Shown here: positions 1 through 43,098 of the stretch, piece by piece | How positions within the stretch are numbered: position 1 is the first letter of the stretch | Layout of the letters: every line of letters begins with the position of its first letter | Source: Defluviitaleaceae bacterium | Lineage (GTDB): Bacteria > Bacillota > Clostridia > Lachnospirales > WRAX01 | Direction of reading: 5' to 3' | Assembly (NCBI GenBank): GCA_009785555.1 | Contig: WQWB01000007.1 | Coordinates: 1 to 43,098, forward strand | Length of the DNA stretch: 43,098 bases | Notes under the pieces: generated by a model | What the model was told of the DNA's origin: nothing | Databases searched by the model: none | The model's input: only the letters and a program-made list of their open reading frames with translations | Translations under genes and position numbers: made by a program

Positions 1-636
1 AAAACTCTTAAATCCTTTTTTTGCTCTGATATACGATGACTTTGTGCGTACTGAGCTTAGGTGGCCGGATAGAGCTCCGACGCTGGCGGCTATGGACATG
101 CCATTGTCGTTTAGGATGCAGATGAAATTACGATCCTGATTTTGCCCAGCATGGTTCAACGCTTCGTATGCCATGCCGCCGGTCAAAGCCCCATCACCCA
201 CGACGGCGACGACGCTGTGCCGATCGTTAGCCAGGTCCCGCGCACAGGCCAAACCCAGCGCGGCGGAGATGGCCGTGGATGCGTGCCCAGCGTCGAACGT
301 GTCATATTCACTTTCGGCGGATTTTGGGAAACCGGAGAGGCCGCCAGCTTTGCGTAGAGTGGAGAAAAGCCCGCGACGCCCGGTAAGAAGCTTGTGAGCG
401 TAACATTGGTGGCCGACGTCGTATACAATCTTATCCGTAGGTGTGTCGAAGACATAATGCAACGCGACGGTAAGTTCAATAACGCCGAGGTTTGACGACA
501 GATGCCCACCCGTCTCCGCGACGGAGTGTATCAAAAAATGCCTAAGTTCCTTGCACAGGGTTTTAAGCTCGTCCACCGTGAGTAGTTTCAGATCGTAGGG
601 GCTGTCAATATTATCAAGATATTTGTAATTGCTGTC
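1..636 (-). CDS. dxs: 1-deoxy-D-xylulose-5-phosphate synthase, N-terminal part (runs off window start)
   Basis: Minus-strand translation reads ...[30 protein letters not shown]..., then [66 protein letters not shown] motifs. No stop in the window, so absent from the ORF track. No ATG/GTG/TTG start at the expected N-terminus. Confidence 0.9.
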
Positions 637-801
637 TATGATAGTTCATTCCTTAATTATATATAGATTAATAATAGGTAACGCTTGCATCGCATAGGGT
701 TTGTGCTGCTAAGTGTTGAAATAATGCAACTAATGATTATAATGTCAGCCTCATGTTGATTCTATCTAGCTTGATATAATTCGAACGGTGTTATTTACAT
801 T

Positions 802-1692
802 CTACACAGATTGCGTCTTATTAATTGTTAGTATAGTGGATAATAGAATGGGTGATCCATCCTCATAAAGCTCGCTTAACAGCTGCTTTCCTGTGGATAA
901 TAAGGACTTCAAGTCATTCTCCGTTTTTTCCATTCCATACACAGACACGTAGGTATTTTTGCCGCTCGTTTCATCATTGCCGACGGGCTTGCCAAGCGTT
1001 GCCGCGTCGCCGGTAATATTTCCTATGTCATCCTTAATTTGGAATGCCAACCCTAAGTGTTCAAATGCTAAGGCGGATTTTTTAGCAAATTCTGTTTCTT
1101 CACCCGCAAGTACGGCGCCAGCGTATGCCGCGGCAGAAAAAAATGCGGCGGTTTTATGTTTGTGGATAAAGTGGAGTACTTCCGGTGCCGCCGGCTTATT
1201 TTCATAAAAAATATCTGCCGCCTGGCCAGGGATGACCCCGCCATGCCCGGCCGCATTGGAAATTGCAAAAGCGGCGGAGATGGTGCGTTTGCCCGGTTGG
1301 GCCATACAGGCCTTCAACATAACTTCGTGTGCAAGGTTAAGAAGCGCGTCTCCAGCCAAAATTGCCGTTGCCTCGCCAAACTGCGCGTGTACGGTTGGCT
1401 TGCCGCGGCGTGTGGCGGCATTGTCAAGCGCGGGCAGGTCATCGTGTACGAGAGAATATGCGTGCAGCATTTCAATGGCGGCTGCGAAGGGGATGGCGGG
1501 TGTCATATCGCTATCATAATTTTTGCTGGAAATAAAAGCATTCAGTAAAATAAGCGGCCTAACGCGCTTGCCACCCTGCAAAACGGCATATTCCATCGCG
1601 TCGTACAAATCGCCAGTATGTGGCTTGCGTGCGCCTTCTATGTAACCAAGCACTGCTTCGTCTATAAGCTCTATCAGTTTTTCGACGTACAT
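802..1692 (-). CDS. ispA: Polyprenyl synthetase (farnesyl/geranyl diphosphate synthase)
   Basis: LLNAF, HAYSLVHDDLPALDNAATRRGKPTVH and FQIKDDIGN aspartate-rich motifs; next to xseB and dxs. Confidence 0.93.
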   Translation of the reverse strand: MYVEKLIELIDEAVLGYIEGARKPHTGDLYDAMEYAVLQGGKRVRPLILLNAFISSKNYDSDMTPAIPFAAAIEMLHAYSLVHDDLPALDNAATRRGKPTVHAQFGEATAILAGDALLNLAHEVMLKACMAQPGKRTISAAFAISNAAGHGGVIPGQAADIFYENKPAAPEVLHFIHKHKTAAFFSAAAYAGAVLAGEETEFAKKSALAFEHLGLAFQIKDDIGNITGDAATLGKPVGNDETSGKNTYVSVYGMEKTENDLKSLLSTGKQLLSELYEDGSPILLSTILTINKTQSV

Positions 1693-1877
1693 ACGGAAAT
1701 CTCCTCAACTTCTTGTTTTGCGGCATCCAAAGCTTCGGCGCATTCCGCGCAGATTATTATACCTTCCTTGTACAATTTCATGGCGGCGGAAAGATCCGTA
1801 TCCGAATTTTCCATTTGTTCAGCGATTTCCTCAAGCCTTATCAAATTTTCTTCCAATGATTTCTTTTTTTTAGGCAA
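1674..1877 (-). CDS. xseB: Exodeoxyribonuclease VII small subunit
   Basis: 67 aa, SLEENLIRLEEIAEQMENSDTDLSAAMKLYKEGI typical XseB; overlaps ispA start and follows xseA. Confidence 0.93.
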   Translation of the reverse strand: MPKKKKSLEENLIRLEEIAEQMENSDTDLSAAMKLYKEGIIICAECAEALDAAKQEVEEISVCTSKN

Positions 1878-1888
1878 TTTTTACTCCT

Positions 1889-3019
1889 TTAATCTTTTGA
1901 AGATATTTCCATAACCTCAGCAGTAATATCTCCATCTGTTAATTGTATATTTACAATGTCACTTATTTGTATGTCTTTTGTAGATATAACGTTTTTATCA
2001 TAACGAGACAGGACGGCGTACCCGCGCTTTAAAATATTGTGCGGCGCGAGGTTGGAAAGAATACGCAGGCTGTGCGCTAGGCGTACATCGGCGTAGTTGA
2101 TGCGCCTGTCTAATATATTACGCATATAGTTTGTAAGGCTTGTAAGCCTGTCGCCATAATATTCAATTTTATCGTCCAAAATACTTTTGAGTAATTTTTG
2201 GCTGCTGTGGATGATTCTTAAAATATCGGCTAACTCTGGCACGCATATCTCCGCTGCTGCGGATGGTGTGGGCGCGCGCAGGTCGGCCGCGAGGTCGCAT
2301 AGGGTATAGTCCGTTTCGTGCCCGACGGCGGATATTATAGGTATTCTTGATGCCGCTACGGCTCGGACAACGACTTCCTCGTTAAACGCCCATAAATCCT
2401 CGGCAGAGCCGCCGCCCCGGCCAACTATAATGACGTCGCAATTGCTTGAGGAATTTAATAGTTCGATAGCCTCCGCAATTTCACGCGGGGCGTCTTGCCC
2501 CTGTACGGTGGCGTGGGCAAGCAAGAGCCCTACACTTGGGTTGCGCCGCCCGGCAACGTTTATAATGTCTTGCAATGCCGCCCCGGCGCGGGACGTTACA
2601 ATGCCTATCCGTACAGGGAATCGCGGAAGCTCACTTTTGCGAGTAATATCAAAAAGACCTTCTTCGGCAAGCCTTCCCTTAAGTATTTCATATGCCATAT
2701 GCCGCGCGCCTAGGCCTACGGGGCGCATCATTTGCACGTAGAGTTGGCAGGACGCGGTTTTTTCGTAAATGGATACGCGCCCATATGCCGTGACCTTTAC
2801 GCCGTTTCTCGGCTCAAATTCAAGTTCCGCCGCGTCACCCTTAAACATAACGGCGTTTATGGATGAGCTTTCGTCCTTAAAAGTGAAGTAGATATGGCCA
2901 CTGGGGTGGGTTTTGTAGTTGGAAACTTCTCCTTCAATAAAAAAGCCGGAGACAAAGACATCGTTATCAAGGAGGGTTTTGACGTAATTATTTATCTGTG
3001 TTATTGTGTAGGTTTTCAT
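1889..3019 (-). CDS. xseA: Exodeoxyribonuclease VII large subunit
   Basis: OB-fold N-terminus, GRGGGSAEDLWAFNEE and SAVGHETDYTLCDLAADLRAPTPSAAAE motifs. Confidence 0.96.
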   Translation of the reverse strand: MKTYTITQINNYVKTLLDNDVFVSGFFIEGEVSNYKTHPSGHIYFTFKDESSSINAVMFKGDAAELEFEPRNGVKVTAYGRVSIYEKTASCQLYVQMMRPVGLGARHMAYEILKGRLAEEGLFDITRKSELPRFPVRIGIVTSRAGAALQDIINVAGRRNPSVGLLLAHATVQGQDAPREIAEAIELLNSSSNCDVIIVGRGGGSAEDLWAFNEEVVVRAVAASRIPIISAVGHETDYTLCDLAADLRAPTPSAAAEICVPELADILRIIHSSQKLLKSILDDKIEYYGDRLTSLTNYMRNILDRRINYADVRLAHSLRILSNLAPHNILKRGYAVLSRYDKNVISTKDIQISDIVNIQLTDGDITAEVMEISSKD

Positions 3020-3491
3020 ATTTTTTTATAACCTCGCCCAAAAGTCCGTTCACGAAGCGGGGCGAATCTCCGCCGCTGTATAGGCGTGATATCTCCACCG
3101 CCTCGTTTGCGGCAACGCGGTTTGGTATACTTTCATTGTAGATGATTTCGTAAATCGCGACGCGCAGTATTGCGAGGTCCGTAAGGATCAGCCTGTTAAA
3201 TTCCCATGCGCGCGTGACGGCGGATATTATTTTGTCGATCTCATCTAAATTATTGCAGACACCAAAAAAAGTATCCCTAACATAATGCTTTTCGGATGGG
3301 TGGGATGGCATCTCTAAATCTTCGTGCATAAAAATCTCATGCAGGAAATATGCCTCAAGCATCTCATCCGGCGTTATATCTAAAAAAGGTATTTGGAAAA
3401 CAAGGTTTACAGCGTGCCGCCTATCCCGGCGGCGTGCATTTGGTTTGGAATTTGGGTTAGAATTGGGTTTGGGTAACGGTTGCGAAGTCAC
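2988..3491 (-). CDS. nusB: Transcription antitermination protein NusB
   Basis: RRHAVNLVFQIPF N-terminus; LAILRVAIYEI, IPNRVAANEAVEISRLYSGGDSPRFVNGLLGEV. Confidence 0.93.
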   Translation of the reverse strand: MTSQPLPKPNSNPNSKPNARRRDRRHAVNLVFQIPFLDITPDEMLEAYFLHEIFMHEDLEMPSHPSEKHYVRDTFFGVCNNLDEIDKIISAVTRAWEFNRLILTDLAILRVAIYEIIYNESIPNRVAANEAVEISRLYSGGDSPRFVNGLLGEVIKKYENLHNNTDK

Positions 3492-3847
3492 TAGGCTTTA
3501 CCTCGCATGCTCGTTCCGCCGCCAAGGCCGATAACGCTGATGTCCACGGCCGCAACGATGATGCCCGTCATATTTTCTATGGCGGCCTTAACCTTTTGCT
3601 GCGCTTCGCGGGTTACGTCGGCGATGCGTGCGCCCTGCTTAACAGCTAGCCCGAGGGCCGCGTAAATCTTGCCGCCATCGATGGATATCTTAACGGTTTT
3701 GCCGATGTTCCGCCGTGTCTTTGCATCCGAAATATCGGCCGGTGTTATGCCGTCCACTTCCTGTGCGGCTGTGCCGGCTATCATGGCAATTACCTCTTCG
3801 GAAATTGTGACGGTGCCGTTTGTAAAGGTTTGTTGGGATTCCGTCAT
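3491..3847 (-). CDS. Asp23/Gls24 family envelope stress response protein
   Basis: MTESQQTFTNGTVTISEEVIAMIAGTAAQEVDGI...; ATG at 3845-3847 with AAGGAGG 5 nt upstream; longer ORF-track start probably not used. Confidence 0.88.
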   Translation of the reverse strand: MTESQQTFTNGTVTISEEVIAMIAGTAAQEVDGITPADISDAKTRRNIGKTVKISIDGGKIYAALGLAVKQGARIADVTREAQQKVKAAIENMTGIIVAAVDISVIGLGGGTSMRGKA

Positions 3848-3852
3848 TAGTA

Positions 3853-3925
3853 CCTCCTTACAAGCCCACGAAATGAGCTGTTTGTCAGCCGACAATGAAA
3901 TGCTTAGCCGGCTATTTAATTTTCG
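3853..3925 (-). promoter_or_regulatory. Structured leader element copy A (two hairpins ending in an SD)
   Basis: Minus strand: AGCCGG...CGGCT stem, AGCTCA-TTTCG-TGGGCT stem, then AAGGAGG. About 75% similar to copy B at 40142-40211. Confidence 0.6.
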
Positions 3926-3950
3926 TATTGCATTATAGGCATTATAGGTT

Positions 3951-4991
3951 TTACCTTGCTCTAAATTCGGTCCATACTCTGTCCCACAACTGCTCCGCTT
4001 CCGCTCCCAAGGGGCGGAAATATTGCGCGTTTTGCCTAATATGCGGCGGGATGTTTACGGACAGGTTATTTATGAACCGTTCCGGCAAATGCGTAGTTGC
4101 AGCTTGGTTTGTGTTTCCGTAGTTGATTATCGACGATGCCTGCGCGGAAATCTCCGCCTCCAGTATAAAGTTTAGGAAAAGATAGGCGTTATCCAGGTTT
4201 GGTGCCTGCGCCGAGACGACGAAGCTGTCAACAAAGGTGGAGACTCCTTCTTCTGGAAAGACGAAACGCACCGTCGGTACGGCGTTCATCGCGGCGGTGA
4301 TCTGCGAGCCGTACATAAAGCCGACGGCCGCGTCTCCGGAAATTATGCTCCTGTGTGGAAAATCGGAGTTGAAGGCGATGATGTTCGGCTTTAGGCTCAA
4401 CAGTTCCACGCGCACGCGCTCAAGTACGGCTGGATCGGTTGTGTTTACGCATTCGCCGAGCATTAGGAGTGTCATACCCATTATATCACGGATATCGTCT
4501 AAAAGCACTACTTTTCCGCGCAAATCCTCACGCCATAAACAGCGAAGGCTCACTATAGAGTCAACTAATGCGGAATTATATACAATCAGCGGCGAACCGG
4601 TGGAGTAAGGGATGGAGTACAGGTTGTACGGGTCAAAGTAAAGCCCAGTGTACATTACGCAGATATTTGCCATGTTAGGGATCCGCGTATGGTCCAATCT
4701 GTGCAGCATTCCGCCAATGTCAATCATTCTGTAAATCATATAATCCGAGCAGAGGATGATGTCGAACTGGTCGCGTCTGTGCTCAAACGCGGCGAACATT
4801 TCTTCGTTGGATGAAAAGCTTGCGTATATTACACGTACGCCCGTCCGCAGCTCAAACTCCGCGATGACGGCGGCGGGTACGTAGTCCTCCCAAGTAAAAA
4901 TAATCAGCACATCGTCGTCACCGCGTCGGCAGGCCGTGGCCAGCAGCAGTGCGGTGAGAAGCAATGCGAAAGAGAATATTTTTCTTGTCAA
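3951..4991 (-). CDS. potD: Spermidine/putrescine ABC transporter substrate-binding protein
   Basis: Signal/lipobox-like N-terminus (LLATAC), FTWEDYVP, YNLYSIPYSTGSPLIVYN; follows PotB/PotC permeases; TTG start after GGAGG. Confidence 0.88.
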   Translation of the reverse strand: MTRKIFSFALLLTALLLATACRRGDDDVLIIFTWEDYVPAAVIAEFELRTGVRVIYASFSSNEEMFAAFEHRRDQFDIILCSDYMIYRMIDIGGMLHRLDHTRIPNMANICVMYTGLYFDPYNLYSIPYSTGSPLIVYNSALVDSIVSLRCLWREDLRGKVVLLDDIRDIMGMTLLMLGECVNTTDPAVLERVRVELLSLKPNIIAFNSDFPHRSIISGDAAVGFMYGSQITAAMNAVPTVRFVFPEEGVSTFVDSFVVSAQAPNLDNAYLFLNFILEAEISAQASSIINYGNTNQAATTHLPERFINNLSVNIPPHIRQNAQYFRPLGAEAEQLWDRVWTEFRAR

Positions 4992-5191
4992 GGTTCAGCC
5001 TCCAAATTTATCTATTCTTTAATCAAATTTGCGAAAACTTCTGTATGAATCAACGCTTAGGTTGTGGAATGTCACGGATGTGATCTCATCATCGTATATG
5101 TCGTGATAATCCAATTTCAATGTGCTTTCGTTTAATAAATATACTTCGATGGATTCGTCCGGTATGCTAACTAGCTCTTAATTTTTCTTTG

Positions 5192-6034
5192 CTACTCATT
5201 CTTTTTTACCCTCATCAGAAAAAACCCAACCGCAGCAAATCCAAACATCGCGACGATCATCAGTGCGGATAGGGCATTTACCTCCGGCGTCGTGCCGATC
5301 CTCATTAGGGAAAAGAGGCGCACCGGGAAGGTTATGCTGTCCGGCGCGGATAAAAGTGAAGACATGACAACAGAATCAAGTGACATCGCCGCCGATATAA
5401 GCGCACCTGTCGTAACAGCTGGCAAGATGCTTGGTAACGTTACGGCGAAGAATGTGCGGCATGCCCCTGCGCCAAGGTCCCGTGCCGCGTCGATTAGCGC
5501 TGGGTCTAGTTTTTTAAGGCGTATGCTGACGAAAATATAAATATACGGTATGCAGAATGTGGTGTGTGCAAGAGCGATGGCCAAAATTCCAAAGTTCACG
5601 GGCATTGCCGTGAAAAATAGGAGTAAACCCGTACCTAGTATAATTTCCGGCAAAATTAACGGTGTGAAGATCAGTGCGCTTATTGATCGTTTTACAAATT
5701 TTCCGCAACGTGCGGCAGCTACAGCTCCAAATGTGCCAAGAACAACGGAAATACAGACGGCAAGCATGGTTACGCGTACGCTGTTTGCCACCGAATCCAA
5801 CAATCGCCGATTGGCGAAAAGCGTTCGGTACCAGCCTGTAGTAAAGCCGCCCCAAACCGCATCCGTTTCCGAATAATTAAAACTATACACTATTATAACC
5901 GCAATCGGCAAGTAAAGCAATAGCATTATCAGAGTTATATAACAATTTCTTGAATTTTTTGCAGTCACCGTATCACCTGCCGTCAACTTGTTTTTTTCGT
6001 CTGCTTCGCGGTAGAAATAAAAAAAATGAGACAA
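5192..6034 (-). CDS. potC: Spermidine/putrescine ABC transporter permease PotC (start may be internal)
   Basis: Binding-protein-dependent permease; AARDLGAGACRTFFAVTLPSILPAV EAA-loop motif; overlaps potB. Confidence 0.88.
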   Translation of the reverse strand: MSHFFYFYREADEKNKLTAGDTVTAKNSRNCYITLIMLLLYLPIAVIIVYSFNYSETDAVWGGFTTGWYRTLFANRRLLDSVANSVRVTMLAVCISVVLGTFGAVAAARCGKFVKRSISALIFTPLILPEIILGTGLLLFFTAMPVNFGILAIALAHTTFCIPYIYIFVSIRLKKLDPALIDAARDLGAGACRTFFAVTLPSILPAVTTGALISAAMSLDSVVMSSLLSAPDSITFPVRLFSLMRIGTTPEVNALSALMIVAMFGFAAVGFFLMRVKKNE

Positions 6035-6854
6035 TAATAACCGAAAAAATAAGCAGTATCATCGCTAAAGCCGCGCCAAAGGGGTGGTTATTGCCGTGCC
6101 CGGCCATTTGGCTATGCAGGAGGTTGCCAAGCGTCATTCGCAATCCGCCGCCTATAGTGTCGCTTATGAAGAAAAGCCCTGTAACAGGGATAAAAACCAA
6201 CGCGAAACCTGCAAGTATGCCGTCTTTGCATAACGGCAAAGTTACTTGCAAAAACGTGCGTATGTGTCCTGCTCCAAGATCACGTGCGGCATCTCGAAGA
6301 GTAGGCGCGATACTTTCCGCCGCAACGTATATGGGTAAAATCATAAACGGTAGAAACATGTATACGGTAACGAATACGGTTGCGGGTAAGTTAAACAAAT
6401 ACCGCGTTGTGCCGTCGCTTAATCCAATTAGCATTAAAAACCGGTTTAAAATACCATTTGTCTGGAGAATTATCATCCAGCCGTTTGTTCGGATCAAAGA
6501 TGACGTCCAAAAAACGAAAAGCGCAAAGAGTATAACCACATTCTGCGATCGCCGCTTCAGTGATGCGACGAAGAACGCAAACGGTGCGCCGATGAGGAAC
6601 GTGCCGGTGGATGCGAGTGACGCCACAATTAAACTTTCGCGGAAGATGGATAAGATAACCGGATCGAAAATGCGGTTGTAATTGACTGTTGTAAACGCAA
6701 ATAAAATCCGTCCGTGGTCATCGCGCGATAAAAAGCTGATAACGGCAATAAAAACCAGCGGAACACCGACTAAGGTAATTAAATAGAGAAGTATTGGTAA
6801 TACGGTTAGAAAGGCTTTTAGTCTATCAAACATAAATTTCCACACAAAACCCAT
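5973..6854 (-). CDS. potB: Spermidine/putrescine ABC transporter permease PotB
   Basis: Six-TM permease with DAARDLGAGHIRTFLQVTLPLCKDGILAG EAA motif, upstream of potC. Confidence 0.88.
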   Translation of the reverse strand: MGFVWKFMFDRLKAFLTVLPILLYLITLVGVPLVFIAVISFLSRDDHGRILFAFTTVNYNRIFDPVILSIFRESLIVASLASTGTFLIGAPFAFFVASLKRRSQNVVILFALFVFWTSSLIRTNGWMIILQTNGILNRFLMLIGLSDGTTRYLFNLPATVFVTVYMFLPFMILPIYVAAESIAPTLRDAARDLGAGHIRTFLQVTLPLCKDGILAGFALVFIPVTGLFFISDTIGGGLRMTLGNLLHSQMAGHGNNHPFGAALAMILLIFSVIIVSFFLFLPRSRRKKQVDGR

Positions 6855-6928
6855 GTTAAATTAATATATTCGATAATGAGGATAGCTGTGAATGGCATAT
6901 AATGGTTTAAAATAGCTTGAGGTATTTT

Positions 6929-7348
6929 ATGAGGTTTTATTACGGGGAACAGAATGTATTGCGTGCGTTGGATGAAGCGGAGTTTTGGAAGCACCAGGAG
7001 GCCGAACATACGGGGGTTATACCGCTTGTATTACCCAACTTAGAATATGATTACAAAGCCGCGCTGGAAGAATACGGCATAGAGTTTAACAAAATGTTGG
7101 CGGAGGTTACGAGGTATGTTGAAAGCGCGGTTCGTTCAAAAGGTATTGTTGGGCGTGTGATGAGGATGGAGATGCTGGATTTAATAAAACGGTGTGTTAA
7201 GCAAAGTAGCGAGTTTACGGAGTTTTTAGAAGATATGCTGCGTAACAGCTCGGCCGCCCGTGCAAGCGCGCCGTCGCAGGAATTGATAAACCATATGATT
7301 AGGGAGTCGAATTATTTTATTGGTATTGGGACGTTGATTATGTCTTAA
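6929..7348 (+). CDS. DUF2935-like protein
   Basis: Coding frame with EAEFWKHQEAEHTGVI motif reminiscent of DUF2935; ATG at 6929 preceded by GAGG. Confidence 0.5.
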   Translation: MRFYYGEQNVLRALDEAEFWKHQEAEHTGVIPLVLPNLEYDYKAALEEYGIEFNKMLAEVTRYVESAVRSKGIVGRVMRMEMLDLIKRCVKQSSEFTEFLEDMLRNSSAARASAPSQELINHMIRESNYFIGIGTLIMS

Positions 7349-7350
7349 TA

Positions 7351-7393
7351 AAACAAGCCGCTCTTGGGTATTAAGCAAGGGAGCGGCTTGTTT
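7351..7393. terminator. Bidirectional intrinsic terminator
   Basis: 13-bp perfect stem AAACAAGCCGCTC / GAGCGGCTTGTTT between convergent genes. Confidence 0.85.
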
Positions 7394-7413
7394 GAATTGA
7401 AAATTGAATTTTG

Positions 7414-8169
7414 TTATGGCTTTATCTTCTCCAAAACCTCCGGTAAAATCGCCGCCCATGCTTGCGTAACACCGCGTTCTTCAAGTATGCGTACGCAAAA
7501 CTCGTTTAGCCCGCCAGGTGTCATGTCCAGCGCGAGGTCGCGGAAGCTATTGGCTTCTTCGGCGCGTACGCATAATGCGCCGAAAAATGCGGCGGCGAAG
7601 TCCTTTGCTTTTTTGCCATCCATCCCATGCGCTTCGGCAAAGAGTGTAAGGCCGTTAAGCGTTTCGTAAAACGTGGACATAAGTGCGGTTATGGCCTGCA
7701 TGGTGCGTATTTCGTCCATATTCTTGGCAAAGACAATATTGCCGAGTGGGGTGAGCAGATTGTGCAGCCATCCGCACTCCGGGTACGCGGCGATTGGGCC
7801 GATGCGCTTTTCAACGAAGGGTAGCGGCACAACATGGTAGAAACCCTTAACCGCGCCGACGGCTGTCAGGATATCTTCCGGAGGGATGCTGGCCACGAGG
7901 TTAATGATCACGTGGTCATCCCTGAACGTCAAAGTGGGTAATGCTATGGCGACGGACGCGGCGTTCATGCTTATTATGATTACGTCCGAATTATCTAAAA
8001 CTTCTTGGTTAGACAGACATACCCGGCAATTACCGTATTTTTCGGCCAATGCGGCTGATTTTACCACGTTGCGCGGGGAGAGGAAGAAATCGTGCCGGTC
8101 ATCCAATCCGCAAAATCCTGTAACTACGCAGGTCGCAATTGTGCCAACCCCTAGTATGCCGATCTTCAT
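7414..8169 (-). CDS. Pyrroline-5-carboxylate reductase-like NAD(P)-binding protein
   Basis: MKIGILGVGTIATCVVTGF Rossmann start, VVPLPFVEKRIGP, DMTPGGLNEFCVRILEERG (P5CR C-terminal type). Confidence 0.75.
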   Translation of the reverse strand: MKIGILGVGTIATCVVTGFCGLDDRHDFFLSPRNVVKSAALAEKYGNCRVCLSNQEVLDNSDVIIISMNAASVAIALPTLTFRDDHVIINLVASIPPEDILTAVGAVKGFYHVVPLPFVEKRIGPIAAYPECGWLHNLLTPLGNIVFAKNMDEIRTMQAITALMSTFYETLNGLTLFAEAHGMDGKKAKDFAAAFFGALCVRAEEANSFRDLALDMTPGGLNEFCVRILEERGVTQAWAAILPEVLEKIKP

Positions 8170-9215
8170 AAACCAATCTCCACGTGTGCCTTACTGTCAG
8201 ACGAACGCGTAAACGCCGTCATAACTTCTAAAACATGGTAGGTTAAGTCAACACCGGCGCGCGGTTTGCGGCCGGCGCGTAAGGCGGCGGCCATCTCCGA
8301 CAGGCCAAGCCCGCGGCAGTTTGCGCTATGTTCGTACATTAATGGCATTTGCAAAAATTCACCCTGTTGTGGGCGGAACAAAAGTACAGGGCCGCCAAAA
8401 CCGTTTGGATCTGGCACGGTAAGTGTTCCTTCCGTGCCGTAGATTTCAATTATTGGTAAATTATGCGCCCTTACGTCAAACGAGGTAACCATCGTCGCCA
8501 CCGCGCCGCTTTCAAACGCCATTTGGCCGGTTACGTGCGTGGGCACTTCAACTTCCACAACTGTGCCGTATTTCTCCTTAGACGTAATGGTGCGTGTGGG
8601 ATGCGCCTTTGTAACCATGCCGCTTACGTTGCGTACGCGACCTAAAAGCTCCACTAGAGCGGTTATGTAGTACGGCCCCATATCTAGCATTGGGCCGCCG
8701 CCGAACTGGTAGTAAAAAGCTGGATCCGGGTGCCAATGCTCATGCCCGGGGCATGCCATAAAGGCCGTCGCGGAGACGGGGTGGCCGATAAAGCCGTCGT
8801 CTATCAGTTTTTTGCATGTTTGTATACCTGCGCCGAGGAAGGTGTCCGGTGCGCCCGCAATACATACGCCGTTTTTTGCGGCTGCGTCTCGCAGTTTTGT
8901 ACCCTCATCAAGCGTCGCTCCCAGCGGTTTTTCCGAATAAACGTGCTTGCCGGCGTTTATCGCTGCTACGGTAACGTCGAAATGCTCATACGGGCGGGTA
9001 AGATTGAGTACTATGTCTATCTCCGCGTCGGCGAAGATTTCGTGCATGTCCCTATATTTACGTACGTTATACTGCCGGGCCGCGTACTCAGCTTTTTCGT
9101 CTACGAGGTCGCAAACGCCGCGCACAGTGATGTTGCCAAACATTTCCGCGATATTCGTCAAATAAATGCCGCTGATCGCACCGCATCCTACGATGCCTAT
9201 ATTTGCTGGTTTCAT
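8166..9215 (-). CDS. Gfo/Idh/MocA family oxidoreductase
   Basis: NIGIVGCGAISGIYLTNI; NLTRPYEHFDVTVAAINAGKHVYSEKPLG; GGGPMLDMGPYYI. Confidence 0.92.
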   Translation of the reverse strand: MKPANIGIVGCGAISGIYLTNIAEMFGNITVRGVCDLVDEKAEYAARQYNVRKYRDMHEIFADAEIDIVLNLTRPYEHFDVTVAAINAGKHVYSEKPLGATLDEGTKLRDAAAKNGVCIAGAPDTFLGAGIQTCKKLIDDGFIGHPVSATAFMACPGHEHWHPDPAFYYQFGGGPMLDMGPYYITALVELLGRVRNVSGMVTKAHPTRTITSKEKYGTVVEVEVPTHVTGQMAFESGAVATMVTSFDVRAHNLPIIEIYGTEGTLTVPDPNGFGGPVLLFRPQQGEFLQMPLMYEHSANCRGLGLSEMAAALRAGRKPRAGVDLTYHVLEVMTAFTRSSDSKAHVEIGL

Positions 9216-9224
9216 AAAATCCCC

Positions 9225-9947
9225 CTAAAACATTTTTGCCGTGTTTATAAACCTGTCCACGGTAAGGTTATTGGCCGCGGCGTATGCTTTGCCGTCTGCC
9301 GCCCATAGTAGGCCGCGCCTCATTATCACGGCCGCTTCGGGCGATTTGTCGAAAACGTTGTCATGGTGCCCCAATGCGTTATAGAATACGCGGCCAAGCC
9401 CCCAATGCTTCGTCCAAACCACTGGCATGTCAACCGGCTTGTTTGCGCTGTTATAATACGGTACGGCTGGGAAGCGCGTAGTGGCCAGCACCTCAATGGC
9501 GGGGTCGATATGTAAGTAATAATGCTCGCTCTTTACGGGGAAATCAGCTATACCTTCTACGATTGGGTTAGAATGCGCGGTGACGTTTACTATATATTCC
9601 ACACCGTCGCCACCAGGGTGGCTTACCCAGTTTGCGCCGGTGATGAACTGCCACATCACGTCCTCGCGGAATGCGTCGCACATGCCTCCGTGGCAGCCAG
9701 CAAGCCCAACACCAGCGCCGACGGCTTTTGCTACGTTTTCACTGCACCCTCCGGGGAGTTTGCCGCCTGTCCAGCACGCCACCAAAAGGTCAAGCTGCAT
9801 TAATGCATCTGCGTCGGACAAACAATCCAAAGTGTCGGAAATGGTGACGTCGAATCGTTCCTCCGTAAGCATCGCCGCAAACCGCTTGGATACCAAGTCG
9901 GGTTGGTGGCCGTCCCAGCCGCCTTGGAAGATTAATGCTTTTTTCAT
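9225..9947 (-). CDS. ThuA domain-containing protein
   Basis: FQGGWDGHQP; GAGVGLAGCHGGMCDAFR; PVVWTKHWGLGRVFYNALGHHDNVFD motifs. Confidence 0.88.
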   Translation of the reverse strand: MKKALIFQGGWDGHQPDLVSKRFAAMLTEERFDVTISDTLDCLSDADALMQLDLLVACWTGGKLPGGCSENVAKAVGAGVGLAGCHGGMCDAFREDVMWQFITGANWVSHPGGDGVEYIVNVTAHSNPIVEGIADFPVKSEHYYLHIDPAIEVLATTRFPAVPYYNSANKPVDMPVVWTKHWGLGRVFYNALGHHDNVFDKSPEAAVIMRRGLLWAADGKAYAAANNLTVDRFINTAKMF

Positions 9948-9974
9948 AATTACCTCCGATGTTATACGTATAAT

Positions 9975-10011
9975 TAAACAACCCCCGACGCCGTAAGGAT
10001 ATCGAGGGTTG
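9975..10011 (-). terminator. Intrinsic terminator downstream of tRNA-Leu
   Basis: Minus strand CAACCCTCGA...TCGGGGGTTG (10-bp stem, one G-U) followed by TTTAATT. Confidence 0.7.
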
Positions 10012-10019
10012 CTTTAGTA

Positions 10020-10099
10020 TGCCGATGGTGGGACTCGAACCCACATGGTTTCCCGCACGATTTTGAGTCGTGTGCGTATACCAATTCCGCCACATCGGC
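10020..10099 (-). tRNA. tRNA-Leu (anticodon CAA)
   Basis: Cloverleaf: GCCGATG/CATCGGC acceptor, CACGA-CTCAAAA-TCGTG anticodon arm, GTGGG-TTCGAGT-CCCAC T-arm, variable arm, discriminator A. Confidence 0.95.
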
Positions 10100-10161
10100 G
10101 TTACTGGGACATTTTAGCAGAAAACCACAGGTTTGTCAATATATTTTTTAGTAATAATGCG

Positions 10162-10875
10162 TTAAGCTGTGCGGGTGGATACTTCGTTTGGCAACATGAA
10201 TACGTTCGCGATGTCAATGGAGAAATGCAGGAGGATTACCGGTATCAAGCTGCCTGCGGCTATGTAGAGGTACCCCATACCAACGCCTATTGCCCCGGTC
10301 ATCACGACGCCGCGTGTGCCTTGATACATATGACAAAGGCCGAATATGGCACCTGAAGCGAAAACGACTGTAATTGGCGCAATGCCGGGGAATATGGCGA
10401 AGAAAAGATAAAAGAGGAAGCCTCGGAAGATGATTTCCTCGGTGATACCCGCGGTTGCGGAGACGGCCGTCCACCACAACCGTTCCTTTTTATTGCGCGG
10501 CAGCGCCAACGCATTGCCTGAACCGTATTTCTTTACCGTTTTTTGGCCGTAAATTGGTTTTATTATGGGGATAACCATGTGGGTTAGCAATGCGCCGCAT
10601 AGGATAAAAGTGATGACGGTAGAGCGCATGTTGTCCGTGGGGTTTAACGGGCGAAACCCGATGTCTCGGAAACTGATGTCTGAAATTAAAACTATAGCCA
10701 ATACTGCAGCTGTTTGGATCCATGCTTTGATTATTGACTTTACATACCTCTTAACTTTAGTGCCGGGAACAGCTGTGGAAACGGCAAGCTTTAACCTGCG
10801 TGCTGTTAGGTATGCGCCACTTACCAAATAAGTGACGGATAAAAGTAATAGAATTAAATATAAAGTTGTAATCAT
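10162..10875 (-). CDS. CPBP family intramembrane (CAAX) metalloprotease
   Basis: Multi-TM; TEEIIFRGFLFYLFF and GLCHMYQGTRGVVMTGAIGVGMGYLYIA...HFSIDIANV motifs. Confidence 0.88.
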   Translation of the reverse strand: MITTLYLILLLLSVTYLVSGAYLTARRLKLAVSTAVPGTKVKRYVKSIIKAWIQTAAVLAIVLISDISFRDIGFRPLNPTDNMRSTVITFILCGALLTHMVIPIIKPIYGQKTVKKYGSGNALALPRNKKERLWWTAVSATAGITEEIIFRGFLFYLFFAIFPGIAPITVVFASGAIFGLCHMYQGTRGVVMTGAIGVGMGYLYIAAGSLIPVILLHFSIDIANVFMLPNEVSTRTA

Positions 10876-10879
10876 TTGG

Positions 10880-11443
10880 TCAATTCACCATTTCCTCTAA
10901 TTTTTTTATACATTCTTCCGCCCATTGCAAGTGTGCGTTGGTGTTATAGATACTATAGTCGTGCGTCATCTGCCAAAACATGGCCTCGCCGCCGCTGTCG
11001 GGGCGGGCGGCTTTATAAGCGTCGATGGTTTCCTGGTTTGCTTTTACCCGTTCGTCTAAACCGCGAATGCAGCTGTCGCGGAAGGTTTTGAATCGCTCTA
11101 ACACGACATCCGGTGCGGCCGCGCCGAAAAATACGTGAAGTAGGAATGGGTCGTGGTAGGTCTGAAACATTGGGCCTGGATTATGCATATAATCGTCGAA
11201 AACGCCTAATCCGTCTTCCGTGATGCGGTAAACTCTTTTGTTGGGTTTGTTCTCCTGTATTACAGTATGGGAGGTTACCCAGCCCTTTTCTTCCATCCGC
11301 TTAAGCTCTCGATAGATTTGGCTGGTAGGGGCGTTCCACATCTGGTTTATGGAAACCTCAAAGAGTTTAGCCAAGCCGTAGCCTGTGTTTTCGCGGTATC
11401 TTAGTAATCCAAGTAAGCCATATTGTAAAGATATAATGTCCAC
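10880..11443 (-). CDS. PadR family transcriptional regulator
   Basis: QYGLLGLLRYRENTGYGLAKLFE...TSQIYRELKRMEEKGWVTS winged-helix. Confidence 0.9.
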   Translation of the reverse strand: MDIISLQYGLLGLLRYRENTGYGLAKLFEVSINQMWNAPTSQIYRELKRMEEKGWVTSHTVIQENKPNKRVYRITEDGLGVFDDYMHNPGPMFQTYHDPFLLHVFFGAAAPDVVLERFKTFRDSCIRGLDERVKANQETIDAYKAARPDSGGEAMFWQMTHDYSIYNTNAHLQWAEECIKKLEEMVN

Positions 11444-11464
11444 CTCCTCATATAGATAACCAGT

Positions 11465-11493
11465 ATTATATATAACTAGATGAATAATGTCAA
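11465..11493 (-). promoter_or_regulatory. Sigma-A promoter for padR-CPBP operon
   Basis: Minus strand TTGACA-N17-TATAAT. Confidence 0.85.
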
Positions 11494-11524
11494 GTAAATT
11501 TTTCGCTTTGATATAAAAAAATTC

Positions 11525-11553
11525 TTGACATTCATTTATGTAAACGTTATGAT
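11525..11553 (+). promoter_or_regulatory. Sigma-A promoter for FAD/Fe-S oxidoreductase
   Basis: TTGACA-N17-TATGAT upstream of GAGGAACG..TTG start. Confidence 0.85.
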
Positions 11554-11586
11554 TGTTGAAAAATAAGGATTTGAGGAACGATATAA

Positions 11587-14277
11587 TTGGAAAATACTTT
11601 CACAATCGATAATATAAAAGTTACGTACAATCCCGGCGAGATGATAGCAGCCGCCGCCAGCCGCGCTGGTGTTATAATACCTACGCTATGCCATGACGAG
11701 CGCGTAAAGCCATACGGTGCGTGCGGCATCTGCGTGTTGGAGGAGATAGGTAAGCCGCGTCTCGTGCGTGCCTGTTCATCCGTACCTACGCAGGACGCGC
11801 AGTATTTTTCTGATACGGTGCGCGTAAAATTAACACGCCGCACGGTGCTGGAGCTTCTTTTGTCTGATCATAAAGGAGATTGTTTGCCGCCGTGCAAGCT
11901 GGCGTGCCCCGCACAGACAGATTGCCGAGGCTATGTTGGGCTTATCGCAAACGGCGAGTACGAAGCCGCCGCCGCGCTTATGCGTGAGAAACTACCGCTG
12001 CCACGTTCTTTGGGCCGTGTTTGCCCGCATCCATGTGAGGATGCCTGCAGACGCGAGCTTGTGGAAGAACCCATCAATATCGCGCATTTAAAATATTTTG
12101 CGGCAGATATGTTTCCTCCCGTAAAGCCGGAGATACCTGCGGAAACAGGTAAACGCATCGCAGTTATCGGTGGCGGGCCGGGCGGCCTCAGCGCGGCTTA
12201 TTTTACGAGATTAAAAGGCCATGCCGTTACTCTGTATGATCAAAACCCGGAAATGGGAGGCATGTTGCGTTATGGAATACCGGAGTACCGTTTGCCCCGC
12301 AATGTTATTGCCGAAGAATCACAATTTATTGAAGGTTTAGGCGTAAAATTCGTCAACAACGCAAAAATAGGTGATAACTATTCGTTTAAGGAAATTAGGG
12401 ATAAGCATGACGCGGTTATCGTCGCCATTGGCGCGTGGACTTCAGCCGGATTAAATATACCCGGCGACAGTTTGCCCGGCGTTACCGGTGGGATAGAGTT
12501 TTTGCTTGAGGTGGCGAAAGGCAATCCTCCATCATGTAAAGACAAGTGCGTAGCTATAGTAGGCGGCGGAAATACGGCGATGGACGCGGCGCGCACGGCT
12601 GTACGCCTTGGCGCAAAAAGCGTAACCGTCGTGTACAGGCGTACACAGAAGGAAATGCCGGCTTTACCCATAGAAATTATGGAAGGTCTTGAGGAATCCG
12701 TTGAGTTTAAGTACCTTTCTGCTCCCGTATCTATTGAGGAAAGCGCAGGCGCGCTTAGATTCCACATACAGAAAATGGAGCTTGGGGAGCCGGACGTAAA
12801 TGGTCGCCGTACACCAATTGCCGTAGAGGGCGCAATGGAAGCGCTTGACGTTGACATGGTTATTGCCGCAATAGGGCAGTCTGTCAATTTTGCGGGGTTT
12901 GAGGATGTTGGGTTCGACCTGTCCCGCCGGTCAACGATCTTGGTGGACGAGGTAACGTGCGAGTCGTCAGTTCCCGGTGTGTTTGCCGTGGGCGATGCGG
13001 TAAACAAGGGGCCGCATATCGCCGTATCAGCCATAGCGCATGCGGAGCGCGCGGCGCGTGCGGTGGATTTGCATTTGCAGGGTTTCTGCCTGCTCTATAA
13101 TAAACCTATCCTCGTGGAGCAGGAACTTAGTAAAGATTGTTTCGCGCACGTTAATAAACAGGCGAGACAAAAAATGCCGCACAATATGCCGGAAGAGCGT
13201 AAGGTTTCTTTTGTTGAAGTAAACCACGGTTACGGCGCGGAAGATGCACAAAGAGAGGCGGCGCGTTGCTTGGAATGCGGGTGCGACGATTTCTATGAAT
13301 GCAAGCTGATAAAATACGCAAATGAATATTCGGCGGATGTTAATAAATATAAGGGTGATTCGCACATTGTCAAATCTAAGATAGATGAGCATAAAAATAT
13401 TGTGAGAAATGAAGGGAAGTGTATCCTTTGCGGTATTTGCGTTCGCGTGTGCGACGAACGGATAGGCATTGCAAGCCTAGGCCTTGCCGGGCGTGGATTT
13501 AACACCGCCGCCATACCGGCAATGGGTGGCACACTTAATGAAGCGGGATGTGTAAGCTGCGGGAGTTGCGTATCGCTTTGTCCGACGGGCGCACTCACGG
13601 AACGCGCGACGAATAAGTATATTGCCGTGCAGGAAGAGTTTGCCGAAACGATATGCCCTGGCTGTACGCTTGCATGCCCCGTTACGGCGGCAGTATACGG
13701 CGGAAAGCTGCGCCGTGTATTACCAAGAGGGGAGAAGACTCTTCTGTGTGAAAAGGGTAAATTCTATTTTACAAGTGATGAGTTCAACACAAACCGTCTT
13801 ACACATGCGGTTATAAAAGGGGTGCCGTCGGATGTAGGCGCGGCAACGGCTGCGTTGGCGGCGAAAATGCAGGAAGTTTATGGCAAATACGGTGCAGGCA
13901 GCATTTGCATCGCGCTCTCGCCGTCGATGACGAGCGGGGATTTTGAATATATAAATAATTATGTAAAGCAGTTTAAGCCGGTCTTGGCCACTTATATGCC
14001 GCAAAACCTGCCGAGACTTACTCTGGAGGATATGATAGAGAACCCCGATCTAAAACGTGTACGCTTTTTGGGTGAGGAAAATATAAAAGCAGTTGAGGGT
14101 ATCGTGTACCTAGACCCGGCGGAACCCATCGGTCGCGGCGTAAAGTTGTTATTCGCCGTTGGGGAGCATCCATGGGAGATAAACTTGGATAATTTGGAGT
14201 TTTACGCCATAACGTCGCGTACGCCGTGTGAGGCGGATGTAGTTCTGCCGCTTATCGGCAATCCGATGCTTAAATAA
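11587..14277 (+). CDS. Multi-domain FAD-dependent oxidoreductase: N-terminal [2Fe-2S], GltD-like NAD(P)/FAD core, ferredoxin clusters, truncated NuoG/molybdopterin-oxidoreductase-like C-terminus
   Basis: CHDERVKPYGACGICVLE ([2Fe-2S]); CKLACPAQTDCRGY; GGGPGGLSAAYFTRLKGHAVTLYD; CILCGICVRVC and CVSCGSCVSLCPTGAL ([4Fe-4S]); CPGCTLACPVTAAV...LCEKGKFYF. TTG start. Confidence 0.88.
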   Translation: MENTFTIDNIKVTYNPGEMIAAAASRAGVIIPTLCHDERVKPYGACGICVLEEIGKPRLVRACSSVPTQDAQYFSDTVRVKLTRRTVLELLLSDHKGDCLPPCKLACPAQTDCRGYVGLIANGEYEAAAALMREKLPLPRSLGRVCPHPCEDACRRELVEEPINIAHLKYFAADMFPPVKPEIPAETGKRIAVIGGGPGGLSAAYFTRLKGHAVTLYDQNPEMGGMLRYGIPEYRLPRNVIAEESQFIEGLGVKFVNNAKIGDNYSFKEIRDKHDAVIVAIGAWTSAGLNIPGDSLPGVTGGIEFLLEVAKGNPPSCKDKCVAIVGGGNTAMDAARTAVRLGAKSVTVVYRRTQKEMPALPIEIMEGLEESVEFKYLSAPVSIEESAGALRFHIQKMELGEPDVNGRRTPIAVEGAMEALDVDMVIAAIGQSVNFAGFEDVGFDLSRRSTILVDEVTCESSVPGVFAVGDAVNKGPHIAVSAIAHAERAARAVDLHLQGFCLLYNKPILVEQELSKDCFAHVNKQARQKMPHNMPEERKVSFVEVNHGYGAEDAQREAARCLECGCDDFYECKLIKYANEYSADVNKYKGDSHIVKSKIDEHKNIVRNEGKCILCGICVRVCDERIGIASLGLAGRGFNTAAIPAMGGTLNEAGCVSCGSCVSLCPTGALTERATNKYIAVQEEFAETICPGCTLACPVTAAVYGGKLRRVLPRGEKTLLCEKGKFYFTSDEFNTNRLTHAVIKGVPSDVGAATAALAAKMQEVYGKYGAGSICIALSPSMTSGDFEYINNYVKQFKPVLATYMPQNLPRLTLEDMIENPDLKRVRFLGEENIKAVEGIVYLDPAEPIGRGVKLLFAVGEHPWEINLDNLEFYAITSRTPCEADVVLPLIGNPMLK

Positions 14278-14343
14278 AGGGAAGTCCGTAGAGTAGTTAC
14301 AAATGCAACCATTCCTCTATTACTAAATAATTTCAAAAACCCC

Positions 14344-14374
14344 TTGATTCTTCCCTAAGGGAAGGTGTTACAAT
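14344..14374 (+). promoter_or_regulatory. MerR-type promoter with 19-bp spacer and dyad operator
   Basis: TTGATT-N19-TACAAT; spacer holds perfect dyad CTTCCC-TAA-GGGAAG (14350-14364). Confidence 0.8.
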
Positions 14375-14406
14375 AGGCGTAACATATTTTTAAAGGAGGA
14401 TACAAA

Positions 14407-14952
14407 GTGTCTGAAAAAATAATTGAGGATGTCATCCGCGAAACGCTTATAGGTGATGAACAAAAAAACGCATTGGACTTTGTTTCATATTTAAGGGTAA
14501 ACGAAATCGAAATACCGCCAAATAAGCCTGGCGGCGATTTTTGGAACGCCGGTTATAAAGGTAGGGGTATCTGCGTCATAAACTTACCAGCGGTCTATGA
14601 CGATCATAACGGTTTTGACACCTTCATAAACGATTTGCCGCATGCATGGGATAATTTGTCTGATGGAGGGAAGGGCGATGGAGTCGCGGGTTTTCCCGTG
14701 CATGAGCGTACCAAGGAAATTATTTGGGCAAATGTACGCCCTCATGACCTAACTTGTCACGGTAAATGCAGCCCGGGAAGCACTAAGATGATTTTCGGAA
14801 AGAAATTTGACAATCTTTGTTCCAGTTTTTTAGGTATTTATAGCCCCGATGCTGAAACTGTGGATTGCATGAAGAAAATTGTTGGGGGATTAAAAAGCGA
14901 TATACTTAAAAATATTCAGAATGCAGAATCCGTAGAAGAAGGTAGGTCATGA
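14407..14952 (+). CDS. Uncharacterized protein co-transcribed with a MerR regulator
   Basis: GTG start after AAAGGAGG; 181 aa; overlaps start of downstream merR gene; family not recognised. Confidence 0.75.
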   Translation: MSEKIIEDVIRETLIGDEQKNALDFVSYLRVNEIEIPPNKPGGDFWNAGYKGRGICVINLPAVYDDHNGFDTFINDLPHAWDNLSDGGKGDGVAGFPVHERTKEIIWANVRPHDLTCHGKCSPGSTKMIFGKKFDNLCSSFLGIYSPDAETVDCMKKIVGGLKSDILKNIQNAESVEEGRS

Positions 14953-16001
14953 ACGAGCTTACGAAGATTAAGGATGTGTCAGCGCGGTACGCCATTACCG
15001 CGCGTACGCTTCGGTATTATGAAGATATAGGCCTGCTTGTAAGCGTACGCACGCCGGACTATGCCCACCGTATGTACGACGGCGCGGCCATTATGCGCTT
15101 GAAGCAAATTCTTATTTTGCGTAAACTTAATATCAGCGTTAAGGATATTAAACGCATCTTCGCTGCCGCAAACACTGAGGTTGTGTTGGAAGTGCTTGAT
15201 AAAAAAGCCGATGATATCGACGAGGAAGTTGCGCTTCTGCACGAGCTGAAGGCGATTGTGCTGGAATTTATCGCCCAGGTCAAAAAATCGGATTTCCATA
15301 ACGAAAACGAAGTTAAGCTCTTATATGATAAAGCCAAAGAGATAGAGACACAGTTGGCCGCAGGTTCGGTAGATGCACCAGCCGATGAGCAGTATGCCGC
15401 CGCGCGCTTGGCGGAAGTGGCGGAAAAGTTGGATAGCAAGCGTTTTGTACCGCCAATTGCCGTAAATACGTACAAACAGAGGATGAACGGTGCATGGCGG
15501 TTTATCGGCAAACGGTACGCAAGTGCCGACGAGGCGTGGGGTAACTGGTCGGAAATATGGGGTTTAAGCGAAAATAATTATTACGAGAATTACTTATTTA
15601 AGCAATTGATGATAGATCCTGCAATAATTTACTGCGACGGCAACCCGCAGGATGGAAGCGCTTTAATTGGCTTGATGTATCATAATTCTAACGTTCGGAA
15701 AGATTGTGAACCGTACCATTTTGAATATTGGCTTGGTTGCTTTACACCGGCAAATACGCTCGTTCCGGAAGGGTACGATTATGCGGACTTTCCTGAAGCG
15801 GACGTAATAACATGTTGGCTTTACGGTAAAAACGAGGATGTGTACGCGCATGAGCCGGTTGCGTTTGATAGGATGTTTGATGAGGGCTTTAAGCCACATG
15901 ATGATTGGTGGTTTGAACGTTACGTACCGCACCGCGAAATAGCGGACAAGCACGGCTATAAAATCGCGGATATTTGCTTCTTTCAACCAATTAACGAATA
16001 A
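14949..16001 (+). CDS. MerR family regulator with C-terminal GyrI-like effector-binding domain
   Basis: KIKDVSARYAITARTLRYYEDIGLLVSVRTPDYAHRMYDGAAIMRLKQILILRKLNISVKDI; C-terminal ~170 aa ligand-binding-like. Confidence 0.88.
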   Translation: MNELTKIKDVSARYAITARTLRYYEDIGLLVSVRTPDYAHRMYDGAAIMRLKQILILRKLNISVKDIKRIFAAANTEVVLEVLDKKADDIDEEVALLHELKAIVLEFIAQVKKSDFHNENEVKLLYDKAKEIETQLAAGSVDAPADEQYAAARLAEVAEKLDSKRFVPPIAVNTYKQRMNGAWRFIGKRYASADEAWGNWSEIWGLSENNYYENYLFKQLMIDPAIIYCDGNPQDGSALIGLMYHNSNVRKDCEPYHFEYWLGCFTPANTLVPEGYDYADFPEADVITCWLYGKNEDVYAHEPVAFDRMFDEGFKPHDDWWFERYVPHREIADKHGYKIADICFFQPINE

Positions 16002-16056
16002 AAGAATAAACATATAAATTCCGGCGCAAAATAAGGCAAATCATTAACATTAATTT

Positions 16057-17262
16057 ATGAGGTGCTTTATGAAAAAATATTTTGCTGCCGGGATTTTTAT
16101 TGTTTTACTTTTAACGGTAATTACCCATGTTATGGCTGAAACGGAAAAACATACCGAGAAACCGACGGTTGAGGCGCGCGGTGCGATTTTGGTTGATTTA
16201 GAGTCCGGACGTATCTTGTGGGGAAAGAATCAAGACGATGAATTAGCCATGGCAAGTACCACGAAAATAATGACAGCGATGCTTTGCCTGGAACTGGGCA
16301 ATTTAAACGATATTGTAACGGTAAGCCGCCGCGCCGCCGTAGCGCCTCGTGTCAAGATGTACTTGCAAGAGGGTGAAAAGATAAAGCTTGAGCTTCTTCT
16401 GTACGCTTTGATGCTTCAAAGTTCCAACGATGCAGCTGTTGCCATTGCCGAGCATATCAGCGGTACGGTGGAAGAGTTTTGCGCGTTGATGACAGCGAAG
16501 GCGAAGGAGCTTGGAGCTGAAAATACGGTTTTTGAGACACCGAACGGCTTGGACGCGGGTGACCATCACTCCACCGCGTCGGACCTGGCGATAATAACGC
16601 GCTACGCTATGAAGAACGATAAATTCGTTAAGATAATAAACACGCACGAATACAGCGGCCAAAGTTCCCGCCGCGATTATCACATATACAATAAAAACCG
16701 CCTATTGTCGGAGTATCGCGGTGCGAACGGAGTAAAGACGGGATTTACGGGTAAAGCCGGATATTGCTTTGTAGGGTCGGCAGAGCGGGACGATTTGTCC
16801 CTAATATCCGTTGTCCTCGCCAGCGGCTGGGGTGGGCGAGGCCGTGAGCAGCGCTGGAATGATACGAAGGAAATCCTTAACTACGGCTTCAACAATTACA
16901 AAAACGAGACCATAGTTGTGGAAGGCGATACGGCAGGGAACTTGATAGTGGAACGCTCCAAGACGACGAATATAACGCTTGTATTTTCGGAAAAATTGCG
17001 CCTGCCGATTACTGAGGAGGAAAAGGGTAACCTGCGTATGGAACGAGACCTTCCGAGTCAGCTTCGCGCGCCGATAACCGCCGGCAACGTCGTCGGCACA
17101 TGCACCATATACGCGGGTGAAGAAAAGTTGGCGGAAATTGACGTGATAACTACCGCGAATGCGGAGAGGCACGATTTGAAAACATCGATGGAGAAGGTGC
17201 TTGCGTCGCTTTTAGAGATATTCACGTCCGGTAAAGTTGACGTAGTGTTGCCGGAATTTTAA
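16057..17262 (+). CDS. D-alanyl-D-alanine carboxypeptidase (DacF-type, peptidase S11)
   Basis: Signal peptide; MASTTKIMT (SxxK), SSND (SxN), GVKTGFTGKAGYCF (KTG). Confidence 0.93.
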   Translation: MRCFMKKYFAAGIFIVLLLTVITHVMAETEKHTEKPTVEARGAILVDLESGRILWGKNQDDELAMASTTKIMTAMLCLELGNLNDIVTVSRRAAVAPRVKMYLQEGEKIKLELLLYALMLQSSNDAAVAIAEHISGTVEEFCALMTAKAKELGAENTVFETPNGLDAGDHHSTASDLAIITRYAMKNDKFVKIINTHEYSGQSSRRDYHIYNKNRLLSEYRGANGVKTGFTGKAGYCFVGSAERDDLSLISVVLASGWGGRGREQRWNDTKEILNYGFNNYKNETIVVEGDTAGNLIVERSKTTNITLVFSEKLRLPITEEEKGNLRMERDLPSQLRAPITAGNVVGTCTIYAGEEKLAEIDVITTANAERHDLKTSMEKVLASLLEIFTSGKVDVVLPEF

Positions 17263-17263
17263 G

Positions 17264-17357
17264 GGTTTATATAAACCACGAAAAGATGTCTGCGCCGCGC
17301 TAAATACAAGAAAAATGCGAAAGAGTTATTTTCGTGTGTTTCGTGTATTTTGTGGTT
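17264..17357 (+). terminator. Extended hairpin region after dacF
   Basis: Perfect palindrome GGTTTATATAAACC (17264-17277) right after the stop; AACCACgAAAA...TTTTGTGGTT long-range pairing with nested CGAAA/TTTCG and AATACA/TGTATT. Confidence 0.4.
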
Positions 17358-17428
17358 ATTTATTAAAATGTCTAAACCCATACTAGCTGCATAAAATGTA
17401 ATAATATACTTAATACGGCGGTGTTTTT

Positions 17429-17593
17429 ATGCGCAGACGGTTTAGGAGAATCGCTCACATGCGTGTTTTGGCGGGCATTGTGTGCGTATCGATGGGCGTG
17501 GGTATGCTTCTTGTGCTGTTTATACCTGCGTGGGGCTTTTTTGCGGCGGCATTTTTGGTTATTATCGGGCTTTGGAATTTGTACATGTGCTGA
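17429..17593 (+). CDS. Small membrane protein (54 aa, not in ORF track)
   Basis: MRRRFRRIAHMRVLAGIVCVSMGVGMLLVLFIPAWGFFAAAFLVIIGLWNLYMC*: basic N-terminus plus two hydrophobic segments. Confidence 0.55.
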   Translation: MRRRFRRIAHMRVLAGIVCVSMGVGMLLVLFIPAWGFFAAAFLVIIGLWNLYMC

Positions 17594-17605
17594 GAGTAGA
17601 ATTAA

Positions 17606-17629
17606 TATTGACAAATATTTGAAAGTACG
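17606..17629 (+). repeat. 24-bp direct repeat, left copy (glgC promoter duplicate)
   Basis: TATTGACAAATATTTGAAAGTACG identical to 19009-19032. Confidence 0.95.
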
Positions 17630-17630
17630 C

Positions 17631-17673
17631 GGTGAGTAAGGGCGCAGACATGGTATTCTTACAAAAAGCAAAT
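17631..17673 (+). pseudogene. Decayed glgC 5' fragment
   Basis: Gapless match (about 29/43 nt) to glgC 19110-19152; same frame gives GE*GRRHGILTKSK vs [14 protein letters not shown]. Confidence 0.55.
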
Positions 17674-17711
17674 AAAAAAGCCGCAATAACATAATGCAGT
17701 TTTTGCGGCTT
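17672..17711 (-). terminator. Intrinsic terminator of secreted-protein gene pair
   Basis: Minus strand AAGCCGCAA...TTGCGGCTT followed by TTTTTATT. Confidence 0.8.
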
Positions 17712-17720
17712 AGAGATTAA

Positions 17721-18296
17721 TTAACGGTTAAAAGGAAGAAAAAAACCACAAACACATTGTAGGCCTAGGGGATGCGGTTGGAAAATATGGGGATACAATC
17801 TCGTGCGTGTTTCCGAAGCTATAAGAAAACCACAATCCAAACAAATACGATGAAATACACTAATTGATACCAAGCAGTACTCTAATAAATTATGGATATC
17901 AGTTGTACCCATGTAAAATACGTTATTATTGCCATGAAAACACATCGGCAAAGAATTGTGATCTAGACCCGGGCGGTTTTTTATTAACAGTTCGATTAAA
18001 GGACTATTTTTTGATATTAACAACTCATCCCGAATAGATGCGGTGCGAAATGCTTCAAATTCTAAATCAAGTAATATTCCTATGAGCACAGGATCTCCAG
18101 AAAAAATCCGATTTGACCATGAAATTGTTCCGCTTACAGCATCAGCAAATATTGTAAACTCGATTACATTTTCATTGCTAGCTATATTTCTGTCAACACC
18201 TAATGCGTGCATACTTGGATTTGCGAATATGATTGAAATTAAAGTTACAAGTAAAATAAGTAATTTAATTGTGGTAATAATCTTTAATTTAGCCAT
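17721..18296 (-). CDS. Secreted Cys-rich protein (paralog 2)
   Basis: Hydrophobic signal segment; AGGAGG RBS inside the end of the upstream gene; CFH-x19-C-x10-CxxC and CVCG. Confidence 0.7.
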   Translation of the reverse strand: MAKLKIITTIKLLILLVTLISIIFANPSMHALGVDRNIASNENVIEFTIFADAVSGTISWSNRIFSGDPVLIGILLDLEFEAFRTASIRDELLISKNSPLIELLIKNRPGLDHNSLPMCFHGNNNVFYMGTTDIHNLLEYCLVSISVFHRICLDCGFLIASETRTRLYPHIFQPHPLGLQCVCGFFLPFNR

Positions 18297-18741
18297 GATA
18301 TGTGCCTCCTGTAATATTTTTGCGGCTTTCCTTACCCGTGTCTATAATACGATAAAATCCGGGTTTCCGATGACCACATCTTATACAAGCCGGAAAAGGT
18401 CCAAAACCAAATTCGTGATAAATAGTAAATACATCAGTCATTGACCAAAGTAATAAATCACAAGTAAGGCATCGAGTTTCGGAAACATATACACGTCTCT
18501 GGCAAAACTGATCTGTTGGGCCTGATATAGATGGCGGGAGATTTGTTGTTCTCCAACGGTCATGAAAGCAAAATGAAAACGTACCAGAAGTGTCATATTC
18601 GGTGTAAAATACAACGTGACTCCATTCGGATTGGTGTTCTAAAACCAAGCCTTCATGTGCTGTTGCAGAATGAACTAAGCCAAACAACATGATTATAGAA
18701 ACAATCAATGCTGAAAGGAAACGAATTTGTTTGTTTTTCAT
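18289..18741 (-). CDS. Secreted Cys-rich protein (paralog 1)
   Basis: Signal peptide MKNKQIRFLSALIVSIIMLFGLVHSATA; CFH-x19-C-x10-CxxC-...-CIRCG. Confidence 0.7.
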   Translation of the reverse strand: MKNKQIRFLSALIVSIIMLFGLVHSATAHEGLVLEHQSEWSHVVFYTEYDTSGTFSFCFHDRWRTTNLPPSISGPTDQFCQRRVYVSETRCLTCDLLLWSMTDVFTIYHEFGFGPFPACIRCGHRKPGFYRIIDTGKESRKNITGGTYHG

Positions 18742-18853
18742 AATTAAACCTCACTTTCAATTTGTAATGTTGATGATTGCATTACACACAATTGTTAGTT
18801 ATCAACTTTTCATACGCACCCTTCCTTCCTGTGTATGAGTATTATTTGATTGT

Positions 18854-18882
18854 ATGATAACATGACAATCGATATATGTCAA
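18854..18882 (-). promoter_or_regulatory. Sigma-A promoter for secreted Cys-rich pair
   Basis: Minus strand TTGACA-N17-TATCAT. Confidence 0.75.
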
Positions 18883-19008
18883 CATTTGTTAATGAATATT
18901 TTTTTAGAAGAATTTTTTTATGTACAAATTATATAATATTAAACATCTTACCGCAACTTTTGAGTTGAGTTCAAGATATGGAATCTTTATACACATTAAT
19001 TGGATTTT

Positions 19009-19032
19009 TATTGACAAATATTTGAAAGTACG
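19009..19032 (+). repeat. 24-bp direct repeat, right copy
   Basis: Identical to 17606-17629; contains the -35 of the glgC promoter. Confidence 0.95.
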
Positions 19033-19039
19033 ATAAAAT
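19011..19039 (+). promoter_or_regulatory. Sigma-A promoter for glgCD
   Basis: TTGACA-N17-TAAAAT upstream of glgC. Confidence 0.8.
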
Positions 19040-19073
19040 TATACCAACGATATTTGTAAAGGTAGGTGGGATT

Positions 19074-20363
19074 ATGCGCGGCAAAGAGATTATTGCCATG
19101 CTTCTTGCCGGTGGGCAAGGCAGCCGGCTTGGCATTCTTACAAAGACAAAGGCGAAACCCGCTGTCAGCTACGGCGGCAAGTTTAGGATGATCGACTTCC
19201 CCCTTTCAAACTGCATAAATTCCGGTATTGACACGGTCGGAGTGCTTACGCAGTATCAGCCGCTTCTCCTTAACAAGCATATAGGCAACGGCGTGCCGTG
19301 GGATCTGGACAGGACAAGCGGAGGCACTGCCATCCTCCAGCCCCATCAAAAAAATGACAATACCGGGGATTGGTACAGCGGCTCGGCAAACGCCGTATGC
19401 CAAAACATCAATTTTATAGATGAGTATAACCCCGAGTACGTACTTGTTTTAGGCGGGGACCATATCTATAAGATGGATTATTCCCTTATGCTTGATGCCC
19501 ACAAACAAAACAATGCGGATGCTACTATCGCTGTTATCGAGGTACCGTGGGATGAGGCATCACGCTATGGCATAATGAATGCTGATGAATCGGGCCGTGT
19601 TACGGCTTTTGTGGAGAAGCCGAAAGAGCCGGTCAGCAACCTGGCCTCGATGGGCATTTATATCTTCACTTGGAAATACCTGCGTGAAGCGCTTATTGAA
19701 TCTGACAAACTACATACGGATTCGGATTTTGGCAAGCATATCATTCCGCTTCTCCTTGAAGGCGGCAAAACGATGTTTGCGTATAAATTTACGGATTATT
19801 GGCGTGACGTAGGCACTATAGACAGCTATTTTGAATCTAACATGGAGCTTATTGCCACCGTGCCGCTTTTTAATTTGTATGAGGAACACAAGCGTATTTA
19901 TACGAACAGCCCGCACCAGCCGCCGCAATACACGGGTGAGAATGCGGACGTGCGCGGCTCGCTTCTTTCGGAAGGGTGCGAGATTTACGGAACGGTAATT
20001 AATTCCGTGTTAGGCTATGGCGTTAAAGTGCATAACGGAGCGCGGGTTGTAAACTCCATTGTCATGGAAAACTGTAACATCGGCCGCGACACGGTTATTG
20101 AAGATTGCATTTTGGATGAAAACAGCCTTATAGGCGACAATGTAACCATAGGTGTGTCTGTTGGCGATGATGCGCAGGCCGTAAATGAGCTGCGCCCGGA
20201 TATCTACAATACCGGCATTACAGTTATCGGAGAATATTCCAAAATCCCCGACAATGTCCGTATCGGTAAAAACTGTGTGGTTGAGGGAGTTTCGGTTTAC
20301 AGTGATTATGACTGTGGGCTTCTTGCAAACGGCAGATCCGTTATAAAACCAGTATTGATGTAG
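19074..20363 (+). CDS. glgC: Glucose-1-phosphate adenylyltransferase
   Basis: [58 protein letters not shown]. Confidence 0.97.
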
Positions 20364-20371
20364 AGGGGGGT

Positions 20372-21493
20372 ATGAAAATGAAAGCTATCGGAATCGTTTT
20401 GACCGGCGGCAATAATGAACGCTTAGGCGACCTAACCAGCGTCCGTGCTGCGTCGGCTTTACCTATGGGTTCGTGCTACAGGGTTATAGATTTCCCAATC
20501 AGCAATATGGCTAATTCCGGCATCAATAAAATCGCCGTTATCACCCAATATAACAGCCGTTCCCTGCATGACCATCTAAGTTCGGAAAAATGGTGGGATT
20601 TGGGGCGTAAGCATGGCGGCCTGTTCGTATTCACGCCGTTTCAATCTAACGATAATAACCTCTGGTACAGGGGAACGGCGGATTCCATCTACCAAAACAT
20701 AGCGTTTTTGAAACGTTCTAAAGAAGAGTTGGTGGTTATCGCATCAGGTAACTGTGTTTATAAAATGGATTTTAAAAAGTTAATTGAGCATCATATGGAA
20801 AAAGGCGCGGACATAACGATCGCCGCCAAAAATATAGCTGGTACGGATATAAACCCATGTGAGTTTGGCGTGCTTACGCTGGATGAAAACGGCATAGTGG
20901 CAGATTTTGAGGAGAAGCCGTTTGAAACGGAAAGCCGCATCATATCCATGGGGATTTATGTTATATCTAGGCTTTTACTGATAGAGCTACTTGAAAAGGC
21001 AATAGCAGATGATCGGTTTGAGCTTGTGACGGGTATTTTGATACACTATCGCAAAAAATATAGGATGTCTGCGTTTATGTTTGACGGGTATTGGTCGGCG
21101 ATAAATAGCGTGGATGCGTATTATAACACGAATATGGATTTTTTGCGCCACGATGTGCGTAAGACGCTTGTGCATACGTTTCCGCATATCGAGTCCAAAC
21201 CGAAGGACGAGCCGCCCGCAAAGTTCAACCACCACAGCGAATCTAGGAACTGCCTCGTCGGCAGCGGCACGATTTTAAACGGTAAGGTCGTAAATAGCGT
21301 TATCTTCCGCAAGGTGTTCACTTGGGAAAATTCATATATCAATAATTCTATTATTATGGAAGGTTGCCAAATTGCCAGCGGTTGCGTTGTAGAGCATGCG
21401 ATTCTCGATAAAGATGTTATGGTTACAGCCGGTAGGCATGTGTGCGGCACACCAGGTAAACCGGTGATTGTAAGGAAAGAGACTGTTATCTAA
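20372..21493 (+). CDS. glgD: Glucose-1-phosphate adenylyltransferase subunit GlgD
   Basis: GlgC-like with degenerate catalytic motif (GNCVYKMDF); adjacent to glgC. Confidence 0.93.
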   Translation: MKMKAIGIVLTGGNNERLGDLTSVRAASALPMGSCYRVIDFPISNMANSGINKIAVITQYNSRSLHDHLSSEKWWDLGRKHGGLFVFTPFQSNDNNLWYRGTADSIYQNIAFLKRSKEELVVIASGNCVYKMDFKKLIEHHMEKGADITIAAKNIAGTDINPCEFGVLTLDENGIVADFEEKPFETESRIISMGIYVISRLLLIELLEKAIADDRFELVTGILIHYRKKYRMSAFMFDGYWSAINSVDAYYNTNMDFLRHDVRKTLVHTFPHIESKPKDEPPAKFNHHSESRNCLVGSGTILNGKVVNSVIFRKVFTWENSYINNSIIMEGCQIASGCVVEHAILDKDVMVTAGRHVCGTPGKPVIVRKETVI

Positions 21494-22275
21494 TGGCGTT
21501 GGAAAACTACTACAACAGTTACAATGAAGATGGTCGGCTTGCATCTAGGCATGGGCAGGTCGAGTTTTTGACGACCATGCGGTACATTGAAAGATATCTA
21601 ACACCGGGAGTGAAGGTGCTGGAAATTGGTGCGGGGTCAGGGCGTTACAGCCGTGCAATTGCCGATTTGGGTTACGATGTGGCCGCAGTGGAGCTTGTTG
21701 AAAGTAATATTGAGGTTTTTAAGTCGCGTCTAAAACCGGAGCAGAGAATCAGTGTTGCGCAGGGTAACGCATTGGATCTATCTATGTTTGCGGATGCTTG
21801 CTTTGACATGACGCTGGTGCTTGGGCCGATGTATCATATGTATACGGAAGACGACAAAGCCCTTGTTATATCCGAGGCACTCCGCGTTACGAAGCCTGGC
21901 GGCGTGCTGTTCGTTGCGTATTGCCATAGCGACGCAAGCATTGTTCATTCCGGGTTTGCCTTAAAGAGCTTTGATGTGCTGGACTATATGGAGCGCGGCA
22001 AAATTAACCCGGATACATTTGAGACGTTTAGTGAACCGGCAGATATTTTTGAGTTGATACGCAAAGAGGACATTGACCGTCTGATGAGCCGTTTTGATGT
22101 GGAACGCCTGCATTACATAGCGACGGATTTGTTTTCAAGGTATATAATGGATGCGCTTAAGGAAATGATTAATGAGGAGTACGGGTTGTACCTGCGTTAT
22201 CACTTCGCCGTGTGCGAAAGGGCGGATATGGTTGGCATTACGCACCATAGCTTAGATGTTTTCCGCAAAAATTAA
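21493..22275 (+). CDS. Class I SAM-dependent methyltransferase
   Basis: VLEIGAGSGRYSRAIADLGYDVAAVELVESNIE; LVLGPMYHMYTEDDKALVISEALRVTKPGGVLFVAY. Confidence 0.9.
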   Translation: MALENYYNSYNEDGRLASRHGQVEFLTTMRYIERYLTPGVKVLEIGAGSGRYSRAIADLGYDVAAVELVESNIEVFKSRLKPEQRISVAQGNALDLSMFADACFDMTLVLGPMYHMYTEDDKALVISEALRVTKPGGVLFVAYCHSDASIVHSGFALKSFDVLDYMERGKINPDTFETFSEPADIFELIRKEDIDRLMSRFDVERLHYIATDLFSRYIMDALKEMINEEYGLYLRYHFAVCERADMVGITHHSLDVFRKN

Positions 22276-22993
22276 AAATATTAAACGTATGGCGTCGCGC
22301 GCGGGTGCTTTGTTTTTGGAGCTTATTTACCCCGCGCGTTGTTGCTTGTGCAACGATGTGCGGGCGTACGTGTCTAAAGAACGTATATGTAATGCCTGCA
22401 GGGTTGATTTGGGGACGCTTGCGGCACCGCGGTGTGACATGCTGCCGACGGTGTATAGCGCGTTGTCGCGTGTATATGCGGCATACGAATATAAAGGCAA
22501 CATACGAGACCTTGTGTGGCGGTTTAAGTTTGAGGGAGTTAAGGAAATAGCGGACGGAATGGCGGAGCTGATTAAAATAGCGGCATGGCCGCCGTCGTTT
22601 GTGCGTGATGTAGGAGAGGCTGATTACTTTATCCCCATACCACTACATAAAAGCCGTATGAAGGATCGTGGATTTAACCAAAGTGAGGTTTTGGCGGATA
22701 AATTGGCTGAAATTTATGGCATAACTTGCATGGATGCCTTATCTCGCGTAAAGAAGACAACGCCGATGTACGGACTGACGCGCACAGAGCGGCTTGAAAA
22801 CGTGCGCGGCGTTTTCGATGTGAATGAAAAGTATGTAGGGTTATTGAAGAGCAAAACCGTCGTTTTGATTGACGATATATACACAACAGGCGTTACTGCC
22901 GAGGAATGTGCGCATACGTTGGTTCGACATGGTGTGAATAGGGTGTATCTGCTGGCTTTTTCTATCGTAACAGAAATGGGGGGTAATACATGA
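22256..22993 (+). CDS. comF: ComF family phosphoribosyltransferase-like protein
   Basis: CCLCNDV...CNAC zinc finger; RMKDRGFNQSEVLADKLAE; TVVLIDDIYTTGVTAEECA PRTase motif. Confidence 0.9.
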   Translation: MFSAKIKNIKRMASRAGALFLELIYPARCCLCNDVRAYVSKERICNACRVDLGTLAAPRCDMLPTVYSALSRVYAAYEYKGNIRDLVWRFKFEGVKEIADGMAELIKIAAWPPSFVRDVGEADYFIPIPLHKSRMKDRGFNQSEVLADKLAEIYGITCMDALSRVKKTTPMYGLTRTERLENVRGVFDVNEKYVGLLKSKTVVLIDDIYTTGVTAEECAHTLVRHGVNRVYLLAFSIVTEMGGNT

Positions 22994-23991
22994 ATTGTAA
23001 AATTATTAGAAGAGAGCATATTTTTAAAACGGAAACATTTTTTCCGCAGTGCCATGCTTCAACGGTGGAGATGATGCCATGCGGCGGAGTTGCGGCGGCA
23101 TGGTTTGCAGGCAGCCATGAAAAGGCGGCGGATGTTGCTATATGGTTTTCCGTATTGGCGGACATAAAAAACGGCCGCTGGTCTGTCCCGCGCAAAATAG
23201 CGGAGCATCCAGGCGTGCCATGTTGGAATCCTGTGTTATTCGTGAACGCGGAAGAGCTTATAATTTATTATAAAGTAGGGCATGAAATTACGGAATGGTG
23301 TACATATACTACAACATCAAGTGACGGCGGAGCTACGTGGACGGCGGCAAGCGAACTTGTGCCGGGTGATGCCAGTGGCGGCAGGGGGCCGGTAAAAAAT
23401 AAAAACCTGCGCCTTAAAAACGGCATAATCTTAGCACCGACGTCGGTCGAGAAACCGTTGTGGGAATGCTTTGTTGATATATCTCGCGATGATGGCAAAA
23501 CTTGGGTAAAATCCGCAACCGTGCCGCGCAAGCATAATGAGTTTACGGGTACGGGCATTATCCAACCTACGCTTTGGGAAGGTAAGGGGGGGTTAACCCA
23601 CATGCTGATGAGGAGTAGTGAAGGGTGTATTTATCAAAGCTACTCTGCCGATTTTGGAGGGACATGGAGTGTGGCTGAAAGGACGGAACTGCCGAATAAT
23701 AATTGCGGTATTGATGCAATAAAACTCGCTGATGGGCGCGTTGTGCTTGCGTATAATGCCGTGGCCGGTAACTGGGCGGCGCGATCGCCTATCGCGCTTA
23801 TTATTTCGGAGGATGACGGCAGGACATGGGGTGAGCCTATCGTACTTGAGCATACTCCGTGCGATCCTAAGATAAATATTGAGGATACGGAGTTTTCGTA
23901 CCCAGCAATTGTTGCACGAGATAATGAAGTTTTTATTACATACACATGGAAAAGGCGGACGATTGCATTTTGGTGTATTGAAATTTGTTGA
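22990..23991 (+). CDS. Exo-alpha-sialidase/BNR-repeat family protein
   Basis: SDGGATWTAASE, SRDDGKTWVKSAT, SEDDGRTWGEPI Asp-box repeats. Confidence 0.85.
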   Translation: MNCKIIRREHIFKTETFFPQCHASTVEMMPCGGVAAAWFAGSHEKAADVAIWFSVLADIKNGRWSVPRKIAEHPGVPCWNPVLFVNAEELIIYYKVGHEITEWCTYTTTSSDGGATWTAASELVPGDASGGRGPVKNKNLRLKNGIILAPTSVEKPLWECFVDISRDDGKTWVKSATVPRKHNEFTGTGIIQPTLWEGKGGLTHMLMRSSEGCIYQSYSADFGGTWSVAERTELPNNNCGIDAIKLADGRVVLAYNAVAGNWAARSPIALIISEDDGRTWGEPIVLEHTPCDPKINIEDTEFSYPAIVARDNEVFITYTWKRRTIAFWCIEIC

Positions 23992-24038
23992 GGGGCGTTG
24001 GCTTAAATATTTGTTACGCTGAAGCCGTACCACCCCGT

Positions 24039-24087
24039 CTGCGCCAAAGGCAGGCGCAGCCACCCCTCCGATGGAGGGGAATTTTTT
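24039..24087 (+). terminator. Double-hairpin terminator
   Basis: CTGCGCC-N7-GGCGCAG then CCCCTCC-GAT-GGAGGGG followed by AATTTTTTA. Confidence 0.75.
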
Positions 24088-24118
24088 ATGTTTCCGTAAC
24101 TTAAAGAGCATATTTGTT

Positions 24119-24545
24119 TTAATTTATCGTTTTTTGTTCATATAGCTCAAGATAACCACGTTTGTTATGGCATATCTCAGCCCATTTCATAATGGCACCT
24201 AAAACAAAAACTGGATCATATACCGATTCGCCTAATTTCTTTCCGAAATGACGAAAAGCAATGGCACCTACAACAGTATCTAATTCACATCCTGGTTGCC
24301 CTAGTTTATAATTACGTCCATTACCTTTTTTTGCTTTACCGCCATTTTCATGCAATAAGCCATAAATTATATCAAATACCTTTAAAACAATAAAGGTCTT
24401 TAGGATGTTTATCTGTTTTAAAAGCTTTTTTGTCATCAGATAAAGTTATATCGAAGGGTTTGCCGTTTAACATGTGGACTGTGGCTATTCCGCCTGCTTT
24501 TATTAGCTTATCACGGATAATATCAGATGCTTTTATGTAGTGCAC
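24119..24545 (-). pseudogene. Hypothetical gene split by a +1 frameshift
   Basis: Frame 1 (24545-24372) VHYIKASDIIRDKLIKAGGIATVHMLNGKPFDITLSDDKKAFKTDKHPKDLYCFKGI*; a frame shift near 24380 continues VFDIIYGLLHENGGKAKKG...LELYEQKTIN. Confidence 0.55.
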
Positions 24546-24596
24546 ATTAACGAGTATTTATAACACCGCCTTTTTCAATATAATTGAAATTGAAAA

Positions 24597-26852
24597 CTAC
24601 CCGCCAACCCTAATCGTCACCTGCATACCTTGTGGCACGCGTTGCCACGGGCTGGGTGATTGGCTGTTTACATGGTTTATATCCTCGTCGCGCATGTTGT
24701 TTTGGCTGAAAACGATATGCGGGATAAAACCGGCTTCCGATACGGCTATACGAGCCTGTCGGAGCGACATGCCATCTAAGTCCGGTACGGCGGCAAGTGT
24801 TGCATCATCGCTGTTTTCCACAAACAGGAATACGGAACCGCTGGTTGTAATCGTAGTACCGGGTAGGGGGAATTGCGCCGCTACAATGTCGCCGTTGCCG
24901 ATAAGCTCAAACGGAACGCCTTGGTTGTTAAGTATAGCCGCAGCTTCGTTTACGCGCATGTTTGAAAAATCCCTAACAGGTACAGTATTTGCCGCGGTTT
25001 GAGCCTGATCTGTGGACGGTATGCGTCGGTAGTTAATAATGTTGGAGACAAGTTCCGTGAACATATACCTAGCGGGTGCGGTTGTGCCGTCACCTGTGTC
25101 GTATATTGTTACCAAGACAACGTATTGAGGGTTTTCCGCGGGGAAATAACCTACGAAGGCTGTGGCTACGTAATGGTCTGGCGATTCGCGCAGGCCTTGG
25201 TCAGCCGTACCGGATTTGCCGCCGATGTTGTGGCCGGGCAAGCGTGCAAGACGTGCCGTGCCGGTAACGAATGTTTCCACCATTGCGTCGCGCAGCCAGT
25301 CAGACACCTCCGCCGAAAGGACTTGGCGCTGTATGAGGGGCTGATGTTCTTGTACGACGCGGTTGTTTTGGTCTATTACATGTGAAACGACGAAGGGCTG
25401 CATTAGATAGCCGCCGTTTATAAGCGATGAAAATGCGGTTATGGCTTGTATCGGCGTTATCCTTAACGTTTGTCCGAAGCTGGATGCCGCAAGTTCGGAC
25501 GGGCGCATGTTTGGTCCGTGCTGGAGCCCCGCCGCGCTTGCCTCCGCGGGTAGGTCTATACCCGTGCGCTGGCCGAAACCGAAGTAGCGCTGGAATTGAT
25601 AGAAAAGCGGCCCACCCATTTGCTCCGCAATAAGCATCAGCGCAACGTTGCATGAGTAGGCGTTGGCTTGGCGCACGTCGACGCGGCCGTGGCCGACGCG
25701 GCGGTGGCAGTTCATGCGGAAGCCATCGCGATAGAGAAAGCCGTTGCAGACGAACGTGTCGTTGAAGTCGATAACACCTGCCTCTAACGCGGCTGCGATA
25801 ACGAATGGTTTAAATATCGATCCTGGTTCAAACGTGTGCGTTATATTAAAATTTTGCCAAATAGACTCAAAGTTCGACGCAAGTGTCGCGTTATCTAAAT
25901 CCGCCCACTGGGCAGCTAAGTGTGTGCTTGTTAAGTACGCTGGGTTCATTGCGTGGTTTAAGTCAAAGGAAGGGTAGGTGGCCATAGCTACGATCGCGCC
26001 GGTCCATGGGTTCATCACGATTGCAATTGTGTGGCGCGCATTGTGCGCGTTGCCGTATTTTGCGGCAACTTCCTCCGCTATTTGCTGTATAACGAGGTCT
26101 AATGTCGTAACGATTGTGTGTCCTTGTTGCGCCTCAACGCGCTCCGTTATAATACCAAGCCCGCCTGGATCGTAGATCCTGAATAAACGCCCAGGTACGC
26201 CGGACAGTTCGCGGTTAAACCTAGATTCAAGCCCTCTTATCGAGTCACCCCATTCAAATCCTATAATCTGAGGTGCGATATTGCCGTATAGATACGTTCG
26301 TTGGCTGGTTTCCTGTAGGTGGACGTGGCGTATGGGGCCGCGCGGGTCGTTGTCAGTCCTGCGTACCGTTCTTGCGGCTTGAAGCTCCATGGCCGTCTCA
26401 AGTGATACGTAACGGGCAAAGATCCGGTGGTGCGTGTCAAAAACGGGTCGCCCGTCTTCGCGCAGAGCGAGGTGCGGCCACAATTCTTCCGTGGGTATGC
26501 CTAATATTTCAGACACGCGGGATATTATGTCCGCCTGTTGCTCTTGCGTCATGCCGACTAAGTGCCGTACATCCATGAAGACATGGTATTTTATGGTGGA
26601 GAAGGCAAGTACTTGGTGGTTACGGTCTAAAATCGTACCTCTGTTCGGCATTACGGATGCTTCCGTACCTGGTGGGCGGCGGCGTACAAGCTGGCCGATG
26701 CTTAGGCGCGTAAACTCGTCGCCGTGGGTATCGATTAAAGCCCAAATTTGAATGGCTAAAAACGAGAGAGCAAAAACGCCTAAAAGAGTAAAGGCGATGA
26801 GTTTGTTTCTCATCGACCTTGTAATGTGCTTATTAAATTTACTTTTCTTCAC
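24597..26852 (-). CDS. Penicillin-binding protein 2 / SpoVD-FtsI type transpeptidase with PASTA domains
   Basis: FEPGSIFKPFVIAAALE (SxxK), SCNVAL (SxN), IGGKSGTAD (KSG); C-terminal PASTA repeats; GTG start after ftsL. Confidence 0.93.
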   Translation of the reverse strand: MKKSKFNKHITRSMRNKLIAFTLLGVFALSFLAIQIWALIDTHGDEFTRLSIGQLVRRRPPGTEASVMPNRGTILDRNHQVLAFSTIKYHVFMDVRHLVGMTQEQQADIISRVSEILGIPTEELWPHLALREDGRPVFDTHHRIFARYVSLETAMELQAARTVRRTDNDPRGPIRHVHLQETSQRTYLYGNIAPQIIGFEWGDSIRGLESRFNRELSGVPGRLFRIYDPGGLGIITERVEAQQGHTIVTTLDLVIQQIAEEVAAKYGNAHNARHTIAIVMNPWTGAIVAMATYPSFDLNHAMNPAYLTSTHLAAQWADLDNATLASNFESIWQNFNITHTFEPGSIFKPFVIAAALEAGVIDFNDTFVCNGFLYRDGFRMNCHRRVGHGRVDVRQANAYSCNVALMLIAEQMGGPLFYQFQRYFGFGQRTGIDLPAEASAAGLQHGPNMRPSELAASSFGQTLRITPIQAITAFSSLINGGYLMQPFVVSHVIDQNNRVVQEHQPLIQRQVLSAEVSDWLRDAMVETFVTGTARLARLPGHNIGGKSGTADQGLRESPDHYVATAFVGYFPAENPQYVVLVTIYDTGDGTTAPARYMFTELVSNIINYRRIPSTDQAQTAANTVPVRDFSNMRVNEAAAILNNQGVPFELIGNGDIVAAQFPLPGTTITTSGSVFLFVENSDDATLAAVPDLDGMSLRQARIAVSEAGFIPHIVFSQNNMRDEDINHVNSQSPSPWQRVPQGMQVTIRVGG

Positions 26853-26854
26853 AG

Positions 26855-27460
26855 TTAACCCTCCGATCTTATAAAGCCGCGGAACATGCGTATAATGTTT
26901 TGCCATAAACTGCTTTCTTGTTCCGTTTGCCAACCGAGATCATGTCGTGTCGTAAAGTCTCCTGCAATTTCAGGTATTAGGATAATTTGATGCGACGCAG
27001 GTAAAGCCATTCCAAGTACCTGTGTGGCAAAGCTCTCTATCTCCACTAAATCATGAGAAGCGTTTATTTCGCCGCGAAGAGCGATATTGTCCCGCGTTAA
27101 GCGAGTTAGTGAGTTTTGAAGTTCATTAAATTCGCGCTGCATACTGGATACGTGATAGCTGGCAAAAACGGCAAGTAAAAGCAGTGATAGGATGAAAAGT
27201 GCGCCTACTGACCGTATTATAATGACTGAAAACGGCAAGGCAATAACAGTTTTAGATACGGCGTTAGGCTCCGGCATGGCGTTAATAGATGTTTTTTTTA
27301 CTGCGTTGCCGCGTATTGCCGGTTTTGCTTGGCTTAGCGGCATCTGTGCATATGTGGAACGGGGACTGTTCTTCGAAATTGACGGCGCGGGAATAGATGC
27401 GCCACCCAGGTAACGTAAATAAGCGTCATCATATTTTTGTTGTCTGGCGGCTTGTGCCAT
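26855..27460 (-). CDS. FtsL-like septum formation protein
   Basis: Single TM plus coiled coil between rsmH and pbp in the mra cluster. Confidence 0.7.
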   Translation of the reverse strand: MAQAARQQKYDDAYLRYLGGASIPAPSISKNSPRSTYAQMPLSQAKPAIRGNAVKKTSINAMPEPNAVSKTVIALPFSVIIIRSVGALFILSLLLLAVFASYHVSSMQREFNELQNSLTRLTRDNIALRGEINASHDLVEIESFATQVLGMALPASHQIILIPEIAGDFTTRHDLGWQTEQESSLWQNIIRMFRGFIRSEG

Positions 27461-27477
27461 GATATCCCCCTTGTTTA

Positions 27478-28416
27478 TCAGAGCTTTTCAATAACCCGGA
27501 GCTTGGAGCTTCGTGCGCGCGTGTTATCGCTTATTTCATTATCTGTGGGTATAATCGGTTTTCTTGTGATAAGCTTAACTATAGGTTCTTTACCACATAC
27601 GCAGTATGGTAACGTTTTCGGGCATTTGCATGGATCAGCAAGTTCTGCGAAAGTGTTTTTAACGATCCTGTCTTCTAATGAATGGAATGTTATGACACAA
27701 AACCGCCCGGACGGAAACAGTTTTGACACAATATTCTGTAAGCTAATGGATAAATCCTTCAGCTCGTTATTTACCTCAATGCGTATGGCTTGAAACGTGC
27801 GCGTCGCCGGGTGCTTGTGCGCTTCGTGCAGGCGGCGCGGTATTGCTTTCTCTACGAGATCGGCAAGCTCCGTCGTTTCGCTGAACGGTTTAATGTTCCT
27901 TTGGGTTACGATGTTTGCGGCAATGCGCCCGGCAAAGCGTTCCTCGCCGTAATCCGAAATTATCTGCCTAAGATTTATTTCTGAGTATGTGTTTACCACA
28001 TCGGCGGCGGATAACCCGGAACTGGCATCCATACGCATGTCAAGCCTTCCGGCGTGAAGAAAGGAAAACCCTCTGTCCGGGTTATCCAACTGGTAAGATG
28101 ATACGCCGAGATCCAGCAGAACTCCGTTTAAGCCGTCAATGTCAAGGGTTTCTAAAACTTGTATGATATTATTATAATTGTTATGGACAAACTGAACGTT
28201 CGTAAAACTTTGTAAAACATTTTTAGCGGCGTTTATCGCTTCTATGTCTCTGTCAACGCATATGAGGCGGCCTTTAGCTGATAAGTGCTCTGCGAGAAGG
28301 TGTGAATGGCCGCCGCCGCCACACGTGCCGTCCAAAAAAATACCGTCGGGTGTGTGTGCTACGGCTAAATTCTCAATAACTTCATTGGGTAATACGGGTA
28401 GATGTTTAAATTTCAT
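27478..28416 (-). CDS. rsmH: 16S rRNA (cytosine(1402)-N(4))-methyltransferase
   Basis: HLPVLPNEVIENL; DGTCGGGGHS; LLDLGVSSYQLDNPDRGFSF; HSLEDRIVK. Confidence 0.97.
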   Translation of the reverse strand: MKFKHLPVLPNEVIENLAVAHTPDGIFLDGTCGGGGHSHLLAEHLSAKGRLICVDRDIEAINAAKNVLQSFTNVQFVHNNYNNIIQVLETLDIDGLNGVLLDLGVSSYQLDNPDRGFSFLHAGRLDMRMDASSGLSAADVVNTYSEINLRQIISDYGEERFAGRIAANIVTQRNIKPFSETTELADLVEKAIPRRLHEAHKHPATRTFQAIRIEVNNELKDLSISLQNIVSKLFPSGRFCVITFHSLEDRIVKNTFAELADPCKCPKTLPYCVCGKEPIVKLITRKPIIPTDNEISDNTRARSSKLRVIEKL

Positions 28417-28417
28417 A

Positions 28418-28852
28418 TTATATTTTTAACTGTGCGATACTCATGCTTTGCCTTATATCGTCTTCAAGCGAGTCTTCACTCATATAAATTTCATAATTTT
28501 GTTTGTTCCATACCTCTATGCGTCGGCCCGTGCCGACGGTTACAATTTCCTTCGTGATATCCGCGTATTGGCGCAGGGATTGTGGTATAAGTACGCGGCC
28601 CTGCTCGTCGCATTCACCCTCGCTAGCCGCGCCGAAAAAGAAACGGACGAAGCGACGGGCGGCTGGGTCTGTCATCGGCAGCTCTTCTGCTTTTTGTTCA
28701 AGTATCTGCCACTCTTCCATGGTAAAAATAAAAAGGCATTTATCCAGGCCTTTTGTGATGATAAATTGGTTGGAAAGCGCATCGCGAAAACGCGCGGGCA
28801 CTATCATCCGCCCTTTTGCGTCTACATTATGGAAATGCTCAGACCTAAACAA
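28418..28852 (-). CDS. mraZ: Transcriptional regulator MraZ
   Basis: FRSEHFHNVDAKGRMIVPARFRDAL...; TTG start at 28850-28852 with AAAGGTGAG RBS; longer ORF extension is leader. Confidence 0.95.
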   Translation of the reverse strand: MFRSEHFHNVDAKGRMIVPARFRDALSNQFIITKGLDKCLFIFTMEEWQILEQKAEELPMTDPAARRFVRFFFGAASEGECDEQGRVLIPQSLRQYADITKEIVTVGTGRRIEVWNKQNYEIYMSEDSLEDDIRQSMSIAQLKI

Positions 28853-28940
28853 TCTTATCTCACCTTTTCTTTTTAAGGGGTACCCTAATGTTAAAGGAGT
28901 ACCCCCGTTACAAAGAAGGAGCAATTTTGAGTATGGACAT

Positions 28941-28979
28941 TCCACTGAACATACCCTAAAATCCACTTTCCACCACTTT
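28941..28979 (-). promoter_or_regulatory. MraZ-binding repeat array
   Basis: Minus strand AAAGTGG-TGG-AAAGTGG-ATT-TTAGGGT-ATGT-TCAGTGG: four boxes at 10-11 bp spacing just downstream of the -10. Confidence 0.8.
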
Positions 28980-28985
28980 GAGATA

Positions 28986-29014
28986 ATTATACATGTTATT
29001 GAAAAAATAATCAA
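28986..29014 (-). promoter_or_regulatory. mra operon promoter
   Basis: Minus strand TTGATT-N17-TATAAT. Confidence 0.8.
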
Positions 29015-29024
29015 GGGGTTTTGC

Positions 29025-29056
29025 AAAAAAAAATGAACTCCGAAGAATTCATTTTT
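29025..29056 (-). terminator. Intrinsic terminator with UUCG tetraloop
   Basis: Minus strand AAAAATGAATTC-TTCG-GAGTTCATTTTT (12-bp stem, one G-U) running into T9. Confidence 0.85.
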
Positions 29057-29094
29057 AAATGGCACAATACTTATGGTAATTAATAACGTATTTT

Positions 29095-29583
29095 TTATAA
29101 TTCCTTGCCTCGTAACGTAGCGGTTTTATTAATAAAGTCCATATAAATCAACGTTTCGTGGTGGTTGATGTTTATAATGCCGCTTGTGAGGCGTACGGCT
29201 AGGTATACGCAGTTTTCGTTGCTTTCGTCGTTTGCGTCATCGTACCAAGTGAAAGCCTTGCGTAACTTATCGCGCAGTTCTGCGTTTTCCGGCTTCATGC
29301 ACCAGCCCAAGTTTTCGCCGGTCGCATTCGCGTTGAACCATGCGAAGTTTACGGCGATGGCAACCTCGTTATTCGCCGCAATTTGCTTCATCTTATTTGA
29401 CGCACCCCAAGTAACGCAATAGAATACGCCGTCTTCATAAAATGCATCGATATCACGGGTGGCTGGGCGCGGCTGGCCGTTTGCACCAAGTTCCAAAGCA
29501 ATGGTGGACAACCCCATTACATTGTCTTTGCTGTTTCCAAATTTTTCCTCAAGAATCTCCATTCCCTTGTCAAAATAATTCAT
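29095..29583 (-). CDS. Pyridoxamine 5'-phosphate oxidase family protein
   Basis: MNYFDKGMEILEEKFGNSKDNVMGLSTI...PATRDIDAFYEDGVFYCVTWGASNKMKQIAANNEVAIAV flavin split-barrel pattern. Confidence 0.75.
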   Translation of the reverse strand: MNYFDKGMEILEEKFGNSKDNVMGLSTIALELGANGQPRPATRDIDAFYEDGVFYCVTWGASNKMKQIAANNEVAIAVNFAWFNANATGENLGWCMKPENAELRDKLRKAFTWYDDANDESNENCVYLAVRLTSGIININHHETLIYMDFINKTATLRGKEL

Positions 29584-29599
29584 TAGATACCTCCAATAT

Positions 29600-30505
29600 T
29601 TATCGTTCCGTGAACGGAATCCACATTTCCATATATGCATGGCTAAATGTTTGGTTGTTGTAGTAAATTTCCGGGAAGAAGCCGTCGGCACGTAGGCCAT
29701 GGTCTTTTAACCAAAACCGCGTAAACTTCATCATTTTACCTAATGACGAAATGAGTTCTGCGAAGTTTTCCGCTTCGTATCCACAAACAATGTAAGGTCT
29801 TGCGGGTAGCTGCCAGTTAGCGAAGTGATTGCTGTTTTCAGCCGCGTCAACCTCAACACCTACGAAATATGTTGAATATCCATCCGGCGCACCGCCGTGG
29901 AACGAAACACCCACGTGCCTGGCGTTTGGATCGTGCGGTATTTTATCTTTAACCGCGAAGAATCTGTCCCAAATTTCGGCAGGTTTGGACACCCCTGGCC
30001 GCTCGCCCAGCATCTTACCAGGCACAAATTGCCATAAATCCTGCACGCCAAGGAAATGGATTGGTTTGTCAAGAATGCGGCGGTTATATTCCAATACAAT
30101 ACCTTCGGTAACCAACGGGACGCCTTCGTCAACCATCACATAATTCAACAGTAGGTTTGGTTTATCAAAATAATTTAAGCCGATTGGGTTTGCGCGGTAC
30201 TCAGCAGGGGAGAAGCCGTAAACTTCTTTAAAGGCACGTGAAAACGTTTCGCGGCCGCCGAATCCGAGATTGACGGCGATGTCGATAATATAAGTATCAT
30301 TGCTTCGTAATATTTCGGCGGCATGTGCTAAACGGCGCAGCTTTATATATTCGCGTACGGGTTTATGCACCAGCCTCGTAAACAGCCGTTGAAAATAAAA
30401 CACGGACAGTGCGGCAATGTCGGCCAGCGTATTGACGGATATGTCGTCAATGATATTATCCTCAATATATTCCAAGGTTTTTTGGATGGATTCCCATGCG
30501 TGCAT
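29600..30505 (-). CDS. AraC family transcriptional regulator with effector-binding domain
   Basis: SVNTLADIAALSVFYFQRLFTRLVHKPVREYIKLRRL...DIAVNLGFGGRETFSRAFKEVYGFSPAEYR. Confidence 0.92.
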   Translation of the reverse strand: MHAWESIQKTLEYIEDNIIDDISVNTLADIAALSVFYFQRLFTRLVHKPVREYIKLRRLAHAAEILRSNDTYIIDIAVNLGFGGRETFSRAFKEVYGFSPAEYRANPIGLNYFDKPNLLLNYVMVDEGVPLVTEGIVLEYNRRILDKPIHFLGVQDLWQFVPGKMLGERPGVSKPAEIWDRFFAVKDKIPHDPNARHVGVSFHGGAPDGYSTYFVGVEVDAAENSNHFANWQLPARPYIVCGYEAENFAELISSLGKMMKFTRFWLKDHGLRADGFFPEIYYNNQTFSHAYMEMWIPFTER

Positions 30506-30582
30506 TTTATCCTCATTGTGATTGCGTTGTTTTATGACATAATAACATAAAATAACACATTATGCGTGACTGTGTCTGCCTT

Positions 30583-31005
30583 TTATTCCGCAGTCATCAA
30601 CCACCAGCGGATACCGAATTTATCTTCCAAAAATACGAAAGATTTGGAGTATGACGCACTGGAAAACGGCTCAATTATAGTTGCGTTTTCGCTCATAATA
30701 TCATATGCAGCTTTAACTTCGTTAGGCGTGGCAAACTCGGCGCACAAGCATACTTCGCTCTGCCGCAATTCCATACCATCGCTTAGTTTGTCGCTGCTGT
30801 CATCGCACATCATGATTATATTTTTGCCGATTTTGAGTTGCGCGTGGTAAATATAATGTTTTTTCGATTCATCTTGGCACTTTGGATCCTTCGTATCGGA
30901 ATAATGTGATTTGAAAGTGATTTTTGCGTTAAGTGCTTTTGTATATAGAGCGATAGCCTCGCCGCATGTGCCGCTAAAGGTTAGAAATGGTGATACCTTT
31001 GTCAT
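30583..31005 (-). CDS. VOC family protein (PhnB-like)
   Basis: PFLTFSGTCGEAIALYTKAL...GIRWWLM pattern. Confidence 0.85.
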   Translation of the reverse strand: MTKVSPFLTFSGTCGEAIALYTKALNAKITFKSHYSDTKDPKCQDESKKHYIYHAQLKIGKNIIMMCDDSSDKLSDGMELRQSEVCLCAEFATPNEVKAAYDIMSENATIIEPFSSASYSKSFVFLEDKFGIRWWLMTAE

Positions 31006-31013
31006 TTTATGTC

Positions 31014-32144
31014 CTATCTATACGCTTGGTTAATGCGTAAACGCAAAACATTGAATGTTTTGGCAGTTATTGAAGCCCTGATTTCTTCCATTAAGGAATT
31101 ATAGAAGTACAAATTGTGCAAAACGCAAAGCCGCAGTGCGAGCATCTCGCCCGCCTTAAATAAATGACGTATATATGCCCTTGAATAAGTAAGGCAGGCC
31201 GGGCATGCGCAAGCTTCATCAATCGGCTTGTCATCTTTCTCAAATTGCTTGTTTAGCATATTTAATTTGCCATGCCACGTAAAAACATGCCCGTGGCGGC
31301 CGTTTCTGGCGGGCATAACGCAGTCAAAAAAATCTATCCCGCGTGCCACAGCTTCTACAATATTAACTGGGGTGCCGACACCCATAAGGTACGTTGGTTT
31401 ATTGCGGGGTAAATGCGGTACGGTTGCGTCAAGGATAGAGTACATATCTTCATGCGTTTCGCCTACGGCAAGGCCGCCGATTGCGTAGCCGGGTAGGTTC
31501 ATATCCGTAAGGGCTTTGGCGTGGTTAATGCGTATATCCTTAAAAAGGCCGCCTTGGTTGATGGCAAAAAGCATTTGGTTTTCGTTGTTTATTTGACTTA
31601 GGGTATTTAACCTTCGCAGCTCGTCACGGCACCGTTCCAGCCAGCGCGTGGTACGGCTTACGGAGGTTTCAACGTACGCCCGTTCGGATTTAGAGGGGAT
31701 GCATTCATCAAAAGCCATGATGATATCTGAGCCAAGGTTGGCTTGAATCTGCATACTTTCTTCCGGCCCCATAAAAATGCGCCGCCCGTCCAAGTGGGAG
31801 GCGAAAGTCACGCCTTCTTCCGTAATCTTGCGTAAACCGGACAAAGAAAAGACCTGGAACCCGCCCGAGTCCGTAAGGATAGGGCCGCTCCAAGCCATGA
31901 ATTTGTGAAGGCCGCCCATGTCGCGGACAAGCCCGTCACCAGGGCGCAAGTGAAGATGGTACGTGTTCGCAAGTACCACGTCGCATTTTACTGCACACAA
32001 ATCCACGGACGAAACAGCACCCTTAATGGCTGCTTGCGTAGCTACATTCATAAACACAGGTGTTTTAATAGTTCCGTGTGCAGTTTGTAGCTCGGCGGCC
32101 TTGGCGGCTTCGTCCGTGGCTAAAATTTTGTAGTTAAAATTCAC
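31014..32144 (-). CDS. tgt: tRNA-guanine transglycosylase
   Basis: GPILTDSGGFQVFSLSGLRKITEEGVTF; YLMGVGTPVNIVEAVARGIDFFDCVMPARNGRHG. Confidence 0.97.
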   Translation of the reverse strand: MNFNYKILATDEAAKAAELQTAHGTIKTPVFMNVATQAAIKGAVSSVDLCAVKCDVVLANTYHLHLRPGDGLVRDMGGLHKFMAWSGPILTDSGGFQVFSLSGLRKITEEGVTFASHLDGRRIFMGPEESMQIQANLGSDIIMAFDECIPSKSERAYVETSVSRTTRWLERCRDELRRLNTLSQINNENQMLFAINQGGLFKDIRINHAKALTDMNLPGYAIGGLAVGETHEDMYSILDATVPHLPRNKPTYLMGVGTPVNIVEAVARGIDFFDCVMPARNGRHGHVFTWHGKLNMLNKQFEKDDKPIDEACACPACLTYSRAYIRHLFKAGEMLALRLCVLHNLYFYNSLMEEIRASITAKTFNVLRLRINQAYR

Positions 32145-32150
32145 AAAACT

Positions 32151-32363
32151 TTATGCGATTTGGTATTTTTTCTTAAACTTCTCTACGCGTCCGCCCGCTT
32201 CAAGTAAGAGCTTTTGGCTGCCTGTGTAGAATGGGTGGCATTTGGAGCATACCTCAACGCGGATTTCTTTGTTGGTAGAGCCTGTTTCGTATGATACGCC
32301 GCAAGCACAGCTAACTTTGGCTTGTTGGTATTTGGGATGGAGATCTTTTTTCATTACGTACAC
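32151..32363 (-). CDS. rpmE: 50S ribosomal protein L31
   Basis: [50 protein letters not shown]. Confidence 0.97.
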
Positions 32364-32373
32364 CTCATATTAT

Positions 32374-33081
32374 TTATATATTTAACAATTTCTTTTCTGC
32401 AAAGCTAAGTATCTTATTGCCACCGACTATGAAATGGTCTATTAAAGCAACGTCGATTTTTTCCAATAATTGGCGGATAAAGTTCGTTATCTTAACATCG
32501 CTGGCGGATGGCGTAAGCGACCCGGCAGGGTGGTTATGCGTCAGCACAACAGCCGTTGCGCCGTGCTGTATAACCTTTTCTAAAACAATTCGTGGATAAA
32601 TCGGCGCTTTGTTGATTGTACCGCGCGCTATTTCCACAGGGTGAATTAGTTTGTTTTTAGAATCCATGCATAGCATGTATAAAACCTCAACGGTTTCACC
32701 TAAAAACAATGATTTAACGTATTCGCTGCATTCTTTTGAATCGCTTAAATCAGGTGTTTTACCCCATTTGGAAAGCTCACACCGCCTGCTAATCGGCAAA
32801 ACAAGGCTGATGAGAACCGCCGTGTTTATGGACAAATTGCATTTTTGGGCGATAATTTCCGGGCGTGCCTCGCACAAGGCGTGAAGCGACCCAAATTCGC
32901 GGATAAGCTTATGTGCAAGCGGATTCGTATCACTGCGCTTGATGGCATAATAGAGCAGAAGCTCAAGCGCTTCATGATCTGCAAGCACGTCCAAACCTCC
33001 GCGCAAGAACTTTTCCCTCATGCGTTCCCTATGCCCGGCGTGGATGTTTTCATCAGTCTTAAGGCTAACCTTGTCGCTCAT
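32374..33081 (-). CDS. radC: DNA repair protein RadC (JAB/MPN domain)
   Basis: HAGHRERMREKFL; DHEALELLLYYAIKR; VLTHNHPAGSLTPSASDVKIT; LIDHFIVGG. Confidence 0.95.
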   Translation of the reverse strand: MSDKVSLKTDENIHAGHRERMREKFLRGGLDVLADHEALELLLYYAIKRSDTNPLAHKLIREFGSLHALCEARPEIIAQKCNLSINTAVLISLVLPISRRCELSKWGKTPDLSDSKECSEYVKSLFLGETVEVLYMLCMDSKNKLIHPVEIARGTINKAPIYPRIVLEKVIQHGATAVVLTHNHPAGSLTPSASDVKITNFIRQLLEKIDVALIDHFIVGGNKILSFAEKKLLNI

Positions 33082-33087
33082 CTAATT

Positions 33088-33115
33088 ATTATATACTATT
33101 TTCAAGAAAAATCAA
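33088..33115 (-). promoter_or_regulatory. radC promoter
   Basis: Minus strand TTGATT-N16-TATAAT, -10 ending 6 nt before the ATG. Confidence 0.6.
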
Positions 33116-33143
33116 GGGTTTTATGAAATTTTCATATGATTAT

Positions 33144-33506
33144 TCATTCAGCATAAAAAGCGTTTTCAATATGATTAACCTCAAAAAATTCTCTTCCAAA
33201 AATATCCAATACATCGAAACGTATTGATCTATAAATCGGCGTAAATTTTGCCAAGTAATACGTCGCCGTCCGTATAATCCGCTGCTGTTTAGCTTTGGTG
33301 ACGGACAATGCGCCGATACCCTTACTAACGGTGGTGCGCAGCTTCACTTCGGCGAAGACGAGAACGCCGTCTTTAGAGGCGATAATGTCAACCTCGCCGT
33401 AATTGCATTTGAAACGCGATGCGAGGATGGTGTAACCCTTGGTTTTAAGGTATCCTCCGGCTATGTTTTCTCCATATATGCCTTTGTTGTTATATGATTC
33501 CTTCAT
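33144..33506 (-). CDS. YraN family (UPF0102) putative endonuclease
   Basis: GIYGENIAGGYLKTKGYTILASRFKCNYGEVDIIASKDGVLVFAEVKLRT. Confidence 0.92.
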   Translation of the reverse strand: MKESYNNKGIYGENIAGGYLKTKGYTILASRFKCNYGEVDIIASKDGVLVFAEVKLRTTVSKGIGALSVTKAKQQRIIRTATYYLAKFTPIYRSIRFDVLDIFGREFFEVNHIENAFYAE

Positions 33507-34264
33507 TATTGTATGTCAAGCGGTGTTACAAACGAAAAATGACTGCCGTAAATACCGCGCTGCCCGCCGACGGGGATTTTGAGCGAACCTACTCCGCGTT
33601 CGTTAAAACGCAAACCTGTCATGCTTAGGTGCAATGAATTCATGCGATTTATACTTCCGGTGCTGCCCCAATCAAAGGGTATGGCACCGGCCGGTGTTAG
33701 GTCAACAACCAGCATATGGCCGTTTTCAACCCAAATATCGGCGATACGGATGCCTGTATGCAGGTACATATAATGGATAACATCAGACTTCCAGTTATCC
33801 GCGGTGATGGTTTCGGTAATCATTTCAAATTCGTTCCAGTCGCTGTAGTTGTAGATAAGCATGTTAAAATCGCCCAACGAACGAAACCATTCGTCTGTTT
33901 CCCATTGCCACCAGGATCGGGCGGCGTCAAGTTGCCCGGGGCCGCTAAGTGGGCCTAAACGGTATTCAAGCAACCGCCAAGCGTATTCGGTATCATTCAT
34001 TATATCTACATGAAAAATCAGATGGACGTCCATATCAATGCTACCAATACAACGGGTTACAGCGTCAACAGTCATGAAAAAGCCAAAAAGCGTTACTTCT
34101 TTTCTCAATAATTCAACGCCCAAGAAATCAGCCGCATTTGCGATAGCCTCGGTTAGGCTTGCCTCCATAATCACGTTGTGTGAATCGTCATCACGGGCGG
34201 TGCAGGCAGACAGAGCGCTCGAAAAACCTAATATACATAATAGAATCAAAAATTTTCTAAGCAT
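33506..34264 (-). CDS. Putative lipoprotein, possibly GerMN-like C-terminus
   Basis: Lipobox SALSAC; VENGHMLVVDLTPAGAIPFDWGSTGSINRMNSLHLSMTGLRF...SLKIPVGGQRG resembles GerMN. Confidence 0.6.
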   Translation of the reverse strand: MLRKFLILLCILGFSSALSACTARDDDSHNVIMEASLTEAIANAADFLGVELLRKEVTLFGFFMTVDAVTRCIGSIDMDVHLIFHVDIMNDTEYAWRLLEYRLGPLSGPGQLDAARSWWQWETDEWFRSLGDFNMLIYNYSDWNEFEMITETITADNWKSDVIHYMYLHTGIRIADIWVENGHMLVVDLTPAGAIPFDWGSTGSINRMNSLHLSMTGLRFNERGVGSLKIPVGGQRGIYGSHFSFVTPLDIQ

Positions 34265-34297
34265 CTGTCTGCCTCCAATTTATTCCAGTTTACAGTG

Positions 34298-34405
34298 GTG
34301 CCTGACGAATATAGTTCGCCCTTGGTGCCTGACGAATATAGTTCGCCCTTGATGCCTGACGAATATAGTTCGCCCTTGATGCCTGGCGAACACAGTTCGC
34401 CCCTA
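34298..34405. repeat. 27-bp tandem repeat, 4 copies, each with an internal inverted repeat
   Basis: GTGCCTGACGAATATAGTTCGCCCTTG x2, ATGCC... x1, then divergent ATGCCTGGCGAACACAGTTCGCCCCTA. Confidence 0.95.
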
Positions 34406-35602
34406 CTAAGCGAAAGCTTTTGCGATTTTTGCGCAAGCATCGTCGATTTGTTCATATGTGATGACGATTGGTGGGGCGAAACGTATCGTCGTTTCGTGCG
34501 TTTCCTTTGCGAGAACGCCGCTGGAAATTAACTTTTTAACGTACGGTGCGGCGTCGCAGTTAAACTCTACGCCGATAAGCAGGCCGCGACCGCGTACTTC
34601 AATGATTTTTGGGTTTTTGGCTTTCATATCATTGAGTTTGCTCATGAAATACGCGCCTTTTTCTTTGGCTTGTTTGGCAAATTCGTCACGCTGCATTATT
34701 TCCATCGTTTTGATAGCGACGGCGCAGGCAAGCGGGTTGCCGCCAAATGTGGAGCCGTGCGAACCGGGGGTGAAGACGCTTAGGATATCTTCGTTTGCGA
34801 CGACGGCGGAGATAGGCATGATGCCTGCGCCAAGCGCTTTGCCGAAGATGTAGACGTCTGGTTCAAATCCTTCGTGCTGGCAGGCGAAAATATCCCCCGT
34901 ACGCGCGAAACCTGTTTGTACCTCGTCCGCAATAAATAGGACATTATGCTTTTTGCATACCGCGTAGGCCTTTTTCATGAACCCTTCAGGTGGGCAGATA
35001 ACGCCGGCCTCACCTTGGATCGGTTCCATAAGGAAGCCGACGGTGTTTGGCGTAATCGCCGCCTCAAGTGCAGCCAAATCGCCGTATGGCACAACAACGA
35101 AACCTGGCGTAAATGGGCCGTAGCCTTTTTTTGCCACTTCGTCGGTAGAGAAGGAAATGATTGTCGTGGTACGGCCGTGGAAGTTTTCGCTGCACACGAT
35201 AATTTCCTGCTTGCCATCCTCAACGCCTTTGATGAAGTTGCCCCAACGGCGCGCGGTTTTGATGGCCGTTTCGACGGCTTCCGCGCCCGTGTTCATTGGC
35301 AGGGCCATGGTTTTACCCGTTAGCTTACAAATCGCTTCGAGGAAATCACCTAAGATGTTATTGTAAAACGCACGGGAGGAGAGGGTTACTCCGTCCAACT
35401 GGTCTTTCGCAGCTTGGATAATTTCTGGGTGGCGGTGGCCGAAGTTGAGTGCGGAGTACGCGCTAAGCATATCATAAAACTCTTCGCCTTCTGGGTTTTT
35501 AACCATAACGCCTTCGCCCCAAGCGAAAACAACTTCTTTCGGCTTATAGTTATGAGCGCCGAACTTTTCTGTCTTGTCAATTACTTGCTTTGATGATGAC
35601 AT
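34406..35602 (-). CDS. rocD: Ornithine aminotransferase
   Basis: MNTGAEAVETAIKTARRWG; SENFHGRTTTIISFS; FIADEVQTGFARTG; FGKALGAGIMPISAV; GSHGSTFGGNPLACAVA. Confidence 0.93.
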   Translation of the reverse strand: MSSSKQVIDKTEKFGAHNYKPKEVVFAWGEGVMVKNPEGEEFYDMLSAYSALNFGHRHPEIIQAAKDQLDGVTLSSRAFYNNILGDFLEAICKLTGKTMALPMNTGAEAVETAIKTARRWGNFIKGVEDGKQEIIVCSENFHGRTTTIISFSTDEVAKKGYGPFTPGFVVVPYGDLAALEAAITPNTVGFLMEPIQGEAGVICPPEGFMKKAYAVCKKHNVLFIADEVQTGFARTGDIFACQHEGFEPDVYIFGKALGAGIMPISAVVANEDILSVFTPGSHGSTFGGNPLACAVAIKTMEIMQRDEFAKQAKEKGAYFMSKLNDMKAKNPKIIEVRGRGLLIGVEFNCDAAPYVKKLISSGVLAKETHETTIRFAPPIVITYEQIDDACAKIAKAFA

Positions 35603-35618
35603 GGAATTTACCTCTTTC

Positions 35619-36098
35619 TTAGTTTTCTTCAAATAAAAGGGGGCTGAACAACCCCGTTTGCATATATGTAATTAATTGTTTATTAACTTTAGGTACAAGG
35701 TTGATATCATTTAACTCCCCAATCGAGACCCATTTTGGTACGGATATAAGTTTTGGGTCATCTGGGTTTATATCCGGTATAGTCGGTTTTTTTAAGGTTT
35801 TATCGCCGTCTACAACGCATTTAATATACAGGCTCATGTGGTTGTCGTGTCCGTATTCGCATTTTTCGTGCTTTGGCACAAAATCCAATACAAACACCAG
35901 TTCATCCGCCGTAACGGTTAGGCCTGTTTCCTCCATTACTTCCCTAACAACAGCTTGTTTAACGGTTTCGCCTTTTTCTATACCGCCGCCGGGGATGTTG
36001 TAGTAAACGCCTTCACCAAAACAATTTAACAATATCTTATCATCATGAATTATAACGCCCCTGGCACTTACTCTGATCTTAAAGCAATCTCTAAACAT
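35619..36098 (-). CDS. NUDIX hydrolase
   Basis: [24 protein letters not shown] Nudix box; start at [10 protein letters not shown] likely. Confidence 0.92.
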
Positions 36099-36174
36099 AT
36101 TTTCCTCTTTATATAACACAAAACGCACTTCACACATACAATAGAGCAAAGCACTTTTGGAGGTATACCAAAAA

Positions 36175-37110
36175 ATGGCTACTTTTGAATTAAACAATAA
36201 TATTTTAGGAGCATCCGGCAGAAACCATAGTCATGGAGAACGGTTTGAAAACCGCACAACCGCGCCTATATCAACCACACCGGAGGCAGTTGCGGAAGAA
36301 CTTGCTTGCCACTGCGGAAACAGCGTTTGCGCGTGTGCCGGCATACCAAGGCCGCTGCCGCCAGTAAAGCAGGAAAGCATTTTTACCCCGAAAATTTACG
36401 ATAGCTGCCGTAAGCAGGATTGCCTAACCGAAGAAGAGCTTGGTTTCGCACGTTACGCATCTGATCAAACTATCGGCGAAGAACAGCACCGCGAATCCGA
36501 TTTGATTTTTGCACCGCGCGGCGCAGCGTCTGTTCTGATCGAGGATTTATGTATCCGCCGTATCATCATCTCCAACAAACGCGCAAACGTGTTCAAGCGT
36601 GGATACTGGGATGTTGATGTGGAATACGTATTTGAGTATACAACGATCTTCCACGATGCGCATGGGCGCCACGTAGGAGAAGCAGAAGCTATCTCTAACT
36701 TCCGTCGCCGCGTGACCCTCTTTGGGTCGATGGGTTCGGGTATTTCAATTGAAACAGACCTCATCCCGTATCCAGATTCACCGACGCATAACCACGATCC
36801 TTTCGTGCTTGTGGAAGCAAAGGCCATGGCACTTGCAGCACACCTCGTACCGCACCACGGCGAGCACGGACATGGACGCCATAGAAACGTAATCTCCGTT
36901 ACCGTTGGTCTATTCAGCATAATTAAACTTTTCCGTCTTGTAACGCTGCTTGTGGAATCCCGCGGGTTCTCTATCCCGAGAGAATGCGATGACTTTACGC
37001 CGGTAAATCCCTGTGACTTCTTCGATCACTTACCATTCCCAATGGATACATTTGCGCCGCCGCAGAAACGTGAGTTCGAAGCTGGTATATGCGGAGATAT
37101 AGCTGATTGA
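36175..37110 (+). CDS. Putative spore-associated protein
   Basis: GGAGG RBS then ATGGCTACT; Cys-rich [23 protein letters not shown] motif seen in clostridial spore coat-associated (SPOCS/DUF3794-like) proteins; His-rich [12 protein letters not shown]. Confidence 0.55.
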
Positions 37111-37285
37111 ATCCAAACCGAACGCTAAATTCGCGAACTAAGTACGCGTCGCTCAAGTAAGTTCGTTTATTAAAGCAAATCAAGTTGAAAATCGAACTTG
37201 AATCTGCTGGTATTGGCCGTTCAAGTTGAAAATGATGTAACTGTTTTCAACTTAAACAACTATAAAGGTCGGTTTGGGATTCAAT
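37106..37285. ncRNA. Candidate structured RNA or MITE-like element
   Basis: Outer inverted repeat ATTGAATCCAAACCGA / TCGGTTTGGGATTCAAT enclosing hairpins at 37134-37165, 37180-37201 and 37223-37253. Confidence 0.5.
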
Positions 37286-37343
37286 ACACAAGATTAAACG
37301 CATAAAAACCTTTGACGATAAGTCAAAAGTTTTTGAAGGGGCT

Positions 37344-37375
37344 GTGGGGAAACTTTTCTTAAAAAGTTTCCCCAC
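37344..37375. terminator. Strong hairpin, probable bidirectional terminator
   Basis: GTGGGGAAACTTTT-CTTA-AAAAGTTTCCCCAC, 14-bp perfect stem between convergent genes. Confidence 0.75.
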
Positions 37376-37385
37376 GGTCTTGATT

Positions 37386-37922
37386 TTATACTAATTCAAT
37401 AACAGCCATTTCCGCGCCGTCACCCTTACGTGGACCGATACGGGTTATGCGGGTGTAACCGCCATTTCTGTTTTCATACTTAGGTGCAATATCTTCAAAG
37501 AGTTTGCGTGGCATATCAATTTTTTCAGATAATGCCTTTTTGCGGCGTCCGTCTTCAGGTACTTCGGTAACAGGGTAGAGGACGCTAAGCATCTTGCGGC
37601 GTGCATTGAGGCGGGAAGGGTTGTCTTTGCGGATAGTGCGCGTTTCGGTGTTGAAAACATCAAGGGATTTGCCGTCGACTTGCTGTTTAAGGCGCTTGCC
37701 TTCCGAGTCCCTTGCTACAACTTTAACTTCTTTCGTTACTTCCGTGTAATTGTCTTTTTCTTTAACGGCAAGGGTTATTAACTTCTCTGTCATTCCACGG
37801 ATTTCTTTGGCGCGGTGTACAGTAGTGGTTATTTTGCCGTGATAGAGTAGGTGGGTAACCAGGGCTCGCATATTAGCACGGCGCACATCCGACTTCCAAC
37901 CTAATTTTCTATAGTTTGCCAT
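37386..37922 (-). CDS. rplQ: 50S ribosomal protein L17 (with insertion)
   Basis: [49 protein letters not shown]...[25 protein letters not shown]. Confidence 0.96.
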
Positions 37923-37980
37923 AAAACTTCCTCCAAATTTGTTACTTTCTAGTCTCTAGTATTTAGCTCTAGTCGCTAGC

Positions 37981-38946
37981 TTACATATCTTCCGACGGGG
38001 CAAGGGCTAAGCCAAGCTCCGCCAGTTTTTCAAGTATCTCTTCCTTTGATTTCTTACCGAGGTTGCGAACTTTCATCATGTCGTCTTCGGTCTTGTTGGC
38101 AAGATCCTGCACGGTGTTTATGCCGGCGCGCTTTAAGCAGTTAAACGAACGTACGCTAAGGTCGAGTTCTTCGATAGAAAGTTCCAACACTTTTTCCTTT
38201 TTGTCATCTTCTTTAATGATAAGGATTTCCGGGTGTTTCGTATTGTCAGAAAGGTTGATGAAAAGGTTTAAGTGCTCGCTTAGTATTTTAGCGCCTAAGG
38301 AAACTGCGGCGTCCGGCGCGATTGTGCCGTTTGTGTATACATCCAATGTCAGCTTGTCAAAGTCTGTCATATTACCGACGCGCGTATTTTCAACGACGAA
38401 GTTTACGCGTTCCACGGGGGAGAAGATTGCGTCAATAGGGATGATGCCAATAAGGTTGTCCTTACGTTTTGACTTTTCGCCGCCTTGGTAGCCGCGGCCG
38501 CGAGTTATCGTCATTTCCATGTAGAAACGCGCACCCGGCGCGTCGGATAATGTGCAGATGTACATATCCTTATTAACAATGTCAACATCAGGGTCTACGA
38601 TGATGTCGCCTGCGGTGATAACGCGTGGACCCGTAACGTCAATAACAGCTTTTTTAGTTTCAAAGGAGTCCGTATTGCTTACAAGGGCAAGCCCCTTAAG
38701 GTTAAGGATAATCTCCGTAACGTCTTCCTTGATTTCCGGCACGGTTGAAAACTCGTGCAGGACGCCGTCTATTTTAATGCTGCTGACGGCAATACCGGGA
38801 AGGGATGACATCAAAATGCGGCGCATGGAGTTGCCGAGGGTTGTGGCATAGCCACGTTCAAGCGGCTCAACGACGAAAACGCCGTGCCTATTGTCATCAG
38901 ACATCTCCATAATTTCTATATGCGGCTTTTGAAACTCAACAAACAT
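37981..38946 (-). CDS. rpoA: DNA-directed RNA polymerase subunit alpha
   Basis: [43 protein letters not shown]. Confidence 0.98.
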
Positions 38947-39009
38947 AATTTGTACCTCCTGAGATAATAGTGGTCTGCGCTACTGGGCAAAAATAAAATC
39001 CAGCTGCGT

Positions 39010-39051
39010 ACTACACTATGTTAAATATTACCATATTTTACATGGTGTAGT
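39010..39051. promoter_or_regulatory. 42-bp near-perfect palindrome overlapping a promoter (rpsD-rpoA intergenic)
   Basis: ACTACACTATGTTAAATAT-TACC-ATATTTTACATGGTGTAGT, 17/19 arm identity; minus-strand TTGACT-N18-TAATAT (39025-39054) lies in it. Confidence 0.7.
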
Positions 39052-39068
39052 CAATGCAATTCTATTTA

Positions 39069-39713
39069 CTATTTGGAGTACAATTCGACAATTGATGTTT
39101 CGCGCACTTGGGTATCAATCATGTCACGTGTCGGTTCCTGTAAAACTGTGCCGCTCAAATTTTCTGGGTTTGAAGTTATCCAGGCGGGTGTAAGTCTACC
39201 GCTTGTAACCTCAAGAATATCCTTAAAGCGTTGGAAATCCGCCGCGTTTGGCCTTACGTCAATAACATCGCCTTTTTTGCACTGGTATGAAGGGATGTTA
39301 ACTTTCTTGCCGTTCACACGGATAAGGTTGTGACGGACGATTTGGCGGGCTTCTGTACGTGAGCGGCCAAATCCAAGTCTGTATACAACGTTGTCCAAAC
39401 GAAGTTCAAGCATTTTTAAAAGGTTTTCACCGGATATACCTTTTTGCTTGGATGCTTTTATATAATAGTTTTTAAACTGCGTTTCTAAAATTCCGTAGAT
39501 ACGTTTTGCTTTTTGCTTTTCGCGAAGCTGTGTGCCGTACTCAGACATATTGCGGCGGCGTGCGTCGGTGTGCTGGCCGGGTTTAAGTCCGCGTTTCTTT
39601 AATGTCCGAACGGTGATGGGGCAGATGCTTTTATTGCATTTCTCACCCTTTAAGAACAGCTTTTCCCCTTCTCTGCGGCACAGCCTGCAAACAGGGCCTG
39701 TATATCTTGCCAT
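39069..39713 (-). CDS. rpsD: 30S ribosomal protein S4
   Basis: MARYTGPVCRLCRREGEKLFLKG...LDNVVYRLGFGRSRTEARQIVRH. Confidence 0.98.
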   Translation of the reverse strand: MARYTGPVCRLCRREGEKLFLKGEKCNKSICPITVRTLKKRGLKPGQHTDARRRNMSEYGTQLREKQKAKRIYGILETQFKNYYIKASKQKGISGENLLKMLELRLDNVVYRLGFGRSRTEARQIVRHNLIRVNGKKVNIPSYQCKKGDVIDVRPNAADFQRFKDILEVTSGRLTPAWITSNPENLSGTVLQEPTRDMIDTQVRETSIVELYSK

Positions 39714-39728
39714 ACTAGTCCTCCTGAA

Positions 39729-40130
39729 TTATATTCTTCTGCGTTTTGGCGGGCGGCAGCCGTTGTGGGGTACCGGGGTTACGTCTTTTATCATCGTTAC
39801 TTCTAAACCGGCTACCGAGAGTGCGCGTATGGCGGCTTCCCGTCCGCTGCCCGGGCCCTTAACAAATACTTCAACCACGCGAAGGCCAAATTCCTTCGCG
39901 GCGACTGCGGCTGTATCTGCTGCAATTTGGGCTGCATACGGGGTTGACTTACGTGATCCCTTAAAACCCATCATACCCGCAGATGCCCATGTTAAAGTGT
40001 TTCCACCCATATCGGTAATTGTTACGATAGTATTGTTAAAAGTTGATTGAATGTGCGCCTGACCCTTATCAACGAATTTCCTGTCTCGCTTCCTACGCAC
40101 TGCGCCTCTCTTGGCTGGTCTTTTAGGCAT
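39729..40130 (-). CDS. rpsK: 30S ribosomal protein S11
   Basis: [46 protein letters not shown]. Confidence 0.98.
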
Positions 40131-40141
40131 ATTTAACCTGT

Positions 40142-40211
40142 CCTCCTAGCAAGCCCATGAAATGGGCTCTACACAGCCGATTATGATAATTTAACCGGCT
40201 ATCTTATTTTT
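40142..40211 (-). promoter_or_regulatory. Structured leader element copy B (two hairpins ending in an SD)
   Basis: Minus strand AGCCGG...CGGCT, AGCCCA-TTTCA-TGGGCT, then GCTAGGAGG; similar to 3853-3925. Confidence 0.6.
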
Positions 40212-40217
40212 GTTTAA

Positions 40218-40586
40218 CTATTTCTTCTTGTTAGCAACGGTTCTGCGCGGACCTTTTCTGGTGCGTGCGTTTGTGCGTGTGCGCTGACCGCGTACAGGCA
40301 AGCCACGGCGGTGACGTATACCTCTATAAGAACTGATTTCGACGAGGCGTTTGATGTTGAGCGCGATTTCGCGGCGCAAGTCACCTTCAACGGTTTGGCT
40401 TTTGTCGATAACCTCGCGGATGCGACCCGCTTCGTCGTCCGTCAAATCTCTAACTCTTGTATTTGGGTTTACGTTTGCTTCTTTAAGGATACGGTTAGAG
40501 CTTGGTCTGCCGATTCCGTAAATATACGTAAGTCCTATTTCTACACGTTTTTCTCTGGGTAAGTCAACCCCGGCAATACGAGCCAT
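40218..40586 (-). CDS. rpsM: 30S ribosomal protein S13
   Basis: [26 protein letters not shown]...[27 protein letters not shown]. Confidence 0.98.
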
Positions 40587-40600
40587 AATTTTCCTCCTGC

Positions 40601-40717
40601 TTAACCTTGTCTTTGCTTATGTCTTGGGTTTTTCGGGCATATAACGCGAATAACCCCTCTGCGTTTAATTATTTTGCACCATTCACATATGGGCTTTACT
40701 GATGGTCTGACTTTCAT
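40601..40717 (-). CDS. rpmJ: 50S ribosomal protein L36 (38 aa; below ORF-track length)
   Basis: [38 protein letters not shown]. Confidence 0.97.
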
Positions 40718-40841
40718 TTTGTGTCCTCTTTTCTTACATAGTTGTGCACACGATTCAGTCAGCACGCCTGGGGAAACCATGTAATGGCCGTACCGTGCGG
40801 CGTACGCCTGGATGATTGTGCAATATATCTCGCAATCGTTA

Positions 40842-41063
40842 TCACTTGTCGCGCCAAACGATGCGGCCTTTTGTCAGATCGTAAGGTGACATTTCTAACT
40901 GAACCTTATCGCCCGGTATGATCTTGATGTTGTTTTGCCTAAGTTTACCGGAAATATGTGCCATAATCACATGTCCGTTTTCAAGCAGTTCTACTTTGAA
41001 TACGGCGTTTGGCAATTTTTCTAAAACCCTGCCTTCCATTTCTAGTGCTTCTTCTCTGGCCAC
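40842..41063 (-). CDS. infA: Translation initiation factor IF-1
   Basis: [62 protein letters not shown]. Confidence 0.97.
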
Positions 41064-41098
41064 CTGCGATAACCTCCTTTTTACTTAGATATGCATAT

Positions 41099-41380
41099 CT
41101 AAGTCGTCATATACTGATCTAACGCTTTTTTAAACTCTGCGTCGGTTAATTGTTTGTTACTAATAATTTTATCGGATATTTCGGTTACTATTATTTTGGT
41201 TGGTTGGACGTGGCGAAGTTTCTTCATCTTAGGCTTTTCTAAGCGGCGTTGCTGACCGTTGACTAGCCATAGATAATCACACTCAGCTTTGACAACGATG
41301 AATGGTAATGTCTTGTCGCGACCTGATTTGGAGAAAACGATTTGTCCAACCTGCAAGTTGTAAATATCAATATTTGCCAT
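41099..41380 (-). CDS. KOW domain-containing RNA-binding protein
   Basis: GQIVFSKSGRDKTLPFIVVKAECDYLWLVNGQQRRLEKPKMKKLRHVQPT; typical map-KOW-infA position in Clostridia. Confidence 0.85.
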   Translation of the reverse strand: MANIDIYNLQVGQIVFSKSGRDKTLPFIVVKAECDYLWLVNGQQRRLEKPKMKKLRHVQPTKIIVTEISDKIISNKQLTDAEFKKALDQYMTT

Positions 41381-41495
41381 TGATTGTGCCTTCTATGAAC
41401 TTTTGAATTCTGTTAGGGAAACGTGTGTAAGGCTTGAGCGAATGTGTACATAGCACATATGTTTCTACATAAGCTCAAAAGTTCTTATACTGGTT

Positions 41496-42248
41496 TTAAT
41501 CATCAAAGAGGGTTAAGCATAACGGCTCTTCGTCTGTTACCAGTATTGTGTTTTCATAATGGGCAGAGAGCTGCCCATCTTTCGTAACCACTGTCCAATT
41601 ATCGCCACGGGTGTATACCTCGAACCTGCCTGCGTTTATCATCGGTTCTACGGCTAGCGTCATCCCTTTTGCGAGTGCCGGGCCGCGCCCTTTTGCGCCC
41701 GCGTTGGGTATGTCTGGATCCTCGTGCAAATTGCGGCCTATACCGTGACCGATATAATCCCGAACTACGGAGTAACCGGCGGCCTCTGCATAGCTTTGTA
41801 TGGCGCGGGTGATATCGTGCAACCTATACCCCACGCGAGCATGCTTTATCCCTTCAAAGTAGGATTGCCGCGTTACATCTATCAAACGCTGCGCTTCCGG
41901 CGTAATCTTACCGATGGCAAACGTTCTGCACATATCGCCGTGGTAGCCGTCTTTAAATGCTCCTATGTCGATGCCAACGATGTCACCTTCCATAAGTTTG
42001 CGGCTGCTTGGTAGACCGTGTATAACCTCTTCGTTAATTGATACCGTGATAGAGTAGGGGAAGTCCCTATAACCGAGGAAAGAGGGTGTTGCGCCGTGCT
42101 TCTCAATATATGAGCGAGCGGCGGTGTCGAGTGCCATTGTAGTTACGCCAGGGGCAAGCATATCTCGTACCTTGGATAAAGCCCCAGCCGTAATTTGCCC
42201 GGCGATTCGCATTTTCTCAACCTCAGTGGCTGTTTTAATTGTTATCAC
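41496..42248 (-). CDS. map: Type I methionyl aminopeptidase
   Basis: VGIDIGAFKDGYHGDMCRTFAIG; GHGIGRNLHEDPDIPN; TLAVEPMIN. Confidence 0.97.
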   Translation of the reverse strand: MITIKTATEVEKMRIAGQITAGALSKVRDMLAPGVTTMALDTAARSYIEKHGATPSFLGYRDFPYSITVSINEEVIHGLPSSRKLMEGDIVGIDIGAFKDGYHGDMCRTFAIGKITPEAQRLIDVTRQSYFEGIKHARVGYRLHDITRAIQSYAEAAGYSVVRDYIGHGIGRNLHEDPDIPNAGAKGRGPALAKGMTLAVEPMINAGRFEVYTRGDNWTVVTKDGQLSAHYENTILVTDEEPLCLTLFDD

Positions 42249-42262
42249 TATAATTTGTCCTG

Positions 42263-42649
42263 CTATTGTAATAGATTTAGTGTTATTGCATCGGCAATCT
42301 CATTGATGTCGCCTACGCCGCTTACCTGCATAACAAGCCCTTGTTTGCGGTAATGATCAATTATCGGGTTTGTCAACTCATAATATGTTTGGATGCGGCG
42401 GCGGACTATGTCGGCCTTGTCGTCATACCTTACATGCAGTGAGTTGGAGCATTTATCGCAAACATCGGCGAAGCGGGGCGGGTTTGACACAATATGGTAA
42501 ATGCTACCACAGGTAGCGCAACTGCGTCGACCGGCCATGCGGGATATAATCAACTCATCATCTACCTTAACATAGATGACGCGATATATACCTGTACCGC
42601 GTATCGCCAGCATACCATCCAACGTTTGTGCTTGGCAGATTGTACGGGG
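42263..42649 (-). CDS. adk: Adenylate kinase, C-terminal part, truncated at a junction
   Basis: PRTICQAQTLDGML...GRRSCATCGSIYHIVSNPPRFADVCDKCSNSLHVRYDDKADIVRRRIQTYYELTNPIIDHY; N-terminal P-loop half missing, frame hits stop just upstream of PRT. Confidence 0.9.
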   Translation of the reverse strand, partial: PRTICQAQTLDGMLAIRGTGIYRVIYVKVDDELIISRMAGRRSCATCGSIYHIVSNPPRFADVCDKCSNSLHVRYDDKADIVRRRIQTYYELTNPIIDHYRKQGLVMQVSGVGDINEIADAITLNLLQ

Positions 42650-43098
42650 CGGCTAAGAAATTAGGTGGCGGTCTTAAATTTCTGTTCGGCATTATGAAGA
42701 AAAACCCGATTATCTTGATAATCGCGCTAGTTGCATTATTGATAAGATGGTTTCTCAATTTATGGCGAAACAACGAAGAATTCCGAGAGTTCTTTATCAA
42801 CTTATGGGAAGGTATTAAGGACTTCTTTGCCGGCATAGGCGAAGCTATAGGAAAAATAATAGAATGGCTTGGAGATAGGTTCGGATTTGTTGTAGATAGT
42901 ATTCTTGCGGCAGCGTATAACATCAAGAAAATACTCAGTGGAATTATAGATTTTATAGTCGGGGTGTTCACCGGCGATTGGGAACGCGCATGGCAAGGCG
43001 TGCAAGACATATTTTCCGGCATTGTCGGTGGTTTATGGGCCATCTTTAAAATACCCTTGAACTTGATTATATCCGGCATCAACACTTTCATCCGTGGA
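42640..43098 (+). CDS. Phage tail tape measure protein fragment (open at window end)
   Basis: Continuous + frame RLYGAAKKLGGGLKFLFGIMKKNPIILIIALVALLIRWFLNLWRNNEEFREFFINLWEGIKDFFAGIGEAIGKIIEWLGDRFG...; NNEEFREFFINLWEGIK and GDWERAWQGVQDIFSGI motifs. Confidence 0.85.
   Translation, partial: MYGAAKKLGGGLKFLFGIMKKNPIILIIALVALLIRWFLNLWRNNEEFREFFINLWEGIKDFFAGIGEAIGKIIEWLGDRFGFVVDSILAAAYNIKKILSGIIDFIVGVFTGDWERAWQGVQDIFSGIVGGLWAIFKIPLNLIISGINTFIRG

Follow-up and report, generated by a model that had tools for sequence, protein, structure and literature searches.

The locus lies in a window of 43,098 nucleotides (the whole stretch of DNA that was analysed) from a genome of the Clostridia and consists of two short genes, both on the minus strand. 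Gene 1 (18289..18741), the upstream gene, encodes a protein of 150 amino acids (P1) and gene 2 (17721..18296) encodes a protein of 191 amino acids (P2). Both products have a signal-peptide-like N-terminus and a C-terminal Cys/His domain. An earlier sequence-only reading of this DNA gave the correct coordinates for both open reading frames, leaving out their strand, and correctly described an 8 nt overlap between the genes (18289-18296) with the downstream ribosome-binding site inside the upstream gene. By sequence inspection, this site is a Shine-Dalgarno sequence, AGGAGG (18305..18310, minus strand), and gene 1 is preceded by an RBS-like GTGAGG (18749..18754, minus strand). A promoter-like site (TTGACA-17-TATCAT, with a TG before the -10; 18854..18882, minus strand) was identified by consensus match only, and sites of this kind are frequent in AT-rich DNA. 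Downstream of gene 2 there is an intrinsic terminator (17677..17712, minus strand) with a predicted fold of -16.3 kcal/mol (z -4.65). Genes 1 and 2 form a predicted translationally coupled operon. A TGACA...TGTCA inverted repeat (18862-18881, minus strand) overlaps the -35 element of the operon promoter and is a possible operator. The neighbouring genes, both on the plus strand, are a D-Ala-D-Ala carboxypeptidase (dacF-like) gene (16057-17262) and glgC-glgD (from 19074 on). Elsewhere in the window, positions 34299-34402 hold a 27-bp tandem repeat with 3.9 copies (TGCCTGACGAATATAGTTCGCCCTTGA).

P1 and P2 are probably exported, since both N-termini are signal-peptide-like. This agrees with the earlier description of a secreted pair, as far as inspection and a crude hydropathy test can support it. 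No LPxTG or other anchor was seen in the sequences of P1 and P2.

The operon is carried on an AT-rich insert of ~1.34 kb (17666..19003) that is present in a single copy in the genome. GC content is 34.2% in the insert compared with a mean of 46.2% in a sample of the genome, where equally low values were found in only 8 of 616 windows. GC3 is likewise low, at 0.28 and 0.26 in the two genes versus 0.51-0.56 in the neighbouring genes, and in both open reading frames it falls well under GC1, a pattern that coding sequence from an AT-rich source would show. An intact copy of a duplicated stretch, containing the glgC promoter and first codons (19004..19144, plus strand), borders the insert on one side, and on the other there is a second copy, decayed and shortened, which covers the glgC promoter and 5' end (17601..17665, plus strand). 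Positions 17601-17629 of the left copy correspond to 19004-19032 and positions 17630-17665 correspond to 19109-19144, with 76 bases missing. The arrangement fits a direct duplication, at least 141 bp long, that brackets the 1.34-kb insert. The insert is apparently foreign, because of its AT-rich composition and the decayed second glgC 5' end at its flank. No recombinase was found in the insert (17666-19003). The flanking duplicate resembles the scar of an integration that left glgC intact, and one reading of the duplication is that a circle bearing a diverged glgC 5' end was integrated.

The AT-rich composition and the single decayed flank, together with the lack of homologues described below, might indicate that the reading frames are non-functional remnants of decaying foreign DNA. 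We consider this most improbable, as there are two full open reading frames with ligands conserved in both, their GC3 follows the coding pattern noted above, and ribosome-binding sites, a promoter-like site and a strong terminator are all present. It is also very unlikely that the operon is a horizontally acquired antagonistic cassette, in which the two secreted peptides (bacteriocin-like, or a toxin with a partner) would act against competing bacteria. Such a cassette would be consistent with the foreign composition and flanking duplication, with two small exported products from one operon, and with the absence of relatives nearby, but there is no immunity gene, transporter or match to a defence or toxin family, both N-termini are signal-like, and the domain they share is similar to structural modules.

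The ligand domain of P1 (CFH...C...CxxC...HEF...CxxCG) spans residues 58-123 (18373..18570, minus strand), with C58, H60, C80, C91, C94, H109, C119 and C122 as ligands. That of P2 (CFH...C...CxxCG...HIF...CxCG) spans residues 119-184 (17745..17942, minus strand), with C119, H121, C141, C152, C155, H170, C181 and C183. The C-terminal ~66 residues of the two proteins can be aligned without gaps under the pattern CFH-x19-C-x10-CxxC-x14-HxF-...-CG, which pairs C58, H60, C80, C91, C94, H109 and C122 of P1 with C119, H121, C141, C152, C155, H170 and C183 of P2. The last cysteine pair differs between the proteins (CxxCG in P1 and CxCG in P2). The spacings given in the sequence-only reading (CFH, x19, C, x10, CxxC, x27, CG) are exact, as are its aligned histidine and phenylalanine at +15 and +17 past the second cysteine of the CxxC.

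We compared this agreement with that obtained from shuffled sequences. Five cysteines fell on one diagonal in none of 100,000 shuffles, seven cysteines and histidines did so in one of 100,000, and the P1-P2 Smith-Waterman score was equalled by 49 of 20,000. Because five aligned cysteines never arose by shuffling, P1 and P2 are almost certainly diverged tandem duplicates, and this earlier proposal is well supported. The BLASTP comparison of P1 and P2 gave an E-value of only 0.011, so their kinship rests mainly on the Cys/His spacing. Ungapped identities amount to 17 of 72 positions, and outside the ligands the two sequences are far diverged. Retention of the ligands while the rest drifted is the pattern that would be expected of duplicates selected for their ligands. 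AlphaFold (AF2) models, proposed earlier as a check on the fold, were built and were too poor to decide it (mean pLDDT: P1, 37; domain, 41); the domain model places two main strands around the CxxC, at low confidence.

No model in Pfam, NCBIfam, PHROGs or PADLOC matches P1 or P2 (no score past a curated cut-off and no significant E-value), and no homologue was detected in 15 relatives from the same family, 392 genomes of the order, IMG/VR, phages or plasmids. The full fixed-spacing pattern, run on the 392 order genomes and IMG/VR, did not reveal one either. In single-protein and two-row-profile searches of genomes from the family, order and class, the matches examined proved to be either unrelated proteins or antisense frames, and a match in the same genome (on C19) was rejected because it is antisense to gatB. 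Sampling stretches of other genomes for small secreted proteins of this kind turned up none with the full motif. The same genome encodes two further small exported Cys/His proteins of 125 amino acids each (L202:3171-3548 on C20 and L192:701-1078 on C10), one of them lipoprotein-like, with ligand patterns unlike that of the pair. The proposal of a candidate new family thus survives in part: with no named family or close homologue, the pair appears new at the level of sequence, but its domain plan probably has precedents, given that the identical spacing is abundant in surface repeats of Clostridia.

These repeats were reached with a motif profile (A3) that was weighted to the ligand columns using 14 synthetic random-filled sequences. 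The search was built on the spacing of the pair, so its matches are not an independent discovery, and since the profile is biased to this spacing by design, a reversed control was run. Among 391 class genomes, the ligand-weighted profile matched secreted Clostridia proteins down to E ~2e-6, with matches in 67 of the 391 genomes versus 15 of 291 for the reversed profile. The reversed profile gave no long-frame matches, and its best stop-free match (E = 0.011) was in a 68-aa frame. Most of the best matches are to a repeat that is abundant in long proteins secreted by Clostridia and includes units such as CTEDGYTGDTVCTVCGETITAGETIPATGH. The commonest spacings in the repeat proteins are C-x10-CxxC (33 of 64) and CxxC-x14-H (28 of 73), which are the same as those in P1 and P2, and the C-x10-CxxC-x14-H core is present in both members of the pair. 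The full motif with H-x-[FYW] occurred in none of 10,739 decoy open reading frames, and in 13 (P1) and 3 (P2) per 200,000 shuffles. Repeats with the signature CTExG...CxxCG...PATGH are found at several loci in other Clostridia genomes (L245-L251, L253, L254, L256, L257, L265 and L272). No convincing model for them was found in Pfam and NCBIfam, a literature search with the motif words of the repeat returned nothing useful, and no CTExG/PATGH-type repeat was detected in 16 genomes of the family to which the host belongs.

In a direct comparison with the repeats by hhalign, the pair aligned in register to 15 natural units with P = 0.0021, but with a probability of only 13%. When 6,607 open reading frames were ranked with an HMM of natural units, P2 was placed 6th (E 3.5) and P1 11th (E 8.1), neither of which is significant. 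The CTExG signature at the first cysteine and the PATGH signature at the histidine are both absent from the pair, which has CQRRVYVSETRC...FTIYH in P1 and CLVSISVFHRIC...RLYPH in P2. The P1/P2 domain probably belongs to this zinc-module class as a stand-alone variant that has diverged, a membership for which the sequence scores are not significant.

Two secreted proteins with Cu-amine-oxidase N-terminal domains (L258 and L261) carry CxH...CxxCG-x13-HxF...CxxCG. A profile of this domain ranked P2 first among the 6,607 open reading frames (E 0.098, 0 of 3,000 shuffles) and P1 782nd. A further search (A4), around G718, found no close relative and turned up a secreted protein with CxxCG...HxY...CxxCG units (L278). 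This protein, in a 239-aa frame on the minus strand, has several H-x-[FY]...CxxCG units and may, as an intermediate, link the pair with the repeats.

The natural repeat profile also matches the IgA protease of Thomasclavelia ramosa (IgAse, Q9AES2; 9qa6 sequence) with E = 0.007, and the CTExG...PATGH repeat appears to be of the same class as the ZBDs of this enzyme. Its ZBD1 and ZBD2 have His2Cys2/Cys3His zinc sites that are predicted from models, and no disulfides (PMC12237041). In ligand order and modal spacing the pair matches a class whose T. ramosa member is described as having predicted zinc sites and lacking disulfides (PMC12237041), and for this reason structural zinc is more likely than disulfides in P1 and P2. 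Of the two options left by the sequence-only reading, a zinc- or disulfide-stabilised domain, the first is therefore favoured.

A disulfide-stabilised domain would instead make the pair a separate orphan secreted family, with bonds of the C58-C80 type and a spacing shared with the zinc repeats by coincidence or convergence. Each protein has six cysteines, an even number, outside the cytoplasm, the repeat signatures are missing and neither sequence scores significantly against the repeat class. We nevertheless find this explanation unlikely, although it deserves serious weight: two conserved CxxC-type pairs together with conserved histidines in CxH and HxF are what metal sites typically show, the modal spacing is common to the pair and the repeat class with a clean reversed control, and the described relative lacks disulfides (PMC12237041). 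The host, from its kinship, is presumably an anaerobe. If zinc is bound, eight possible ligands within about 66 residues might also suit extracellular scavenging or storage, with the proteins supplying or withholding the metal. This role is highly improbable, given that no zinc transporter or Zur-type gene adjoins the operon, whose neighbours are dacF-like and glgC/glgD, and that the ligands are spaced as in structural sites.

The interpretation that we favour, with about an even chance of being correct, is that the locus is a coupled operon of two paralogous exported zinc-module proteins, representing a divergent stand-alone form of the Clostridia surface repeat/ZBD class. At the end of each protein there would be a small module, probably beta-rich, that a metal (most likely zinc) holds together by way of a CxH, a lone cysteine, a CxxC knuckle, a histidine 15 residues on and a terminal CxxCG or CxCG. 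The eight ligands per module would be enough for two zinc sites. By analogy with the class, the module would probably serve as a rigid, disulfide-free structural or binding element outside the cell. The two products would be made in similar amounts and possibly pair. The operon would have arrived in the AT-rich insert beside glgC, leaving one glgC 5' end intact and one copy decayed. A bolder version, which we think quite unlikely, is that the two genes are a mobile cassette encoding stand-alone zinc mini-proteins for secretion. The cassette would represent a new family, would insert at a housekeeping gene's 5' end while preserving one intact copy of that end, and its two chains would form an obligate extracellular pair.

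The pair suggests that Clostridia have a widespread extracellular zinc-binding module, one that had no Pfam or NCBIfam match here and for which a possible new metal-binding fold has only recently been put forward, in the case of one IgA protease. Proteins as small as these, with a single module each, would be a convenient test of the use of zinc instead of disulfides in secreted proteins of anaerobes, and would also be handy for finding what the module binds.

Among known systems, the surface repeat 'ATCTExGYTxxxxCxxCGxxxxxxxIPATGH' has the C-x10-CxxC-x14-H core of the pair, often with H-x-aromatic and then CxxCG or CxCG (e.g. L246, L248 and L249), whereas P1 and P2 lack its conserved T, G and PATGH residues. 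The repeats occur, often in tandem, within large proteins that also have BspA-type LRR, GH53, CAP or dockerin domains, while the pair has one module per 150 or 191 amino acids. The L258/L261 domain follows the ligand order of the pair (CxH, CxxCG, a histidine 15 residues after, HxF and CxxCG) and its proteins also have a signal-like N-terminus. However, it has a histidine 10 residues before the CxxC where the pair has a lone cysteine 11 before it, and it lies inside reading frames of 395-456 amino acids with PF07833. ZBD1 and ZBD2 of the IgA protease are extracellular, like the pair, and have a cysteine at x10 before the CxxC in the best-matching unit; they are three-stranded beta subdomains without disulfides, with zinc sites predicted from histidine and cysteine. 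In the protease these units follow one another in tandem within a large enzyme, which has ATCT-type signatures and a predicted sortase motif, whereas P1 and P2 each have one module in a small protein with no anchor seen, an extra CxH and a terminal CxCG or CxxCG.
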